A stretch of 64,000 bases of DNA from Lysobacter sp. Its GTDB lineage: Bacteria; Pseudomonadota; Gammaproteobacteria; Xanthomonadales; Xanthomonadaceae. The notes beneath the pieces were generated by a model. It did not search any database, was not told the origin of the DNA, and saw nothing but the letters and a program-made list of their open reading frames with translations. Positions 1 to 64,000 of this stretch are shown here, piece after piece; positions within the stretch are counted from its first letter, which is position 1, and each line of letters starts with the position of its first letter. The translations under genes and the position numbers were made by a program. The DNA lies in contig SSGH01000011.1 of the NCBI GenBank assembly GCA_008015835.1, forward strand, positions 62,001 through 126,000. Direction: 5' to 3'.

Positions 1-1392
1 GACACCTTCAGCCAGGAAATCCGCTTGGCGGGCGCCACCGACAAGTTCGATTGGCTCGTCGGCGGCTTCTACGCCGACGAAAGCCTGACGCGCAACGAAG
101 GCTATCGCGTCGGCTCGGCGTACGAACCGTATTTGTCGATCGCGCTGCTCTCGCGCATCAACCCGTTGCTCGGCACCAGCCCGACCGCGGGCTTGTTTCT
201 CTCGCAGGCGTCGGGACGTCCGTTCGGCACGGTGTTCGCCGGTCATGCCGCCAACGATCGCTACAAGCAAGACGCCAAGAGCGTGGGTTTGTTCACCAAC
301 AACACCTGGCATGCGACCGACGCGCTCGATCTCACGGTCGGCCTGCGCTATACCCGCGAGAAAAAAGAACTCGAGTCCCGCTACAGCAACCCCAACGGCG
401 GCTTGGGCTGCGCGGCGATGCTCGGCAATCCCGCGCAGGTCGTCGCTGCGCTGGTCGCGCGCGGCTTGACCGTCTCGCAGGCGTCGGCGGCCGCGCCGCA
501 GGTCGTCGGTTTCGCTTGCTTGCCGTGGACCAACGTGCGCCACAACGGCCGCGCCACCTCGCAAGAGCGCGACGAGAAGGAATGGTCGGGCACGTTCAAA
601 GCCGCGTATCGCTGGAATGAGCATGCGATGACGTATTTCTCCGCGGCGCGCGGCTATAAAGCGGGCGGTTTCAATCTCGATCGCGTGCAGTCGAACAACG
701 GCCTGTCCAGCGGGACCTCGGGCATCGTCCCGGTCGACGACACGTCGTTCCCGGCGGAATTCGTCGACAGCTACGAGCTGGGCGCGAAAACCACCTGGCT
801 GGGCGGCAACTTGCTGCTGAACGCGACGTTGTTCCATCAGGAGTACTCGGACTTCCAGCTCAACAGCTTCCTCGGCACCAGCTTCGTCGTGCGCTCGATC
901 CCGAAGGTCACCTCGCAGGGCGTCGACGCCGACCTGCTGTGGCAGAACGGCAACTGGATGTTCCAGGGCGGCTTGACGTACGCCGATACCAAGTACGGTA
1001 AGGATCCTTTGCCCGATGCCGATCTGGCGCTGCTGCCCGGCAGCCGTCCGAGCTTCGCTCCCGAGTGGTCGGCGATGGGCTCGATCGGCTACAAGCACAA
1101 CGTCGGCGAGAAACTGGTGATGCGCGCGCACGTGGGCGCCAAGTACATGTCCGAATACAACACCGGTTCGGATCTCGATCCGCAGAAAGCGCAGGACGCC
1201 TACACGCTGGCGAACGCGCGCCTCGAAATCGGGTCGCGCAACCAGCGCTGGAACGTGGAGCTGTGGTCGCAAAACGTCACCGACGCCGATTACTACCAAG
1301 TCGGCATCGACACGCCGCTGCAGACGGGCTCGTGGAATGCGTTCCTCGGCGCGCCGCGCACCTACGGCGTGACGTTCCGCGTGAAGTACTGA
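1..1392 (+). CDS. TonB-dependent receptor, C-terminal part (5' end outside window)
   Basis: The reading frame is open from base 1, so the signal peptide, plug domain and first barrel strands lie upstream of the window. The visible part of about 463 residues alternates Tyr/Trp-rich amphipathic strands and polar loops, with barrel motifs such as YTREKKE, ARGYKAGGFN, DSYELGAKTTW and the C-terminal GVTFRVKY. It ends on an aromatic-rich beta-strand, as expected for a BAM substrate. The family imports siderophores, oligosaccharides or other large ligands across the outer membrane using TonB-ExbBD energy. A Cys pair (about positions 138-172 of the visible part) lies in a long extracellular-type loop. 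The substrate cannot be inferred. A strong terminator follows the stop codon. Confidence 0.93.
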   Translation, partial: DTFSQEIRLAGATDKFDWLVGGFYADESLTRNEGYRVGSAYEPYLSIALLSRINPLLGTSPTAGLFLSQASGRPFGTVFAGHAANDRYKQDAKSVGLFTNNTWHATDALDLTVGLRYTREKKELESRYSNPNGGLGCAAMLGNPAQVVAALVARGLTVSQASAAAPQVVGFACLPWTNVRHNGRATSQERDEKEWSGTFKAAYRWNEHAMTYFSAARGYKAGGFNLDRVQSNNGLSSGTSGIVPVDDTSFPAEFVDSYELGAKTTWLGGNLLLNATLFHQEYSDFQLNSFLGTSFVVRSIPKVTSQGVDADLLWQNGNWMFQGGLTYADTKYGKDPLPDADLALLPGSRPSFAPEWSAMGSIGYKHNVGEKLVMRAHVGAKYMSEYNTGSDLDPQKAQDAYTLANARLEIGSRNQRWNVELWSQNVTDADYYQVGIDTPLQTGSWNAFLGAPRTYGVTFRVKY

Positions 1393-1420
1393 TCCGTTTT
1401 CCACGCGATCGAGCGAAACG

Positions 1421-1447
1421 ACGGCCCGCTTCGGCGGGCCGTTTTTT
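1421..1447 (+). terminator. Rho-independent terminator of the TonB receptor gene
   Basis: A perfect 9-bp stem (ACGGCCCGC / GCGGGCCGT) closes a TTCG tetraloop and runs into six T. It starts 28 bp after the stop codon. Confidence 0.92.
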
Positions 1448-1487
1448 ATGGCGATGCGAAGGCCGGTCGCGGCGGGCCGTTTTTTAT
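1432..1487 (+). repeat. Direct repeat copying the terminator 3' arm
   Basis: The 18-mer CGGCGGGCCGTTTTTTAT at 1432-1449 recurs at 1470-1487. Only the right arm and T tract are copied. The second copy has no matching left arm, so it should not form a full terminator. The rest of the 1448-1865 gap is GC-rich, has no homologous-looking ORF, and I see no other element in it. Confidence 0.7.
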
Positions 1488-1865
1488 CGGAGCGCTTCGT
1501 TCGACTCGATGATTCCGTCGATACTTAAGCGACGACGCGCGTTTTTTGCGATGCGCATCCAGCGAATTCCGCCGTCGTTCGCCGCTCTTTCGCAATGCGG
1601 CTCGCGATCCTTTCGCGGCGTCGTTCGCGGCCATGCGCGCCGTTCGTCGCGGTGCGCGCGCGTCGCTTGCGTCGTCGCGGCGATGGGCGCATGCTCCGCC
1701 GCTTGGGGAGTCGACCGACATCGATTCGTCGCCGACGCGCAGATTTCGCGGTCGGCCCGCAGGGGATTCGCGCGTCGCCGACGCACGGCGCATCGCGCGA
1801 AAGGTAAGGAGTTTCGCCGCGACGAAGCTCCGCAGACAGGGTTCGTACGCACAAGGAGAGAGTCG

Positions 1866-3374
1866 ATGTCCATGCAATCGTTCGCGCCGTCCCTCGACGG
1901 CACCGCATCGCGCACGCGGAGGATTCCGCGCCCGTCCGCATCCGCATTCGGCCGCGCGTCCGTGCGTTCGCTCGCGCTGACGCTCGCCGTCGCCGCCGCG
2001 CTGTCCGCATGCGGCAAGAAATCCGAAGACGCACCGAAGCCCGATCCCGCCGCCGCGCCGCCGAAGGTCGAAGCCGCGGTCTGCCAGGCCAGCGCGAGTT
2101 GGATCGCCTCGCCCAACCCGCCATCGGAAGTCGCCGCCGCCGAATCGTTCTGCGATTTCTATCAGTTCTCGTGGCAATGGTTCCTGGCGCAAGTGGCGCC
2201 GGCGCCGGATTTCCAAAACAGCGGCAATCGCGTGTTCGAAACCAACCGTCTGCACGACCCCAGCATCGACAGCGGCCAGTGCTCGCAGCCGAAGATCATG
2301 GGTCGGGCGATGGCGGCGGCCAAGTTGGCGTTGCGGGTCAACAAACCGCAGGGGTTCGAGCAGGAACAAGCCGACGGCAACGCGCTGTACGACCAGCACA
2401 GCAACATCCTGCGCTACAACATCTGGTACTCGGACGCCGAATGCCAATCCACGCAGCAAGGTTTCGCGGCGGGTACGCTCGAAATCAAAGTGTCGTGGAA
2501 GATCCTGACCAATCCCGATCCCAGTTACTACAGCATGCAAGCGACGCTGCCCGGCCAAAGTCAGCCGGTCACGCTGGGCCTGGTCGGGTTCCACATCGCC
2601 AATTGGACGTCGAAGCATCCCGAAATGATTTGGGCGACGTTCGAGCACAAGACCAACGCGCCGCTGTGCGACGGCAGCAGTCCGATGCCGGCCAACGGCT
2701 GGGCGTTGGCCAGCAACGAAGCCGCGCAGTGCCTCACGCAGAACCCCGTGAAGCCCGGCGAACCGCCCAGCACCGCCTGCGCGCAGTTCAACTTCAATAC
2801 GCCCGATCCGTTCCAGGGCGATCCGCCGCAGACGAATACGCCGAACAACATCTGCCGCATGTTCGCCAACGGCAATCAGCCGGGGCCATCGATCAACGGT
2901 AACGACAATGCGGCGAACCTGTTGGCGATCCAGCAGCTCAACACGCAATTGGTCGGCCCGCAGGGTCTGCTTACCGCATTGCCCGACACCGATCCGATGG
3001 CGATCTGGAAGAACTACGAGCTGATCGGCGGCATCTGGACCAAGGGCGGCGCCAATTCCGGCAATGCGCCCGTTCCGAATGCCGGCAGCCAGTTCCCGAA
3101 CGGCGATCCGAGCAGCCTGCAGCGCGGCTCGCTGGAACTGACCAATACGACCATGGAAACTTTCGAGCAGGGCAGCGCTTCGCAAGTGCCCAATTGCTTC
3201 GGTTGCCATAACTTCGACACCACCGATCCGCTGGATGTCAGCCACATCTGCACCTCCTTGTTCGGACACGCGCCGAACCAGCCGTTCACCTGCGTGATTC
3301 CCGCGGCGAACGGTGCGGTCGATGCGAAGACGGTCGCGGAGGCCGCGCCGGCCGCGGCGCCCGCCAAACCGTAA
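1866..3374 (+). CDS. exported lipoprotein with a single CxxCH haem-binding motif
   Basis: Predicted length is 502 residues. The ATG at 1866 follows a good Shine-Dalgarno (AAGGAGAG). A twin-Arg-like basic leader is followed by a hydrophobic stretch and the lipobox LSAC (Cys about residue 50), so the protein is probably lipid-anchored after Lsp processing. The mature part begins with a Lys/Pro/Ala linker, then a Trp- and Phe-rich globular domain (FCDFYQFSWQWFL). Near the C terminus is NCFGCHNF, a canonical c-type haem attachment site. The last 20 residues are Ala/Pro-rich. No other cytochrome motif or distal Met ligand can be assigned with certainty. It may be a periplasmic c-type cytochrome or a secreted protein with a fortuitous motif. 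I do not recognise the family. Confidence 0.8.
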   Translation: MSMQSFAPSLDGTASRTRRIPRPSASAFGRASVRSLALTLAVAAALSACGKKSEDAPKPDPAAAPPKVEAAVCQASASWIASPNPPSEVAAAESFCDFYQFSWQWFLAQVAPAPDFQNSGNRVFETNRLHDPSIDSGQCSQPKIMGRAMAAAKLALRVNKPQGFEQEQADGNALYDQHSNILRYNIWYSDAECQSTQQGFAAGTLEIKVSWKILTNPDPSYYSMQATLPGQSQPVTLGLVGFHIANWTSKHPEMIWATFEHKTNAPLCDGSSPMPANGWALASNEAAQCLTQNPVKPGEPPSTACAQFNFNTPDPFQGDPPQTNTPNNICRMFANGNQPGPSINGNDNAANLLAIQQLNTQLVGPQGLLTALPDTDPMAIWKNYELIGGIWTKGGANSGNAPVPNAGSQFPNGDPSSLQRGSLELTNTTMETFEQGSASQVPNCFGCHNFDTTDPLDVSHICTSLFGHAPNQPFTCVIPAANGAVDAKTVAEAAPAAAPAKP

Positions 3375-3505
3375 CCGCGACGCCCGCATGCCGTCGTCGC
3401 CGACGGCATGCGGGTCGCTCCGCGCGCTCCGGATGCGCACCGCGCCGAGGCCCTTGGGTATCATCCCGCGACCGCACGCACGCGTGCGCACTCGTGGAAC
3501 CGCCG

Positions 3506-4009
3506 ATGTCGAGCCTCACCGATGCCGAACTGCATCGCCTCGCCGAAACCCTCGGCGAACGTTTTCGTCACCAGCGTCTGACGCTCGTCACCGCCGAAAG
3601 CTGCACCGGCGGCTGGATCGCGAAAACCGTCACCGACATCGCCGGTTCGTCCGACTGGTTCGACAGCGGCATGGTCGCCTACAGCTACGAAGCCAAACAG
3701 GCGATGCTGGGCGTGCGCCCGGAAACGCTCGAACATCACGGCGCGGTCAGCCGCGAAACCGTGATCGAAATGGTCTCCGGCGCGCTGGTGCATTCCGGCG
3801 CCAGCGCCGCCGTCGCCGTCACCGGCATCGCAGGGCCGGGCGGCGGCAGCCCCGACAAACCCGTCGGCACCGTCTGGATCGGCTGGAAACGCCGCGGCGG
3901 CTACGCCAAGGCCCAGATGTTCCGCTTCGACGGTGACCGCGAGTCGGTGCGCCGGCAGACGGTGCTGGCGGCGCTGCAGGGGTTGAAGGCGTTGACCGAA
4001 CCCGCCTGA
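3506..4009 (+). CDS. pncC: CinA C-terminal-type nicotinamide-nucleotide amidohydrolase
   Basis: 167 residues from the ATG at 3506. An in-frame GTG at 3494 would add four residues but has no ribosome site. The protein is the stand-alone CinA C-terminal (PncC/YgaD) domain. It has the signature LVTAESCTGGWIAK near the N terminus, the conserved SDWFDSGMVAYS and VAVTGIAGPGGGSPDKPVGT segments, and normal family length. PncC deamidates nicotinamide mononucleotide to nicotinate mononucleotide in pyridine-nucleotide salvage. It sits just upstream of lexA, an arrangement also seen in other proteobacteria where cinA/pncC accompanies recA. The gap to the lexA promoter is about 40 bp. Confidence 0.93.
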   Translation: MSSLTDAELHRLAETLGERFRHQRLTLVTAESCTGGWIAKTVTDIAGSSDWFDSGMVAYSYEAKQAMLGVRPETLEHHGAVSRETVIEMVSGALVHSGASAAVAVTGIAGPGGGSPDKPVGTVWIGWKRRGGYAKAQMFRFDGDRESVRRQTVLAALQGLKALTEPA

Positions 4010-4051
4010 GCCTCGCCCCCGCGGGACCGTCCGCCATCGGCGTAAGAGCGG

Positions 4052-4080
4052 TTGACCGGCCCGGTCGTTAGTAGTAATAC
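4052..4080 (+). promoter_or_regulatory. Sigma70 promoter of lexA
   Basis: TTGACC (4052-4057), a 17-bp spacer and TAATAC (4075-4080) match the consensus well. The expected start point, about 7 nt after the -10, is position 4087, one or two bases before the lexA ATG at 4089. That implies an essentially leaderless mRNA. The -10 lies inside the LexA operator. Confidence 0.75.
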
Positions 4081-4086
4081 TACTAA
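4068..4086. promoter_or_regulatory. LexA operator (SOS box) controlling lexA
   Basis: TTAGTAGTAATACTACTAA is a perfect 19-bp palindrome around a central A. It matches the TTAGTA-N-TACTAA type used by Xanthomonas LexA rather than the E. coli CTGT-N8-ACAG box. It overlaps the -10 and ends two bases before the lexA start codon, so bound LexA would block polymerase directly. I see no second box before recA. Confidence 0.93.
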
Positions 4087-4088
4087 CC

Positions 4089-4733
4089 ATGGACCTGACC
4101 GATACCCAGCACGCCATCCTCGCCCTCATCTCCGAGCGCATCGCCGCCGACGGCGTGCCGCCTTCGCAGACCGAGATCGCCCACGCCATGGGCTTCAAAG
4201 GCGTCCGCGCCGCGCAGTACCACATTGAGGCGCTGGAACAGGCCGGTGCGATCCGTCGCGTGCCGGGGCAGGCGCGCGGCATCCGGCTGGTGCAGGAGGC
4301 CGCGAACGAGGCGCTCGACCAACCGGCCGAACCGCCCTTGCCCGATCACGCGCTGCGCCTGCCGGTGCTGGGCCGCGTCGCCGCTGGTCTGCCGATCGGC
4401 GCCGACCTGCGCTCCGACGACTACCTCCTGCTCGATCGCGCCCTGTTCTCGCCCGCGCCGAATTACCTGCTGAAAGTGCAGGGCGATTCGATGCGCGACG
4501 AAGGCATCTTCGAGGGCGATCTGATCGGCGTGTACCGCACCCGCGAGGCGCGCTCCGGCCAGATCGTCGTGGCCCGCATCGACGACGAAATCACCGTGAA
4601 GCTGTTGAAGATCGGCAAAGACCGCATCCGCCTCTTGCCGCGCAATCCCGACTACGCGCCGATCGATGTGCATCCCGACCAGGATTTCGCGATCGAAGGC
4701 CTGTACTGCGGCCTCGTGAGGCCGAATCGATGA
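4089..4733 (+). CDS. lexA: LexA repressor, SOS regulator and self-cleaving serine protease
   Basis: 214 residues. An N-terminal winged helix (residues 1-68) is followed by a linker and an S24 peptidase domain. The autocleavage bond is Ala99-Gly100 (GRVAAGLP). The catalytic Ser134 lies in VQGDSMRDEG and the catalytic Lys171 in ITVKLL. RecA filaments on single-stranded DNA stimulate cleavage and so derepress the SOS genes. The start is fixed by the MDLTDTQ opening typical of the family and by the operator two bases upstream, which leaves no room for a ribosome site. The stop overlaps the next ORF (ATGA), and recA follows in the same direction. Confidence 0.98.
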   Translation: MDLTDTQHAILALISERIAADGVPPSQTEIAHAMGFKGVRAAQYHIEALEQAGAIRRVPGQARGIRLVQEAANEALDQPAEPPLPDHALRLPVLGRVAAGLPIGADLRSDDYLLLDRALFSPAPNYLLKVQGDSMRDEGIFEGDLIGVYRTREARSGQIVVARIDDEITVKLLKIGKDRIRLLPRNPDYAPIDVHPDQDFAIEGLYCGLVRPNR

Positions 4734-4969
4734 GCGCCGCGGGCCTCACTACCGCATCGGTCCTGCCGCAAGCGAATGTCGCCGCGTCCGACGACGCGGT
4801 CTACGCGCGAATGGAAGCGATGCTCGCGCGCGAACTCGGGCGCCAAGGCCGCATCGAGGCGATGCGCGGGTTGGAAGAAGTCGCGGCCTTGCTCGCCCCG
4901 CGGCATTCGGAATTTTCCGACGCCGCGACGCGGCGTTCCCCGATGGGCCGCGAACCGGGCGCGCACTAA
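4730..4969 (+). CDS. small hypothetical protein coupled to lexA
   Basis: 79 residues starting at an ATG whose last bases overlap the lexA stop (ATGA), a layout for translational coupling. The product has an Ala-rich N terminus, a central amphipathic helix with many Arg/Glu (about residues 24-55, ARMEAMLARELGRQGRIEA) and a polar tail. No known domain is evident. Position inside the lexA-recA transcript suggests SOS co-regulation. It could be a small conserved SOS accessory protein or a non-functional ORF that helps readthrough to recA. Confidence 0.55.
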   Translation: MSAAGLTTASVLPQANVAASDDAVYARMEAMLARELGRQGRIEAMRGLEEVAALLAPRHSEFSDAATRRSPMGREPGAH

Positions 4970-4978
4970 ATTTTCGGA

Positions 4979-4997
4979 CGTCGCAGCTTTTGCGACG
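4979..4997. other. Short hairpin in the recA leader
   Basis: CGTCGCA and TGCGACG pair over a 5-nt loop, 53 bp before the recA ATG, with no T tract. It is in transcript from the lexA promoter and might modulate recA expression or mark a processing site. Confidence 0.4.
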
Positions 4998-5050
4998 GCC
5001 CCTTCCTAATCTTCACGCACCTTCACAACGCCACTGACGAGGATTCCACC

Positions 5051-6100
5051 ATGGATAAGATCGACGAAAACAAAAAGCGCGCCCTCGCCGCAGCGCTCAG
5101 CCAGATCGACAAACAATTCGGCAAAGGTTCGGTCATGCGCATGGGCGACCGCACGGTCGAACCGACCGAAGTCATCGGCACCGGCTCGCTGATGCTGGAC
5201 ATCGCGCTGGGCATCGGCGGCTTGCCCAAAGGCCGCGTGGTCGAAATCTACGGCCCGGAATCCTCGGGCAAGACCACGCTCACCCTGCAAGCCATCGCCG
5301 AATGCCAGAAAGCCGGCGGCACCGCCGCGTTCATCGATGCCGAGCACGCGCTCGATCCCACCTACGCGCAGAAGCTCGGCGTCAACGTCGACGAGCTGCT
5401 GCTCTCCCAGCCCGACACCGGCGAACAGGCGCTCGAAATCGCCGACATGCTGGTGCGCTCCAACGCGGTGGACATCGTCGTCATCGACTCGGTCGCCGCG
5501 CTCACGCCGCGCGCCGAAATCGAAGGCGAGATGGGCGATCAATTGCCGGGCCTGCAGGCTCGCTTGATGAGCCAAGCGCTGCGCAAACTCACCGGCAACA
5601 TCAAACGCAGCAATTGCTTGGTGATCTTCATCAACCAGTTGCGCATGAAGATCGGCGTGATGATGCCGGGCCAAAGCCCGGAAACCACCACCGGCGGCAA
5701 CGCGCTGAAGTTCTACGCCTCCGTGCGTTTGGACATCCGCCGCATCGGCAGCATCAAGAAAGGCGACGAGATCATCGGCAATCAGACCAAGATCAAAGTG
5801 GTCAAGAACAAGATGGCCCCGCCGTTCAAGCAAGTCGTCACCGAAATCCTGTACGGCGAAGGCATCAGCCGCGAAGGCGAGCTGATCGACATGGGCGTCG
5901 ACGCCAAGCTCGTCGATAAATCCGGCGCGTGGTACGGCTACGACGGCGAGCGCATCGGCCAAGGCAAGGAAAACGCCCGCCAATACCTCAAGGACAACCC
6001 GGCGGTCGCCGCCAAGCTCGAAGCCACCCTGCGCGCGCAGTTCGTGCCGCAGGACGCGCCGCGCGACGAAGCCGACGCCGAGGAAGATTTGGAAGCCTGA
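5051..6100 (+). CDS. recA: RecA recombinase
   Basis: 349 residues, the normal length. The Walker A motif GPESSGKTT starts at residue 68, Walker B is [12 protein letters not shown], and the L2 loop region ([27 protein letters not shown], split across residues about 195-220) is intact. The acidic tail [11 protein letters not shown] is typical. RecA coats single-stranded DNA, performs strand exchange and acts as co-protease for LexA. The ribosome site GAGGA precedes the ATG. No LexA box lies between 4734 and 5050, so SOS induction probably comes from the lexA promoter by co-transcription, perhaps with a weaker local promoter. A terminator follows at 6318. In relatives recX follows directly, but here a cassette intervenes. 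Confidence 0.99.
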
Positions 6101-6317
6101 GACCCCCGCTTCCGGGTTCGAGTCCGAAACCTCGTCAGTGGATGACTCGGCCCGGAAGCGTTTCAACCGCGGCGACGCGCGATCGGAAACGATCGCGCGC
6201 CGTCCCAAGAACGTCGCTCCCCACACCGACGGATCCGGCGCATCAAGGAGATCGCGCCGGCGGCCCGGGGCCCCAAACCCGAGCCGCACAGCGGTTCATT
6301 TCGCCATGACCCGCGCA

Positions 6318-6356
6318 CCGGGAAACCTCAGGGATGGGGTTTCTCGGTTTTTTTTT
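6318..6356 (+). terminator. Rho-independent terminator after recA
   Basis: CCGGGAAACC (6318-6327) pairs with GGTTTCTCGG (6338-6347) with one G-U, and is followed by nine T. This closes the recA unit and separates it from the inserted ATPase cassette. The 6101-6317 part of the gap shows no gene. Confidence 0.85.
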
Positions 6357-6463
6357 GTATTGAGCATATTATGTGGCTGAGTTGCCTGTGTTGTGGTGGT
6401 TTTTTTAGGCGTTTGTCCCTAGGGGTAAATGTTGTCAAAAGTGCTTTGTGCTGAGGGGAAATT

Positions 6464-7777
6464 ATGCTGAACCGAATCCATATTCGCGGATATAAGTCTT
6501 TGCGGGATGTTGAAGTAAAGCTTCAGCCGCTATCGGTTTTATTTGGCCCCAACGCTGTGGGCAAAAGCAATTTTCTTGATGCACTCCAGCTGCTTTCAAA
6601 AATTGTTTCTAGCCGCACCTTAAAAGATGCATTCGACCCTCCGTATCGCGGCAAGCCATTAGAGTCATTTTCTTTCCCCACAGAGGGGTTGCGCGGTCTC
6701 TTGCATGAAAAATCTGTATCTTTCTCGATCGAGGTGGACTTTACGCTTTCAGATGCGGTGGTGGCTGCAGTTAATCGTCAGATAAGGGAGCTTAGGCGAA
6801 GCGTCGCAGATAGCGATGGTGTCTATGCTGTTGAGGTTTCTGGTCCTGTACGTGAAAAGTCGATGCGTTATCGCGTGGAGGTTGAAATGATTCCACGTTC
6901 CGGTGTTTTGAGGATAGCTGACGAATATCTTGCTGCCTTGAACCGTAGTGGCGAGCCGACAGGGAAGAGAGAGCCGTTTGTCTCTAAAAGAAATGAAAAG
7001 CTGCATTTGAGGCTGGAAGGGCAAGCTCATCCCACATATCTGGATAGGTACTTGGATCATAGTGTCCTCTCTCTTCCTCACTATCCTCCCTACTATCCGC
7101 ACTTAGTGGCAGCTCAACACGAAATTAGCAGTTGGATGTTTTTTTACTTTGAACCAAGGGAAAGAATGCGAGCGGCCAACCCTGTAAAAGAAGTTAGACA
7201 TATTGGCCTTATGGGCGAGGAGTTGCCAGCGTATTTGAACACTTTGAAGGCGTTAGAGCCTAAGCAGTTTAATGCCGTTGAAAAAGCTTTGAAGGCGATT
7301 CTTCCGCAAATAGAGGGGATTGATGTTGGAGTTAGTGATTTGGGGGAGGTTGAGCTCCGCCTGATGGAAAACGGTACGCCCATTCCCGCCAGAGTTTTAT
7401 CCGAGGGCACTTTGCGGATGCTAGGCATGTTGGCCTTGACGGGGGCGAAAGAGCCGCCTTCGCTCGTTGGTTTTGAAGAGCCTGAGAATGGTGTGCATCC
7501 TAGGCGAATCCAAATGATTGCTGAGCTTCTAAAGACGCGTGCGGCTGCTGGGAGAACTCAATACATAGTTACAACGCATTCGCCGATATTGCCGGATATG
7601 ATTCCCGATGAATGTCTATATGTTGCTAGAAAGAATGAGAGTGGGACGATAATTGAGCATTTCTCGGCATGGGGGGCTCTGGGAAGGCGTACTGAAATCG
7701 ATAGCGCCTTGTCCGATTCAGATGAGCTTAAGATGCCAATTTCCGATCGATTGCTTAGGGGGGACTTTGATGCTTAA
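6464..7777 (+). CDS. AAA-family (OLD/RloA-like) ATPase, probable defence component
   Basis: 437 residues, with Shine-Dalgarno AGGGGA before the ATG. It opens with the SMC/RecF-type strand RIHIRGYKSLRDV and a P-loop GPNAVGKSN (28-36). The ABC-type signature LSEG is at 312-315, Walker B FEEPENGVHP has the catalytic Glu pair at 338-339, and the switch His372 lies in TTHSP. Together these define the AAA15/AAA21 class found in OLD, RloA/AbiL and PARIS AriA proteins. The coding DNA is clearly AT-richer than the neighbours, with many ATT, AAA and TTT codons, which indicates transfer. It overlaps the next gene by 8 bp, so the two are a pair. The ATPase probably senses a trigger and controls the partner. 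A housekeeping SMC-like role is less likely given the setting. Confidence 0.85.
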   Translation: MLNRIHIRGYKSLRDVEVKLQPLSVLFGPNAVGKSNFLDALQLLSKIVSSRTLKDAFDPPYRGKPLESFSFPTEGLRGLLHEKSVSFSIEVDFTLSDAVVAAVNRQIRELRRSVADSDGVYAVEVSGPVREKSMRYRVEVEMIPRSGVLRIADEYLAALNRSGEPTGKREPFVSKRNEKLHLRLEGQAHPTYLDRYLDHSVLSLPHYPPYYPHLVAAQHEISSWMFFYFEPRERMRAANPVKEVRHIGLMGEELPAYLNTLKALEPKQFNAVEKALKAILPQIEGIDVGVSDLGEVELRLMENGTPIPARVLSEGTLRMLGMLALTGAKEPPSLVGFEEPENGVHPRRIQMIAELLKTRAAAGRTQYIVTTHSPILPDMIPDECLYVARKNESGTIIEHFSAWGALGRRTEIDSALSDSDELKMPISDRLLRGDFDA

Positions 7778-8345
7778 GCAAATTGCTGCTTTCGGAGAGG
7801 ATTACGCACATCAAAAAGTTGTTGAGGCTTTGATTAGAAGAGTTTCTAGAGAAGAAGGGGTTGATGTCGCGATTGACTGGAGAAGTTCGAGGGGAGGGTA
7901 TCCACGTGTTGTTAGCGAATTGTCAGAATATTTTCGAGACTTAAAAAAGCAAGGAAATTTGCCGGATTTTGTAGTCGTTGCCACCGATTCGAATTGTAAG
8001 GGTTTAAATAGAAGAATTTCGGAGCTTCCCCTGACAGAATGTCCTGTGCCTGTGGTTCGTGCCATTCCTGCGCCTCATATCGAGAGATGGCTTCTGTTGG
8101 ATGGCGCTGCATTTAGGGTCGCACTGGGTCGAGGATGTCCTGCTCCTGATAAAAAATGTGAGAGGGATAGGTACAAGCAAAAGCTGATAGAGGCAATTAT
8201 CAGTGCGGATATAGTCCCTGCATTCGGTGGTGTTGAGTTTGCTGAAGAGATTGTGCAAGAGATGGATTTGGCATCCATTAGAAGATCAGATGATTCTTTT
8301 GATAGATTTCTGGCTGAGCTATTGAGTGCCCTTAGAGACGACTAA
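7770..8345 (+). CDS. DUF4276 / Toprim-like partner of the AAA ATPase, candidate effector
   Basis: 191 residues starting inside the ATPase gene behind a strong Shine-Dalgarno (AGGGGGGAC). It starts with a beta-strand and an acidic residue (Glu10 in AAFGEDYAHQ), then a second strand DFVVVATDSN with Asp73, then PHIERWLLLD (His103, Glu105, Trp107). This order is what I know of DUF4276 proteins, which have a Toprim-like fold and occur next to AAA ATPases. The classical Toprim DxD reads D-S-N here, so metal-dependent nuclease activity is uncertain. Base composition is AT-rich like its partner. By analogy with AbiL and PARIS pairs it could be an abortive-infection nuclease released or activated by the ATPase. 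Confidence 0.75.
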   Translation: MLKQIAAFGEDYAHQKVVEALIRRVSREEGVDVAIDWRSSRGGYPRVVSELSEYFRDLKKQGNLPDFVVVATDSNCKGLNRRISELPLTECPVPVVRAIPAPHIERWLLLDGAAFRVALGRGCPAPDKKCERDRYKQKLIEAIISADIVPAFGGVEFAEEIVQEMDLASIRRSDDSFDRFLAELLSALRDD

Positions 8346-8354
8346 TTTTTTGCG

Positions 8355-8606
8355 ATGATGCTCCAACTCCGCCCCAACTGCGAATGCTGTAACCGCGATC
8401 TCCCTCCGGACGCCGCCGACGCGGTGATCTGCAGTTTCGAATGCACGTTCTGCGCGCAGTGCGCGAGCGATGTCCTGCACGGCGTTTGCCCGAACTGCGG
8501 CGGCGGGTTCGTGCCGCGACCGATCCGGCCGGCGCATTTGTTGGCGAAATACCCGGCCTCGACCGAACGCGTGGCGAAGCCGGACGGTTGCGCATCGGCG
8601 GCATGA
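8355..8606 (+). CDS. DUF1272 small zinc-ribbon-like protein
   Basis: 83 residues (an ATG three bases downstream gives 82). Cys pairs CECC, CSFECTFCAQC and CPNC suggest two treble-clef or ribbon zinc sites in the first 55 residues. The text MLQLRPNCECCNRDLPPD followed by CPNCGG is characteristic of DUF1272 proteins, whose function is unknown. Base composition returns to the high-GC host pattern here, so the right edge of the foreign cassette lies between 8345 and 8360. The tail is disordered. Confidence 0.8.
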   Translation: MMLQLRPNCECCNRDLPPDAADAVICSFECTFCAQCASDVLHGVCPNCGGGFVPRPIRPAHLLAKYPASTERVAKPDGCASAA

Positions 8607-8771
8607 ATGCGAGGGACGTCTGTTCTCGCCAGGAATCCCAACGGCCGCGCTCATGGCCGCGCCTGACGCTTGCCGCTTCGACTGCAACCGATCGGCACCC
8701 TCGCGTCTCTATCGACGATGCCGCGTGCAGCATCGTCGCTGCGCGTCTTGTCCGATAGAGGAATCCCTCCG

Positions 8772-9350
8772 ATGCACGGTTCGATCGAAACCATGAAAGT
8801 ACGCCGCTGGTCCGACGCCGTCATCGGCGTCGTGCTGTTCGTGTCGGCCTGGTTGGCGCCGCCCGGCGCTTTCGCCGCCGAACCCCCGCCCGCACCGATC
8901 CATTTGACCCCCGGCGCGCCGCAGGCCTCGTCGGCATTGGTCGCCGAACTCGCGGAAAAAGACCGGCAACTCTTCGATGCCGTGTTCGGCTGCAAACTCG
9001 ACGACTTGTCGGCGTTGATCGCCGACGACTTCGAATTCGTCCACGACAAATACGGCCTCACCGCCGATTCCGGCGCGAAGTTCATGGACGGCATGCGCCA
9101 GAACTGCAAAGCGCAGGAGGCCGGCACCAACTTCCGCGCCCGTCGCGAACTGGTCGAGGGCTCGATGGCGGTGTACGTGCTGAACGAGTACGGCGCGATG
9201 CAGATGGGCGAGCACCGGTTTTTCGCGCTGCAGCCCGGCCGACCGGATCGCTTGACCGAAACCGGCAAATTCATCGATCTGTGGCGCCGCATCGACGGCG
9301 AGTGGAAACTGGCGCGCGTGATCAGCTACGACCACCATCTCGCGGAATGA
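8772..9350 (+). CDS. exported SnoaL/DUF4440-like (NTF2-fold) protein
   Basis: 192 residues from the ATG at 8772, which follows a GAGGA-type ribosome site (an ATG at 8793 is also possible). A Sec signal peptide ends near AFAAEPP. The mature part has the cone-shaped NTF2-like pattern of DUF4440: a helix AELAEKDRQLFDAVFGCKLDDLSALIADDFEFVHD, then curved strands ending in GEWKLARVISYDHH. The family includes small hydrolases, isomerases and binding proteins, and no catalytic residues can be named here. It is probably periplasmic. It lies 21 bp upstream of recX. Confidence 0.8.
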   Translation: MHGSIETMKVRRWSDAVIGVVLFVSAWLAPPGAFAAEPPPAPIHLTPGAPQASSALVAELAEKDRQLFDAVFGCKLDDLSALIADDFEFVHDKYGLTADSGAKFMDGMRQNCKAQEAGTNFRARRELVEGSMAVYVLNEYGAMQMGEHRFFALQPGRPDRLTETGKFIDLWRRIDGEWKLARVISYDHHLAE

Positions 9351-9371
9351 CGACGGAGCGACGAGACCCGC

Positions 9372-9878
9372 ATGTCGCATATCGACCCGCCCGACGATGA
9401 GCGCCCCGCGCCCCGCGCGAAGCGCGCGCGGCCCGAACTGACGCCCGGCCAGCGCGCGCTCGGGCTCTTGGTGCGCCGCGAGCATTCGCGCAAGGAACTG
9501 ACGCGCAAACTCGCCGCGCGCGGCGTCGAGGCCGAGCAGGCGCAGGCGGCGGTGGACCGAATGACCGCCGAGGGCTGGCAGAACGACGCCCGCTTCGCCG
9601 AGCAACTCGTCCGCGGCCGCGCCCACGCCGGCTACGGCCCGGTGCGCATCCGCGCCGAACTCGGCACCCACGGCCTGGACCGCGAGGCGGTACAGGCCGC
9701 GATGGACGGTTACGACGGCGATTGGACGGAAAACGCGCGGGATCTGGTCCGGCGCCGCTTCGGCGCGGCCCTCGAAGACCGCGCCGTTCAGCGCAAAGCC
9801 GCCGAACTCCTGATCCGTCGGGGCTTCTCGGGCGATCAGGTGCGCGCCGCGGCCCGCTTCGATCCCGACGATGATTGA
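9372..9878 (+). CDS. recX: RecX, modulator of RecA
   Basis: 168 residues with a basic N-terminal extension of about 25 residues, then three tandem three-helix RecX repeats. The hallmarks are [49 protein letters not shown] and [20 protein letters not shown]-like segments. RecX binds the RecA filament groove and limits its growth and co-protease activity. In relatives recX follows recA directly. Here 3.3 kb separates them, so it has probably lost co-transcription with recA. Its promoter is not obvious and it may be read from the DUF4440-like gene. Confidence 0.95.
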
Positions 9879-9884
9879 CGCTTG

Positions 9885-10031
9885 GGAACCTCTGAACAAC
9901 TCAGAGGTTCCGCGCGCCATGGGGGGCGCGTTCGCGGATCGATCACCCAAGTGATGGATCCAGCGGGAGCGGACTCAGGCTTGGCCTGAGTCCGCGACGT
10001 CTGAATCACGCCAGGAAGGCGTTATTCAGAC
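9885..10031. other. Three consecutive hairpins between convergent recX and SDR genes
   Basis: Hairpin 1 is 9885-9895 / 9901-9911 (11 bp perfect, loop ACAAC). Hairpin 2 is 9970-9980 / 9984-9994 (11 bp perfect, loop TTG). Hairpin 3 is 9999-10012 / 10018-10031 (8 + 5 bp with one mismatch, loop AGGAA), followed by TTT on the plus strand. They probably end transcription from both sides. None has a long T run. Confidence 0.65.
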
Positions 10032-10037
10032 TTTCCC

Positions 10038-10814
10038 TTACAGCTTGGTGCCGCCGCTGGCGTCGATGTATTGCCCCGTGGTCCAGCCGCCGTCCGGCCC
10101 GGCGAGGAACGCGACCACCCCGGCGATGTCGTCCGGTTGGCCGATGCGTTGCAGCAGTTGCATCTGTTTCACCCCGCCGCGCGACTCGTCGGTCGCCACC
10201 AAGCCCGCGGCCATGTCCGTTTCGGTCACTCCGGGCCGCACGCTGTTGACGGTGATGCCGCGCGCCGCGCCGATGCCGGCCAGATACAGCGTCAAGGTAT
10301 CGATCGCGCCCTTGCTGGCGGCGTAGGCGTGCACCGCTTCGGGCATCACGGCGGTACGGCTCACGATCGAGGACACGTTCACGATGCGGCCGCCGTCGGC
10401 GAGGCGCGGCAGCAACCGCTGCGTCAGGAAGAACGGCGCCTTCACGTTCACCCCGAACTGGCGGTCGAAGTCGGCTTCGGAATACGAGGCGAAATCGCCC
10501 GGCACGAACACACCGGCGTTGTTGACCAGGATGTCGAGACGCGCGGGCAGGTTGGCCTCGGCGAGGGCGGCGTCCAGCGCCGCGACGAAGCGATCGACGC
10601 TGGCGACGTCGTGCAGTTCGCCCGCGACCGCGAGCGCGCGCCCGCCGGCCGCCGCGATGGCTTCCGTTGCGGAGCGGGCGGAGGCCGCATCGCGCGCGTA
10701 GTTCACGACGACCGTGGCCCCGTCGCGCGCCAGGCGCTGGGCGATGGCGCGACCGATACCGCGCCCGCCGCCGGTGACGAGGGCGACTTTGTCTTGCAGG
10801 GGGAGGGATGACAT
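10038..10814 (-). CDS. short-chain dehydrogenase/reductase (SDR), 3-oxoacyl reductase type
   Basis: 258 residues with a classical SDR layout. The cofactor motif TGGGRGIG is at 14-21, NNAG at 98-101, the catalytic Ser is in VSSI near 149, and Tyr164/Lys168 are in YAASK. The PG-TETDM segment follows, and IDASGG lies close to the C terminus. The Arg pattern after the first strand (NYARD) suggests NADP(H) use. It is preceded by a ribosome site (GAGGA) and is divergent from an ArsR-type regulator, with a 17-bp palindrome in between, so it is probably the regulator's target. The substrate is unknown. It resembles FabG-like enzymes acting on xenobiotics or secondary alcohols. Confidence 0.93.
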   Translation of the reverse strand: MSSLPLQDKVALVTGGGRGIGRAIAQRLARDGATVVVNYARDAASARSATEAIAAAGGRALAVAGELHDVASVDRFVAALDAALAEANLPARLDILVNNAGVFVPGDFASYSEADFDRQFGVNVKAPFFLTQRLLPRLADGGRIVNVSSIVSRTAVMPEAVHAYAASKGAIDTLTLYLAGIGAARGITVNSVRPGVTETDMAAGLVATDESRGGVKQMQLLQRIGQPDDIAGVVAFLAGPDGGWTTGQYIDASGGTKL

Positions 10815-10847
10815 GGGAATTCCTCGGGGCTGTGTGAATGTTCTTTA

Positions 10848-10864
10848 GTTCCGAATTTCGGAAC
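10848..10864. promoter_or_regulatory. Palindromic operator candidate between SDR and ArsR-type genes
   Basis: GTTCCGAATTTCGGAAC has perfect 8-bp arms around one base, in the 88-bp divergent intergenic region. It sits just upstream of the presumed -35 of the regulator gene and inside the likely promoter of the SDR gene. That suits autoregulation plus repression of the SDR. Confidence 0.65.
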
Positions 10865-10902
10865 AATTAAAGCATGCGCCCCGCTCCGTTAAACTGTCAA
10901 GC

Positions 10903-11271
10903 ATGCGACCGCTCCGACATCCCGCTGCCGATGACATCACCCTGCAGGGGGTGCTGTACGCGTTGGCGGATCCGGTGCGGCTCGGCATCGTCCGGCGGCT
11001 GTACGAGCAGGGCACGCTGAACTGCGGCCAGAGCTGCGGCGACGACGCGCTGCCCCGCGCCACGCTTTCGCGCCATTTCGACCAACTGCGCGAGGCCGGG
11101 CTGGTCCGCACCGAGCGCGATGGCGTGCAATACCTGAATGTACTGCGTGCGGACGAGGTCGAAGCCCGATTCCCCGGCCTGCTCGCCAGCGTGCTGCAGG
11201 CGGCGGAACGCGAAGCCTCGCCGTCCGCGCCAGCCCGCAAGACCGCGCGGAAAGCCGCCGCCCGTCCATGA
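10903..11271 (+). CDS. ArsR-type winged-helix transcriptional regulator
   Basis: 122 residues. A helix-turn-helix spans about residues 15-75 ([17 protein letters not shown], then [22 protein letters not shown]), which is the ArsR/SmtB pattern, ending in a beta-wing. The metal-binding ELCVCDL motif is absent. Two Cys occur nearby (NCGQSCGDD), so it could respond to oxidation or electrophiles. The C terminus is Lys/Ala-rich. TAAACT at 10890-10895 lies seven bases before the ATG, so the mRNA is probably leaderless. It is divergent from the SDR gene and probably represses it. Confidence 0.85.
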
Positions 11272-11326
11272 GCTTCGCCGCTGTATTCCACCGTCACGAC
11301 TTTCCTTTCGGTTCGATCACCCACTC

Positions 11327-13987
<2,661 letters not shown>

Positions 13988-14123
13988 CCTTCGGCGCTTT
14001 CCCGGGTTCGACCGTCCGGTTACTTTTCAACTCTTGCGTTTGCGACAGCCGTTTTCCCCGATCAGCGGTCGCGAAACAACAACAAGGTGTCGGCGAGGGG
14101 ACGCCGGCATACGGAGAGATGCA

Positions 14124-14345
14124 ATGCTGATTTTGACTCGCCGTGTTGGCGAAACCCTGATGATCGGCGACACCGTCACCGTGACCGTGCTCGGGGTCAA
14201 AGGCAATCAGGTCCGTATCGGGATCACCGCGCCCAAAGACGTCGCCGTTCATCGCGAAGAGATCTACCAGCGCATTCAGCGCGGCGACGACCGTGGCCAT
14301 CGCGGCGGCGGCGATCCGCACGCGGGTTTGCCGCAGGACGATTGA
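14124..14345 (+). CDS. csrA: CsrA/RsmA carbon-storage regulator
   Basis: 73 residues, with GGAGAG before the [19 protein letters not shown] and the RNA-binding strand [22 protein letters not shown] match CsrA, including Arg44-type and Val40-type RNA-contact positions. It binds GGA motifs in 5' leaders and controls translation and stability of mRNAs for virulence, motility and storage. The C-terminal extension ([21 protein letters not shown]) is longer than in E. coli, which is usual for this order. The GGAGAG before its own ATG could be an autoregulatory site. Confidence 0.97.
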
Positions 14346-14356
14346 GCCGGTATCCT
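14328..14356 (+). promoter_or_regulatory. Promoter for tRNA-Ser
   Basis: TTGCCG (14328-14333), 17 bp, TATCCT (14351-14356). The -35 is inside the end of csrA. Transcription would begin near 14363, 31 nt before the mature tRNA. Confidence 0.55.
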
Positions 14357-14393
14357 TTCGCACCGTTTCGCGCGCAAGAACACGCCGCACTTC

Positions 14394-14486
14394 GGAGAGT
14401 TGCCCGAGAGGCCGAAGGGGCTCCCCTGCTAAGGGAGTATGGGGTCAAAAGCTCCATCGAGGGTTCGAATCCCTCACTCTCCGCCA
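14394..14486 (+). tRNA. tRNA-Ser(GCT)
   Basis: 93 nt, class II with a long variable arm (TATGGGGTCAAAAGCTCCATC region). Acceptor arms GGAGAGT / ACTCTCC, anticodon loop CTGCTAA giving anticodon GCT, T-loop GGGTTCGAATCCC, discriminator G and encoded CCA. It reads AGC/AGU serine codons. Confidence 0.97.
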
Positions 14487-14640
14487 TTCACGTTCGATAG
14501 CGAACGACCGATTCGCCGGCCGCCCTTAGGGGGCCGTGCGGTCGGAATGCGCGAGCGACGCCGCGATGCGGCGGCTCGCGGTCGAAGCGTTCGTCGCCGG
14601 CCGTTCAGACACCGAACGTGAGATTCCCAACGCAAGATTC

Positions 14641-14670
14641 CGAACGCCGACCCACCCGGGTCGGCGTTCG
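14641..14670. terminator. GC-rich hairpin downstream of the barrel gene
   Basis: A perfect 13-bp stem (14641-14653 with 14658-14670, loop ACCC) lies between tRNA-Ser and the 3' end of the minus-strand operon. It has no T tract on either side, so it may be a weak terminator or an mRNA-stabilising structure. The remaining part of 14487-14753 shows nothing else. Confidence 0.45.
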
Positions 14671-14753
14671 CGTATGCGCGAACGAATGCGCGAAAGAATA
14701 GGGGACGACGGCGCGGAGCGACGGGCTGGGCATCGCCCGCGCCGAATCGCGAT

Positions 14754-15998
14754 TCAGAACACGAACCCGAGTTCGGCGAAGGCCAGATCGTTGTCGCGGC
14801 GGGAGCCGAACACGGTGTCGTCGCGGCCGTAGGCGCGGTCGGCGCCGACGACGACTTTGAAGCGGTCGTCGACTTGATAGGTGAGGCGCGGCCGCAGCAT
14901 GCCGCTGCCGTCGTCGAGCGAAAACGCGCCCGCCCATTCCAGTTTCAGGCGCTCGTTGCGCAGACGCTGGGTCAGCCGCAGCGTCAAGGACTGTTCGCGC
15001 GGCCGAAATTCGCGATTCAGCGTGTTCAACGCGCTCGCGAGCGGTCTGAACGACGCCGGCAGCGTGGCCGGATCGCGATAATCGGCGCGCGCGGCGTAGA
15101 CCCACTGCAGATTCAGATTCGCGGTGTCGCCGAGGTCGGTGTCGAGCCCGAGCACCGCGCGCAGCGCGTCGCCGCGGGCCTCTTTGCGGACATAGGCCGC
15201 TTCGCCGCGGAACGACCAGCGTCCAGCGGCGGTCGCGAAATCGGCGCCGGCTACCTGCGCGCGTTCGTAGCCGACCGCTAGCGCGGGCCGCGGCGAGAGC
15301 GCGGCCAGCCGGTAGCGCGGCATGCGGTCGTACCCGTCGAACCACGACAGCGACCAGTCGAAGCGCTCGCCGACGCGGTCGAGCCGCAGCCCGCGATCCA
15401 AACGTTGCGGCGGGTCGTCGCGGCGCAGCGGTTTCGGGAGTGGGCCTTCCGGCAAGCGATGCGGCGCGTAGTCGGCGACGACACCGGTCAACGAGGTCGA
15501 GCCGCCCAGATCCAGGCGCAGCGACAGCGCATCGCTGCCGCGGCGCTGTTCGTCGTCGTCGGAGGCCAGCAGGGTGTAGTCGCGGGTGGAGAAGCTGTCG
15601 GTGGGGTTGATCTTGTCGGCGCGGCCCCAGGCGACGATCTGCCGGCCCGCGCGCAGGGTCCAGCGGCCGCGATCGAATTCCGCGAACGCTTCGCGCAGTT
15701 CGGCGTCGGCGTCGGTCGCGGCGCCAGTGTGGCGGCTGCCCAGACGCCCGCTGAGTCCGAAGCGCAGATGCTCGCCGGCATCGCCGCGCCACTGGATCAG
15801 GCAGTCGGCTTTGGCGATGCCGTCGCGGTCGTCGAGATCGCGGTTCGACGACCACCATCCCGCGCGGCATTCGCCGAAGGGCGGCTCCACCGCGCGCGCA
15901 TCGCCGATGGCGACCGCGCCGACGATCAGCGCGACCCCAGCGAGCGCCGCAGCGCCGAAGCGGCGCGCCGGTCGGCGGCGTGCGAAAGCGCGACGCAT
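14754..15998 (-). CDS. outer-membrane beta-barrel protein (DUF1302-like) of the lipid-export operon
   Basis: 414 residues. A signal peptide ends near ARAVEPP. The mature protein consists of alternating amphipathic strands with aromatic girdles (GRWTLRAGRQIVAWGRADKINPTDSFSTRDY is the conserved entry region). It closes on FAELGFVF, a C-terminal Phe typical of BAM-inserted barrels. The GRQ-VAWG-D-INP motif is the recognisable part of DUF1302-type porins, which are often encoded next to RND/MMPL exporters and LolA-like proteins. It is the last gene of the operon and starts six bases after the exporter stop. The likely role is the outer-membrane end of the export route for whatever the operon makes. 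Alternatively it is a substrate-specific porin. Confidence 0.75.
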   Translation of the reverse strand: MRRAFARRRPARRFGAAALAGVALIVGAVAIGDARAVEPPFGECRAGWWSSNRDLDDRDGIAKADCLIQWRGDAGEHLRFGLSGRLGSRHTGAATDADAELREAFAEFDRGRWTLRAGRQIVAWGRADKINPTDSFSTRDYTLLASDDDEQRRGSDALSLRLDLGGSTSLTGVVADYAPHRLPEGPLPKPLRRDDPPQRLDRGLRLDRVGERFDWSLSWFDGYDRMPRYRLAALSPRPALAVGYERAQVAGADFATAAGRWSFRGEAAYVRKEARGDALRAVLGLDTDLGDTANLNLQWVYAARADYRDPATLPASFRPLASALNTLNREFRPREQSLTLRLTQRLRNERLKLEWAGAFSLDDGSGMLRPRLTYQVDDRFKVVVGADRAYGRDDTVFGSRRDNDLAFAELGFVF

Positions 15999-16004
15999 GC
16001 CGAC

Positions 16005-19000
16005 TTACTGCTCTTTTTCCAGGTAGTGGGTGGAGAAAAACTCGTCGCCCAGGCCGGTGTTCGCCTTGAACGTATCGAACTTCACCAGCGTGGTGTGGCC
16101 GGTTTGGTGATTGCGCACTTTCACGCTCATCGGCTGCCATTTGCCCGGCGCGCCGTCGATCGCGCGCAGGTCGGCGTTCTCCAAGGTCTTCAGCAGTTGG
16201 CCGGAGGCATCGTAGAAATCGACTTTCAGCGCGACGAAGCTGTCCTTCGCGACCCAACTCACGCGCTTGGAATAGCCGGAGTCCCCCGCGATTTTCGCGC
16301 TGATCGGTTTGGATTCGACCACGTACACCGCCTTGCCGGCGATGGCGGCGTCGGGCTGCAGCGTGTGGGTCCAATCCTCGGGGCGATGGCCGACGATGTC
16401 GCCGTACGACAGATCGGTGCCGATGAAACTGCTGCGTTTGTTGTTCGCGGCCAAACGACGCGCTTTTTTCGTCGCCGGCAGATACACCCAGATGTCGTCG
16501 TCCTTACCCGCGTTTTCGATCAGCAGCGTGGCGGTGTTGCGCACGTCGCTGGGCGAGAGGAAGCGGATCATGCGCCGGTTCTGCACGCCGTCGGGCTGCA
16601 TCTTGGTCACGCCGAGCGTTTTGCGCACGCGCTCTTGGCCGCCGCTGCTGATGAGACGGAACGTCGCTTCCGAGCGCGAGTCGGCGAAGCGCGTGGCTTG
16701 ATAGTTGCGGGTCATCACCGTCTTGGCGTCGGGCGACGCGGCGTGGGCCGGCGCATGCGCGGCCAACGTCGCGGCCAGCAACACCGCCGCCGCGCCCGCC
16801 AGCGGCGCGGGCGCGGTCTTCCCCGCGCCGAGCGCGAACGCGGGTTTGAAGGTCTTGAGCAACGCGGGGATCAGGATCAAAGCGGAGGCGGCGCTGACGA
16901 TCATGGACATGACGATGAGAATCCCGAACCAGATGTGGACGTAGAAGCCGAAGGAGAACAGCAGGACCGAGTAACCGCCGGCGATGGCCGAGGCCACGTA
17001 GACGATGGCTTTGCCCGCGGTTTGCATGGTTTCGCGCAGGGCGAGATCGAAATCGCCGAACCCGGCGTATTCCTCGCGGAAGCGGTAGAGCAGATAGATC
17101 GCGTAGTCGGCGCCGATGCCGATCGCCATCGCCGAATTCACCGAATTCGGCGTGTTCAGCGGGATGCCGGTCAGGCCCATCACGCCGAAATTCACCAGCA
17201 CGGTGAGCAGCAGCGGCGCGGCGAGATACAGCCCCGCGGCCATCGAGCGGAAGATGATCGCGCCGGCGATCAGCACCACCAGCATCATCTGCAGGATGTT
17301 GCGGATTTTGCCCTCGACCAGGGTTTCGCTCAGCGCCGAGGACTGCGGCACGCTGCCGCCGATTTGGATGCGCACGCCTTTGGGCAACTGCGGTTCCACG
17401 AACGCGCGGATGTCGGCGACGGCTTTGCCGGCGAAGCGGCTGCTGTCGTTCTTCATCCATACGATCAGATTCGCGTTCTTGTAGTCGTAATCGATGTACG
17501 GATCGAAATCGGTCGGCTGCCCGGACATCGAATACAGCAGCAAGTACTGCGACACCAAGTCTTGCGAACCCGGCAGTGCGTCGAACGTGCGGTCGCCGCC
17601 GTTCATCGAACTGTTCATGCGCTTGAGCAAGTCGACGATCGACAGCGTCTTGCCGACCTCGGGCATGCGTTCGACGTAGCGCTGGGTGCGTTCGATCAGC
17701 GCCAGCACATCCGGGTCTTTCATGCGATCGACGGCGTCGCCTTCGAACACCACGTACAGCGTGTTCGTGCCGGCCAGATGCGCGTTGAGGAAGCGGTCCT
17801 CGGCGCGGATGTCGAGGTCTTCGGCGAAATAACTTTTGGTCGAATTCTCGCGCTGCACGAAACCCAAGCCGACCGAGGCCAGCGCGGCCACCGCCAGGAA
17901 CCCGACGAGTACGGCTTTATTGCGGCGCAGGACCAAGTCGCTGATGCCGTCGGCGAATTTGCGCCAGAGCGGGCCGACGTTCGTTTTTCCGGTCGACGGC
18001 GGCGGCGCGGGCAGCAGGCTGCGCAGCGCGGGAATGAAGGTCAGTTCGATGACCATCGCGCTGACGATGCCGAGGCCGGTGAAGATGCCGAAGGTGCGGA
18101 TCGTCGCCACATCGAAGGTGATGAGCGAGAAGAAGCCGAGCGTCGCCACCAAGCCCGCGGTCAACATCACCGGCGCGACCTTCGACAGCGATTCGACGAT
18201 CGCGATGTCGTTCGAGACCACGCGCGGCACGCCCGGCTGCGCCTGCGTCGCGCGGTCGTACTCTTCGTAATAGCGCTTGAGGATCTGCACCGCGTGCCCG
18301 GCGGCGACCGCCAGGATCAGGATCGGCGTGGTGGCGTTGAACGCGTCCATCGGCACGCCCGACGCGCCCATGATGCCGAGCCCCCACACCACCGCGAGCA
18401 GGGCCGTCACCAGCGGCAGGATCAAGCCCTGCAGCGTGCGGAACGCCTCGAAGTGGATCAGGCCGATGATCAGCAGCGCCATCGGAAACAGCAGCAGCAT
18501 GCGCTGCGCGAAGCGCTCGACCGCGGCGATGAACACCGCCGTGCCGCTCACGTCGATGCGCAGGCCGGTCTTGCGCTCGGCCTCGACGACGGCGAGCACC
18601 GGGTCGACGATCTCGCGGAAACCCCGCTTACCGGCGGAGATCGCGAACGACACCGCGGCGACTTTGCCGTCGGCGGAGACCAGCGTGCCGCGATAGATCG
18701 GATTGCCGTCGATGCGCGCGCGCAGGCCGCGCATCGCCTCGGCGTTCACAGGCGAGGCCAGCATCGGCTCGACCCGCATTTCGACCTCGTCGCCGGAGAT
18801 CGCTTTCGCTTTCTCGGCGGTCAGGCTCATCATCGTGTGCTGTTTGACGCCGGGCACCGCGCTGAGTTTGCGGGTCAGCCGATCGATCGCGGCCAGCGCT
18901 TTCGGGTCGTCGTAGACCGTCTTGCCGTCCGCGGCGCTGACGCCGACCACCACGACATGTTTGGAGCCGAACAGACGCTCGGCGGTCAGCGTGCCGATCA

Positions 19001-19214
19001 CGTTCGGATGGTGCTGCGGCAGCATCGTATTCGGGTCGATCACGATCCGCAGATTGCCGATCTGCATGCCGAACAGCGCAGTGACGATCGCGATCGCGGC
19101 CACCACTTTGATGCGGTGGCCGATGATCGCGCCGCAGATGCGGGCGACCGCGGCTTGCATGCGGGTGCGCGGCCGGCCGTCGAGCGGCGTCGAGGTGCGA
19201 TCTGCGGGCGTCAT
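16005..19214 (-). CDS. RND/MMPL-family exporter fused to a LolA-like periplasmic domain
   Basis: 1069 residues. Residues 1 to about 790 form an RND permease: TM1 (KVVAAIAIVTALFG), a periplasmic loop, five TMs (LLLFPMALLIIGLIHF and onward), a second periplasmic loop and a second six-TM block (GIGADYAIYLLYRF and onward). A hydrophobic Ala-rich segment near 800-815 follows, ending APAHAASPDAKTVM, like a retained signal peptide. After it comes a LolA/DUF4292-like half-barrel (about 818-1069) with MIRFLSPSDVRNTATLLIEN, DDIWVYLPATKKARRLA and KPISAKIAGDSGYSKRV. Normally these are two genes. Here the frame is continuous with no start codon at the junction. The start overlaps the monooxygenase stop (ATGA). 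RND proton relay residues and substrate are not assigned, but the setting indicates lipid export. Confidence 0.85.
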   Translation of the reverse strand: MTPADRTSTPLDGRPRTRMQAAVARICGAIIGHRIKVVAAIAIVTALFGMQIGNLRIVIDPNTMLPQHHPNVIGTLTAERLFGSKHVVVVGVSAADGKTVYDDPKALAAIDRLTRKLSAVPGVKQHTMMSLTAEKAKAISGDEVEMRVEPMLASPVNAEAMRGLRARIDGNPIYRGTLVSADGKVAAVSFAISAGKRGFREIVDPVLAVVEAERKTGLRIDVSGTAVFIAAVERFAQRMLLLFPMALLIIGLIHFEAFRTLQGLILPLVTALLAVVWGLGIMGASGVPMDAFNATTPILILAVAAGHAVQILKRYYEEYDRATQAQPGVPRVVSNDIAIVESLSKVAPVMLTAGLVATLGFFSLITFDVATIRTFGIFTGLGIVSAMVIELTFIPALRSLLPAPPPSTGKTNVGPLWRKFADGISDLVLRRNKAVLVGFLAVAALASVGLGFVQRENSTKSYFAEDLDIRAEDRFLNAHLAGTNTLYVVFEGDAVDRMKDPDVLALIERTQRYVERMPEVGKTLSIVDLLKRMNSSMNGGDRTFDALPGSQDLVSQYLLLYSMSGQPTDFDPYIDYDYKNANLIVWMKNDSSRFAGKAVADIRAFVEPQLPKGVRIQIGGSVPQSSALSETLVEGKIRNILQMMLVVLIAGAIIFRSMAAGLYLAAPLLLTVLVNFGVMGLTGIPLNTPNSVNSAMAIGIGADYAIYLLYRFREEYAGFGDFDLALRETMQTAGKAIVYVASAIAGGYSVLLFSFGFYVHIWFGILIVMSMIVSAASALILIPALLKTFKPAFALGAGKTAPAPLAGAAAVLLAATLAAHAPAHAASPDAKTVMTRNYQATRFADSRSEATFRLISSGGQERVRKTLGVTKMQPDGVQNRRMIRFLSPSDVRNTATLLIENAGKDDDIWVYLPATKKARRLAANNKRSSFIGTDLSYGDIVGHRPEDWTHTLQPDAAIAGKAVYVVESKPISAKIAGDSGYSKRVSWVAKDSFVALKVDFYDASGQLLKTLENADLRAIDGAPGKWQPMSVKVRNHQTGHTTLVKFDTFKANTGLGDEFFSTHYLEKEQ

Positions 19215-20314
19215 GGGGCGGCGGTCTCGGAAGCGACAGCGGTCGCGGACGTGTTCAGATAGGTTCGCACGGCGCCGACCACGCGTTCTGTGTCGCGTTC
19301 CACGCCCAACACCAATTCGGAGGCGCGGCAGCTCAGCCAACGCCGGCCCACCACGAAGAAGCCGGGCTCGGGCGTGCGCCCGTAATCGGCGTACAGGTCC
19401 TGCGGCGAGCGAATGCCCGGCAGCGCGAGCCAATCCATGCGTTCCTGATAGCCGCCGCACCACAGCACGGCGTCGACCTCGACGCGCTCGCCGTCGGCGA
19501 ACACGACCGCGCGTCCGTCGGCGTCGGTCGCGCGCGCCGTCAGCCGCACGCCGCGCGCGGCGAGGATGGCGTCGCGGCAATTCGCGACCGGAATCGGGTC
19601 GCGCTTGCGCAGAATGCGGCCGATCGCGCTGTCGCGGTCGGCGTAGGCCACGCCGGTGAGATCGAGCCACCAAAACAAACTGCGGCCGAGCAAGCGGTTG
19701 GGCATCATCTTGCGAATGCGCCCGCGCGCCAGTACGACGCGACGCCCGGCTTCGATCAGTTCCAGCGCGATCTGGCGGCCGCTGGCGCCGTCGCCGACGA
19801 TGCAGACGGTGCGATCCGCGCCGAAGTCGTCGGGGTCGCGATATGCGCCCGCCGCGATCTGCTTCACGCTCGGGTCCAGCCGCGACGCGAACGCCGGTAT
19901 TTTTTGCGCCTGATTGGCGCCGGCGGCGTCGATCACGGTTCGGGCGCGCACGCTGCGGCCGTCGGCGAGGCGCGCGACGAAGGCGCCATTCGATGCGCTC
20001 GCGGCGTCGCGCTCCAGCCGTTCAACGCGCGTCGAAAGCGCGACGTCGATGCCGAGGCGTTCGACCACCGAGGCGAGGTAGTCGCCGTATTCGGCGCCGG
20101 ACGGATTGCCGTCGGCATCGCCGCTCATCGCGATCCCGCAGATCGAGGAATAGCGGCGCGGTGTGAACAACCGCAATCCGCGCGGCCGCCGCCGCCAGGT
20201 CTCGCCGACGCGTTCGTCGGCGTCCACGAGCAGGGCGTCGATGCCCGCGCGCTTGAGCTTGTGCGCGCAGGCGATGCCGAACTGACCCGCGCCGATGATG
20301 AGGCAATCGTGCAT
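19211..20314 (-). CDS. FAD-dependent monooxygenase-like oxidoreductase
   Basis: 367 residues. The FAD dinucleotide fold is at the N terminus (LIIGAGQFGIACAHKLKRAG). A second GxGxxG-like site (VCIVGDGASGRQIALELIEAGR, about residues 170-190) would bind NAD(P)H, and the C-terminal segment ends with a short FVVGRRW strand. This two-Rossmann pattern is that of flavin-containing or Baeyer-Villiger-type monooxygenases and lysine/ornithine hydroxylase relatives. The canonical FxGxxxHxxxW fingerprint is not seen, so the reaction is open. In this operon it may oxidise an ACP-bound acyl chain or a sulfur group. It lies one base downstream of the ACP gene and overlaps the exporter gene by 4 bp. Confidence 0.8.
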   Translation of the reverse strand: MHDCLIIGAGQFGIACAHKLKRAGIDALLVDADERVGETWRRRPRGLRLFTPRRYSSICGIAMSGDADGNPSGAEYGDYLASVVERLGIDVALSTRVERLERDAASASNGAFVARLADGRSVRARTVIDAAGANQAQKIPAFASRLDPSVKQIAAGAYRDPDDFGADRTVCIVGDGASGRQIALELIEAGRRVVLARGRIRKMMPNRLLGRSLFWWLDLTGVAYADRDSAIGRILRKRDPIPVANCRDAILAARGVRLTARATDADGRAVVFADGERVEVDAVLWCGGYQERMDWLALPGIRSPQDLYADYGRTPEPGFFVVGRRWLSCRASELVLGVERDTERVVGAVRTYLNTSATAVASETAAP

Positions 20315-20315
20315 A

Positions 20316-20639
20316 TCAAATCCCCAACAGTGTCTTTTCGTCGATCGCTTCGCCGTTGGCCTGCGCGCGCACGTACTGCGCTAACGCGTCGACGGTGACG
20401 AAGTCGAACGCGAGCCCCGGCTCCAGGGTCAGCCCGTACTCGGTTTCCAAGGCTTGCACCAAACCGACGCGCGCCATCGAATCGAGCCCGAGCGCGTCGA
20501 AGGACGTTTCGCCGGTCAAGGGCGTATCGAAATCGGGATCGGATTCGCGCAACAGGCGCAGCAGATGGCGACGGATCGCGTTGGCGACGGCCGCATCGGT
20601 GAGCGGGGGCGCGCCTTCGCCGGGCACGGACGCGTTCAT
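20316..20639 (-). CDS. acyl carrier protein
   Basis: 107 residues, a single ACP domain after a Pro-rich leader of about 12 residues. The 4'-phosphopantetheine attachment Ser54 sits in the signature GLDSMARVGL, followed by helix II and the typical EYGLTLEPGLAFDFVTVDALAQYV region. It would hold the acyl chain as a thioester after loading by the fatty acyl-AMP ligase. The start ATG overlaps the stop of that ligase gene (ATGA), supporting stoichiometric coupling. It is not the housekeeping AcpP because it lacks the fab context and its acidic profile. Confidence 0.93.
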   Translation of the reverse strand: MNASVPGEGAPPLTDAAVANAIRRHLLRLLRESDPDFDTPLTGETSFDALGLDSMARVGLVQALETEYGLTLEPGLAFDFVTVDALAQYVRAQANGEAIDEKTLLGI

Positions 20640-22423
20640 GGGGTCACCGCCGCTTCGGGCGTCGCGCGTTCTGATGCGTCGCGCTTTGACCCGTCGCGTT
20701 CGTTCGACGCCGCGAATTCGCCGCGCAGATACATTTGCGCGCATTTGCGACGCTGCAGTTTGCCGCTGGAGGTGCGCGGAATGCCGCCTTGCTCGACCAC
20801 GACCAGGGCTTTCAGCGTCAACTCGTGGGCTTGCGTCATCGCCGTGCGCACGCGCTCGACGATCGCGGGCCGGTCGACTGCGGTCAGCGGCATGCCGCGC
20901 GGCAGTTCCAACAGCGCCGCCACGCCGCCGCCGCTGCTCTCGTCGAGCGCGAACGCCGCGGCGAACGCGCCGACCGCGCGCGGTTCTCGTTCGAGCGCCG
21001 CCGCGACGATGGTGGCTTCCAGATCGGTCGGATAGTAGTTGCGGCCGCGGAGAATGATCAGCTCCTTGATCCGTCCGGTGACGTGGACGCGATCGCCCAG
21101 CATGAACCCTAAATCGCCGGTGCGCAGGAATGCGCCATCGCAATCGGGGCTGCGCGCGCCGAACGTCGCCGCGCTCGCGTCGGCGTTGCGCCAATAGCCC
21201 GAGGCGACGCTCGGCCCGGCGAACCACAGCTCGCCGACCTCGCCGTCGGCGCGCCGCGCGCCGGTCTCGGGATCGACGACGATCAGTCGGTGACCGGCCA
21301 CCACCGCGCCGCAGCACACCACCGCTTGCGCATCGACGGCGTCCGCTTCGACCGGCCGCGCGCGTCCCTGCGCCAGCGCCTTGCGCTCGACGTGGACGAC
21401 GCGATGCTCGGGCGCGGTCGCGCCGCCGGAGACGATCAAGGTCGCTTCGGCCAAGCCGTAGCAGGGCTTCACCGCGTCGGCGGAGAGCCCATACGGCGCG
21501 AACGCCGCGACGAATCGCGTCACCGTCTCCGCGTTCACCGGCTCGGCGCCGCAGTACAGCCCGTCCAGCGACGACAGATCCAAGTCCGGCGGAATCTGAT
21601 CGCGCGGGATGTGCGCGCACATCTCCAAAGCGAAGTTCGGCGCGGGCGAAATCGAAATCTTGTAGCGCTGAATCAGCCGCAGCCAGCGCAGCGGCCGCTG
21701 CAGGAAATGCAGCGGCGAAATGAAGGCGACCTGGCCGCCGAGCGCCAGCGGCGCGAGGCTCATGCCGATCAAGCCCATGTCGTGGAACTGCGGCAGCCAG
21801 CCGCCGCAGCAGAAATATTCCGCCATCGGGCCGGAGTCCCGAACGGCGCGCAAATTCGCCAGCAATTGGGCGTGAGTGACCATCACGCCTTTCGGATGGC
21901 CGGTGGAGCCGGAGGTGTACTGCAGGAACGCGACATCATCGCCGCCGACGCGCGGCGCGTTCGTCGCCTCGGCCGCATCCGCGGCGTCGGCCGCGCGTTC
22001 GGTCAGCACGCGCAAACCGGAGGCTTCGGCGTTCAAACCGGCCAGCACCGTGGCGCGCAATTCGTCGGTCGTCACCACCGCGACGCTGTGCGCATCCTCC
22101 AGAATCAGGCGCAGGCGTTCGTATTGATGCCGATTGCGGGCCACGTTCGCGGGCACCGCGGACGTGCCCGCGTAAAGGCAGGCGAAAAACCCGATCAAGA
22201 ATTCGATGCCCGAATGGAACAGCAGCAGCACCGGCGCATCCGCCGCGCCTTCGCGCCGCAGTACGCTCGCCAGCGCGCGCGCGCGTCGCCGCAGTTCGCC
22301 GTACTCGAGCGTCTCCTCCTGCGCGTCGCCGTCGGCGAGGAAACTGGCCGCGCGCGCGGTCGGCTGCGTCGCCGCGTAATGATCGATGCAGTCGAGCAGG
22401 GTGTTCGCGGTATCAAGCCGCAT
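20636..22423 (-). CDS. fatty acyl-AMP ligase (FAAL), ANL superfamily
   Basis: 595 residues from the ATG at 22423. The AMP-binding core motif YTSGSTGHPKGVMVTH is near residue 190. The FAAL-typical GGWLPQFHDMGLIG, the motif YGLAEATLIVSGG, the acidic TGDLGFM and the hinge/Lys region (GRIKELIILRGRNYYP, then RTSSGKLQRRKC) are in order. This set distinguishes FAALs, which pass acyl-adenylates to ACP, from CoA ligases. It overlaps the desulfurase gene upstream by 11 bp and the ACP downstream by 4 bp, so ACP loading is the obvious role. The C-terminal 35 residues are a charged tail. Confidence 0.93.
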   Translation of the reverse strand: MRLDTANTLLDCIDHYAATQPTARAASFLADGDAQEETLEYGELRRRARALASVLRREGAADAPVLLLFHSGIEFLIGFFACLYAGTSAVPANVARNRHQYERLRLILEDAHSVAVVTTDELRATVLAGLNAEASGLRVLTERAADAADAAEATNAPRVGGDDVAFLQYTSGSTGHPKGVMVTHAQLLANLRAVRDSGPMAEYFCCGGWLPQFHDMGLIGMSLAPLALGGQVAFISPLHFLQRPLRWLRLIQRYKISISPAPNFALEMCAHIPRDQIPPDLDLSSLDGLYCGAEPVNAETVTRFVAAFAPYGLSADAVKPCYGLAEATLIVSGGATAPEHRVVHVERKALAQGRARPVEADAVDAQAVVCCGAVVAGHRLIVVDPETGARRADGEVGELWFAGPSVASGYWRNADASAATFGARSPDCDGAFLRTGDLGFMLGDRVHVTGRIKELIILRGRNYYPTDLEATIVAAALEREPRAVGAFAAAFALDESSGGGVAALLELPRGMPLTAVDRPAIVERVRTAMTQAHELTLKALVVVEQGGIPRTSSGKLQRRKCAQMYLRGEFAASNERDGSKRDASERATPEAAVTP

Positions 22424-23612
22424 GGGGAGCCTCCTTGCGTATCGGGTTGGCGATCGAATCCAACAGCGCCACGCTTTTGTCGATCGCCTCGCACAGGCGC
22501 GCGATCGCCGCCTCGTCGGTGTCGGCGTGCAGACTGAGGCGCAGCGTCGCGCGAATGCGGTCTTCGGGCAGGCCGATCGCGCGCAGCACATGCGACAGCG
22601 CCGCCGCCTTATTGTTGCTGCAGGCCGCGCCCAGCGACACTTGCATGTCGTGGCTGTGATCGAGAATCGCGGCCAGCGCTTCGGCGCGGACGCCTGGAAT
22701 GGTGACGCTGAGCGTGTTCGGCAAACGCGCGTCGTCCGCGGCGGGGCCGTTGAAGACGACGTTCGCGACTTTGCCGCGCAGGCCGTCGCGCAGCGTCTCG
22801 CGCAGCGCGCGCATGCGCGCGATGCCTGCATCGAGATCGCTGCGCGCGTGATCGGCGGCCGCGCCCATCGCGGCGATGCTCGCCAGCGCTTCGGTGCCGC
22901 CGCGCAGCCCGCGCTCCTGGCCGCCGCCGTGCAGCAGCGGCGCGAGTTCCACGCCTGTGCGCAGATACAGCCCGCCGACGCCTTTTGGCCCGCAGAACTT
23001 GTGCGCGGCGAACGACAGACTGTCGACGCCCAGCGCATGCGCGTCCACCGGCCGCTTGCCGATGGCTTGCACCGCATCGGTGTGGACATGGATGCCGCGC
23101 CCGCGCAGCGCTTCGGCGATCGCCGCGATCGGCTGCACCGCGCCGATTTCGTTGTTCGCCAACATCACCGACACCAGCCGCGTGTCCGGCCGCAGCGCGT
23201 CGATCACGGCCTGCGGGCGAATCAGGCCCTCGGCGTCGGGCGCGACCACGGTGAGCGCGACGTTGCGATAGCGCTGCAGATAGTGCGCGACTTCCAGCAC
23301 CGAGGCGTGTTCGATCGCGGACACGATCATGTGGCACTCGCCGCCGGGTTCGCGCGCGCGCAGCGCGTCGATCGCGCCTTTCAACGCCCAGTTGTTGGCT
23401 TCGGTGCCGCCGGAGGTGAACACGATCTCCTCGCGGTCGGCGCCGATCAGCGCGGCGACCGCCGCGCGCGCGTTCGCCATCAGCGCGCGCGATGCCTTCG
23501 CCATGCGGTAGTGGCTCGACGGGTTCGCGAACGTGCGCAGCGCGTTCAGCAGCGCCTCCTGCGCGGGGGCGCACATCGGCGTGGTGGCGTTGAAGTCGAA
23601 ATAACCGTCCAT
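22413..23612 (-). CDS. NifS/IscS-type cysteine desulfurase (PLP enzyme)
   Basis: 399 residues starting MDGYFDFNATTPM. Fold type I aminotransferase motifs are complete: TSGGTEANNWALKGA near 66-80, AIEHASV near 100, the PLP Lys205 in FAAHKFCGPKGVGG, and the active-site Cys331 in LGAACSNNKAAALSHVLRA. The C-terminal small domain is present. NifS-class enzymes take sulfane sulfur from cysteine to form an enzyme persulfide. Its partner IscU-like gene is 11 bp upstream, but none of the remaining isc genes (iscR, iscA, hscBA, fdx) is here. The setting in an acyl-activation operon suggests dedicated sulfur supply or maturation of one Fe-S protein rather than general assembly. Confidence 0.93.
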   Translation of the reverse strand: MDGYFDFNATTPMCAPAQEALLNALRTFANPSSHYRMAKASRALMANARAAVAALIGADREEIVFTSGGTEANNWALKGAIDALRAREPGGECHMIVSAIEHASVLEVAHYLQRYRNVALTVVAPDAEGLIRPQAVIDALRPDTRLVSVMLANNEIGAVQPIAAIAEALRGRGIHVHTDAVQAIGKRPVDAHALGVDSLSFAAHKFCGPKGVGGLYLRTGVELAPLLHGGGQERGLRGGTEALASIAAMGAAADHARSDLDAGIARMRALRETLRDGLRGKVANVVFNGPAADDARLPNTLSVTIPGVRAEALAAILDHSHDMQVSLGAACSNNKAAALSHVLRAIGLPEDRIRATLRLSLHADTDEAAIARLCEAIDKSVALLDSIANPIRKEAPHAA

Positions 23613-23623
23613 GGATCGGCGCC

Positions 23624-23986
23624 TCAGCGGTCGTCGGGCGAAGCGTTCAACTGCGCGAACAACGACCGCAGCATCTCCAGACAATGCATCTGCGACGGTT
23701 CCAACTCGCCCAACAGCGCTTCGATGGCCTCCGGAGCGGTGGTCGCGGCATCGCGCAGCGATTTATTTTCGACGTGTTCGCAAAATGCGTTGCCGGTCGC
23801 GAGCGACGTCGCGCAGCCCCAGGCCTGATAGCGCGCTTCCGCGATGCGATCGCCTTCGATCCGCAGATCGACGCGCAAGCGGTCGCCGCAGACCGGATTG
23901 CCCAACTCGAGCGTGCGCGAAGCGTCGGGCAATTCGCCCGTGTGGGTCGGGTTCGAGAAATGTCGGACGATGATGTCGTTGAACAT
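23624..23986 (-). CDS. IscU/NifU-N-type Fe-S cluster scaffold
   Basis: 120 residues. The three cluster-ligand cysteines of IscU are in place: Cys33 (NPVCGDRL), Cys58 (AWGCATSLA) and Cys102 (QMHCLEML). The conserved LPPVK chaperone-binding loop of classic IscU is not recognised between the second and third Cys, so HscA-independent use is likely. It ends shortly after the third Cys motif. It is directly upstream of the desulfurase and would accept sulfur from it. It might build a cluster for an operon enzyme, or act as a sulfur relay to an acyl substrate. No Fe-S enzyme is encoded in the operon. Confidence 0.88.
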   Translation of the reverse strand: MFNDIIVRHFSNPTHTGELPDASRTLELGNPVCGDRLRVDLRIEGDRIAEARYQAWGCATSLATGNAFCEHVENKSLRDAATTAPEAIEALLGELEPSQMHCLEMLRSLFAQLNASPDDR

Positions 23987-24054
23987 GACGGGGAGCACCG
24001 AAGAAGGGGGGACGCCGAAGAGACCGTGAACCGCGCGCGGCGGCCGTTCGAGAT

Positions 24055-25254
24055 TCAGACCACCAGCGGACATTCGCTGAGCGCGGCGCCGTCTTCGTCC
24101 ATCTTGCGTTCGAGATTCACCGCGCAGCAGCCGAATTCCAGCGAAGTCGGCGCGCGCATGATGTATTCGATGCGCTGACCGCTGCGTCCGGACGGGCTTT
24201 CGCCGGGCAGCAGGCGCACGAGATCCTCGCTCATGATCATGCCCGGCGTGGACATCGAGAACGGGTCGAGTACGCCCAACACGCCCTGTTCGCCCGCGGC
24301 GACTTCGCGACTGAGGTCGTTGACGTCGCGGACGGTGATGTGCGCGTAGGGCGAGACGTGCTTGACCTGATGCTCGTCTTCGATCGCCAACATGCTCGAC
24401 TCGACCAAACCGTAAATGTCGCGGATCGACGACGCCGGCAGGCCGAGATATTCCTCGCCCAGCAGATTGAATTCGCGGCGCGAAATCATCCGCCCGTCGT
24501 AACGCTTCCAGCCGCCGAGCGTGATGATGCGGCTGCCGCGATCGAGCGACAGCTTGCGGCCGCTCTGTTTGACGAAGAGCATCAGACGATGGATCAGGAA
24601 CGGCGGGCCGATGATGTGCCGGGTGAAGCGGCCTTCCCACGCCTGCAACTGCAGCAGCGCGTCTTCGGGCGAGAACCGGTCGCCGCGCACCATGAAACGA
24701 TGGGTGTCGAGCAGCCCGGACAGCATGTTCAGCGCCTTGAGCATCCCCATCTCGGGGATTTCCTCGGTCGAGGGGCTGACGTAGAGGCCGGCACCCTTGA
24801 AGAAGCCGAAGAATTCGCGATACATCGCGTAGATCGCGGTGACCGACAGATCGACCGTCTGCGTGCAGCGCCGCGAAATGCTGGGAATGCCGCTGGTGCC
24901 GGTGCTGCGCATTTCGTGTTCGATCGCGTTCAGCGGCTTCGACAGCAGCTCGTGGCTGGTGTTGGACCTGAACTTGGCGATCGGAATCAGCGGAATGCGG
25001 ATCAAATCGTCATAGCCGCGAATAGCGTCGGGATGCAGATCGCGACCACGACAGGCTTCGCGGTAGTAGCGGTTGTGCTCGTAGTGGAAGCGGAACGCTT
25101 CGCGGATCAGATCGGCCTTGATCCGGTCGAGCTGCGCCTGCGGCAGGCGATACAGTTCCGACACCGATGCGGCGACCGCTTTCATCGGATCGAGTCCGAG
25201 CGCGCGCAGCGACAGAACGGACGCGGAAGAGGGATCGGCAGGATTGGGGGACAT
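24055..25254 (-). CDS. LuxE-family acyl-protein synthetase-like adenylating enzyme
   Basis: 399 residues from the ATG at 25254, which has the operon's best ribosome site (AAGGAGAG) and a GTG codon directly before it. The layout matches LuxE/PaaK-like proteins: an N-terminal helical part (FRFHYEHNRYYREAC), the Ser/Thr/Gly motif EMRSTGTSGIPS for ATP, GGWKRYDGRMI, and the YGLVESSMLA core followed by DPFSMSTPGMIMSEDLVRL. LuxE activates fatty acids as acyl-AMP and keeps them on a Cys for reduction. There is no LuxC reductase gene nearby, so the acyl group may go elsewhere, perhaps to the sulfur chemistry of the adjacent genes. It is the first gene of the eight-gene operon. Confidence 0.82.
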   Translation of the reverse strand: MSPNPADPSSASVLSLRALGLDPMKAVAASVSELYRLPQAQLDRIKADLIREAFRFHYEHNRYYREACRGRDLHPDAIRGYDDLIRIPLIPIAKFRSNTSHELLSKPLNAIEHEMRSTGTSGIPSISRRCTQTVDLSVTAIYAMYREFFGFFKGAGLYVSPSTEEIPEMGMLKALNMLSGLLDTHRFMVRGDRFSPEDALLQLQAWEGRFTRHIIGPPFLIHRLMLFVKQSGRKLSLDRGSRIITLGGWKRYDGRMISRREFNLLGEEYLGLPASSIRDIYGLVESSMLAIEDEHQVKHVSPYAHITVRDVNDLSREVAAGEQGVLGVLDPFSMSTPGMIMSEDLVRLLPGESPSGRSGQRIEYIMRAPTSLEFGCCAVNLERKMDEDGAALSECPLVV

Positions 25255-25650
25255 CACGTTTCTCTCCTTAGAAACCGTCGGGGCGGCGATGCACGCTTCG
25301 CCCCGTCGCTCATCTTAGCGGTCCACCGGTCGGCGGCGCATGCGCGGCGTCAAACCGGCGAGCGGCGGAAGGCGGAGGGGCTCGAATTCGCCGCGGCGTC
25401 TTCGTCGGCGCATATCGACGGCGACCTAGCCCTGGCTACGGACGATCGGGGGAAATCAGGCCATTCCTGCGGCTATGGCCGTCGGGCGGACCCTTCGCGC
25501 GCCCCGGCCGTGCGCGCGGGACGACGCTACGCCATTCCAGCGCCTTGGCGTCGCGTCGCGCGAGACATGAGCGGGCCGGCGGCGACGGGCGTTGGCGTTC
25601 GCGACGCGTCCAGGGCGTGAACGCGTTCGGAGTCGGATGCGCGCGGGGCG
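25255..25650. other. Intergenic region between the operon start and tRNA-Arg
   Basis: It holds the operon's ribosome site (AAGGAGAG, minus strand) and presumably its promoter, which I cannot place with confidence. No ORF with protein-like features, repeat or hairpin stands out. Confidence 0.5.
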
Positions 25651-25679
25651 TTGACCTTCGCGCGCGATCCCGGCACAAT
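25651..25679 (+). promoter_or_regulatory. Promoter for tRNA-Arg(ACG)
   Basis: TTGACC (25651-25656), 17 bp, CACAAT (25674-25679). The start point would be about 25686, ten bases before the mature 5' end. Confidence 0.5.
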
Positions 25680-25695
25680 TCCGCTCCTTGACTCT

Positions 25696-25772
25696 GCGCC
25701 CGTAGCTCAGCTGGATAGAGCACCAGGCTACGAACTTGGGGGTCGGAGGTTCGAATCCTTCCGGGCGCGCCA
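25696..25772 (+). tRNA. tRNA-Arg(ACG)
   Basis: 77 nt. Acceptor GCGCCCG / CGGGCGC, D arm TAGCTCAGCTGGATAGAGCA, anticodon loop CTACGAA giving ACG (A34 to be deaminated to inosine by TadA), T-loop GGTTCGAATCC, encoded CCA. It reads CGU/CGC/CGA. Confidence 0.97.
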
Positions 25773-25778
25773 TACACG

Positions 25779-25812
25779 AAAAGCCGACGAACGCGAGTTC
25801 GCCGGCTTTTTT
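25779..25812 (+). terminator. Terminator after tRNA-Arg(ACG)
   Basis: A 14-bp stem with one mismatch (25779-25792 with 25797-25810, loop GCGA) is followed by a T run ending at 25812. The A-rich left arm also gives T residues on the minus strand, so it may serve the MbtH gene too. Confidence 0.85.
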
Positions 25813-25935
25813 CTTGGCGGTTTCGCCCAACGAGTTCAGCGACCGCCGAAGGCCGCGACAGATGCCGGCGGCTCGTATGTTACGCGGCGCATTCGGTATC
25901 GATCCGCCCGCACCGAAGCGCAAGAAACGCCGCGC

Positions 25936-26145
25936 TCAGAGCCCTTCGCGCGCCATCCGATCGCGCAGCGATTTCGGGCGCATATCGGTCCAAACCTCCT
26001 GGATGTGCGCGAGACAGGCGGCCTTATCGCCGCGGAACCCATCCCCCTGCCAACCGAGCGGAATCTCGCGATGCGCGGGCCAAATCGAGTACTGCTCTTC
26101 GTGGTTGACCACGACGATGTAGAGCGTGGTGTCTTCGTCCGACAT
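25936..26145 (-). CDS. MbtH-family protein, solitary
   Basis: 69 residues. [32 protein letters not shown] and [12 protein letters not shown] are the diagnostic MbtH motifs, including the invariant Trp residues. MbtH proteins bind the adenylation domains of non-ribosomal peptide synthetases and are needed for their folding or activity. No NRPS is in this window, so it must act in trans on an NRPS encoded elsewhere, or on one of the stand-alone adenylating enzymes. It is flanked by tRNA-Arg and by an ABC exporter on the same strand. The 163-bp spacer to the tRNA contains the shared terminator. Confidence 0.93.
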
Positions 26146-26249
26146 GGCGGGCTCCGTTCTCGGCGGCATCGGCGGCGCATGCGCGGGCGCACGACCCGCA
26201 GCGCCGCATGCTACGCCTTTCGCGGATGCGGTGGACGGCGCGCGTCTCG

Positions 26250-26277
26250 GCGAAGGTCGAGCGAAGGTCGAGCGAAG
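26250..26277. repeat. 11-bp tandem repeat
   Basis: GCGAAGGTCGA occurs twice in direct succession (26250-26260, 26261-26271), with a partial third unit to 26277. It is in the gap between the ABC exporter stop and MbtH. Confidence 0.6.
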
Positions 26278-26329
26278 TTTCGGCGAACGAGCGACGAACG
26301 CGCCGCGAACCGTCGGCGCCGCAGCGGCC

Positions 26330-28090
26330 TCAGTCGAGGAACTGCAGACGCGCCAGTTCGGCGTACAGCCCGTCCTGCGCCAACAGTTCCTCGTGCGTGC
26401 CTTCGGCCACGATCCGGCCCTTGTCCATGACCACGATGCGATCGGCCTGGAGCACGGTGGCGAGACGGTGCGCGATCACCAGCGTGGTGCGGCCGCGCAT
26501 CAGGTTCTCCAGCGCGTGCTGCACGGCGCGCTCGCTTTGCGCGTCGAGCGCGGACGTGGCTTCGTCCAACAGCAGCACCGGCGCGTCCTTGAGCAGGGCG
26601 CGGGCGATGGCGATGCGCTGCTGCTGGCCGCCGGACAGGCGCACGCCGCGTTCGCCCAGTTCCTCGTCGTAGCCTTTGGGTAGCTCGCTCAGGAAGTCGT
26701 GCGCTTCGGCCCGACGCGCGGCGGCGGCGACCTCCTCGTCGGTGGCGTCGAGCCGGCCGTAGCGGATGTTGTCGCGCGCGCTGGCGGCGAACAGCGTGGG
26801 TTGCTGCGGCACCAGACCGATGCGTTCGCGCAACGCTGCGGGATCGACCTCGCGCAGATCGACGCCGTCGACCTCGATGCGGCCGTCCTGCGGGTCGTAG
26901 AAGCGCAGCAGCAGGCCGAACACCGTGCTTTTGCCGGCGCCGGACGGGCCGACCAGCGCAACGGTTTCGCCGGGGCGGATGTGCAGATCGACGCCGTCCA
27001 GCGCCGGCAGATCCGGCCGCGACGGGTAGTGGAAACGTACGTTCCGCAGGCGCAATTCGCCGCGCAGCGGTTGCGGCAGCGGCGTCGGTTCGACCGGGGC
27101 GACGATGTTCGCGCGCTCGTCCAGCAGTTCGCCGATACGGCTCATGCCGCCCGCCGCGCGCTGCAGGTCGCTCCACACTTCGGCCAGCGCAGCGACCGAA
27201 CCGCCGCCGATCAGCGCGTACAGCACGAACTGGGCGAGCAGGCCCTGGGTCATGCGCCCGGCGATCACATCGTGCGCGCCGGTCCACAGCACCAGCGTGA
27301 TCGCGCCGAAGAACAGCATGATCGCGGCCGCGGTGGCGATCGCCTGTACGCCGATGCGTTTGCGCGCGGCGAGCACCGCGACCCGGATCGCGGTGGAGAA
27401 TCGTCCGCGCTCGTAAGGCTCGCGCGCGTGAGCCTGCACCGTGCGCACCGCGCCGAGCGTTTCGCTGGCGAGCGCGTTGGCGTCGGCGAGCCGATCCTGG
27501 CTGTTGCGCGAGATTTTCTCCAACAGCCGGCCGGCCAGCACCATCGGCGTCACCGCCAGCGGAATGCCGACGATCGCCCACACCGCCAATCGCGGGCTGG
27601 TGAAAAACATCATCGTCACCGCGCCGATCGAGGTGATCGAACTGCGCAGCGCGATCGACATCGTGCTGCCGACCATCGAACGCAGCAGTTCGGTGTCCGC
27701 GGTGAGCCGCGACACCAGCTCGCCGGTGCGCGTGCGTTCGTAGAAATCCGCGTCCAGGCCGATCAAGTGGCCGTAGAACTGCTCGCGCAGTTCCGCGACC
27801 ACGCGTTCGCCCAGCAGCGACACGAAGAAAAATCGCAGCGCCGTAGCGATCGCCAGCGCCACCGCTACCGCGAACAGCAGCAGGAACGCGCGATCGATAT
27901 CGCCCGCGCTGCCGCTGCGGAAGCCCTCGTCGATCATCGTTTTCGCGGCGGTCGGCATCGTGAGCGTCGCGCTGGACGACGCCGCCAACGCGGCGAGCCA
28001 CGCCGCGAACAGCGTCCGGTGACGACGCACGAACGGCCACAGGGCGCGCAGGCTGCCGAGTTTGGCTTTGGGTTTTTCCGATGAGGACAT
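26330..28090 (-). CDS. ABC exporter, fused transmembrane and ATPase half-transporter
   Basis: 586 residues from the ATG at 28090, chosen because the frame upstream is Arg-rich with no family similarity. A six-TM ABC exporter domain (about 20-320) has the coupling segment [28 protein letters not shown]. The nucleotide-binding domain has Walker [11 protein letters not shown]-loop [11 protein letters not shown], signature LSGGQQQR, Walker [13 protein letters not shown] and switch HRLATV. It acts as a homodimer moving lipids, drugs or peptides out of the cytoplasm, like MsbA/BmrA. The neighbour MbtH hints at natural-product export, but the spacing (184 bp) does not prove an operon. Confidence 0.93.
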
Positions 28091-28301
28091 GCGGTTCCGG
28101 CGAAAAGAGCGATCGAGGAGCGTGTCGAAGGAGAGCCGGCGGCCCTCTCCATCGCGCGTCGCCGCGAAACGGGCGAGGCGCGCGGCGGTCGTCGGCGCGA
28201 GCGGAGTGCGAAGCGGAAGGCGGGGGGCGAGATGATCGCGAACGCATCGACGCCTCGCTCGCGACGGTCCGAGCGTCGAGGCGGCGTGGCGCATGCGTCG
28301 G

Positions 28302-28892
28302 TCAGTCGACCGTCGTCGATTCGAATCGTACGCGGTCTCGGGTGGCGTCGCGCAGCCGCGTTTTCAAGTCGGCGACGCGATCCTCGGGCAAGCGCAGGCG
28401 CAGCAGCACGCCGTCGGCGTCGAAGTCCTCGGCCAGTTTCTCCGCCTGTAGGGCGACCACGAGCGCGTGCAGATGGCCCAGATCGGCGAATTCGCAGCGC
28501 ACGGCCACGTCCGCGGTACGAATCAATGGCTGCCGCTCGGCGCGGCGCAGGCACTCGGCCGCGGCGCCGCCGTAGGCGCGGACCAAGCCGCCGGCGCCCA
28601 GCTTGATGCCGCCGAACCAGCGGGTCACCACCACCAGCACGCGGTCGTAACCTTGCCCGTCGATCGCGGCGAGGATCGGGCGGCCCGCGGTGCCGGCGGG
28701 TTCGCCGTCGTCGCTGGAACGGTACTGATCGCCCAAGCGCCACGCCCAGCAGTTGTGGGTGGCGTCCGGGTCGGACAATTCGGCGAGCGCCCGCTGCGCA
28801 GCGTCGGCGGAGGCCACCGGCACCGCTTGGGCGAGGAAACGGCTGTGTTTGACGTCCAGCAGGTGCTGGGCCGGGCCGGCGAGCGTATCCAT
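28302..28892 (-). CDS. yigZ: YigZ/IMPACT family protein
   Basis: 196 residues. The N-terminal UPF0029 domain starts KHSRFLAQAVPVASADAAQ and contains THNCWAWRLG, SSDDGEPAGTAGRPIL and VVVTRWFGGIKLGAGGLVRAYG, the family fingerprint. A C-terminal DUF1949 ferredoxin-like domain follows. The molecular role is not settled; IMPACT relatives bind ribosome-associated factors. It lies 12 bp after the probable anti-sigma gene, so it is likely co-transcribed. Confidence 0.93.
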   Translation of the reverse strand: MDTLAGPAQHLLDVKHSRFLAQAVPVASADAAQRALAELSDPDATHNCWAWRLGDQYRSSDDGEPAGTAGRPILAAIDGQGYDRVLVVVTRWFGGIKLGAGGLVRAYGGAAAECLRRAERQPLIRTADVAVRCEFADLGHLHALVVALQAEKLAEDFDADGVLLRLRLPEDRVADLKTRLRDATRDRVRFESTTVD

Positions 28893-28904
28893 CGCCCGCC
28901 GCGA

Positions 28905-30074
28905 TCAGGGCGTGGGCGGCGGCAGCGTGGCCGCGACCTTCTTCAGATCCTCGGGCAGTTCGCTGTCCGGATAGCGGCGACGGAACTCCTGCAGGCTGCT
29001 GCGCCCGGCTTCGGTCTCGCCTTTCGCCAGCAGATTGCGGATGCGCTGCAGCCAGGCTTGGCGGAACTGCGGAGAATCGGCCGAGACCGGCGGCTGGTCG
29101 TCGTAGGGCTGATCCGCCACGGCGCTCGCAGCGGGCGGCGGCGGGGCCGGCGCCGCCGCGGCAGGGGCGGCGGGCGCGGATCGCGCGGCGTTGCGAGTGC
29201 CGAGGGTTTGCACCTTGTCCAGCGCCTCGCCGCGATCGCTCTTCGCCGTTTCGCGTTCGTCCTGCATGCGGCCGGCGGCCAGTCCTTCCGCGGCGTTCGC
29301 GCGCTCGGGTTTGGCGGCGCTGTAGCCCACAGAGGCGGGCGCCCCACCGCTGGGGGCGGACTGCGCGACCGGCTCGGCCGGGAACGCGCTGGCGTCGGCG
29401 GCGGCCTCGTGCGCCACGGCCTCGTCCATTTCGAAGCGCGCGCGTTCTTCGCCCTTCGGTGCGATCTTGCGTTCGTAGGCCTCGGCCGGGGCCGACAGCG
29501 CGACATCGCGGCGCTGCGCGTCCGCGCTCGCCAAAGGCGGCGGGGGCGGTGGCGGGGTCCGATTCAATTCCGGCTCCAGAATCACCGCTTGCGTGACCTC
29601 TTCCGGCGCCGAGGCCTCGGCGCTCGCGAAGCTTTGATCCGACATGGATTTTTCCGCGGCGGCTTCGAACCCGGCCTCGCTGCCGCCGCCGTCGGCCAAA
29701 CGCCAGCCGATGCCAGCGGCCAGCACCAGCGAAGCGGCCAAGCTCAGGCCCAGCGGCCAGCGCGACATCGGCTTGCGCGGGCGCATCGGCACCACGGTCG
29801 ATGCGGATGGGGAGGCGGATGCGTTTTCGGCGGCGGCGCCGGTTTCGGTGCGGTCGTCGGTCGTGGCAGTCGCGGAGGCGGCGGTTCGCGGCGCGGGCAT
29901 CGCGGCTGCGGCGGCGAGCGGTTCGACCGTTTTCTCGCCGTGCACCGCCGCGCGCGCGACCGCGAGGATCGCCGCGTCCAGAGCGGGCGCGGGTTCGCGA
30001 TGCGCGTCCAGCCGCGACAAACGCTCGGCGAGCGCGCGTTCTTCGGGCGACAGGGGTTCGAAGGGGCGGTTCAT
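28905..30074 (-). CDS. single-span membrane protein, probable anti-sigma partner of the ECF sigma factor
   Basis: 389 residues. A cytoplasmic N-terminal region (1-100, helical then Ala/Thr-rich) is followed by one TM (WPLGLSLAASLVLAAGIGW, near 110-130). A long low-complexity periplasmic part follows with a seven-Pro run, and a short helical C-terminal domain (FRQAWLQRIRNLLAKGETEAGRSSLQEFRRRYPDSELP). The gene overlaps the ECF sigma stop by 4 bp (ATGA), the standard sign of an anti-sigma factor. The HxxxCxxC zinc motif of ZAS anti-sigmas is absent. The C-terminal helix pair resembles a TPR-like hairpin and could sense envelope partners. The sequence family itself is not recognised. Confidence 0.75.
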   Translation of the reverse strand: MNRPFEPLSPEERALAERLSRLDAHREPAPALDAAILAVARAAVHGEKTVEPLAAAAAMPAPRTAASATATTDDRTETGAAAENASASPSASTVVPMRPRKPMSRWPLGLSLAASLVLAAGIGWRLADGGGSEAGFEAAAEKSMSDQSFASAEASAPEEVTQAVILEPELNRTPPPPPPPLASADAQRRDVALSAPAEAYERKIAPKGEERARFEMDEAVAHEAAADASAFPAEPVAQSAPSGGAPASVGYSAAKPERANAAEGLAAGRMQDERETAKSDRGEALDKVQTLGTRNAARSAPAAPAAAAPAPPPPAASAVADQPYDDQPPVSADSPQFRQAWLQRIRNLLAKGETEAGRSSLQEFRRRYPDSELPEDLKKVAATLPPPTP

Positions 30075-30628
30075 GCGGTCAGTCTCGCGCGCAGTTTGTC
30101 CATCGCGTAACGCAATCGCGATTTCACGGTTTCCCGGCCCACGCCGGTCACTTCGCCGATTTCCTCCAGGGTCAATTCCTGCTCCAAGCGCAGCAGCACG
30201 ACGATGCGCTGCTCTTCGGGCAGTTCGTCCAACGCCAATTGCAGCCGGCGTCGTTCTTCGAATTCGCTCAATTGCCGTTCCGGCGTGTCCGGATCGGGCA
30301 CCCGCGCGGCGCGCTCGTCGGCGTCTTCCGGGGCCGGCGGCCGGTGCTGCAGCGCCCGCCAATGGTCGGCGAGGCGGTTGTGCGCGATCCGGTACAGCCA
30401 GGTGGAGAACGCCGCGTCGGGTTTCCACTGTTCGCGCGCGGCGATCACGCGCTGCCACACGTCTTGGAAAAATTCGTCCGCCAAGGCGCCGTTGCCGTGC
30501 AACTGACGGGCGAGGAAGCGATAGAGCTTGCCGCGATGGCGTTGGTAGAGGCGTTCGAAGGCGGCGACGTCGCCCGCCGCGTAGGCGAGCATGAGACTCT
30601 CGTCGCTGACGTCGGCCGCATCGTTCAT
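30071..30628 (-). CDS. ECF-type RNA polymerase sigma factor
   Basis: 185 residues from ATG 30628. Region 2 (YAAGDVAAFERLYQRHRGKLYRFL, then FFQDVWQRVI and FSTWLYRIAHNRLADHWR) and region 4 (LDELPEEQRIVVLLRLEQELTLEEIGEVTG, GRETVKSRLRYAMDKL) are complete, with an acidic linker between. Sigma70 region 3 is missing, as in all ECF factors. It overlaps its presumed anti-sigma gene and lies downstream of a VWA lipoprotein, a group seen in several Xanthomonadaceae genomes. The element TAACCT is seven bases before its ATG, compatible with a leaderless transcript. Confidence 0.95.
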   Translation of the reverse strand: MNDAADVSDESLMLAYAAGDVAAFERLYQRHRGKLYRFLARQLHGNGALADEFFQDVWQRVIAAREQWKPDAAFSTWLYRIAHNRLADHWRALQHRPPAPEDADERAARVPDPDTPERQLSEFEERRRLQLALDELPEEQRIVVLLRLEQELTLEEIGEVTGVGRETVKSRLRYAMDKLRARLTA

Positions 30629-30731
30629 GCGCGGCAGGTTAGCAGATTGTTCAAAAACGGTTATAGCGTTCGCGGATGTCCGCGATGCGCGCGACAGGGC
30701 GGAACGCCGCCGCGCGGCCGCCGAACCGCGG

Positions 30732-30769
30732 AAAAAAAACCGTCGTTGCCCGCCCGGCCCGCAGGCCGG
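30732..30769 (-). terminator. Possible terminator of the VWA gene
   Basis: On the minus strand a GGCCGG/CCGGCC hairpin (30754-30769, loop of 4) is followed after 14 nt by eight T (30732-30739). The distance between stem and T run is long, so efficiency is doubtful. Confidence 0.4.
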
Positions 30770-30917
30770 AGGCCTGACGTGCGCCGACGCGCGGGCGTTC
30801 GGTGCGGACAACGACGACGTACTCACGGACGCATGCTCCAGATAGGCGGCGGATCGATGCGCGGTCGCGACGGCCGGGCTTCGGCGATGCGGAAGGCGAG
30901 CGCCCTCCGCGAACGCC

Positions 30918-32774
30918 TCAGTCGGCGATCATCCCGACCTGCGGGTCGTTGGGCGCGTCGCCAGCGATCATCCGCCGCGCACGGTCGACCAACTCCACGA
31001 ACTCGGCGCGTTGGCCCCAGGCGTCCTTACCGACGGTGTCGCGCGCGCTGCGGGCGATGTCCTGCCAAGTCCATTGCTCCAGGTGCTTGCCGCCGCGCAG
31101 GGCGTCGGCGTAGGCGGCCACGGTCGCGGCGAAGCGCAGCGACGGGCTGGGCGCGTAGCGGCGCGGTTCGTGCGGCTTTTGGATCGGCGTTTCGATCAAC
31201 CGGCTGACGTCCTCGCCCGGCCGCTTGTAGCGCAGGCGCAGGTGCGCCAATTCGCCGGCCTTCGCGCCTTGCATCGCCGGCTTGGCGTCGGCGTAGCGCA
31301 GCGCCGGCAGGCGCTCGGCGCCGGAACCGACCAGCGTCAGTTCGTACAGCGCGGTCACTTCATGACCAGCGCCGATGTCGCCCGCGTCGACTTTGTCGTT
31401 GGCGAAATCTTCGCGGCGCAGCATGCGGTTCTCGTAACCAATCAAGCGATATTCGGCCACCTGCGCGGGGTTGAATTCGATTTGGATCTTCACGTCCTTG
31501 GCGATGGTCAGCAGCGTCGATTGCATTTCCTGGACCAGCACCTTGCGCGCTTCCTGCAGCGTGTCGATGTAGGCGTGATTACCGTCGCCCACATCGGCCA
31601 GGCGTTCGGCCATCGCGTCGTTGTAGTTGCCTTGGCCGAAACCCAGCGTGGTCAGCGCGATGCCGTGCTGGCGTTGATCGCCGACCAGCGTTTCCAGCGC
31701 TTTCGGGTCGGTCACGCCGACGTTGAAATCGCCGTCGGTGGCGAGAATCACGCGATTCACGCCGTTCTTCATGTAGGCCTGTTTCGCCATCGCATAGGCC
31801 AGTTGAATGCCTTGGCCGCCGTTGGTGCTGCCGCCGGCGCTGAGCCGATCGAGCGCGCCGAGAATCGTCGCTTTTTCGGCGCCCGAGGTCGGTTCCAGCA
31901 CCACGCCCGCCGAACCGGCGTAGACCACCATGCTCACGCGATCCTGCGGCCGCAGTTGTTCGACCAACTGCGCGAAGGATTGCTTGAGCAGAGGCAGTTT
32001 GTCGGGGGATTCCATCGAGCCGGAGGTGTCGATGAGGAACACCAAATTCGCCGGAGGCAATTGCGCTTTCGGCACGTCGTAGCCTTTGATGCCGATCATC
32101 AGCAACTGCCGCTTGCCGTTCCACGGCGCGGGCGCGAGTTCGGTGGTGGCCTTGAACGGCACCGCCAGCGACGCCGGGCCGGGGTGGCCATAGTCGAAGT
32201 AGTTGATCATCTCCTCCGCGCGCACGGCGTCGGCCGGCGGACGGACGCCCTGGGCGAGCATGCGGCGCACGTTGCTGTAGCTGCCGGTGTCGACATCGAT
32301 CGAGAACGTGGAGACGGGTTCTTCGCCGACGCGGCGGATCGGGTTGTCCTCGCGTTCGGCGTATTTTTCGGTGTTGACCGTTTCCGGCATCGGCTGCGGT
32401 TCGTAGGCCATGGACATCACGGGCGCCGGCGGAGGAGGCGGCGGCGAGGCGGCCAGATAGCCTTCGTTGGTGCTCGCCCGCACGCGGCTGCCGACCACGC
32501 GCACATCGTCGATTTCTTCGCGCTTCGGCGCGGATCGAGCGATGGATTTATCGCGCGTGTCGCCTTTGCGCTCCTGCGCGACCGCGGTGGTCGCCGCGCC
32601 GGTGGGTTGCGCGGCGGCGGGCGCGTTGGCGGGTTTCGCCGCATCGGCGCGGCCGGCGACGGGTGCGATGCGATCGACTTCCTCATCGGCGGCGGATGAG
32701 CGGGTGTCGGTGCTGCGGCAAGCGGTGAGGGCGAGCGCGCACAACAGGGCGGCGGCGAGGGCGTTGCGTTGCAT
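30918..32774 (-). CDS. VWA-domain lipoprotein (YfbK-like, DUF3520)
   Basis: 618 residues from ATG 32774 behind AGGAG. A signal peptide with lipobox LTAC (Cys near residue 18) makes it an envelope lipoprotein. A low-complexity linker contains a TonB-receptor-like VVGSRVRAST segment and a Pro run. The conserved N-terminal von Willebrand-associated domain (TFSIDVDTGSYSNVRRML) follows, then a VWA domain with an intact MIDAS (FLIDTSGSM near 265, later Thr and Asp positions ATDGDFNVG), and a C-terminal DUF3520. VWA proteins use metal-dependent adhesion for protein contacts. It is divergent from the STAND gene and upstream of the sigma/anti-sigma pair. Confidence 0.92.
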   Translation of the reverse strand: MQRNALAAALLCALALTACRSTDTRSSAADEEVDRIAPVAGRADAAKPANAPAAAQPTGAATTAVAQERKGDTRDKSIARSAPKREEIDDVRVVGSRVRASTNEGYLAASPPPPPPAPVMSMAYEPQPMPETVNTEKYAEREDNPIRRVGEEPVSTFSIDVDTGSYSNVRRMLAQGVRPPADAVRAEEMINYFDYGHPGPASLAVPFKATTELAPAPWNGKRQLLMIGIKGYDVPKAQLPPANLVFLIDTSGSMESPDKLPLLKQSFAQLVEQLRPQDRVSMVVYAGSAGVVLEPTSGAEKATILGALDRLSAGGSTNGGQGIQLAYAMAKQAYMKNGVNRVILATDGDFNVGVTDPKALETLVGDQRQHGIALTTLGFGQGNYNDAMAERLADVGDGNHAYIDTLQEARKVLVQEMQSTLLTIAKDVKIQIEFNPAQVAEYRLIGYENRMLRREDFANDKVDAGDIGAGHEVTALYELTLVGSGAERLPALRYADAKPAMQGAKAGELAHLRLRYKRPGEDVSRLIETPIQKPHEPRRYAPSPSLRFAATVAAYADALRGGKHLEQWTWQDIARSARDTVGKDAWGQRAEFVELVDRARRMIAGDAPNDPQVGMIAD

Positions 32775-32966
32775 GAATAGGCTCCTGGGCGGGTGCGGAT
32801 GGCGTTGGCGGGTATGCAAACGCTCCAGGACGGGGAGTGGGGTTGGCGCTTGTGTTTCGGCGTCGCGGGAGGGCGGTCCCTAACGAATTTGCCCCGTTCC
32901 CAATGTGCTCGGACTTTCTTCGCTATGCGATCATCGGCGCTAAGGAGCGGAATAACAGGGGGCGAT

Positions 32967-35900
32967 ATGGCCGAATTGCACAGAGTCTCGACGGCGACCT
33001 GCGACGATGCGAATCGCCTCGCCGACGTCATATTCATTCATGGCTTGGGCGGCGATGCTTTCGCCACTTGGCGTCGAGACGATCGTCCGGACGCTTTTTG
33101 GCCTCGCTGGATCGCAGAGGACTTCGCCGAATTCGGCGTATGGTCGCTGGGCTATGCGGCCAGTCCAAGCGAGCTGACGCGCTGGTTCGGCTTGTTCAAA
33201 TCCGGCGGCGCCGACGCCGGCTATGCGCTTCCGCTGCAGGATCGCGCAGTCGAGGTGCTCGAAACGCTGGCGAACGAAGGGATCGGCGCCAAACCATTGG
33301 TGTTCGTTTGCCATAGCCTAGGCGGGCTGTTGGTCAAGGAGCTGTTGAGGGAATCCGATAGCGAAACCGATGGCGCGAAAAAAAGAATCGCGAATCAGAC
33401 GCGCCGTGTGATCTTTTTGGCGACGCCGCACCAAGGCGCGCGATTGGCCGATTTGCTCGGGGCTTTGGGTGTCGTATTGCGGACCACCGTCGCGGTCGAA
33501 GACCTGCAGGCGCATAGCCCGCATCTTCGGCAACTCCACGAATGGTACAGGTCGCATTCGCTGAAGAAGAAAATCAAGACGCACACGTATTACGAGACGC
33601 GAGGCGTCGGCAAGAGCAACATATTGATCGTGGATCAAACCTCGGCCAATCCGGGCGTCGGCGCGAAACTGGTGCCCGTGGAAGAAGACCATATCGGTAT
33701 TGCAAAGCCGCACAGCCGTGCGCACAGCCCTTACGGCGGCGTGCGGCGGATATTGAACGACCTGCGGGAATCGCTGCGTTCCTCGATGGCGTCCACGCCT
33801 TCGGTTTCTCGTGTACGTCGCAGACGCGCGAAAAAGACGTCGTCGACGCTTTCGTCGACGACGGACGACGCTGACCCAGCGCGTGCCGCGCTTCCTTTCC
33901 TATTGCCTCGTCCTGCGATTCAATTTTTCGGCCGGGAAGTCAAGGTACGCGAGCTGGCCCTCGCTTTGCGGGAAGGAAAGAGCGCGACGGTGATCGGTGG
34001 CGGCGGTATCGGCAAGACGGCGCTCGCCGCAGAGGCGATTCGGCAGGTTTTGGATATCCCGCAAGATTGCGGCCACGCACGATCCATATATCTTGGTCGG
34101 GCGGCCTTGTCGGCAACGCGTTTTCCGGACGGTGTGGTCTATATCGAACTGTACGCAGGCGCGCAGAGCGGCAAACCCGAACCGGCATGGGAAGCCATCG
34201 CGACCCAGCTTCGCGGCATGGATTTCATGCGCGATTCGAAAGACCCTCGCAAGCGCGCGATCGCGGCATGCGATGGAAAACAATTCCTCTTGGTCGTGGA
34301 AGGGGGCGAAGAAGCCGATCCCGAACTCGGCGCCGGCCGCGCCGGCCGCGCGGAATTGCTCGAGCCACTGCGACTGCTGGGGCCGGTTCTTTGGCTGACG
34401 CGCCGCAGCGATCAGTCGTTGCCGGGACAACCCAAGATCAGATTGGACGAACCTTTATCCGAAGAAGACGCCCGTGGATTATTCGTTCGTTTGACGCGGG
34501 ATGCGCCGTTGCCCATTTCCGAGGGTGTGCGCAATCAGGTGTTGAGGCAACTGCGCGGCCACCCCTTAGCGCTCACATGGGCCGCCGGCTTGTTCTCCCA
34601 TGGCGACACGCCGCCGACGGATTTGGCGAGCGAATTCCGCGAAGATGTCTTCGAAGCCTTACGCGATCCCGAACGCGCCAGGCATAGCCTGCGTTGGCTG
34701 TTCGAAAGGAGCGTGAATGCGCTTTCTCGCGATGCGCGCACGACCTTGTTGGTTTGCGGATTGCTTGCCGATGCCCCATTTCCCTGCGCGGCGATCGAAG
34801 CGGGTACCGGTTTGACCCATCGTGCTCAAGCCGAAGCGCTGCGCATGTGCGTTCGTGTAGGACTACTGCATTTGGATGCCGATGAGGCTTCGCCGAGCTG
34901 GCGATTCGGCCATGTACTTGGATATCAGTTCGCCCGGATGGGCGGGTTGGCGTGGATTGCGGAAGAACCGAACGCGGTGATCCGGTTAGCCGGATGGGCG
35001 CAGAAGACCTTGACGCATTGCCTTCAAGCCGATGCCGGCTTAGAACGCAAGGACGCGACAACCACGGCGTTATCCCATGTGCTCGCCCTGATCGAAGCGG
35101 ACCGGCCGCCGGGGATATGGCGCGATCTTATGAGCGCGCTGATTTACGACAATATCGATAGGTTGCGGCAGTTGGGAAGATTTACCGATTGCCTTGCCGT
35201 TCTGAGCGCGATCGATGCGTGGTGGCGCAGGCTGTCGGATGCCGCTTTGGCCGAGAAACGCTGGCGGCGAGAGCATTCCGTGATCGAAAACAAACTCGGC
35301 GATATCAAAATGATGCAGGGAGACTGTCCTTCTGCCCGAAAGCATTATGGGCGCGCGCTGGAGACGGCGATGGATTTAACCCGACGCAATCCAAGCAACG
35401 GCGCATGGCTGCGGGATTTGGGTATCAGCTATCGAAAGCTGGGCGAGCTTTGCCAAGCCGAGGGCGATCTCAAGGACGCTCGCGCGAATTACCAGAAAAG
35501 CCTCGAAATTCGCCTGGATTTGCTGGAAAAAGAGCCCGGAAACGAGCGCCGTCACCACGATGTCGCTGTCGGATATATCAATCTGGGCGATATTCATCGC
35601 AGGCTGGAAGACTGGGATGTCGCCGAGCTGGACTTGGAGAATGGGCGCGGGATTACCGAAAAATTGCTGTCTCTTCGACCGCAGAATACAGAGTGGCTTC
35701 GTAATCTAGCGGTCTGTCACCATAAATTCGGGGAACTTCGACAAGCGATGCGGGAGTTCGAAAGCGCGAAAGAGGATTATGCGTCCGCAGAACGGATATG
35801 GCGTCGCTTGTTGCAGGACGATGCGAACAACGCGTTGTGGAAAGCGGACCTTTCCGAGAACTTGATCCGTCTCGCGGAAGTGCATGAATCGAGCGATCGC

Positions 35901-36047
35901 CTCGGTATTTCGATACGGTATCTGCATGAAGCGCGAGACATTCTGCGCGAATTGACGCTCAGTTCCCCGGGTTACGAGAAAGTGCGTCGAGACCTTGGTG
36001 TCGTCGAAGTCGCCATCGACCGCGTGACCAAGGCTTCGACGGGATGA
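32967..36047 (+). CDS. NLR-like STAND protein: alpha/beta-hydrolase, NB-ARC-type NTPase, TPR
   Basis: 1026 residues from the ATG at 32967, with AGGGGG as ribosome site. Domain 1 (about 20-265) is an alpha/beta-hydrolase: oxyanion strand FIHGLGG (23-29), nucleophile elbow VCHSLGG with Ser117, and the catalytic-His segment EEDHIGIAKP (His242). This is the SesB-like lipase/esterase type that caps many fungal and some bacterial NLRs. Domain 2 (about 320-640) is a STAND NTPase with FFGREVKVREL, Walker A GGGGIGKT (344-351), Walker B LLVVEGGEE near 440, the LTRRSD sensor, GHPLAL near 529 and a winged helix. Domain 3 (about 767-1010) has roughly five TPR-like repeats. No partner gene adjoins it. The likely role is ligand-triggered oligomerisation that activates the hydrolase, plausibly phage defence. 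A signalling role is possible. Confidence 0.88.
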   Translation: MAELHRVSTATCDDANRLADVIFIHGLGGDAFATWRRDDRPDAFWPRWIAEDFAEFGVWSLGYAASPSELTRWFGLFKSGGADAGYALPLQDRAVEVLETLANEGIGAKPLVFVCHSLGGLLVKELLRESDSETDGAKKRIANQTRRVIFLATPHQGARLADLLGALGVVLRTTVAVEDLQAHSPHLRQLHEWYRSHSLKKKIKTHTYYETRGVGKSNILIVDQTSANPGVGAKLVPVEEDHIGIAKPHSRAHSPYGGVRRILNDLRESLRSSMASTPSVSRVRRRRAKKTSSTLSSTTDDADPARAALPFLLPRPAIQFFGREVKVRELALALREGKSATVIGGGGIGKTALAAEAIRQVLDIPQDCGHARSIYLGRAALSATRFPDGVVYIELYAGAQSGKPEPAWEAIATQLRGMDFMRDSKDPRKRAIAACDGKQFLLVVEGGEEADPELGAGRAGRAELLEPLRLLGPVLWLTRRSDQSLPGQPKIRLDEPLSEEDARGLFVRLTRDAPLPISEGVRNQVLRQLRGHPLALTWAAGLFSHGDTPPTDLASEFREDVFEALRDPERARHSLRWLFERSVNALSRDARTTLLVCGLLADAPFPCAAIEAGTGLTHRAQAEALRMCVRVGLLHLDADEASPSWRFGHVLGYQFARMGGLAWIAEEPNAVIRLAGWAQKTLTHCLQADAGLERKDATTTALSHVLALIEADRPPGIWRDLMSALIYDNIDRLRQLGRFTDCLAVLSAIDAWWRRLSDAALAEKRWRREHSVIENKLGDIKMMQGDCPSARKHYGRALETAMDLTRRNPSNGAWLRDLGISYRKLGELCQAEGDLKDARANYQKSLEIRLDLLEKEPGNERRHHDVAVGYINLGDIHRRLEDWDVAELDLENGRGITEKLLSLRPQNTEWLRNLAVCHHKFGELRQAMREFESAKEDYASAERIWRRLLQDDANNALWKADLSENLIRLAEVHESSDRLGISIRYLHEARDILRELTLSSPGYEKVRRDLGVVEVAIDRVTKASTG

Positions 36048-36081
36048 TGCGCTGTCGTTCCGGATTCCGTTCCGAATATGA

Positions 36082-36109
36082 AAAACGGGCCGCTTGCGCG
36101 GCCCGTTTT
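36082..36109. terminator. Bidirectional terminator between STAND and TonB receptor genes
   Basis: A perfect 12-bp stem (36082-36093 with 36098-36109, loop TTGC) is bounded by A4 on the left and T4 on the right, so it works for both converging genes. Confidence 0.93.
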
Positions 36110-36149
36110 GGTGTCGCCGAAGCGCCGATCGGCGCGAGGTGCGCATCGA

Positions 36150-38648
36150 TCAGAACTGATAGCTGACCTTGCCGTAGTAGTACGCGCCGTTGATGCCGAA
36201 CGGGAGGGTTTCCCAGCCGTAGGTGAAGCCGAGCTGCGGGAACGGGAAGGCGTTCACCGGGTCCCACTTGTCCGGGTAGGTGTCGAAGATGTTGTTGCCG
36301 CCGAGCTGCAGCCGCAGTTTGTCGGTGATGTCGATGCCGACCGAGGCGTCGAACAGCGTGGCGCCGTCCCAGGTTTGCTTGAAGCCGGGGGTGAAGCCTT
36401 CGCCGGCCACTTCGCCGTAGTAGTTCGCGCGCAGGGTCCAATCGAGCTTGCCGCGCGACCACACCGCCTGCAGCACGTGATGGGTGCCCGGCTGGCCTTC
36501 TTCGACCAGCGTGACTTGGCTGTCGTCGAACAACTGCGTGGGCGAGAGGATCGGCGACTGCGAGCGACGCGCTTTGACTTCGGTCTTGTTCCAGTGCAGC
36601 AACGCGGTCAGGTCGAGCGTGCCGCCGACGGCTTCGGTGGTGAATTCGCCGACGATATCGAGACCGGTGGTGCGGGTGTCGATGGCGTTGGTGAAGAACT
36701 GCGCCTGCGCCACGCCGAACGGCGCCAGGATGGCGCGGATCGGGCAATTGCTGTTGGTGCCGTTGCAGGGCAGGCTGTCGGTGCCGACGACTTCCGGCGC
36801 GATGTTGCTGGAGAAGATGATGCGGTCGTCGATATCGATGCGGAACAGATCGACGGTGAGGCTGAATCGCTCGTTCGGGCGATACGAGAACCCGACGCTG
36901 GCGCTCTTGGATTCCTCTTCCTTCAGCGGCTCGATGCCGAACGCGCGGGTGACCGCGCTGTCCTGACGCGCGGTCAGCGTATCGGCCAGCAGGCCGGTGC
37001 TCGGGTCGATGTTGGTCGAGCGTTGGCTGTAGAACAACTGCTGCACGCCGGGCGCGCGGAAACCGGTGGAGAACGTGCCGCGCAGCGCGAACGCGTCGCT
37101 GAAGTCGTAGCGCAGCGAGAGCTTGCCGGTGGTGGTGTTGCCGAAGTCGGAATAGTCTTCGTAGCGCACCGCGCCGCCGACCAGGAACTTGCCGCCGAAG
37201 CGGGTTTCGGCGTCGACGTACAGCGCGTAGTTGCTGCGGCCGTCGTCGACTTCTTCGTTCGGCGAGAAGCCGGGGAAGCCCTGGATGCCGGGCGCGGCGA
37301 AGCCGCCGTTCTGATTGAAGATCGGAATCGCCGGGTTATTGGTGCGGCCGTAGGTGTACGACACCGGGTCGCCGGCTTCGATGATGTAATCCTCGCGGCG
37401 ATATTCGGCGCCGGTCGCCAAGCTCAGCGGTTCGTCGTTGCCGATGTCGAGGCTGCCGCGGAAGTCCAGATTCACCGTGGTTTGCTGGAATTTCAGCGTG
37501 CCGGTGTCGGCGGAGGTCGGGGACTGCGCGTAGATGCCCGCGCCGAGGGGCTCGTACCACCAGCTCACGTTCACCGAGTTGCGCTCGTGGAAGCCGAATT
37601 CGCTGCGGCCGTGATTGACCGACACGTCCCAATCCCAGTTATCGCCCAGCGGCGCGCGGAAACCGACCGCGAGCGATTGGTCTTCGACGGTGGTGATGAT
37701 GTTCGGCAGAAACCCGTTCGGATACAGCGCCGGCACGGTGCGGCCGTCGCCCGCGCTGCGGTAGAAGCCGGAGGAGTCGCCTTCGCGACGCGAGGCGCCG
37801 CCGAACCAATACAGTTCGCCGCCGCCCAAACCGATGCCGCCGTTGAGCCACAGATACGCGTCGGTGGAATCGGCGTCGCCGATGCGCTGCGTGACGCGCG
37901 GCGGGCTGACGCGCAGCGAATCCGGACCGGCGCGATTGGTTTCTTCGCGGTCGCGATATTCCACGCTGAGATTGAGGAAACCGTCGTCGCCCAACGCGAA
38001 GCCGTGGTTCACGCCGCCGTGCAGCACGTCGCCGTCGCCTTCGCGGGTCTGGCCGGCCTCGAAGAACAACTGGGTTTCCTTGGTCTGCGTCTTCAGCACG
38101 ATGTTGATGACGCCCGCGATGGCGTCGGAGCCGTACTGCGCCGCGGCGCCGTCGCGCAGCACTTCGATGCGGTCGATCGCGGTGATCGGAATCGCGTTGA
38201 TGTCGGTGCCGGCGGAACCGCGGGCGATGGTCTGCTGCACGTTCACCAGCGCCTGCTGATGGCGGCGCTTGCCGTTGACCAACACCAGGACTTGATCGGG
38301 GCCGAGCGCGCGCAGCGTGGCCGGACGCAGGATGTCGGTGCCGTCGGAAATGGTGGTGCGGGAGAAATTGAAGCTCGGTTCCAGCATCTGCAGCAACTGG
38401 CCAAGTTCCTGCGCGCCGGTTTGCTCCAACTGCTCGCTGCGGATGATGTCCACCGGCGCGGCGGTTTCGGCGGCGGTGCGGTTTTTCGCGCGCGAGCCGA
38501 GCACTTGGATGGTGTCCAGCGTGTCGTCGGCGTCCTGGGCGAAGGCCGGCAACGCGGAGAAGGACAGGGCGAGGGCGACGCCCAGGCTGAGCGCCGTGGG
38601 GATCGGGGCGCTGCGGCGCGCGAGAACGTCGGGTTGGGAACGTGACAT
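36150..38648 (-). CDS. TonB-dependent receptor, complete
   Basis: 832 residues from ATG 38648 with AGGAG. A Sec signal peptide ends ALPAFAQD. A TonB-box-like DTIQVLGSR precedes the plug domain (TAAPVDIIRSEQLEQTGAQEL; VLVNGKRRHQQALVN; IDRIEVLRDGAAAQYGSDAIAGVINIVLK), which is complete. About 22 barrel strands follow, ending YYYGKVSYQF with terminal Phe. The plug sequence GxxxxxNINxIPxxAIDRIEVLRDGAAAQYGSDAIAGVINI places it among catecholate/oligosaccharide-type receptors that are numerous in Xanthomonadaceae. Two Cys lie in an extracellular loop (LPCNGTNSNCP). The ligand is unknown. It converges on the STAND gene. Confidence 0.96.
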   Translation of the reverse strand: MSRSQPDVLARRSAPIPTALSLGVALALSFSALPAFAQDADDTLDTIQVLGSRAKNRTAAETAAPVDIIRSEQLEQTGAQELGQLLQMLEPSFNFSRTTISDGTDILRPATLRALGPDQVLVLVNGKRRHQQALVNVQQTIARGSAGTDINAIPITAIDRIEVLRDGAAAQYGSDAIAGVINIVLKTQTKETQLFFEAGQTREGDGDVLHGGVNHGFALGDDGFLNLSVEYRDREETNRAGPDSLRVSPPRVTQRIGDADSTDAYLWLNGGIGLGGGELYWFGGASRREGDSSGFYRSAGDGRTVPALYPNGFLPNIITTVEDQSLAVGFRAPLGDNWDWDVSVNHGRSEFGFHERNSVNVSWWYEPLGAGIYAQSPTSADTGTLKFQQTTVNLDFRGSLDIGNDEPLSLATGAEYRREDYIIEAGDPVSYTYGRTNNPAIPIFNQNGGFAAPGIQGFPGFSPNEEVDDGRSNYALYVDAETRFGGKFLVGGAVRYEDYSDFGNTTTGKLSLRYDFSDAFALRGTFSTGFRAPGVQQLFYSQRSTNIDPSTGLLADTLTARQDSAVTRAFGIEPLKEEESKSASVGFSYRPNERFSLTVDLFRIDIDDRIIFSSNIAPEVVGTDSLPCNGTNSNCPIRAILAPFGVAQAQFFTNAIDTRTTGLDIVGEFTTEAVGGTLDLTALLHWNKTEVKARRSQSPILSPTQLFDDSQVTLVEEGQPGTHHVLQAVWSRGKLDWTLRANYYGEVAGEGFTPGFKQTWDGATLFDASVGIDITDKLRLQLGGNNIFDTYPDKWDPVNAFPFPQLGFTYGWETLPFGINGAYYYGKVSYQF

Positions 38649-38897
38649 GGCTTTCTCCTGGTGGAATGGTGGGATCCTTGGCGACGCCCCCCGCGTCTTC
38701 ATGGCAGTGACGCTCGGGTCGTCCGGTCGTCCGTCATGCGAATGAATAACATTTTCTTAGCAAATCCGACAGGCTCCAGCCCTGATCGAGAGGAGCAGGA
38801 CGCCACCGCCCGGGTCCATCGGCGCGCAGAACGCCGATGTCGGAAGGGTCGACGGGGCCCGCTGTGGCGACGGCCCCGCACCGCTCACACCCGATCC

Positions 38898-40253
38898 TCA
38901 GGGCTCGTCGGGGGCGTCCACGCGCAGCGGCAAAACGCCGTCCGGCAGCCGCGCGGCGAGTCGTTCGCCGGGACGGGCATCGTGGACGCTGCGGACGATG
39001 CGGCCGTCGTCGCGCTGCAGGATGGCGTAGCCGCGGGCGACGGTGGCGAGCGGGCTGACCGCTTCCAGCGACCGCGCCAAGCCCTGCAGGCGCAGCGCAT
39101 GCCGCTGCAGCGCGCGCGCGACCGCAGCCTGCGGACGCGGGCCGAGGCGCTGCAGACGGTCGCGCAGGCGTTCCAGCCGACGCTGCGGATGCTGCCCGCG
39201 CAGCAGCGCCGCCTCGCGCTGCAGGCGGGCGCGACGGTGTTGATGCTGTAGCGTCCATGCCGCGTCGAGCCGGCGCTGCAGGTGGTCCTGCCGTCGCCGC
39301 AGCGCGTCGAGGCGCGCTTGCGGCCGCTGCGCGTGCAAGCGCAGCGCCGCGCGATCGGCGCGCTGGATGGCGTTACGCAGCGCGCGTTCCTGGGCGGACG
39401 CCAGGCGACGCTGCAGCGCGCGCAATCGCGCCTGCACATCGGCGCGATCGGGCGCCAGTAACTCCGCGGCGACCGAGGGCGTCGGCGCGCGCAGGTCGGC
39501 GGCGAAGTCGGCGAGCGTGAAGTCGGTTTCGTGGCCCACCGCCGACACCACAGGCACCGGCGAGGCGGCGATCGCGCGCGTTAGGCCTTCGTCGTTGAAC
39601 GCCCAGAGATCTTCCAACGAACCGCCGCCGCGCGCGATCAGCAGCGCGTCGTAGCGGCCGCTGCGCGCGGCCGCCTGCAGCATGCGCACGATCTGCGCCG
39701 CCGCGCCGTCGCCTTGCACCGGCACCGGCAGCACGTCGGCTTCGATCAGCGGAAAGCGACGCCGCAGCACGCTCAGCACATCGCGCACCGCCGCGCCGCT
39801 GGGCGAGGTCAGAATGCCGATGCGGCGCGAGAAGGCCGGCAGGCTGCGTTTGCGCGCGGCATCGAACAGCCCTTCGGCCTGCAGTTTGGCCTTGAGCTGC
39901 TCGAACGCGCGTCGCAGCGCGCCTTCGCCGGCTTCCTCCAGCGTGTCGAGGATGAGCTGGTAATCGCCGCGCGCCTCGTACAGCGTGAGCCGGCCGCGCG
40001 CGAGCACGCGCAGGCCGTCGCGCGGCGCGAATTTCAGCCATTGGCTTTTGGGTTTGAACAGCGCGCACCGCACCTGCGCGCGTTCGTCCTTCAGCGTGAA
40101 GTACAGGTGCCCGGAGGCCGGGCGCGAGACGTTGCCCAACTCGCCTTCCACCCAAATCAGCGGGAAGGCGTCTTCCAGCAGCGTGCGGGCGAGCGTGTTG
40201 AGTTGGCTGGGCGTGTACGCCTTGCGGTCGTCGGGGGCGGGCGGATCGAACAT
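38898..40253 (-). CDS. xseA: exodeoxyribonuclease VII large subunit
   Basis: 451 residues. The OB-fold is at the N terminus ([27 protein letters not shown]), followed by the catalytic domain with [33 protein letters not shown] and [26 protein letters not shown] long Arg/Gln-rich helical region (coiled coil) follows, then the C-terminal segment [10 protein letters not shown]. With XseB it degrades single-stranded DNA to oligonucleotides in mismatch repair. The start ATG is preceded at seven bases by TATCCT, so the mRNA may be leaderless. It is divergent from ispG, with the 26-bp inverted repeat in between. Confidence 0.97.
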
Positions 40254-40300
40254 CCGCCACAGGATACGCAAGACGCGTCTCGCCCACAGGTGCCCATACC

Positions 40301-40388
40301 CGCCCCCGTAGAGCGGAGCGCAGCTCGCTAAACATCTCAATCGCCTGGATACGTTTTCAGCGGAGCTGCGCTCCGCTCTACGGGGGCG
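40301..40388. repeat. Perfect 26-bp inverted repeat (REP/MITE-like) between xseA and ispG
   Basis: Arms 40301-40326 and 40363-40388 are exact reverse complements, separated by 36 bp (40327-40362). The arms contain GTAGAGCGGAGCGCAGCTC. The size and GC-rich stem suit a dispersed palindromic element or a very short MITE, and it could also end or insulate transcription between the divergent genes. Whether other copies exist cannot be told from one window. Confidence 0.9.
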
Positions 40389-40411
40389 GATCGGGGCGGG
40401 CGGGGCGCGGG

Positions 40412-40417
40412 TAGAAT
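40412..40417 (+). promoter_or_regulatory. -10 element of ispG
   Basis: TAGAAT ends eight bases before the ATG at 40425, so transcription would begin at or next to that ATG. The -35 position shows no good match. An in-frame ATG at 40416 overlaps the -10 and is therefore less likely to be the true start. Confidence 0.5.
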
Positions 40418-40424
40418 GCGCGGC

Positions 40425-41696
40425 ATGTCCGCACAGCCCTCGCCCTGCCAGCCCGAAGCCGTCGCGCCCGCGTTCGGTCCCGCGCCGCGTCGCATCACCC
40501 GTCAGGTTCGCATCGGCAAGGTCGCCGTCGGCGGCGATGGGCCGGTGGTGGTGCAGTCGATGACCAATACCGACACCGCCGACGTGAACGCGACCGCGAA
40601 GCAAGTCGCCGAACTGTGGCGCGCCGGATCGGAACTGGTGCGGGTCACGGTGAACAATCCCGAATCCGCCGCCGCGGTGCCGCGCATCGTCGACAAGCTG
40701 GCGATGATGGGCGTGGAAGTGCCGATCATCGGCGACTTCCACTACAACGGGCACCAATTGCTCGCCGCCGAGCCTGCCTGCGCCGAGGTGCTGGCGAAAT
40801 ACCGCATCAATCCGGGCAACGTCGGGTTCGGCAAGAAGAAAGACACGCAATTCGCGCAGTTGATCGAGTTCGCCTGCCGCTACGGCAAACCCGTGCGTAT
40901 CGGCGCGAATTGGGGCTCGCTCGATCAAGCCCTCGCCGCGCGCTTGATGGACGAAAACCACACGCGCGCCGAGCCCTGGGACGCCGCGCGGGTGCTGCGC
41001 GAAGCGCTGATTCTCTCCGCGCTCGATTCCGCCGAGCGCGCGGTGGAGCTCGGGCTGCCGCGCGAGCGCATCGTGCTCAGCGCGAAAGTCAGCGGCGTGC
41101 AGGAATTGATCGCCGTGTATCGCGATCTCGCGCGGCGCTCGGATTTCGCGCTGCATTTGGGCCTGACCGAGGCGGGCATCGGCAGCAAGGGCATCGTCGC
41201 CTCCTGCGCCGCGCTCGGCGTGCTGCTGCAGGAAGGCATCGGCGACACCATCCGCATTTCGCTCACGCCCGACCCCGGCGCGTCGCGCACGCAGGAAGTG
41301 ATCGTGGCGCAAGAACTGCTGCAGACCATGGGCCTGCGCGCGTTCACGCCGATGGTGACGGCGTGCCCGGGCTGCGGCCGCACCACGTCGGAGTTCTTCC
41401 AAGAACTGGCGAAGACGGTGCAGGAACACGTCCGCGCGAAGATGCCCGAGTGGAAAATCTCGCACCCGGGCGCGGAGAACCTGACGCTCGCGGTGATGGG
41501 CTGCGTGGTCAACGGCCCGGGCGAGTCGCGCCACGCCAATATCGGCATCTCCTTGCCGGGCACCGGCGAAGCGCCCGCGGCCCCGGTGTTCATCGACGGC
41601 GAAAAGGCCGTCACCCTCCGCGGCGAGAACATCGCCCAGGAGTTCGTCGCCATCGTCGACGACTACGTGGCGAAGACCTACGCCGCTCGGGGGTGA
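40425..41696 (+). CDS. ispG: 4-hydroxy-3-methylbut-2-enyl-diphosphate synthase (flavodoxin)
   Basis: 423 residues from ATG 40425. The TIM barrel carries [46 protein letters not shown] and [15 protein letters not shown]. The Fe4S4 ligands are in [17 protein letters not shown] and [11 protein letters not shown] (third Cys, with the Glu ligand). It is the short bacterial form without an insert. It reduces methylerythritol cyclodiphosphate to HMBPP in the penultimate step of the MEP isoprenoid route. It stands alone here, divergent from xseA. Confidence 0.97.
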
Positions 41697-42069
41697 AGGC
41701 CGAACGCGGCGGACATAGGCCCGATCGGCGCGGCCGCTTCGTCGTGAACGTTCCCGATCGCGCTGTCGCTTGCGCGATCGTTGCGTAGGACCTAGTGCGA
41801 ACGCGGTACCGCGATTTTCGCAGCGCATCAGCGCTTGCCCTGGCGGACGAACGTCCCGAACGATCCTTTCCGATGGAAGGCGGCGGGCGGCACGTGAAAT
41901 TCGTCTCATTCCCGGGCTACACTCGGCGCTCGATGCGACCCGCCGATCAACCGGTCTATGGACGCATTGGTGGGGATCGGTCCATCGGCCATCGCCGAGC
42001 ACTTGCGCATGGTCTGCCGTCAGGACGATGGCGCTCGAGCGTTCACTTCGATCTAGGGGAATCCAACTC
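41697..42069. other. Intergenic region before the S8 protease gene
   Basis: It contains the protease ribosome site (AGGGGA near 42055) and a small palindrome TAGGACCTAG. I see no ORF, repeat or convincing promoter. Confidence 0.5.
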
Positions 42070-45000
42070 ATGTCACGCATCAAGCATTGGGGCGCCGCAG
42101 TCGGCGTCGTCGCGCTGGTCGCCGCTGCGGCCGCCGCGACGTATCAATACGCGAATAACGAGCCGGCGGGGATCGCCGCCGGTTCGGGCGCGGACGCCGC
42201 CGCGGCGGCGTCGAACCTGCCGCCGGCAGGAGCCGTGTCGGACGACGCCGGCGGTAACGGCAACCGCGCGGCGGCCGCGCAGGCCGACGATCCGCGCGGC
42301 GGCCGCGGTACGTTCATCGTGGTCTTCAAAGAAGCGCCGCTCGCCACTTACAAGGGCACGTTGCCCGGTATCGGCGCCCCGGAACGCGAATTCGTCGCCA
42401 GCGGCAAGGGCAAGATCGACGTCGCCGGCACCGAGGCGCAGGAATACGTCGATTACCTGCAGTCGCGCCAAGCGCAGATGGAAAATCGGATGTCCACCAT
42501 GATGGGCCGCGACGTGACGCCGCGCGCGACCATGCAGCACGCGATCAACGCGATGGTGGTGGATCTCTCGCCCAGCGAAGCCAAGACCATGCGCGGCATG
42601 GCCGAAGTGCGCTTCGTCGAGGAATACCGCGAATACGCGCTGGATACCGATGTCGGCCCCGCCTTGATCGGCGCGCCGGCGGTGTGGACCGGCAGCAATC
42701 CCGGTTCCGGCGGTCAGCAATACCGCGGCGAAGGCATGGTGTTGGGCGCGATCGACTCGGGCGTGAATTTCGGCAGCCCGTCGTTCGCCGCCGTCGACCC
42801 GGTCGACGGTTATACCCACGTCAACCCGTTCGGCGCCGGTAACTATCTCGGCACCTGTTTCGCGGGCGATGTGGACGAAGGCCGCTGCAACGACAAATTG
42901 ATCGGCGGTTACGACTTCGTCTGCGGCGCGCCGGCCAACCTGTGCGGCGCCGCCAATATCCGCGAAGAACCCGGTTTCGGCGACACCAACGGTCACGGCA
43001 CGCATACCGCGTCGACCGCGGCGGGCAACACGCGCGACGTGACCTTCAGCGGCGCGCCGGTGCGCATCTCGGGCGTGGCGCCGCGCGCCAACATCATCGC
43101 GTACGACGTGTGCTACACGAACACCGCGACCGGTCAGGGCCTGTGTCCGAACGTCTCGTCGATCGCCGCGATCGACCAAGCGATCGCCGACGGCGTCGTC
43201 GACGCCATCAACTACTCCATCGGCGGCGGCGCGCAGCCGTGGAGCGAAGCGGTCTCGCTCGGCTTCCTCAACGCGGTGGACGCCGGTATCTACATCGCCT
43301 CTTCGGCCGGTAACTCCGGTCCGGCGGCGAACACGCTCGGCCACGTCGAGCCGTGGGTGTCCGCGACGGCGGCCGCTCAGCACGGTCGCGCCGGCTTCTC
43401 GATCGCCATGAGCGTGACCGGCCCCGCGCCGGTGCCGGCGAATCTGGCGCCGATCTTGGTCAACCAAGGTACCGGCGGCGTGAACTTCAGCGCCACCATT
43501 CCGGGCACCACGCCGTTGGTGATCAGCTCGGGCATCAACACCACGTCCGACGGTTGCGCCGCGTATCCGGCCAACACGTTCGCCGGCGCCATCGCGGTGA
43601 TCCGTCGCGGCACCTGCTCGTTCTCGATCAAGGTCAACAACGCCTCCGCCGCCGGTGCGGTCGCGGTGGTGATCGCCAACAACGCCGCGGGCGCGATTCT
43701 GCCGTCGGTGCCGGGCACCACCGTTCCGGTCTTCAGCGTGCTGCAGAGCGAAGGCGACGCCCTGCGCGACTTCGGTCAGGCCAATCCCGCCACGGCCACC
43801 GCGCAGATCAGCTTCCCGGCGATCCCGGTGCCGAACGTGCCCGATGCGCTGGCTTCGTTCAGCTCGCGCGGCCCGGCCGGTAATTTCAACCTGCTCAAAC
43901 CCGATACCACCGCGCCGGGCGTGAATATCCTGGCCGCGATTTCGGGCACCACCCTGACCGGTTCGGAACAAGCGGTCGGCTTGATCAGCGGTACCTCGAT
44001 GGCGTCTCCGCATCACGCCGGCTCGGCGATGCTGATTCGTCAGGCGCGTCCGACCTGGACGGTGCCGGAAGTGAAGTCGGCGCTGTCGCTGACCGCGAAT
44101 CAGACCGTCTACACCGAAGACACGGTCACGCTGGCCAATCCGTTCGCGCGCGGCAGCGGTCGCATCCAGGTGGATCGCGCGATCAACGCCGGCCTCGTGA
44201 TGAACGAGACGACCGCCAACTATCTGGCGGCCGATCCGGCCACCGGCGGCGACCCGACCACGCTGAACCAGCCGAACCTGATCAACCGCAGTTGCTTCCC
44301 GACCTGCGTGTTCAACCGCACCTTCCGCAACACCCGCGCGACCACCGAAACCTGGCGCGTGCAGGTGGAAGGCGTGCGCGGCGCGTTCCCGTCGTTCGTC
44401 ACCTTCGCGCCGGGCGCGTCCAGCACGATGCGCTTCACGGTCTACGGTTCGCTGGTGCCCAGCACCGGTAACTTCGTGTTCGGCAACGTGGTGTTGACCT
44501 CGATCCCGACCGACGGCTCGCAGCCGCAAGTGCTGCGCATGCCGATCGCGGTGGCGGTGCAGCCGCCGGTGCTGTCGCTGCCGGCCAATCTGACGATGTC
44601 GATGCCGTCCAACGGCGTCAACTCGGCGTACTTCACCATCGCCAACACCGGCGGTTCGACGTTGACCTACAACTTCGTCAGCACGGGCACGGCCTCGCAG
44701 ACGATCGTCAACAGCGATAGCACCGGCATCGCGTCCGGCTTCCGCAACACGGCCTACACCGACCCGGCGACGGCCGGCAGCCAGGGCCAGTTCGCGGCGG
44801 ACGATTTCGTGGTGACCGAGCCCACGCAGATCAGCAGTCTCTTCGTGCAGGGCTTCACGGTGAGCGGTGCGGCGCTGACGACGGCGGCGACCAATCTGAC
44901 CTGGAGCATCTACCCGGATGCGAGCGGCCTGCCGGCGGGGAATCCGCTCACCAATCCGGCTGCGGCGGTGTGGACCTACACCGCGACGCCGACTTCGACG

Positions 45001-45456
45001 GGCGTCACCACGGTCGGCAGCAGCGACATCACGCTGAACCTGACGGCCGCCGGTCAGAACGTGACCTTGCCGCCGGGCCGCTACTGGCTGGTGGTCAATA
45101 CGCGCGGCACGTTCGCGAACCGTTTCGCGCACTACGGCTCGAATGGGACGAACGGAAATCCGAACTTCGCTTCGATCACGATCGCCACCAACGGCACGGG
45201 CAACTGGATCGCGAACCCCTCGTTCCCGGGCCTGACGATGCGCGTCGTCGGTCAAGTGCCCTGCGGTGCGCCCTGGATCGGCGGCACCTACGCCGCGTCG
45301 GGTTCGCTGGCGCGCGGCGCCAGTCGCTCGGCGTTGACGGTGCTGTACGGCACCGGCTTGGCCCCGGGCGCCTACCGCGCCAACGTGTGCGCGCAGTCGA
45401 ACGATCCGGTCAACCCGCGCGTGGCGATGCCGGTGTTCCTGACGATCACGCCGTAA
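42070..45456 (+). CDS. secreted subtilisin-like S8 serine protease with PA insert and C-terminal domains
   Basis: 1128 residues. An N-terminal hydrophobic signal segment (about 8-24) is followed by an Ala/Gly-rich linker and an I9-like propeptide ([16 protein letters not shown] at 81, ending [10 protein letters not shown] near 195). The peptidase domain has Asp229 (GAIDSGVNF), His309 ([10 protein letters not shown]) and Ser643 ([12 protein letters not shown]). A protease-associated domain sits between His and Ser ([22 protein letters not shown]). After the catalytic part come Ig-like/choice-of-anchor domains containing [17 protein letters not shown], probably for substrate or surface binding. 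This layout is that of extracellular proteases of Lysobacter and Xanthomonas. Its start follows AGGGGA. Confidence 0.95.
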
Positions 45457-45488
45457 CGCCCGCGGTCGAAGACCGCTACCGCAAGACC

Positions 45489-45522
45489 AAGAAGGGCTCG
45501 GTTTCCGGGCCCTTCTTCTTTG
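45489..45522 (+). terminator. Terminator of the S8 protease gene
   Basis: A 13-bp stem with one G-U pair (45489-45501 with 45505-45517, loop TTT) starts 33 bp after the stop codon, with a short CTTT tail. Confidence 0.8.
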
Positions 45523-46038
45523 GCGCCGATCGAGTTCCGCTGGATGCGCCTCGCTCGATGCTATTGGCGCGCCGAGTCTCGCTTGCCGAGCCCGACTGGT
45601 CGAGCCGCGCCCGCCGAGAATCGATCGCCGAGAATCGATCGCCCAGAATCCGATCCATTCGTTCTTCGTCGCGACTCTTTCGGTGCGTGTGCGGCGAAAG
45701 CGGCGCTGCAGGTCTCCCTTCGCGATCGGCGAGACGAGCGCGGAATCGCACGTTATCCGCGGCCGAATTCCGCGAGATCGATCCGCCGTCGCCGTCCGCG
45801 AGATCCATCCCTCGAGCGTGGCGCTCGGTCGCGTGATCGGCCCGAGCGCATCGTCGTCTTCGCGATCGTTCGGCGCCTCGTTCGGCGTCGTCGTTCGCTG
45901 CGATCGCGGCGCACTCGCGGTCGGTCATGCGCACATTCTTCGCGCGGCGGTTTTCCGGCGATTCGAGGCCGCATTCGGCGCGCGTCTCGCGCGAACGGCC
46001 GGGCGAGCCGCCGGGCGAGCGTTTTTTCCGTGCGCGCG
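45523..46038. other. 516-bp region with no recognisable gene
   Basis: Both strands are open over long stretches because of high GC, but the translations are Arg/Ser-rich and resemble nothing. The only structure seen is the 14-bp repeat at 45613. It may carry remnants of a lost gene. Confidence 0.5.
45613..45655. repeat. 14-bp tandem repeat, about three units
   Basis: GCCGAGAATCGATC occurs at 45613-45626 and 45627-45640, followed by a degenerate unit at 45641-45655. Confidence 0.75.
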
Positions 46039-46716
46039 TTAAGGCGTCGGCGGCTGCGGCGCGGGCGCTTGGGCGTCGGTGGGGGCGGGCGTGTAGTAGA
46101 TCGCGGCCCGCGCTTCGAGCAAACGTTGGCGCAGATATTCGTCGCGCGACATGCCGCCCGGGAAGCGCTGCATGGTCTCGACTTCCGCGACGATTTGCGC
46201 TTCGCGGGTTTTGTAGGCCTGGAAGCGCGGGTCGTTGCGCTGCGAATCCAAGAACGCCGTTTGCTGACGCTCCGCCTCGACCTGATAACGGACGATCATT
46301 TCCCCGATTTGTTGCGCCTGCTTGCGCTCGTCGGGCTCCATCGCGCGGATCAGCGCCATTTTCAGCTTCATGCCCTCGGGGGCGCTGACTTGCATGGCCT
46401 TTTCGCGCTCGTCCACGCGCCCCATCAGCGCCTTCGCCTGACGCGTCCGTTCGGCTTGATCCAGGGTGTCCTTGTCGCGCAGGAACCGGCGCATATCGCG
46501 CTCGAAATCCATGTAGATGCGGAATTGCTGTTCGGGCGTGAGCGACTTGCCGGCCGCGGCCGCGGCCGCGCTGTTGGCGCTGGTCTGCGCGGCGTGCAAT
46601 TGCGCGGCGGCGCGTAGGTTGTCGGCTTCCTTGGTCTTTTGCGATGCGTAAATCACGATGCCGATGAGGCATACCATCGCGGTGCCGGTTCCGATCAGCG
46701 AAAACTTGGCTTTCAT
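46039..46716 (-). CDS. helical membrane-anchored protein downstream of a secreted hydrolase, possible foldase
   Basis: 225 residues. One N-terminal TM (SLIGTGTAMVCLIGIVIYAS, residues 6-25) makes it an inner-membrane anchor with a periplasmic body. The body is almost wholly charged alpha-helix (FRIYMDFERDMRRFL, MALIRAMEPDERKQAQQIGEM, then YLRQRLLEARAAIYYTPA) with a Pro-rich tail. The layout, an anchor plus extended helices next to a secreted esterase gene, recalls lipase-specific foldases (Lif), but the diagnostic RxxFDY motif is not present and it is shorter than they are. It may be a dedicated chaperone of the hydrolase at 46777, from which a 26-bp palindrome separates it. Confidence 0.65.
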   Translation of the reverse strand: MKAKFSLIGTGTAMVCLIGIVIYASQKTKEADNLRAAAQLHAAQTSANSAAAAAAGKSLTPEQQFRIYMDFERDMRRFLRDKDTLDQAERTRQAKALMGRVDEREKAMQVSAPEGMKLKMALIRAMEPDERKQAQQIGEMIVRYQVEAERQQTAFLDSQRNDPRFQAYKTREAQIVAEVETMQRFPGGMSRDEYLRQRLLEARAAIYYTPAPTDAQAPAPQPPTP

Positions 46717-46729
46717 GAGCGCTCTTGAG

Positions 46730-46755
46730 GCGCGGGGCTCCTAGGAGCCCCGCGC
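46730..46755. other. Perfect 26-bp palindrome between the hydrolase and the helical protein
   Basis: 12-bp arms 46730-46741 and 46744-46755 flank TA. It has no T tract. It could stabilise the 3' end of the hydrolase mRNA or reduce readthrough into the small gene. Confidence 0.7.
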
Positions 46756-46776
46756 GTTGGGGGACCGCCGAACAGC

Positions 46777-48180
46777 TTACAGCAGTTGGTCCACCGTCCA
46801 ATACAGCAGATTGAAGGGCTTGGCGCGATCGGCCGCGTCGCTGCTTTCCGACGCGTCCAGCACGTTGCCGGTGCCGTCCAGCACGCTGTTGATGAAGCTC
46901 TTCAGCTCCAGGCTCATGGTCTGGATGTCGCCGTTCTTGAAGTCGACCACGGTGGTGCAGTGGCTTTCGTTGACCGCCCGGTACTGCGGGAAGTAGCCGC
47001 CGAAATTCCCCAAGCTATTGAGTTTCGACGACAGGCGCTGGGTGTCGATGTTCCAGCGCGCGTGGATCAAGGCCTCCTTCGTGGCCTGATTCGGCGCGTT
47101 CTGGATTTCCGGATAGAAGCGCTCGTACGAATACGAGGAGTAGTTCAGATCCTTCCAGAAATGGGTGTGGCCCATGCGGTCGGACGGGTAGCGCACCGAC
47201 AGCGCGTCGTACAGCGTGCCGATCTGGTTGCGGTTGAACTGCGGCAGTTCGTTGGCGAGATACGCCAGCGGACCGCCGCTGCGGTCCAGGCCCCAGGCTT
47301 GCCGGATCAGCGTCTGCAGATGCGAGGAGGGGTACTGCGCGGGATCGGACCCGACCGGGTTGTCGAAGATCGGGCCGGAGTCGTCGATCAGGAAACCGCG
47401 CGTGGGCGCCAAATCGCGACGCAGCGGGGCGTAGTTGGTCAAGCTGCCCGCGCCGCCGGCGCTGCAGCCGGTGGAGAGCATCTGCGTGGGCCGCGGCAGG
47501 TTGTCCTTCAACCAGCCCACCACCGCGCGCACGTTGCGAATGCCGTTGTGGTGCCACACCAGCGGCGGCTTCGCGCCGGTGGGGTCGTTGTAGACCGCGA
47601 CTTTATCGCCGCTGTAGATGTCGCCCGTGCAGTAGGGGATATAGATCATGTTCCACTGCTGGGTCTTGACCGAATCGAACGGGCTGATGCGGGTCATGAA
47701 CGGGCTGACCAAGCTGGCCCCCGGATTCAGCAGACTCATGTAGTTGTCGGGAATACCGTTCGGATTGCGCGCGCCGCGGATGCCGGTCTGTCCGGTGCAG
47801 CTCGCGAAATCCCAGCATGCGCCGCCGCCTTCCATGTAGACGATGGTGTTGCGGGTGTGCGGAACGCGATTGACGAAGAACTTGTAGGGCGAGCCGTTGC
47901 CGCAGACCGCGCCCGTTTGCGGCGCCAGTTGGATCGTCTGCCATTGGGTGTAGGCGCCGGGACTGAAGCCGTCGGCGAAACCGCTGGGGTTGGCCAGCAT
48001 CGGGTAATCGCCGGTGCGCTGCGCGGCGGTGACTTTGTTGTCGGCCTTCGGCGGCGACACCACATTCACTATGGTTTGCCAGGCGGTGTAATCGCCGAGT
48101 TCCGCGCGCGCCGGCGCGGCGATGAGAACGGTGGCGATCGCGGTCGCGAGAACGACCGGTGTGCGGGTAATGACAGCCAT
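46777..48180 (-). CDS. secreted pectin-acetylesterase/Notum-like hydrolase
   Basis: 467 residues starting MAVITRTPVVLATAIATVLIAAPARAELG with a Sec signal peptide; the ribosome site CAGGAG is eight bases before the ATG. The family core is present: YMEGGGACWDFASC, the strand NMIYIPYCTGDIYSGD, and the nucleophile motif LSTGCSAGGAGSL with the catalytic Ser. The acid is likely in FLIDDSGP and a late His in NESHCTTVVD. Pectin acetylesterase and Notum remove acetyl or acyl groups from polysaccharides or proteins, and the true substrate here is open. Several Cys pairs fit an extracellular enzyme. The small helical protein downstream may assist folding. Confidence 0.85.
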   Translation of the reverse strand: MAVITRTPVVLATAIATVLIAAPARAELGDYTAWQTIVNVVSPPKADNKVTAAQRTGDYPMLANPSGFADGFSPGAYTQWQTIQLAPQTGAVCGNGSPYKFFVNRVPHTRNTIVYMEGGGACWDFASCTGQTGIRGARNPNGIPDNYMSLLNPGASLVSPFMTRISPFDSVKTQQWNMIYIPYCTGDIYSGDKVAVYNDPTGAKPPLVWHHNGIRNVRAVVGWLKDNLPRPTQMLSTGCSAGGAGSLTNYAPLRRDLAPTRGFLIDDSGPIFDNPVGSDPAQYPSSHLQTLIRQAWGLDRSGGPLAYLANELPQFNRNQIGTLYDALSVRYPSDRMGHTHFWKDLNYSSYSYERFYPEIQNAPNQATKEALIHARWNIDTQRLSSKLNSLGNFGGYFPQYRAVNESHCTTVVDFKNGDIQTMSLELKSFINSVLDGTGNVLDASESSDAADRAKPFNLLYWTVDQLL

Positions 48181-48514
48181 GCATGAACTCCTGAAAGGGC
48201 TGGTGGACGATGAACGCGAATTCCCGTGCCAGGGAGGCGTAGTCCGATGCGTGCGCGGAACGGTGCCCGTTGCGGGCCGGTATCGATGCGCGAGGAATCG
48301 GACCGTCGTCAGAATAGCCCAGCCGCGATGTCGCGGGCATTGCGGCGCAGCAAGCCGCGACGAACGGTCGTCGAAGCCGAGCGCGATGCGCGCCCCGAAG
48401 CGACAGCACGAAACGAACGCCCGAAACGGAAGCGCGAAAACGCCGTCGGCAGTGCGAAGCGGCTAGCGATGCGTCGAACGCGGGAGATGGCGCGCTCGGC
48501 GTGGTCCGTGGGCG
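48181..48514. other. Intergenic region
   Basis: It contains the ribosome site of the hydrolase gene next to 48180 and otherwise only GC-rich sequence with many short A-containing direct repeats. No gene or terminator is evident. Confidence 0.45.
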
Positions 48515-49168
48515 TCACGCCTGCGGGTTCGTCCTGCGCGGCCGCAGCGTCGCGCGGCAGGTCGGCGGCGACGCATCCAAGTCCAGGCGGACTTGCGCGA
48601 CATCCGCGTCGCAGACGGGCGCCTGCGCGAGATGGCGCAGCGCGATGCGTCCGCCGAAATTCGCGTCGGTCAAGGCGGCTTCGGCGAGCAGATGCACGAC
48701 GTGCACCAGATAGCGCGGCCAGTCGAGCCCGCGCACGTCGATCTCGAGATCCCAGCGGCCCGCGCCGTCGTCCCACACGATCTCGCGGTCGTCGCCGAGG
48801 GCGGGGTCGTCGCGGGTACGCAGCGGCGCGAGCAGGTCCGCCAAACGCGGGTGGCGCGCCTCGGCTTCGATCAGCGCGAAACCGAGGGTGTCCGCTTCGA
48901 TCCGTCGCAGCAGCGGCGCGATCGCGGCGCGACCGGGATGGCCCGCGAACAGCCGCACTTTGGTGAAGTTCGCCCACCACGCCGTGCGTTCGTCGGCGGA
49001 CGACAGCGCCAGCAGGCCGGCCAAACCGCTCGCCAAGGCCTGCATGTCGGGTTCGCGCACCACCACGAACAGCGTGCGCCGCGCGTCCGTGCGTTCGGCC
49101 GCGCGCGCCACCATCGCCAAACGCGCGGCCATCGAACGCTCGAGCGCGGGATCGATCACAGCAGACAT
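48515..49168 (-). CDS. hypothetical protein, last gene of the GH3/kinase operon
   Basis: 217 residues, predicted soluble and mixed alpha/beta. No family recognised. The N-terminal half has a helix-rich Arg segment and LFVVVREPDMQALASGLAGLLAL. The second half contains WDDGAGRWDLEIDVRGLDWPRYLVHVVHLLAEAALT. The gene overlaps the upstream gene by 13 bp, so it belongs to the operon. It ends in a basic RPRRTNPQA tail. Confidence 0.7.
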   Translation of the reverse strand: MSAVIDPALERSMAARLAMVARAAERTDARRTLFVVVREPDMQALASGLAGLLALSSADERTAWWANFTKVRLFAGHPGRAAIAPLLRRIEADTLGFALIEAEARHPRLADLLAPLRTRDDPALGDDREIVWDDGAGRWDLEIDVRGLDWPRYLVHVVHLLAEAALTDANFGGRIALRHLAQAPVCDADVAQVRLDLDASPPTCRATLRPRRTNPQA

Positions 49169-50277
49169 CGCATCACCGCATCGCGTAGACCGGGCGAGGC
49201 CTTCTTTTGATCCAACACCGCGAGCGCGCCGTAGACGTTCGCGCTGCCGTCGCGCTTGATCAGCTTCCGCAGCGCCTCGCGGTCGGCTTCGGTCGGCGCG
49301 GCCGGCTCGTGCGCGGCGAGCTCGTGCGTGGCGAGCAAATGTCGCGCATGTTCCAGTGCGTCGGCGAGGCCCGCATCGGAATAATTGTCCGGTTGGCGCA
49401 GCCCCAGCGCATGCAGGAAATACAGTCGGAATCCCAACCGGATTTCCGGCGCGCTCGCGCCGCGCGCGACGCGTTCGAGCAAACGCGCGCCGGTGTAGTG
49501 TTCCCAGCCGCCTTGCTTGGCGCTCAGCACTTGCCCTTCGATCGGCACGCGCGCGAATCCGACCCGCCGGCAGCGCATGCCCAGCCGCTCGAACACGCGC
49601 ACCAGGGCTTCGTAATCGCGTTGGATATTAGCGTCGTGATACAGACAGACCTCGTCGTAGCGCCGCGCGCCGTCGAGCAAATCGCGCAGAATCGCGAGCA
49701 GGTAGTTCGGCAGCCCATGTTCCGAGATCAGCACGCGCAGCGGGCGCGCTTCGTCGGTGAGGTCGAGATACACGCCGCCGCCGAAACCGCGTTGATCCAA
49801 CAGCATGTCGTGCGCGCGCAGTCGCGACAGGACTTCGTCTTGATCGAGGCCGAACGGCGCCGAATGGAACAAGGCGTCGCGCGCCAGCCCCAGCGTGGCG
49901 AAGACCTCGCCCCAGAGCTCCAAAATGCGGCGCGACGCCGCGTGCACGTAACCTTCCGTTTCGATGCGATGGGCGTAGGCGGCGACGCGGTCGGCCGCCG
50001 GCAGCGCGCCGTTGCGGTGGCATTCGATATACAGCGCGCCGATCGCGCCTTCGTCCATCGCGGCGAAATCCGTCCCGGCGTATTCGCGGTCGAGATAATC
50101 CCAGAACCGAATCGTCTGCAGCGAGATATCCCAAGGCCGACGGTTGTGCCAGATGTCGCCGGGCGAGAACAGACGCTCGAAGCGATGCATGAAGTCGAGC
50201 TGCAGCGCGCCCTTCAGATGCGATGGCGTGAGCGGTTTGGTCGGCGTGATGCCGACCGGCGCGTACAGCGTGCTCAT
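49156..50277 (-). CDS. hypothetical protein of the GH3/kinase operon
   Basis: 373 residues from ATG 50277, whose upstream codons are Arg-rich. It opens with VGITPTKPLTPSHLKGALQLDFMHR, which vaguely resembles the ligand-binding entry of a nucleotide-dependent enzyme. Later segments are SEHGLPNYLLAILRDLLDG and RYDEVCLYHDANIQRDYEALVRVFERLG. Residues repeatedly rich in His and Asp (YHDANIQRD, WEHYTGARLL) could be catalytic. No signal peptide or TM. No family recognised. The gene overlaps its neighbours by 4 bp upstream and 13 bp downstream. Confidence 0.75.
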   Translation of the reverse strand: MSTLYAPVGITPTKPLTPSHLKGALQLDFMHRFERLFSPGDIWHNRRPWDISLQTIRFWDYLDREYAGTDFAAMDEGAIGALYIECHRNGALPAADRVAAYAHRIETEGYVHAASRRILELWGEVFATLGLARDALFHSAPFGLDQDEVLSRLRAHDMLLDQRGFGGGVYLDLTDEARPLRVLISEHGLPNYLLAILRDLLDGARRYDEVCLYHDANIQRDYEALVRVFERLGMRCRRVGFARVPIEGQVLSAKQGGWEHYTGARLLERVARGASAPEIRLGFRLYFLHALGLRQPDNYSDAGLADALEHARHLLATHELAAHEPAAPTEADREALRKLIKRDGSANVYGALAVLDQKKASPGLRDAVMRCLL

Positions 50278-50900
50278 GCCGCGTCGCCGCCGCGCGCGAA
50301 GTCCTCGCGCAGCCACGCGCGCAACTGCGCTTGCACCCGCTCCGGCGGGCCGCTGTTGTCGACGATGCGATTCGCCATGCGGCGGCCCTGCTGCAGTTCG
50401 TCCTCGAAATTGGCCAGACGCGAACCGATATCGCCGTCGCGCTCGAGCCGCGCGCGCAGATGCGCCTCCACGCGCGCGCGCGGCGCTTCCACCTGATACA
50501 CGATGTGCACGGGGAAATAGCGCGCGATCCGCTCCAGCAGCATCGCGCGCAGCATCAGCGTGCGAATGCTGTGGCCGTCGTCGTCCAACACCGCGCGCGG
50601 TAGACCGTAGCGCGCTTCCAGTCCGAACAATTGCACGGTTTCCAGAAAGAAACCGTCGCGTTCGCGCGCCGCGAATTCGTCTTCGTCGACGAACACGTGA
50701 TCCGAGTCGGCGGGGTCTTCGTAGTGCCGGGGCTTGCGGGTGGTCCAGGTGGGCACGAGCCGCACCGCGCCTTCGCGACGCAGCGGCGCGAACAAGGTGC
50801 TTTTGCCGACACCGGACGGCCCGATCACCACCAGAATCTTCGATGTCGTCGAATCGTGGGGCATGGCGTCGGGCGAGGGTCTTTGGAACGCGTCGTTCAC
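50274..50900 (-). CDS. guanylate-kinase-fold / PhnN-like kinase
   Basis: 208 residues from a GTG at 50900 that overlaps the upstream stop (GTGA); an ATG at 50864 would give 196 residues. The P-loop GPSGVGKST is near residue 32. The guanylate-kinase-like TWTTRKPRHYEDPADSDHVF, FLETVQLFGLEARYGLP and a charged lid (RARLERDGDIGSRLANFEDE) follow. The GFFLETVQLFGLEARYGLP part is closer to PhnN (ribose 1,5-bisphosphokinase) than to classical Gmk, and no phn genes are near. It probably phosphorylates a sugar phosphate or nucleotide made by the operon. Confidence 0.82.
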   Translation of the reverse strand: MNDAFQRPSPDAMPHDSTTSKILVVIGPSGVGKSTLFAPLRREGAVRLVPTWTTRKPRHYEDPADSDHVFVDEDEFAARERDGFFLETVQLFGLEARYGLPRAVLDDDGHSIRTLMLRAMLLERIARYFPVHIVYQVEAPRARVEAHLRARLERDGDIGSRLANFEDELQQGRRMANRIVDNSGPPERVQAQLRAWLREDFARGGDAA

Positions 50901-51529
50901 GCCGGCAGCCACAGATGCAGCACCACCGCCGCGATCAGCGGCACGAACAGGTTATCCGCGCCTTTGTGCGAGAGCGCTTCGACCAGGGTCAACAGGGCGC
51001 CCACCGTGGCGGCGATCAGCAAGGCCATCGGGATCGCGACGCCCGCATACACGGCCACGCCCACGATGATGGCGAACGCGGACAAGAAGAACGCCGCGCT
51101 GCCGGCGTAGGACTTGCCGTGACCGAACAGCGCGTAGCGGCGTCGGCCATAAGCGCCGCCGATCAAACTCGCCAAGGTGTCGGAGAAGCCCAGCACCAGG
51201 TAGGCGGCGAGGAACGCGGGATAGGAAAAATCCAACCAGGCCACGATCACCAGCGACAGCGGCAACAGCAGATCGCCGTAGGACGTGCGCTTCACCGCCA
51301 TGATCGAGCGCATCAGCACCGTGGTGCGCAGCAGCGCGATCGAAAGAAAACTACCGCCTGCGATAATCGTCAGTTCGCGATAGCCGATGTCGAACAGCGG
51401 GAACGCCGCGATCATCGTGCAGGTGGTGACGTGCACCGATTTGCGCGAAACCTCGGCGGAAGCGCCGCTGCGATGCAGGATGTCGCCGAAGACGAAACAA
51501 GCGAGGATGCCGAGAACGAAGAGAATCAT
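50897..51529 (-). CDS. CdsA/dolichol-kinase-like membrane protein
   Basis: 210 residues with about six TMs from the first residue (MILFVLGILACFVFGDI). The SRKSVHV motif after TM1 and the C-terminal FGHGKSYAGSAAFFLSAFAI region are those of CTP-dependent dolichol/phytol kinases and CDP-diglyceride synthases. These enzymes transfer a phosphate or CMP from CTP to a lipid phosphate or alcohol. It overlaps the genes on both sides (ATGA to the GH3 gene, GTGA to the kinase). Activity on an isoprenoid or lipid alcohol fits the operon. Confidence 0.8.
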   Translation of the reverse strand: MILFVLGILACFVFGDILHRSGASAEVSRKSVHVTTCTMIAAFPLFDIGYRELTIIAGGSFLSIALLRTTVLMRSIMAVKRTSYGDLLLPLSLVIVAWLDFSYPAFLAAYLVLGFSDTLASLIGGAYGRRRYALFGHGKSYAGSAAFFLSAFAIIVGVAVYAGVAIPMALLIAATVGALLTLVEALSHKGADNLFVPLIAAVVLHLWLPA

Positions 51530-53067
51530 GGCGTCGGGCTCACGATGCGATCTTTCACCTGCGGCGGGCGCAGACCCGCGGCCACGCGGTCGCACCACTG
51601 CGCGGCGAAGTGAGCGGGCGGGACGCGTCGTACCTCGCCCAGAGGTGCGCCGGCCAGCGCCGGGTCCGCCGCATACGCATCGCGTAGCGCGGCGAGAGAG
51701 GCATCGGCGGCGGTGGTGTCGTCGCAGGCGAAGATCAGATCGAGCGCGCCGTTCGCGGCGGGCACGAAGGTGAAATTGCGCAAACGCAAACCGTGCGCGT
51801 CGCCGTGACGGCGCATGAGGCCTAAAAGCGCCGATTCCGGCGCCGCCGCGCTCGGCGCGAGCCGGCCGGCGTAGGCCACCGTGGGCACCTCGCCGACGCG
51901 GCCGGTGACGTCGAGCAGATCGCCCAGCACGTAGCGACAGAAGCCGCCGGCCTGGGTCACCACCACGGCGTAGCTCGCGCCCACGCGCAGTTCGTCCAAG
52001 CGCCGCGGTGTGGGCGCGTCGCCGTCTTGCACGTCTAGAAACTCGAAGAACGCGGCGTTGTAGGCCACCGCGCCGCGCACGCCGTCGGCCAACAGATGCA
52101 GCGCCAACGGCGCTTCGGACGCGGCCAGCGGCGCGGGCACCACCGCGACATCGGCGCCGTAATCCTCGACGACCTGCGGCAGATACACGCCGGCGATGCC
52201 TTCGTCCCAGCAGATCAAACGTTCGACGTTCGGCCACACATCGGCCGGCAGCAGACGGCCGCGCGCGGCGCGACGGTCGGCGAGCGTTTCGGCCAACGCG
52301 GGATCGGGCGTCGCGACGGCGCGCCCCGCGAACGTGCCGGCTGCGATATCGGCGAATAAGCGTTCGGCGTTCGTCTCCAGCAAATGCGGCACCGTCGCGA
52401 GGATCGCGGGATTGATGCCGACGAACTGACGGATGTCGTGTCCCGCGGCCATGCGCAGGCGAAAATACAGCCGATCGAGATCGGCGGGAATCTCCGCCGG
52501 CACCGCGGCCCACGGGCCGGTCGTGCCCGGTTCCAGCAGCGCTTCGCTGCCGAATTCGTTGGCCAAATTCACTTGGCTCAGGCCGACGTGCGGAACGCCG
52601 CTGGCGAGCATCGAGGTGTCGCGCAGCGGATCCCATTTGAAATTCACGGTGCGGTCGCGACTGGCCGCGAATCCCGGATACGCGCGGGTTACGCCTTCCA
52701 GATACGCCATGTAGAACGGATTGAACGCTTCCGCGAAATACGCGCGCGGCAACGGCAACACTTTCGCGCGGCCGGCGGTGCTGCCGCTGCTGGAGATGAA
52801 GCGAAAGACATCGCCGGAAAACAGCACGTCGCGCTCGCCGTCGACGATGCGATCGACGTAAGGCCGTAGGTCGTCGTAACGGCGCAGCGGCACGCGGGCG
52901 CGGAAGTCCGCCAGACTCGCGATGCGATCGAACCCGTGTTCGCGCCCGAATGCGGTGTCGCGACCGCGCTCGATCAAACGGGCCAGCAACGCGTCCTGCA
53001 TGCGCGTCGCATCGTTCAAACCGTCGACGAAGCGTCGGTAGGGCGACGGGCGAGGAGCTTGGTCCAT
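51526..53067 (-). CDS. GH3-family acyl-adenylate/amido synthetase-like enzyme
   Basis: 513 residues from ATG 53067, chosen from family N termini; the frame is open 57 codons further upstream with an atypical sequence, and no clear ribosome site was found. Motifs of GH3: SSSGSTAGRAKVLPLP (ATP-binding motif 1), YNAAFFEFLD near 350, ASYAVVVTQAGGFCRYVLGD (motif 3-like, GDLLDVTGR), and KDRIVSP near the end. Plant GH3s link acyl acids to amino acids through acyl-AMP. Bacterial homologues are largely uncharacterised. This is the first gene of a five-gene overlapping operon. Confidence 0.85.
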   Translation of the reverse strand: MDQAPRPSPYRRFVDGLNDATRMQDALLARLIERGRDTAFGREHGFDRIASLADFRARVPLRRYDDLRPYVDRIVDGERDVLFSGDVFRFISSSGSTAGRAKVLPLPRAYFAEAFNPFYMAYLEGVTRAYPGFAASRDRTVNFKWDPLRDTSMLASGVPHVGLSQVNLANEFGSEALLEPGTTGPWAAVPAEIPADLDRLYFRLRMAAGHDIRQFVGINPAILATVPHLLETNAERLFADIAAGTFAGRAVATPDPALAETLADRRAARGRLLPADVWPNVERLICWDEGIAGVYLPQVVEDYGADVAVVPAPLAASEAPLALHLLADGVRGAVAYNAAFFEFLDVQDGDAPTPRRLDELRVGASYAVVVTQAGGFCRYVLGDLLDVTGRVGEVPTVAYAGRLAPSAAAPESALLGLMRRHGDAHGLRLRNFTFVPAANGALDLIFACDDTTAADASLAALRDAYAADPALAGAPLGEVRRVPPAHFAAQWCDRVAAGLRPPQVKDRIVSPTP

Positions 53068-53274
53068 ATCGAATGCGTCCAGCTTGATGAAGAAGTCGTC
53101 CTGCCCCCGCCAGACGCGCGGGCGTTCGGTCGTATGCCCGCCGCCCGCACTATACAAGCGAGGCTTCGCCATTTGAACTAAGACGGGAACCGGCGCGGAG
53201 TCCGGCCTGCGTCGCGCGTTCGATGCTTCATGCGCCACAGCGCTCGCACCGCGATGCGCGCGCCGTGGCCCGCG

Positions 53275-54186
53275 TCACTCGCCGGGTTTCGCCGCTTCCA
53301 CCGGCGCATGGGTCGCGGCGCGTCGGGCCAGCTGCGCCTCGCGGTGCGCGATATAGGCGTTGGCGGCGAAGATCACGCCCGCGCCGATCGCGGTCCAGCG
53401 GTCCACCGGCTCGCGGAACAGCCACCATCCCGCGGCGGCCACCAGCGGCAACTGCATGAAGCTGATCGGCGTGAGCGCCGACACGTCGCCCAATTTCAGC
53501 GCGCGCGTCCACAGCATGTGGCCGGCCGTGCCCATCGCGCCCGCGGCGATCACCCAGACCCACGCGATGCCGCGCGGCCACTCCCACACCGTGGATGCGG
53601 GCAGGAACGACATCGGCACCCACAGCAATGTGGTCAGCAACACGATGCGATCCGCCGGCTCGGTGTAAGACAGTTGTTTGATTTGGATCGACACGATGCC
53701 GCTGAGTACCGCCGCGAGCAGCGCGACCAAGGTGCCCGCGCTGAACGAATCGGTACCCGGACGCACGATCACTAGCACGCCGACGAACCCGACGACCACC
53801 GCCGCCCAACGTCGCGCGCGCACGCGTTCGCGCAGCAACACCGCCGCGGCGATGGTGACGAAGATCGGGCTGGAATATGACAACGCGACCGCCTGCGCTA
53901 AAGGCAGATGCCCGATCGCCCAAAATCCGGCCAGCATCGAGGCGATGCCGATCGCGCAGCGGAATAGATAGCGCGGCAAACGCGCAGTCTTCAGCAGGCC
54001 CGGGCCGTGGCGCAGCAGCAAGGGCAGGGCGATCATCAATCCGAAGAAATTGCGGAAGAACGCGATTTCGAACGTGTGCAGCGTCTCCGACGCCAGTCGG
54101 ATCGCCACCGTCATCAGCCCGAAGAACAGCGTACTGCCGAGCATCAGCAGCGCCGCACGCATCGGTTGGCCGCGCGCGTCGTTCAC
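53275..54186 (-). CDS. EamA/DMT-family transporter
   Basis: 303 residues from a GTG at 54186 that overlaps the upstream stop (GTGA); an ATG at 54162 is the alternative. Two EamA repeats give ten TMs (RAALLMLGSTLFFGLMTVAIRLA; FRCAIGIASMLAGFWAIGHL; LAAVLSGIVSIQIKQLS). The family exports amino acids, nucleobases or metabolites. It is coupled to the dimethylargininase-like gene, so citrulline, dimethylamine or a related compound is a guess for the cargo. Confidence 0.93.
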   Translation of the reverse strand: MNDARGQPMRAALLMLGSTLFFGLMTVAIRLASETLHTFEIAFFRNFFGLMIALPLLLRHGPGLLKTARLPRYLFRCAIGIASMLAGFWAIGHLPLAQAVALSYSSPIFVTIAAAVLLRERVRARRWAAVVVGFVGVLVIVRPGTDSFSAGTLVALLAAVLSGIVSIQIKQLSYTEPADRIVLLTTLLWVPMSFLPASTVWEWPRGIAWVWVIAAGAMGTAGHMLWTRALKLGDVSALTPISFMQLPLVAAAGWWLFREPVDRWTAIGAGVIFAANAYIAHREAQLARRAATHAPVEAAKPGE

Positions 54187-54983
54187 GCCGCCGCCTGCGC
54201 CGCGAACACGAGACTCATGCAGGTCAGGCCCGCTTCGGCTTTGCCGAATTCGGAAATATCGACGGCATGCACGCGCAGGCCCGCGCGTTCGGCGTGCGCG
54301 CGCACGCGTTCGAGCGTGCGCGGGAATGCGGCGTTCGCGACCAACGTTTCGCCGATCGGCAGCGCGTTCGCGGCGAAGGGTTCGTCGTCGGCCACCTCGA
54401 TGCGCGCGAACTCCGCGAACGCGGTGGCGTCCGCCCATGCGGGATTGAGCAAGACGGTCGTCGCGTCCAACGCGATGCAGGCGGTTTTCAGATGCAGACT
54501 GCCGTCGACGCGCACCGGCACCGTCGCATAGCCGTATCGGCGCGCGATCGACGCGAGTCGTTCGAGACCCGCGCGATTCGTGCGCCCACTGAGCCCGACG
54601 TACAGCGTGTCGGCGATGCGCAGCACGTCGCCGCCTTCTAGCGTCGCGGGCGCGTCGATGCGTTCGATGCGACCGCGTTGCGTCGACAGCGGCGCTTCGA
54701 GTAACGCCGGTTCGCGCCGACGCGAATCCACGCCGGGGCGCGCGAGAATCGCGACTTCGTCCAGCACCACCGCCGCGTCTTCGACGAATACGCTGTCGGG
54801 CGCGGAGGCGATGGCGTCCAGCGCGATCGTGCGCGCGCCGGCCGTCGTCAGCGCATCGCGATACGCCGCGTGCTGGCGTTCGATCGCATCGAAGTCGATC
54901 GGTGCGCGTTCGAGAAACGTCAATTCGCAGCGTTCCACCAAAGTCGGCGCCGGGCGGCGAACGAGGGCGACGATGCCGTTCAT
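54183..54983 (-). CDS. dimethylarginine dimethylaminohydrolase-like (DDAH) enzyme
   Basis: 266 residues of the pentein (guanidino-modifying) fold: five beta-beta-alpha-beta repeats. The catalytic features are SVFVEDAAVV (Asp), LEGGDVL (Glu-Gly-Gly-Asp), HLKTACIAL (His) and C-terminal GLTCMSLVF (Cys). It hydrolyses methylated arginine or a related guanidine to citrulline. It is coupled with the EamA transporter. Confidence 0.88.
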   Translation of the reverse strand: MNGIVALVRRPAPTLVERCELTFLERAPIDFDAIERQHAAYRDALTTAGARTIALDAIASAPDSVFVEDAAVVLDEVAILARPGVDSRRREPALLEAPLSTQRGRIERIDAPATLEGGDVLRIADTLYVGLSGRTNRAGLERLASIARRYGYATVPVRVDGSLHLKTACIALDATTVLLNPAWADATAFAEFARIEVADDEPFAANALPIGETLVANAAFPRTLERVRAHAERAGLRVHAVDISEFGKAEAGLTCMSLVFAAQAAA

Positions 54984-55042
54984 GCGGCTCCGTTCGTGCG
55001 GGATGCACTCATGGCCTCGCGCTCATGGCCTCGCGCCGCGAC

Positions 55043-56095
55043 TCACCACGCCGCACCGACGATGCGCGGCTCCGGTTCGATCACCACGCCGAAGCGCGCA
55101 TCCACGCTCGCGGCGATTTCGCGCGCCAGCGCCAGCAATTCCGCGCCGGTCGCGCGGCCGCGATTCACCAACACCAGCGCGTGTTTGTCGGACACGCCGG
55201 CATCGCCGCTGGTGCCGAAACGCCGGCCTTTCCAGCCGCAGGCGTCGATCAGCCACGCGGCCGACAGTTTGCGCAGATGTTCGGTGCCGCCGGGGAATAC
55301 CGGCAGCGTCGCATGTTCCGCTTTCAATGCGTCGGCAAGCGAGGCGGGCACGATCGGGTTCTTGAAGAAACTGCCGGCGTTGCCTTCGACCGCGGGGTCG
55401 GGCAGTTTGCTGCGACGCACGCGGATTACCGCGTTGGCGACATCGAGTGCGGTGTAACCGTCGCGCGTGTCCGCGGCCAGCCCCATCGCGTCGCGAAGGC
55501 CGGCGTAATCGATCTTCAGCCCGGCCGTGCCGACGCTGCGCGCGGTCGGCAGCGCGAATTCGACGGCGACGATCAAATCGCAATCCGGTTCGCGCTTGAA
55601 CCGGCTATCGCGATACGCGAACGCGCAGTCGCGCGCGGCGTATCGGCGCCGTGCGCCCGTCGTACGATCGAACGCGTCCACGGCGTGGATGCGTTCGCCT
55701 GCCTCCACGCCGTACGCGCCGATGTTCTGGATCGGCGCGGCGCCGACGGTGCCGGGAATCAGCGCGAGATTCTCCAAACCGGCCAAGCCTCGTTCGAGCG
55801 ACCACATCACCAAGCGGTGCCATTCCACGCCCGCGTCGGCGCGCACGATCGCGATGTCGTCGCGCGTGTCGAGAATCCGGATGTCTTGCGTGTCGAGACG
55901 CAACGCGAGCGGCGCGTCGTCGACGAACAGCAGATTGCTGCCGCCGCCGAGCACCAGCGGCGATGCGCCCGCGAGCGCGTCGGCGAAGAGCCCGGGCAAG
56001 TCCTCGGCGTCATCGGCGACGTACAGCGCGGCGGCGCGCGCCGGCAGTCCGAAGGTATTGCGCAGCGGCGCGGATTCGGCGAAGCGAACGGTCAT
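55043..56095 (-). CDS. murB: UDP-N-acetylenolpyruvoylglucosamine reductase
   Basis: 350 residues from ATG 56095, which overlaps the pyrD stop (ATGA). FAD-binding motifs [51 protein letters not shown] and YRDSRFKRE place it in type I MurB. The catalytic Ser/Glu region ([10 protein letters not shown]; the C-terminal [10 protein letters not shown]) is intact. It reduces the enolpyruvyl group to UDP-MurNAc with NADPH in peptidoglycan synthesis. Confidence 0.97.
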
Positions 56096-57153
56096 TTCGT
56101 CGGCGGCAAATGGCCGCGGCTGGGCGCTTCCTTGCGGCGGCGGATCGCATCCAGACATTCGTCGATCAGCGCGGGGCCGCGATAGATCAGGCCGGTGTAC
56201 ATCTGCACCAAACTCGCGCCCGCGGCCATTTTCTTCACCGCGTCGGCGCCGCTGAGAATGCCGCCCACGCCCACCAGCGGAATATGCTCCGGCAAGCGCG
56301 TGCGCAGCATGCGCAGCACCGACGTGGATTTGGCCATCAGCGGTTCGCCCGACAGGCCGCCGACTTCCTTCGACAGCGGATGCTGATGCACCGCGATGCG
56401 CGAGACCGTGGTGTTGGTGGCGATCACGCCGTCCACGCCCATCTCGCCCAGCACGCGGGCGGTGGCGTCGATGTCCTCGTCGGCCAAATCCGGCGCCACT
56501 TTCACCAGCATCGGCACGCGGCGGCGATGGATCGCGGCCAACCGCTCCTGCGCGTCGCGCAGCATGCCCAGCAGTTTGCGCAGTTGCTGTTCTTCCTGCA
56601 GTTCGCGCAGGCCGGCGGTGTTGGGCGACGAGATGTTGATGGTGACGTAATCGGCCAGCGGATACGCTTTTTCCAGGCAGATCAGATAATCCAACGCCGC
56701 CGATTCGTTCGGCGTGTCTTTGTTCTTGCCGATATTGATGCCGAGAACGCCGTCGCCTTTGCGCCGCGCTTTTTCGACGTTGCGCACCAGCGCATCGATG
56801 CCGTCGTTATTGAAGCCCAGGCGATTGATGATCGCGTTGTGTTCGGGCAAGCGGAACATCCGCGGCTTCGGATTGCCGTCCTGCGGCCGCGGCGTGACCG
56901 TGCCCACTTCGACGAAGCCGAACCCCAGCGCGAACAGCGCATCGATGTGCGCGCCGTTCTTATCCAAGCCCGCGGCCAGTCCCACCGGATTCGGAAAGGT
57001 CAGCCCCAGCGCCTTGATCGGAAAGTCTTTCGGTTTGCGCGCGAGCACCGGATTGAGCCCGGTGCGATACGCGGTTTCCAGCATCGACAGCCCCAGCGCG
57101 TGCGCGCGCTCGGCGTCCATCCGGAACAGGAACGGGCGGGCGAGACCGTACAT
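56092..57153 (-). CDS. pyrD: dihydroorotate dehydrogenase (quinone), class 2
   Basis: 353 residues. The N-terminal amphipathic membrane-binding helices ([20 protein letters not shown]) mark class 2. The barrel motifs [52 protein letters not shown] and [13 protein letters not shown] with the catalytic Ser, then GVGGI, are intact. It oxidises dihydroorotate and feeds electrons to ubiquinone in pyrimidine synthesis. It forms a translationally coupled pair with murB. Confidence 0.98.
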
Positions 57154-57157
57154 CGCG

Positions 57158-57895
57158 TCAGTCCTGTCCGCCGGTCAACTGCGCTTGGATCTGCTTCAAT
57201 TCTTTCTCCGGATGGAAGCTCAGCCCCTGGTGCAGCGTGTCGGTCTCGCCGTTCGCGTAGCCGATGCGAATGCGCAAAGCGACGAACACGGCGCCCGGAT
57301 CCCACAGCAGCGGCGAGGACTCGGTATCGTACAGCCACGCGCTGCAGGGTTCGTCGCGCGCGACGCGGCATTCGGCATCGGAGACCGTTTTCCATTCAGC
57401 ATTCGGCACGCCGTAGAACGCGTCGCCCTTGCGCACCACTTTTGCGGTGCGCTGAATCGCGCGCTTCGGAATCAACGTCTCCGCCGCTTCGCGATCGGTC
57501 ACGTTCTCGATCTCGATCGACGCCGGTTTCGCGCCCTCGGCGAATTTCAGTTCGAACGCCCAGCGGTAGGTCAACGCGTCGCGTTCGTCGGACCACCCGT
57601 AACGCGGACCCGCGCTCACGACTTCGACGCGTTCGTTCGACGCCGGCATGAAGCCGGCGTCGGTGAAGTAGAACGTCGCGCGTTCGCCGCCGGAGATGTC
57701 CGTTTCCATCGACAAGACGTCGTCGCCTCGCGAGGTCGCGGGCGCTTTCGCCGCGCCGCGATCGGCCTCCGAACAACTCGTCGCCGCGAGCAGCGCCAAC
57801 ACCGACGCCCACCACCATCGCGGCCGACGGAACGTGCGTCGGCCGAGAAGACGGGCATCGTCGCCGACGAATGCGCGAGCGCCCGGCGCGTTCAT
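57158..57895 (-). CDS. exported hypothetical protein A, paralogue of the next gene
   Basis: 245 residues; a longer N terminus precedes a hydrophobic segment ([14 protein letters not shown]) that looks like a lipoprotein signal (Cys near residue 41). The mature domain begins [20 protein letters not shown] and has [11 protein letters not shown] and a disulfide-type pair ([16 protein letters not shown]). It shares the order ISGG-FY-TD-GF-P-S-RV-AGP-WAF-L-FA-IE-VT with the upstream neighbour, so the two are a tandem duplication. The family is not recognised. It lies five bases upstream of pyrD and overlaps its paralogue by 4 bp. Confidence 0.75.
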
Positions 57896-58518
57896 TCGCC
57901 GAGACCGAGTTGGGCGCGTAAGCCTGCCGTTTCGAACTTCGCGCCTTGATAGATCGTTTCGCGGCTACCGTCGCGATATTCGATGGTCAAGCGCAGACGC
58001 CAGTAGTACGGGCCGTCGCGGAATATCCAGGCGCTGCACGGGTTGTCGCGCGCGATTTCGCAGCGCGTCGCGGAACTCGTGGTCCAATCCGCGCCGCCGA
58101 TCGAACTCAGGCCGCGCTCGCTCACCGCCATCACGACCTCGGGCCTGACATCGTCTTGATCGACGAGGGTGTCGGCTTCGGGGCCGGTCACGTCCTCGAT
58201 AGTGACGCGCTTGGGGCTGGCGTCGTCCGCGAACCGCAGCGCGAACGCCCAGACGTAAGACGGCGCGGTTCCGTCGCGCGGCGCTTGGATGCCCGGGCCC
58301 GCGCCGTTGATCGTGACCCGGTCCGTCGACATCGGAATGAAGCCGTCGTCGGTCGCGTAGAAGAGCGCGGTGCCGCCGCCGGAGATGGTCCATTCCTCCG
58401 CGCGCACCGGTTTTCCGGCATAGGTCTCCGGCGGCCCGGCCAGCGCGGCCGGGACGCAGCAGAACGCGGCCGCCGCCGTCATGACATACCGCAACAACCC
58501 CCTTTGTCGCATACGCAT
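57892..58518 (-). CDS. exported hypothetical protein B, paralogue of protein A
   Basis: 208 residues from ATG 58518 with AGGAG. A Sec signal peptide (VMTAAAAFCCVPAALAG) precedes the same domain as in protein A (TISGGGTALFYATDDGFIP, YVWAFALRFADD, RCEIARDNPCSAWIF). The two Cys and the surrounding ARD-PCSAW residues are conserved between the copies, suggesting a shared disulfide or active site. Function unknown. Confidence 0.75.
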   Translation of the reverse strand: MRMRQRGLLRYVMTAAAAFCCVPAALAGPPETYAGKPVRAEEWTISGGGTALFYATDDGFIPMSTDRVTINGAGPGIQAPRDGTAPSYVWAFALRFADDASPKRVTIEDVTGPEADTLVDQDDVRPEVVMAVSERGLSSIGGADWTTSSATRCEIARDNPCSAWIFRDGPYYWRLRLTIEYRDGSRETIYQGAKFETAGLRAQLGLGE

Positions 58519-58567
58519 GTGAATCGCTCCTTGAGCATGAGGACGGACGCCCGGCTCGGCACGGTGT

Positions 58568-60100
58568 TCAGAGATCGAACTTGATGCCTTGCGCCAGCGG
58601 CAGCGCGTCCGAGTAGTTGATGGTGTTGGTCTGCCGGCGCATGTAGGCCTTCCACGCATCCGAGCCCGATTCCCGGCCACCGCCGGTCTCTTTCTCGCCG
58701 CCGAAGGCGCCGCCGATCTCCGCGCCGCTGGTGCCGATGTTGACGTTGGCGATGCCGCAGTCGCTGCCGGCGGCGCTCAGGAAGGCTTCGGCGGCTTTCA
58801 GATTCGTGGTGAAAATCGACGACGACAGGCCCTGCGGCACGGCGTTCTGCATGTCGATGGCCTCGTCAAGCGTCGAGTACTTCATCACGTACAGAATCGG
58901 CGCGAAGGTTTCGTGCTGCACGATCGCCGCGTCGTTGGTCAGGCCGGTGACGATGGCGGGTCGCACGAAGTTGCCCGGGCCGTCGATCGCGGTGCCGCCG
59001 GTTTCGACCGTGCCGCCGCTGGCCTTCGCCTGCGCGATGGCATCGAGGAACGCGTCCACGGCATCGCGGCTGTTGAGCGGACCCATCAGGTTCTTCGGGT
59101 CGGTCGGGTCGCCGATCTTGGTCTCTACTTGCTTGTACGCGGCGATCAACTTCGCCAGCACTTCGGCGTACACGCTTTCGTGGACGATCAACCGGCGGGT
59201 GGTGGTGCAGCGCTGGCCGGCGGTGCCGACCGCGCCGAACGCGATGGCGGGGATCGCGAGTTTCAGATCGGCCGTCGGGTCGACGATGATCGCGTTGTTG
59301 CCGCCCAGCTCCAGCAGCGAACGGCCCATGCGCCGCGCGACGCGCTCGCCGACCATGCGTCCCACCTTGGTCGAGCCGGTGAAGCTGATCAGCGGAATGC
59401 GCTTGTCGTCGACGAACTGCTGGGCGAGATCGCTGCCGGCGTCGTTGAACAGGAAGAAGATGTCGGGAAATCCGCCGGCCTTCAGCGCGTCGTTGCAAAT
59501 CTTCATCGAAGTGATCGCCGACAGCGGCGTCTTCGGCGAAGGCTTCCAAATCGAGATGTCGCCGCACACCGCCGCGACGAACGAGTTCCATGCCCACACC
59601 GCGACCGGGAAGTTGAACGCGCTGATGATGCCGACCAAGCCGATCGGGTGCCATTGTTCGTACATGCGATGGCCCGGGCGCTCGCTGTGCATGGTCAAAC
59701 CGTAGAGCTGACGCGACAGACCGACGGCGAATTCGCCGATATCGATCATTTCCTGCACCTCGCCGTCGCCTTCGGGCTTGGACTTGCCCATTTCCAGGGC
59801 CACCAGCGAACCCAGCGCGTCCTTGTGCGCGCGCAGGGCCTCGGCGCAGAGGCGGATCGCCTCGCCGCGGCGCGGCGCCGGGGTGGTGCGCCAGACCTTG
59901 AACGCGGCTTGGGCGCGCTCGACGATCAGGTCGTAATCGGCCTGCGAGGAGGCCTGCACCCGGCCCAGCACCTCGCCCGTGGTGGGGTTCACCGGCTCGA
60001 TGACTCCGGCGTCGGCGGTCTTCGACCATTCGCCGTTGCCGAGATAAGTGCCGGATTCGACGGCGCCGAGGCCGAGAGCGGACAGAACGGGGTGGGTCAT
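58568..60100 (-). CDS. aldehyde dehydrogenase, ALDH7 / AmaB-like
   Basis: 510 residues. NAD-binding [19 protein letters not shown] and [16 protein letters not shown] lead to the catalytic Glu in [12 protein letters not shown] and the nucleophile Cys in [16 protein letters not shown]. The end [14 protein letters not shown] is typical of the ALDH7 (antiquitin) clade. These enzymes oxidise L-piperideine-6-carboxylate / 2-aminoadipate semialdehyde in lysine catabolism, and betaine-type semialdehydes. The neighbours do not confirm lysine use. Confidence 0.93.
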
Positions 60101-60167
60101 CGGAAACTCCTGGATGCGCGGGGTCGGGCCGGGGGAGGGCCCCGCCGACCGAGGAAAGGGAAAAGAC

Positions 60168-60244
60168 TGGCGGCCCCGACACGATTCGAACGTGCGACCT
60201 GTCCCTTAGGAGGGGACCGCTCTATCCAACTGAGCTACGGGGCC
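60168..60244 (-). tRNA. tRNA-Arg(CCT)
   Basis: 77 nt on the minus strand. Acceptor GGCCCCG / CGGGGCC, D arm TAGCTCAGTTGGATAGAGCG, anticodon loop CTCCTAA giving CCT, T-loop CGTTCGAATCG, encoded CCA. A GATAAT -10 element lies on the minus strand at 60255-60260. It reads AGG. Confidence 0.96.
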
Positions 60245-60330
60245 GAGCCCGGCGATTATCGCAGGGATGAGGCGAACGGGCACCTCCAGCCGCCCCTGCC
60301 GGGAGCCGCGCCTTCCGCAACATGCAGGTC

Positions 60331-62115
60331 TTATTCTTCGCGCCGTCGAGTCAGGCCGGACACGATAGCAACCAGCAGAACGCTGACGATCCAGCCGAAA
60401 AGCGTCTGCAGCCAGATCACCAGTCGGGTGATCCTCTCGCCGTCGAAATAGATCAATTCGTAGAACGGCTCTTCATCCGGCGCGCTGATGATCGGGCCCC
60501 AGTAATTTTCCTGTTGCAGATCGACCAGAGGCAGCATGACGTCGAGCGAATATGCGAAAGGGCTGAAGCCGGGATATTCAGCGGGCGTGGACTCGCAGGT
60601 GTACCAATTGCCCTGACCTCTGACGAACTCATCTTCGCTGCTCTCGCTTTTGAAAGGGTCGCTCGACGCGCCTTGCGAGGCGGAAGCGGGCGCAGCTTCA
60701 GGCGACGACGTTGCGCGAGAGCTATCCGAAGGCGCCGCGACTCTACAGCGCGAGAACGCCGGATTTAGGAATACGAGCGGATCCGATGGCGCGAAGACAT
60801 CGTTGCCGGGCAACGCCATGCGCCAATAGAAGCCGCCGCAAACTAGCCAGCAGGTCGAACACCAGAGTACCAATTGGTAGGGACGGTAGCCGTAACCGGT
60901 AAGGGCGCCGAACAGCCAGTGCGCCGTTCTGGAGAATCTGCGGTAGATCTTGGCGATCCAGGGCTTCCAACCGAGTGGCGGCGCTCCGATCATGTCGAAA
61001 TCGCGGATTTTCTTCTCGAACGCGATTCCGATCTGCCTGGAATCCTCGATGTGCCCCATTTCTCGCAGGACGACTTGTATCTGCCGCCAAGGCTGAGGGT
61101 TGAACGAAGGGCGGTTGTCCGATGGGCGTCGTGCGCGATCATTCTGCTTTTCCAGCCATTCCAACCGGGTTTTCGCGTCGGTTGGCGCGCCGTTGCCGAG
61201 AATTCGGTACTCCAGCCCATCCAGATTGAGATCGCCGCCCCAAGACTCCGCATCATCGTAGAGCGCACCCAGTTGCGACGACATCAACACGACGGGGCTG
61301 ACGGGGGACTGCAGCTTCTGGAAGAAAAGACCTCCGGAAACGTCGATGCCCGCAGCCATCAGTCCGCCGCTCAGATTTGCTTCGTCGAAGTACAGGTTCC
61401 CGACGATGTGCGCGCCGTTCAATGCGATCCCGGAGAGCGCCCGGAAGAGTTTTCCGCTCAAGTACACGTCGCCGTCCACGTTGATTCGATCGATGTTGAT
61501 CGAATCGTCGAGGCTGCCGAGGAATTGACCGTTGCTGCAATCGAGATCGCCGCTGATACGAGCGCCGATGAAGCGAACCTCTTTCGAGGATCTGAATCGG
61601 TTCCGAAGGAAGATGTCGCCGTGGACGATCAGGCCGTCGGCGTCGATTCCGCTGACCCGGCATCCCTCGAGTTTCAAACTGCCGTTGAGCGTACATCCGA
61701 TCAGTTGGATTGAGCTGGTGAAGCGGCATTTGCGGCAATGGATCGAATGCTTCGCTGTCGTGTAACTGATGTCGAGTCGGCCCGTGATCCATGCGCCGGA
61801 CACTCGGGGCCCTTTTTCGTGGACTGGTGCGTTTTCGTCGCCGCCGAGGATCAGAAAACGCAGAAAACTCGCCCTGATACGATTATCGCTGGTTTCTCCG
61901 CAAGGACGGGCCTTGGAAATCTTGGCCAGCTTGCCGTCCTTGCACGCCGCCAGCAATTTCTTCTCCGCGGCGCTGAGTGTGCCGAAATCTCCGAGCGATC
62001 GCCCCAACGGTTTCAGCTTGGCTATTGAGCGCGCCGATCTCGGGCCAGCGGATTCCGGCTTCCTTTTGAAATGGATGGCGAGCCGATTCCTGAACCGCTT
62101 CTTGCAGTGCGTCAC
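60331..62115 (-). CDS. membrane protein with beta-helix-like N-terminal repeats
   Basis: 594 residues from a GTG at 62115 behind AGGGGA. The first 100 residues are basic and polar. Residues about 100-300 show short repeated strands (GAWITGRLDISYTTA, TLNGSLKLEGCRVSG, ARISGDLDCSNGQFLGSLD, HIVGNLYFDEANLSGGL), which is the look of a right-handed beta-helix or pentapeptide-repeat-like solenoid. A helical linker follows, then TM segments (YQLVLWCSTCWLVCGGFYW and, at the end, LVIWLQTLFGWIVSVLLVAIVSGL). A long Ser/Ala loop sits between them, with FAYSLDVMLPLVDLQQENYW. Two terminal TMs with a loop suggest an ion-channel-like or signalling output. I do not recognise the family name. GC is slightly lower than the surroundings. 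Confidence 0.75.
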   Translation of the reverse strand: MTHCKKRFRNRLAIHFKRKPESAGPRSARSIAKLKPLGRSLGDFGTLSAAEKKLLAACKDGKLAKISKARPCGETSDNRIRASFLRFLILGGDENAPVHEKGPRVSGAWITGRLDISYTTAKHSIHCRKCRFTSSIQLIGCTLNGSLKLEGCRVSGIDADGLIVHGDIFLRNRFRSSKEVRFIGARISGDLDCSNGQFLGSLDDSINIDRINVDGDVYLSGKLFRALSGIALNGAHIVGNLYFDEANLSGGLMAAGIDVSGGLFFQKLQSPVSPVVLMSSQLGALYDDAESWGGDLNLDGLEYRILGNGAPTDAKTRLEWLEKQNDRARRPSDNRPSFNPQPWRQIQVVLREMGHIEDSRQIGIAFEKKIRDFDMIGAPPLGWKPWIAKIYRRFSRTAHWLFGALTGYGYRPYQLVLWCSTCWLVCGGFYWRMALPGNDVFAPSDPLVFLNPAFSRCRVAAPSDSSRATSSPEAAPASASQGASSDPFKSESSEDEFVRGQGNWYTCESTPAEYPGFSPFAYSLDVMLPLVDLQQENYWGPIISAPDEEPFYELIYFDGERITRLVIWLQTLFGWIVSVLLVAIVSGLTRRREE

Positions 62116-62335
62116 GTGTGTCCCCTGTCCGCGAATCCAGATTCGCGCTATGAAAGGAGAGGCCAGTCATTCGCCCCCCCGCAACTGTAAGATGTGACAG
62201 GTCGTTGCGATTGCGGGTTCCTTGTGCGTTGTCGCAGTGGACAATGTGGGTTTATTCCCCGCATCATCGCCGATCAAAGCCCAGCAAGTCGCAGCGGACG
62301 ACATAACCGGGATTGCCGACCACAGGGAGAGAGGC

Positions 62336-64000
62336 ATGCAAGGGAACTCGCAGGATGGCGCCATGGGTGCCTGCGTGACGACAGTGGAAGAGGAGATGCA
62401 GGCCGTACGCGACGCCCGCCCCAACATCCTGATGATCCTGGTGGATCAGTTGTATTACCCCAATCCCGGTTACGGCGATGCGGGGTTCGCGAACGGCATC
62501 AAGGACATTTTGAATTTCCTCGGCGATGCCAATCCCGCGACGAACCCGTGGGCGAAGCATTTCCCGGGTTTCCGCAAGCTGCGCGAGCATGCGGTGGTGT
62601 TCACCGACCACACCATCGCCGAGTCGGCGTGCATTCCCAGCCGCGCTAGCTTGATGACCGGGCAGTACGGCCCGCGCACGGGCGTGACTCAGACCGACGG
62701 CTTGTTCAAGAACGGCGATGCGCAGAATTTTCCGTGGCTGCGCTACGACGGTACGCCCACGGCCGGCGATTGGTTTCGCGAACTGGGCTACAGCACGCAT
62801 TACTTCGGCAAGTGGCACGTCAGCGATCCGCCGGAACACACGCTGGAAGGCTTCGGGTTCGGCGATTGGGAACTGTCCTGGCCGGAGCCGCACGGTTCGT
62901 CGATCAATAATCTCGGTACGTTCCGCGATTATCAGTTCGCCGATCTCGCCTGCCAGTTCCTGCGCAATCGCGGCCTGGGCGTGCCCTACAATCGCGCGCT
63001 GTCGCAGCAGAACATCCAGCGCCCGCTCGACCCGCGCAAACCGCAGATCGGCCCGTTCTTCGCGGTGTGTTCGTTCACCAACCCGCACGACATCGCGACG
63101 TATCCGACGCTGCCGCGCGGCTTGAAACCGAGTTTTCCGCCGCCGTCCGAGGTGGCGTCGCCGCCGGCGATCGGGCCGGGCGGTTCGGTGCCGGTGCCGA
63201 TGCAGGGCACGGTGAGCGTGGCGCCCACCGAGGGCACGTTCCGCGTGCCGCTCAATCCCACCGGCTTGCCGCAGGAATGCGCCACCGCATCGCCGACCCA
63301 GAAGGAACAACTGCTGACCAACAACAAGCCGCGCGCGCAGTACGACTGTTCGTACAAAGTGGCGCTGGGGTTGGCGGCGAAAACCGGTTTGAGCCTCGGC
63401 GAAGCCGCGGGCGGCGATGCGCAAACCATTCTGCGCAATGCGGTCAAAGCCACGCTCGGCATCGCGATCCCGTTCCAACTGCAGCGCGATGCCGACGCCG
63501 CGGCGGTCGGCTTCCTGCAGTACTACGCCTACATGATCTCGATGGTGGATCGGCACATCCTGCGCGTGCTGGAGGCGTTGGAAGAGTCCGGTTTGCGCGA
63601 GGACACCATCGTCGTGTTCGCGTCCGATCACGGCGAGTACGGCGCCGCGCACGGCATGCAGATCGAGAAATGGCACGGCGCGTATCAGGAAGTGGTGCAT
63701 GTGCCGCTGGTGATCAGCGCGAAGCGCTTCAACCCGGACCGCGATGCGCCGAAAGCCATCGTCGCGCAAACCAGCCACATCGACGTGCTGCCGACGCTGC
63801 TGCGCATGGCCCACGCCGACGCCGACCGGATCGAACGCGCGCGTCGCAATCTGTCGAAAACGCATGCGGCGGGGCCGCTGCCCGGCGCGGATCTGGTGCC
63901 GACGATCCACGCCGGCGGCGGCGCGGTCATCGGCCTGGACGGCCGGCCGCGCGAAGGCGTGATGTTCGTGACCGACGACATGATCACCGAACCGCTGCCG
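62336..64000 (+). CDS. sulfatase (Cys-type, FGly), 3' end outside window
   Basis: The frame is open from the ATG at 62336 (ribosome site GGGAGAG) to the last base. The visible 555 residues contain ARPNILMILVDQLYYP (metal-ligand Asp), the formylglycine site SACIPSRASLMTGQYGPR with Cys99 in the CxPSR context, the GKWHV motif, and FASDHGEYGAAHG (Asp-His). The FGE-modified Cys hydrolyses sulfate esters or, in some members, phosphonate or phosphate esters. There is no obvious signal peptide at the start. An adjacent modifying enzyme is not in view. It is divergent from the beta-helix-like membrane protein. Confidence 0.9.
   Translation, partial: MQGNSQDGAMGACVTTVEEEMQAVRDARPNILMILVDQLYYPNPGYGDAGFANGIKDILNFLGDANPATNPWAKHFPGFRKLREHAVVFTDHTIAESACIPSRASLMTGQYGPRTGVTQTDGLFKNGDAQNFPWLRYDGTPTAGDWFRELGYSTHYFGKWHVSDPPEHTLEGFGFGDWELSWPEPHGSSINNLGTFRDYQFADLACQFLRNRGLGVPYNRALSQQNIQRPLDPRKPQIGPFFAVCSFTNPHDIATYPTLPRGLKPSFPPPSEVASPPAIGPGGSVPVPMQGTVSVAPTEGTFRVPLNPTGLPQECATASPTQKEQLLTNNKPRAQYDCSYKVALGLAAKTGLSLGEAAGGDAQTILRNAVKATLGIAIPFQLQRDADAAAVGFLQYYAYMISMVDRHILRVLEALEESGLREDTIVVFASDHGEYGAAHGMQIEKWHGAYQEVVHVPLVISAKRFNPDRDAPKAIVAQTSHIDVLPTLLRMAHADADRIERARRNLSKTHAAGPLPGADLVPTIHAGGGAVIGLDGRPREGVMFVTDDMITEPLP

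What the first reader, a model, noticed from the sequence alone, without database searches (positions are those of the whole stretch)
14754..25254. Eight-gene operon joining acyl activation, sulfur mobilisation and outer-membrane export
Directly seen: on one strand, with overlaps or gaps from -11 to about 70 bp, lie LuxE-like, IscU-like, NifS-like, FAAL, ACP, flavin monooxygenase, MMPL-LolA and a barrel. Established: FAAL and ACP activate and hold acyl chains, NifS supplies persulfide sulfur, and MMPL exporters move lipids. Inference: the operon makes and exports a modified, possibly sulfur-containing lipid or acyl compound. Two acyl-adenylating enzymes (LuxE-like and FAAL) in one operon suggest two different acyl entries. 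No PKS, NRPS or LuxC is present. I know of no described pathway with this gene set.
Basis: partly seen in the sequence, partly recalled or inferred. Interest (0 to 1): 0.85.

Follow-up and report, generated by a model that had tools for sequence, protein, structure and literature searches.

The report
Widespread LuxE-IscU-NifS sulfur-acyl biosynthesis operon
Bacteria from several phyla share a small set of genes, apparently not yet described, that looks built to put a sulfur atom onto an activated acid, oxidise it and pump the product out of the cell; this window holds an eight-gene version lying between two tRNA genes.

Summary
The eight genes exist as described (14754-25254, minus strand, junctions -11 to +68 bp). 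The NifS/IscU pair is accessory: the genome's only NifU_N match is this one, and a SufBCDS set lies on another contig. Synteny extends far beyond this strain. In 46 of 49 LuxE-clade loci LuxE is followed by IscU, then NifS; the 46 come from Pseudomonadota, Bacillota, Bacteroidota and Cyanobacteriota. FAAL (39 of 46), ACP (41) and exporter type vary. The oxygenase is swapped: 7 Bacillota loci, 2 from clostridial bins, carry a UbiU/UbiV-like pair, and 6 of those 7 lack the flavin monooxygenase. Catalytic residues are kept, with a LuxE Cys-Cys doublet and an IscU motif unlike LPPVK. Best reading: LuxE activates a carboxylate, NifS/IscU deliver persulfide to make a thiocarboxylate, a hydroxylase modifies it, an exporter removes it. 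The chemistry is inferred. The operon lies between tRNA-Ser and tRNA-Arg, which are 122-421 bp apart in 7 of 8 congeners with no operon gene in the stretch fetched. My literature searches, judged from their listings, showed no description of the set.

The parts
24055..25254 (-). LuxE-family acyl-protein synthetase (399 aa): adenylation motif and C-terminal C376-C377 doublet
   Evidence: PF04443 E 2.3e-34; PDB profile hit 7xc6 LuxE E 1e-48; C377 in 50 of 50 rows, aligned with the C-terminal Cys of the LuxE in L078
23624..23986 (-). IscU/NifU_N-like scaffold or sulfur-transfer protein (120 aa; an upstream start at 24073 is possible)
   Evidence: PF01592 E 5.9e-25; C33, D35, C58 in 46 of 46 rows, H101 and C102 in 45 of 46; LEPSQxHC-type motif
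22413..23612 (-). NifS/IscS-like cysteine desulfurase (399 aa), Cys331
   Evidence: PF00266 E 5.7e-67; NCBIfam NifS 353 bits, below its equivalog cut-off; C331 in 45 of 46 rows
20636..22423 (-). Fatty acyl-AMP ligase (595 aa)
   Evidence: PF00501 E 3.7e-69; best PDB hits 7r7f, 3kxw, FadD32
20316..20639 (-). Acyl carrier protein (107 aa), GLDS motif
   Evidence: PF00550 E 1e-10; L52-D53-S54 in 37 of 37 rows
19211..20314 (-). FAD/NAD(P)H monooxygenase-like protein (367 aa), ArsO/SMFMO-like
   Evidence: PF13738 E 2.5e-20; ArsO model 144 bits, below its cut-off; PDB 4usr, 4usq, 4c5o, 4a9w
16005..19214 (-). MMPL transporter fused to a C-terminal LolA-like domain (1069 aa)
   Evidence: PF03176 E 2.6e-40 and PF17131 E 2.7e-54 at residues 879-1067
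14754..15998 (-). Predicted outer-membrane beta-barrel (414 aa), DUF1302-like
   Evidence: PF06980 E 4.8e-9; AlphaFold model all-beta, mean pLDDT 66, Foldseek AlgE/porins E about 1e-6
14394..14486 (+). tRNA-Ser(GCT), left neighbour of the operon
   Evidence: ARAGORN; 122-421 bp from tRNA-Arg in 7 of 8 congeners with no operon gene in the fetched stretch
25696..25772 (+). tRNA-Arg(ACG), right neighbour of the operon
   Evidence: ARAGORN

Best explanation
A probably horizontally acquired operon for an exported sulfur-containing acyl compound. Core machine: LuxE adenylates a carboxylic acid and holds the acyl group on Cys377 (inferred from homology); NifS takes sulfur from cysteine and IscU carries it as persulfide to LuxE, perhaps to the neighbouring Cys376 (inferred); attack on the acyl group releases a thiocarboxylic acid, R-COSH (inferred). 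A hydroxylase, the flavin monooxygenase here or a UbiU/UbiV-like Fe-S pair in some Bacillota, then hydroxylates the product, either on sulfur to give an acylsulfenic acid or on a carbon of the chain (inferred). FAAL and ACP supply or hold a fatty acyl chain in most versions, and here MMPL-LolA plus a barrel carry the product to the outer membrane (inferred).
For: LuxE, IscU and NifS occur together in that order in 46 of 49 loci that were fetched by LuxE alone. Catalytic residues are kept. Apart from IscU itself no protein of the window's operon matched a known Fe-S family at E<=0.01, so IscU has no evident cluster client there, and LuxE, an acyl activator, is its constant neighbour. Attack of a protein persulfide on an adenylated carboxylate is the established route to protein thiocarboxylates (passage of PMC6006322). 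IscU carries LEPSQxHC-type residues where LPPVK would stand (LPPVK as the HscA site is recalled). FMO and the UbiUV-like pair are nearly exclusive within loci: 38 and 7 of 45, 1 with both, 1 with neither, Fisher p 5.9e-6, rows not independent. Nearest solved relatives of the monooxygenase are 4usr, 4usq, 4c5o, 4a9w (sulfide oxidation by that group is recalled). Purifying selection.
Against: IscU keeps every Fe-S ligand, so it may simply build clusters. Photobacterium lipolyticum (L030) has neither hydroxylase in its locus and no FMO match in its genome at E<=1e-15. The exclusivity holds for loci only: the genomes of L053 and L061, which have the UbiUV-like pair, carry an FMO-like gene elsewhere at 34% and 30% identity. 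Two Chloroflexota loci (L058, L059) have the LuxE with the CC doublet but no IscU or NifS in the stretch held, so the doublet does not need them. Why FAAL and ACP stand beside a second adenylating enzyme is not explained. UbiU/UbiV act in carbon hydroxylation, which argues against S-hydroxylation as the shared step.
Confidence: 0.45

Rival explanations
1. IscU and NifS build an Fe-S cluster needed by the pathway or by a regulator, and no sulfur enters the product; LuxE, FAAL and ACP make an ordinary acylated and hydroxylated lipid that is exported.
For: IscU keeps C33, D35, C58, H101 and C102; in seven Bacillota loci the hydroxylase is a UbiU/UbiV-like pair that should bind 4Fe-4S clusters.
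Against: FMO-type loci (38 of 45) keep IscU and NifS, and the window's operon, the one scanned in full, has no recognisable Fe-S enzyme; the host already has SUF; IscU and NifS are tied in order to LuxE, not to the hydroxylase.
Confidence: 0.25
2. The product is a sulfur compound but not a thiocarboxylate: for example sulfur is added to a carbon of an ACP-bound acyl chain, or an acyl persulfide or diacyl disulfide is the end product.
For: FAAL, ACP and FMO are contiguous in most FMO-type loci; an acyl-CoA dehydrogenase, which could make an enoyl acceptor, follows the UbiUV-like pair in four Bacillota.
Against: No known C-S-forming enzyme family among the eight window proteins; FAAL and ACP are both missing from five triad loci.
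Confidence: 0.2
3. Housekeeping sulfur operon that happens to lie next to lipid genes.
For: Single NifU_N match in the genome.
Against: SufB, SufC, SufD and SufS on another contig, each over an NCBIfam cut-off; the LuxE gene is rare (2 of 398 Pseudomonadota with the own genome counted; 1 of 398 Bacillota, the centre itself); congeners without it.
Confidence: 0.02

Closest known systems
Thioacid cassette PtmA3/PtmU4 with sulfur-carrier proteins (thioplatensimycin; also QbsL/QbsK and the pdt genes)
   Same: Proposed chemistry: activate a carboxylate, then deliver protein-bound sulfur to make R-COSH (abstract and passages of PMC6006322 seen).
   Different: No CoA-transferase and no ThiS-like carrier family among the eight proteins; activation by a LuxE-type enzyme and sulfur from IscU plus a dedicated NifS.
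Lux fatty acid reductase (LuxC-LuxE)
   Same: LuxE relative with the C-terminal acyl-accepting cysteine in register (Cys364 of P. phosphoreum LuxE from a passage of PMC8301110).
   Different: No LuxC reductase or LuxD family in the operon; a Cys-Cys doublet; constant IscU and NifS.
UbiU-UbiV O2-independent hydroxylases
   Same: UbiU-like protein (hhalign probability 98.6% to E. coli UbiU) with a partner whose four invariant cysteines align with those of UbiV and keep the CXnCX12CX3C spacing in 5 of 7 rows.
   Different: Only in seven Bacillota relatives, not in the window; the UbiV-like partner is recognised by its cysteines alone (hhalign probability 2.5%; no Pfam or NCBIfam match).
Sulfenicin acylsulfenic acid pathway (Nat. 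Chem. 2025, doi 10.1038/s41557-025-01833-9)
   Same: A flavin S-hydroxylase acting on a thiocarboxylic acid (recalled; only the title was seen, in the reference list of PMC12300202; the paper is not held).
   Different: Gene-level comparison could not be made.

Membership tests
Isc/Suf housekeeping Fe-S assembly | Sole or main Fe-S system of the genome | tested here: not met
   SufB, SufC, SufD, SufS on contig C13
Isc/Suf housekeeping Fe-S assembly | IscU cluster ligands Cys-Asp-Cys-His-Cys | tested here: met
Isc/Suf housekeeping Fe-S assembly | LPPVK chaperone motif (recalled) | tested here: not met
   LEPSQ-type residues; none of 46 rows shows LPPVK, one of them being cut off there
Thioacid cassette (PtmA3/PtmU4) | Type III CoA-transferase PtmU4 | tested here: not met
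   No CoA-transferase family among the eight proteins; rest of the genome not searched
Thioacid cassette (PtmA3/PtmU4) | Product is a thiocarboxylic acid | not testable with these tools
   Needs chemistry
Lux fatty acid reductase | LuxE acyl-accepting C-terminal Cys | tested here: met
   50 of 50 rows
Lux fatty acid reductase | LuxC acyl reductase partner | tested here: not met
   Not among the eight proteins; rest of the genome not searched
FAAL-ACP starter unit of PKS/NRPS | FAAL and ACP with intact Ser | tested here: met
FAAL-ACP starter unit of PKS/NRPS | PKS or NRPS module in the operon | tested here: not met
   None among the eight proteins
UbiU-UbiV hydroxylases (relatives' loci) | Four Fe-S cysteines in each partner | tested here: met
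   Invariant cysteines in A2 and A3, spacing as UbiV in 5 of 7
UbiU-UbiV hydroxylases (relatives' loci) | Sequence relation of the second partner to UbiV | tested here: inconclusive
   hhalign probability 2.5%; weak TIM-barrel structure hits
Acylsulfenic acid (sulfenicin-type) pathway | Flavin S-hydroxylase homologous to the sulfenicin enzyme | not testable with these tools
   Paper not held

The most novel reading that the evidence does not exclude
LuxE-IscU-NifS is a previously unrecognised machine that makes thiocarboxylic acids from small molecules. A self-acylating LuxE with a vicinal Cys-Cys site accepts persulfide from a repurposed IscU, and the thioacid is then oxidised to an acylsulfenic acid by interchangeable O2-dependent (flavin) or O2-independent (UbiU/V-like) hydroxylases, across four phyla.
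Probability: 0.2. Interest if true: 0.92.

Novelty: new variant of a known kind. Interest (0 to 1): 0.77.

Why it matters
If right, it adds a further way by which bacteria place sulfur on a carboxylate, with an IscU relative acting as sulfur donor to a small molecule rather than as a cluster scaffold. It also points to a family of exported sulfur-acyl compounds in Pseudomonas, Xenorhabdus, Shewanella, Bacillaceae and others that, as far as my searches show, has not been described. The apparent swap of a flavin monooxygenase for a UbiU/V-like pair offers a way to study O2-independent hydroxylation on a new substrate.

Tried and rejected
Rejected: housekeeping role (SufBCDS present); FAAL as the defining gene; strain-specific or decayed cluster (dN/dS 0.08-0.22; the contig of G1297 carries part of FMO, then MMPL and barrel, beside tRNA-Ser, and the Lysobacter MAG contig L021 carries LuxE to the first 30 residues of ACP); fatty-aldehyde route (no LuxC family). 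Ten Thermoplasmata LuxE-like loci (25-30% identity) showed no IscU or NifS match in the stretch held and were set aside. Literature searches whose listings showed no description of the gene set: no paper; 4; 1; 2; 40 of 154 listed; 3; 20 of 43 listed; of these papers I opened passages of PMC6006322 and PMC12300202 only. Search bias: one search used two peptide patterns, so relatives lacking both were missed; L032, L048 and L057 seem to be the same records as G224, G796 and G341 (equal contig lengths). Rows dropped: L018 (same as L032) from the alignments; L021 (contig end) and L057-L059 (no triad) from the Fisher test; L057 from the tree. The 45 Fisher rows include eight Xenorhabdus, two near-equal Priestia plasmids and two Cytobacillus with equal LuxE; L056 and L035 end at contig ends, so missing genes there are not proof of absence. 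Structure comparison of the UbiV-like protein gave only weak TIM-barrel hits; no solved U32 relative was found for either partner. Promoter and terminator scans gave nothing on the operon strand.

Full report
Observation. The eight ORFs are real and lie head to tail on the minus strand between 14754 and 25254. Junctions computed from my gene models are 68, 11, -11, -4, 1, -4 and 6 bp. The last gene is a predicted outer-membrane barrel: DUF1302 match over 84 residues, all-beta AlphaFold model with mean pLDDT 66, AlgE and porin hits.

Housekeeping or not. In the window's genome PF01592 has one match, the window gene. SUFBD_core has two matches and the best Aminotran_5 match lies beside them on contig C13; four proteins read there pass NCBIfam cut-offs as SufS, SufD, SufC and SufB.

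Distribution. LuxE alone was the bait. In 149 genomes of the family 2 matched, the own and one at 27% identity. In 369 of the class 3 matched, own included; in 398 Pseudomonadota 2, own included; in 398 Bacillota 1, the centre itself. A scan of genome contigs (84,980 species) with two peptide patterns gave 57 loci: 47 of the LuxE clade and 10 distant Thermoplasmata loci. Twenty-one plasmid records also matched, 14 of them Priestia, of which I opened two. The gene is rare but phylogenetically wide.

Gene neighbourhoods. Of these 49 loci (47 plus two Priestia plasmids), 46 have IscU and NifS matches, in all 46 in the order LuxE, IscU, NifS on one strand. In one of them, L054, the IscU and NifS frames are split. 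The three without are a contig where a transposase gene follows LuxE (L057) and two Chloroflexota loci (L058, L059). The 46 lie in Pseudomonadota, Bacillota, one Bacteroidota and one Cyanobacteriota record (titles). FAAL was found in 39, ACP in 41, FMO in 38 and a UbiU-like plus UbiV-like pair in 7. Exporters differ: MMPL in 20 (fused to LolA in eight, a separate LolA match in ten, none found in two), MFS plus HlyD in the eight Xenorhabdus, RND in Bizionia, an ABC system in the clostridial loci, MFS in L053, L054, L055, L061 and L062. The gene order of L022-L029 is that of the window.

The hydroxylase swap. Leaving out L021 (contig end) and the three loci without the triad, 45 remain: 38 with FMO, 7 with the pair, 1 with both (L060) and 1 with neither (L030); Fisher p 5.9e-6. 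Rows are related, so the p-value overstates. Against a strict reading, the genomes of L053 and L061 hold an FMO-like gene elsewhere (34% and 30% identity), while those of L055, L062 and L030 show none at E<=1e-15. The first protein of the pair is UbiU-like (hhalign 98.6% to E. coli UbiU). The second has no significant score to UbiV (2.5%) and no Pfam or NCBIfam match, but its four invariant cysteines align with C39, C180, C193 and C197 of UbiV, and 5 of 7 rows keep the CXnCX12CX3C spacing described for UbiV. UbiU-UbiV are O2-independent hydroxylases (abstract and passages of PMC6747719). L066 and L067 come from clostridial bins, where an O2-independent enzyme would make sense; the other five are Bacillota that I recall as aerobic or facultative.

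Residues. LuxE C377 is in 50 of 50 rows and aligns with the C-terminal cysteine of the LuxE in L078 (a lux gene on an E. coli K-12 plasmid; its Photorhabdus origin is recalled). C376 is in 49 of 50, the exception being the interrupted L057; the L078 LuxE and the five Thermoplasmata sequences printed have a single cysteine there. IscU C33, D35 and C58 are in 46 of 46, H101 and C102 in 45 of 46; NifS C331 in 45 of 46; ACP LDS in 37 of 37. The residues before the last IscU cysteine read LEPSQxHC or variants, never LPPVK, one row being cut off.

Mechanism. The constant neighbour of IscU/NifS is an acyl-activating enzyme, no Fe-S enzyme family was matched in the window's operon, and attack of a protein persulfide on an adenylated carboxylate is the established route to protein thiocarboxylates (passage of PMC6006322). 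I therefore place a thiocarboxylate as the most likely intermediate (0.45). Hydroxylation on sulfur, giving an acylsulfenic acid, would match what I recall of sulfenicin, whose paper I could not read; hydroxylation on carbon is equally open. Shown: gene content, order, conservation, selection. Inferred: every chemical step.

History. The csrA/tRNA-Ser stretch was found in all 11 congeners searched, own included. In eight of them the fetched stretch holds no gene of the operon; five of these eight (G013, G061, G089, G115, G137) also had no LuxE match in the whole genome, the other three were not tested for it. tRNA-Ser and tRNA-Arg lie 122-421 bp apart in seven of the eight; in the eighth (L096) no tRNA-Arg was seen in the stretch. 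G1296 and G1297 have barrel and MMPL beside tRNA-Ser as in the window. The LuxE tree puts the window with Cellvibrio, Pseudomonas and betaproteobacteria (support 100/100). Together this fits acquisition by transfer. GC of the operon (0.673) is close to that of the window (0.659), so composition does not betray it. Pairwise dN/dS is 0.08-0.22 for LuxE, IscU, NifS, FAAL, FMO (145 codons), MMPL and barrel.

Novelty. All parts belong to known families; the combination and the LuxE-IscU-NifS unit did not show in the listings of my searches of a library that lacks most subscription journals. The nearest known systems each fail a defining feature tested on the eight proteins, so I file it under none of them.

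Noticed in passing
window 14394-25772: The operon fills the gap between tRNA-Ser(GCT) and tRNA-Arg(ACG), which are near neighbours in 7 of 8 congeners with no operon gene there.
   Followed up: yes
L068-L077: Thermoplasmata archaea carry distant LuxE-like genes (25-30% identity); eight of these ten loci share a neighbouring ORF family of 321-366 aa; no IscU or NifS match in the stretch held.
   Followed up: no
L056:6876-7385 and L060:6899-7405: A small ORF upstream of FMO in two Bacillaceae resembles D-proline reductase PrdB (L056) or GRDB (L060).
   Followed up: no
L049:11216-12394: A second NifS-like ORF lies downstream of the operon in Xenorhabdus anantnagensis.
   Followed up: no
L054:10589-12145: In Peribacillus frigoritolerans the IscU and NifS reading frames are split; a ketoacyl-synthase gene lies near FAAL.
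   Followed up: no
L058, L059: Chloroflexota LuxE of this clade has the Cys-Cys doublet but no IscU, NifS or hydroxylase match in the stretch held; L059 is only 3470 bases.
   Followed up: partly
L030:13744-13853: Photobacterium lipolyticum has the operon without an FMO or UbiUV-like gene; no FMO match in its genome at E<=1e-15.
   Followed up: partly
17 of 46 triad loci, for example L047:4736-5650: An AraC-type regulator gene lies near the operon in 17 of 46 loci, which hints at an inducible product.
   Followed up: no
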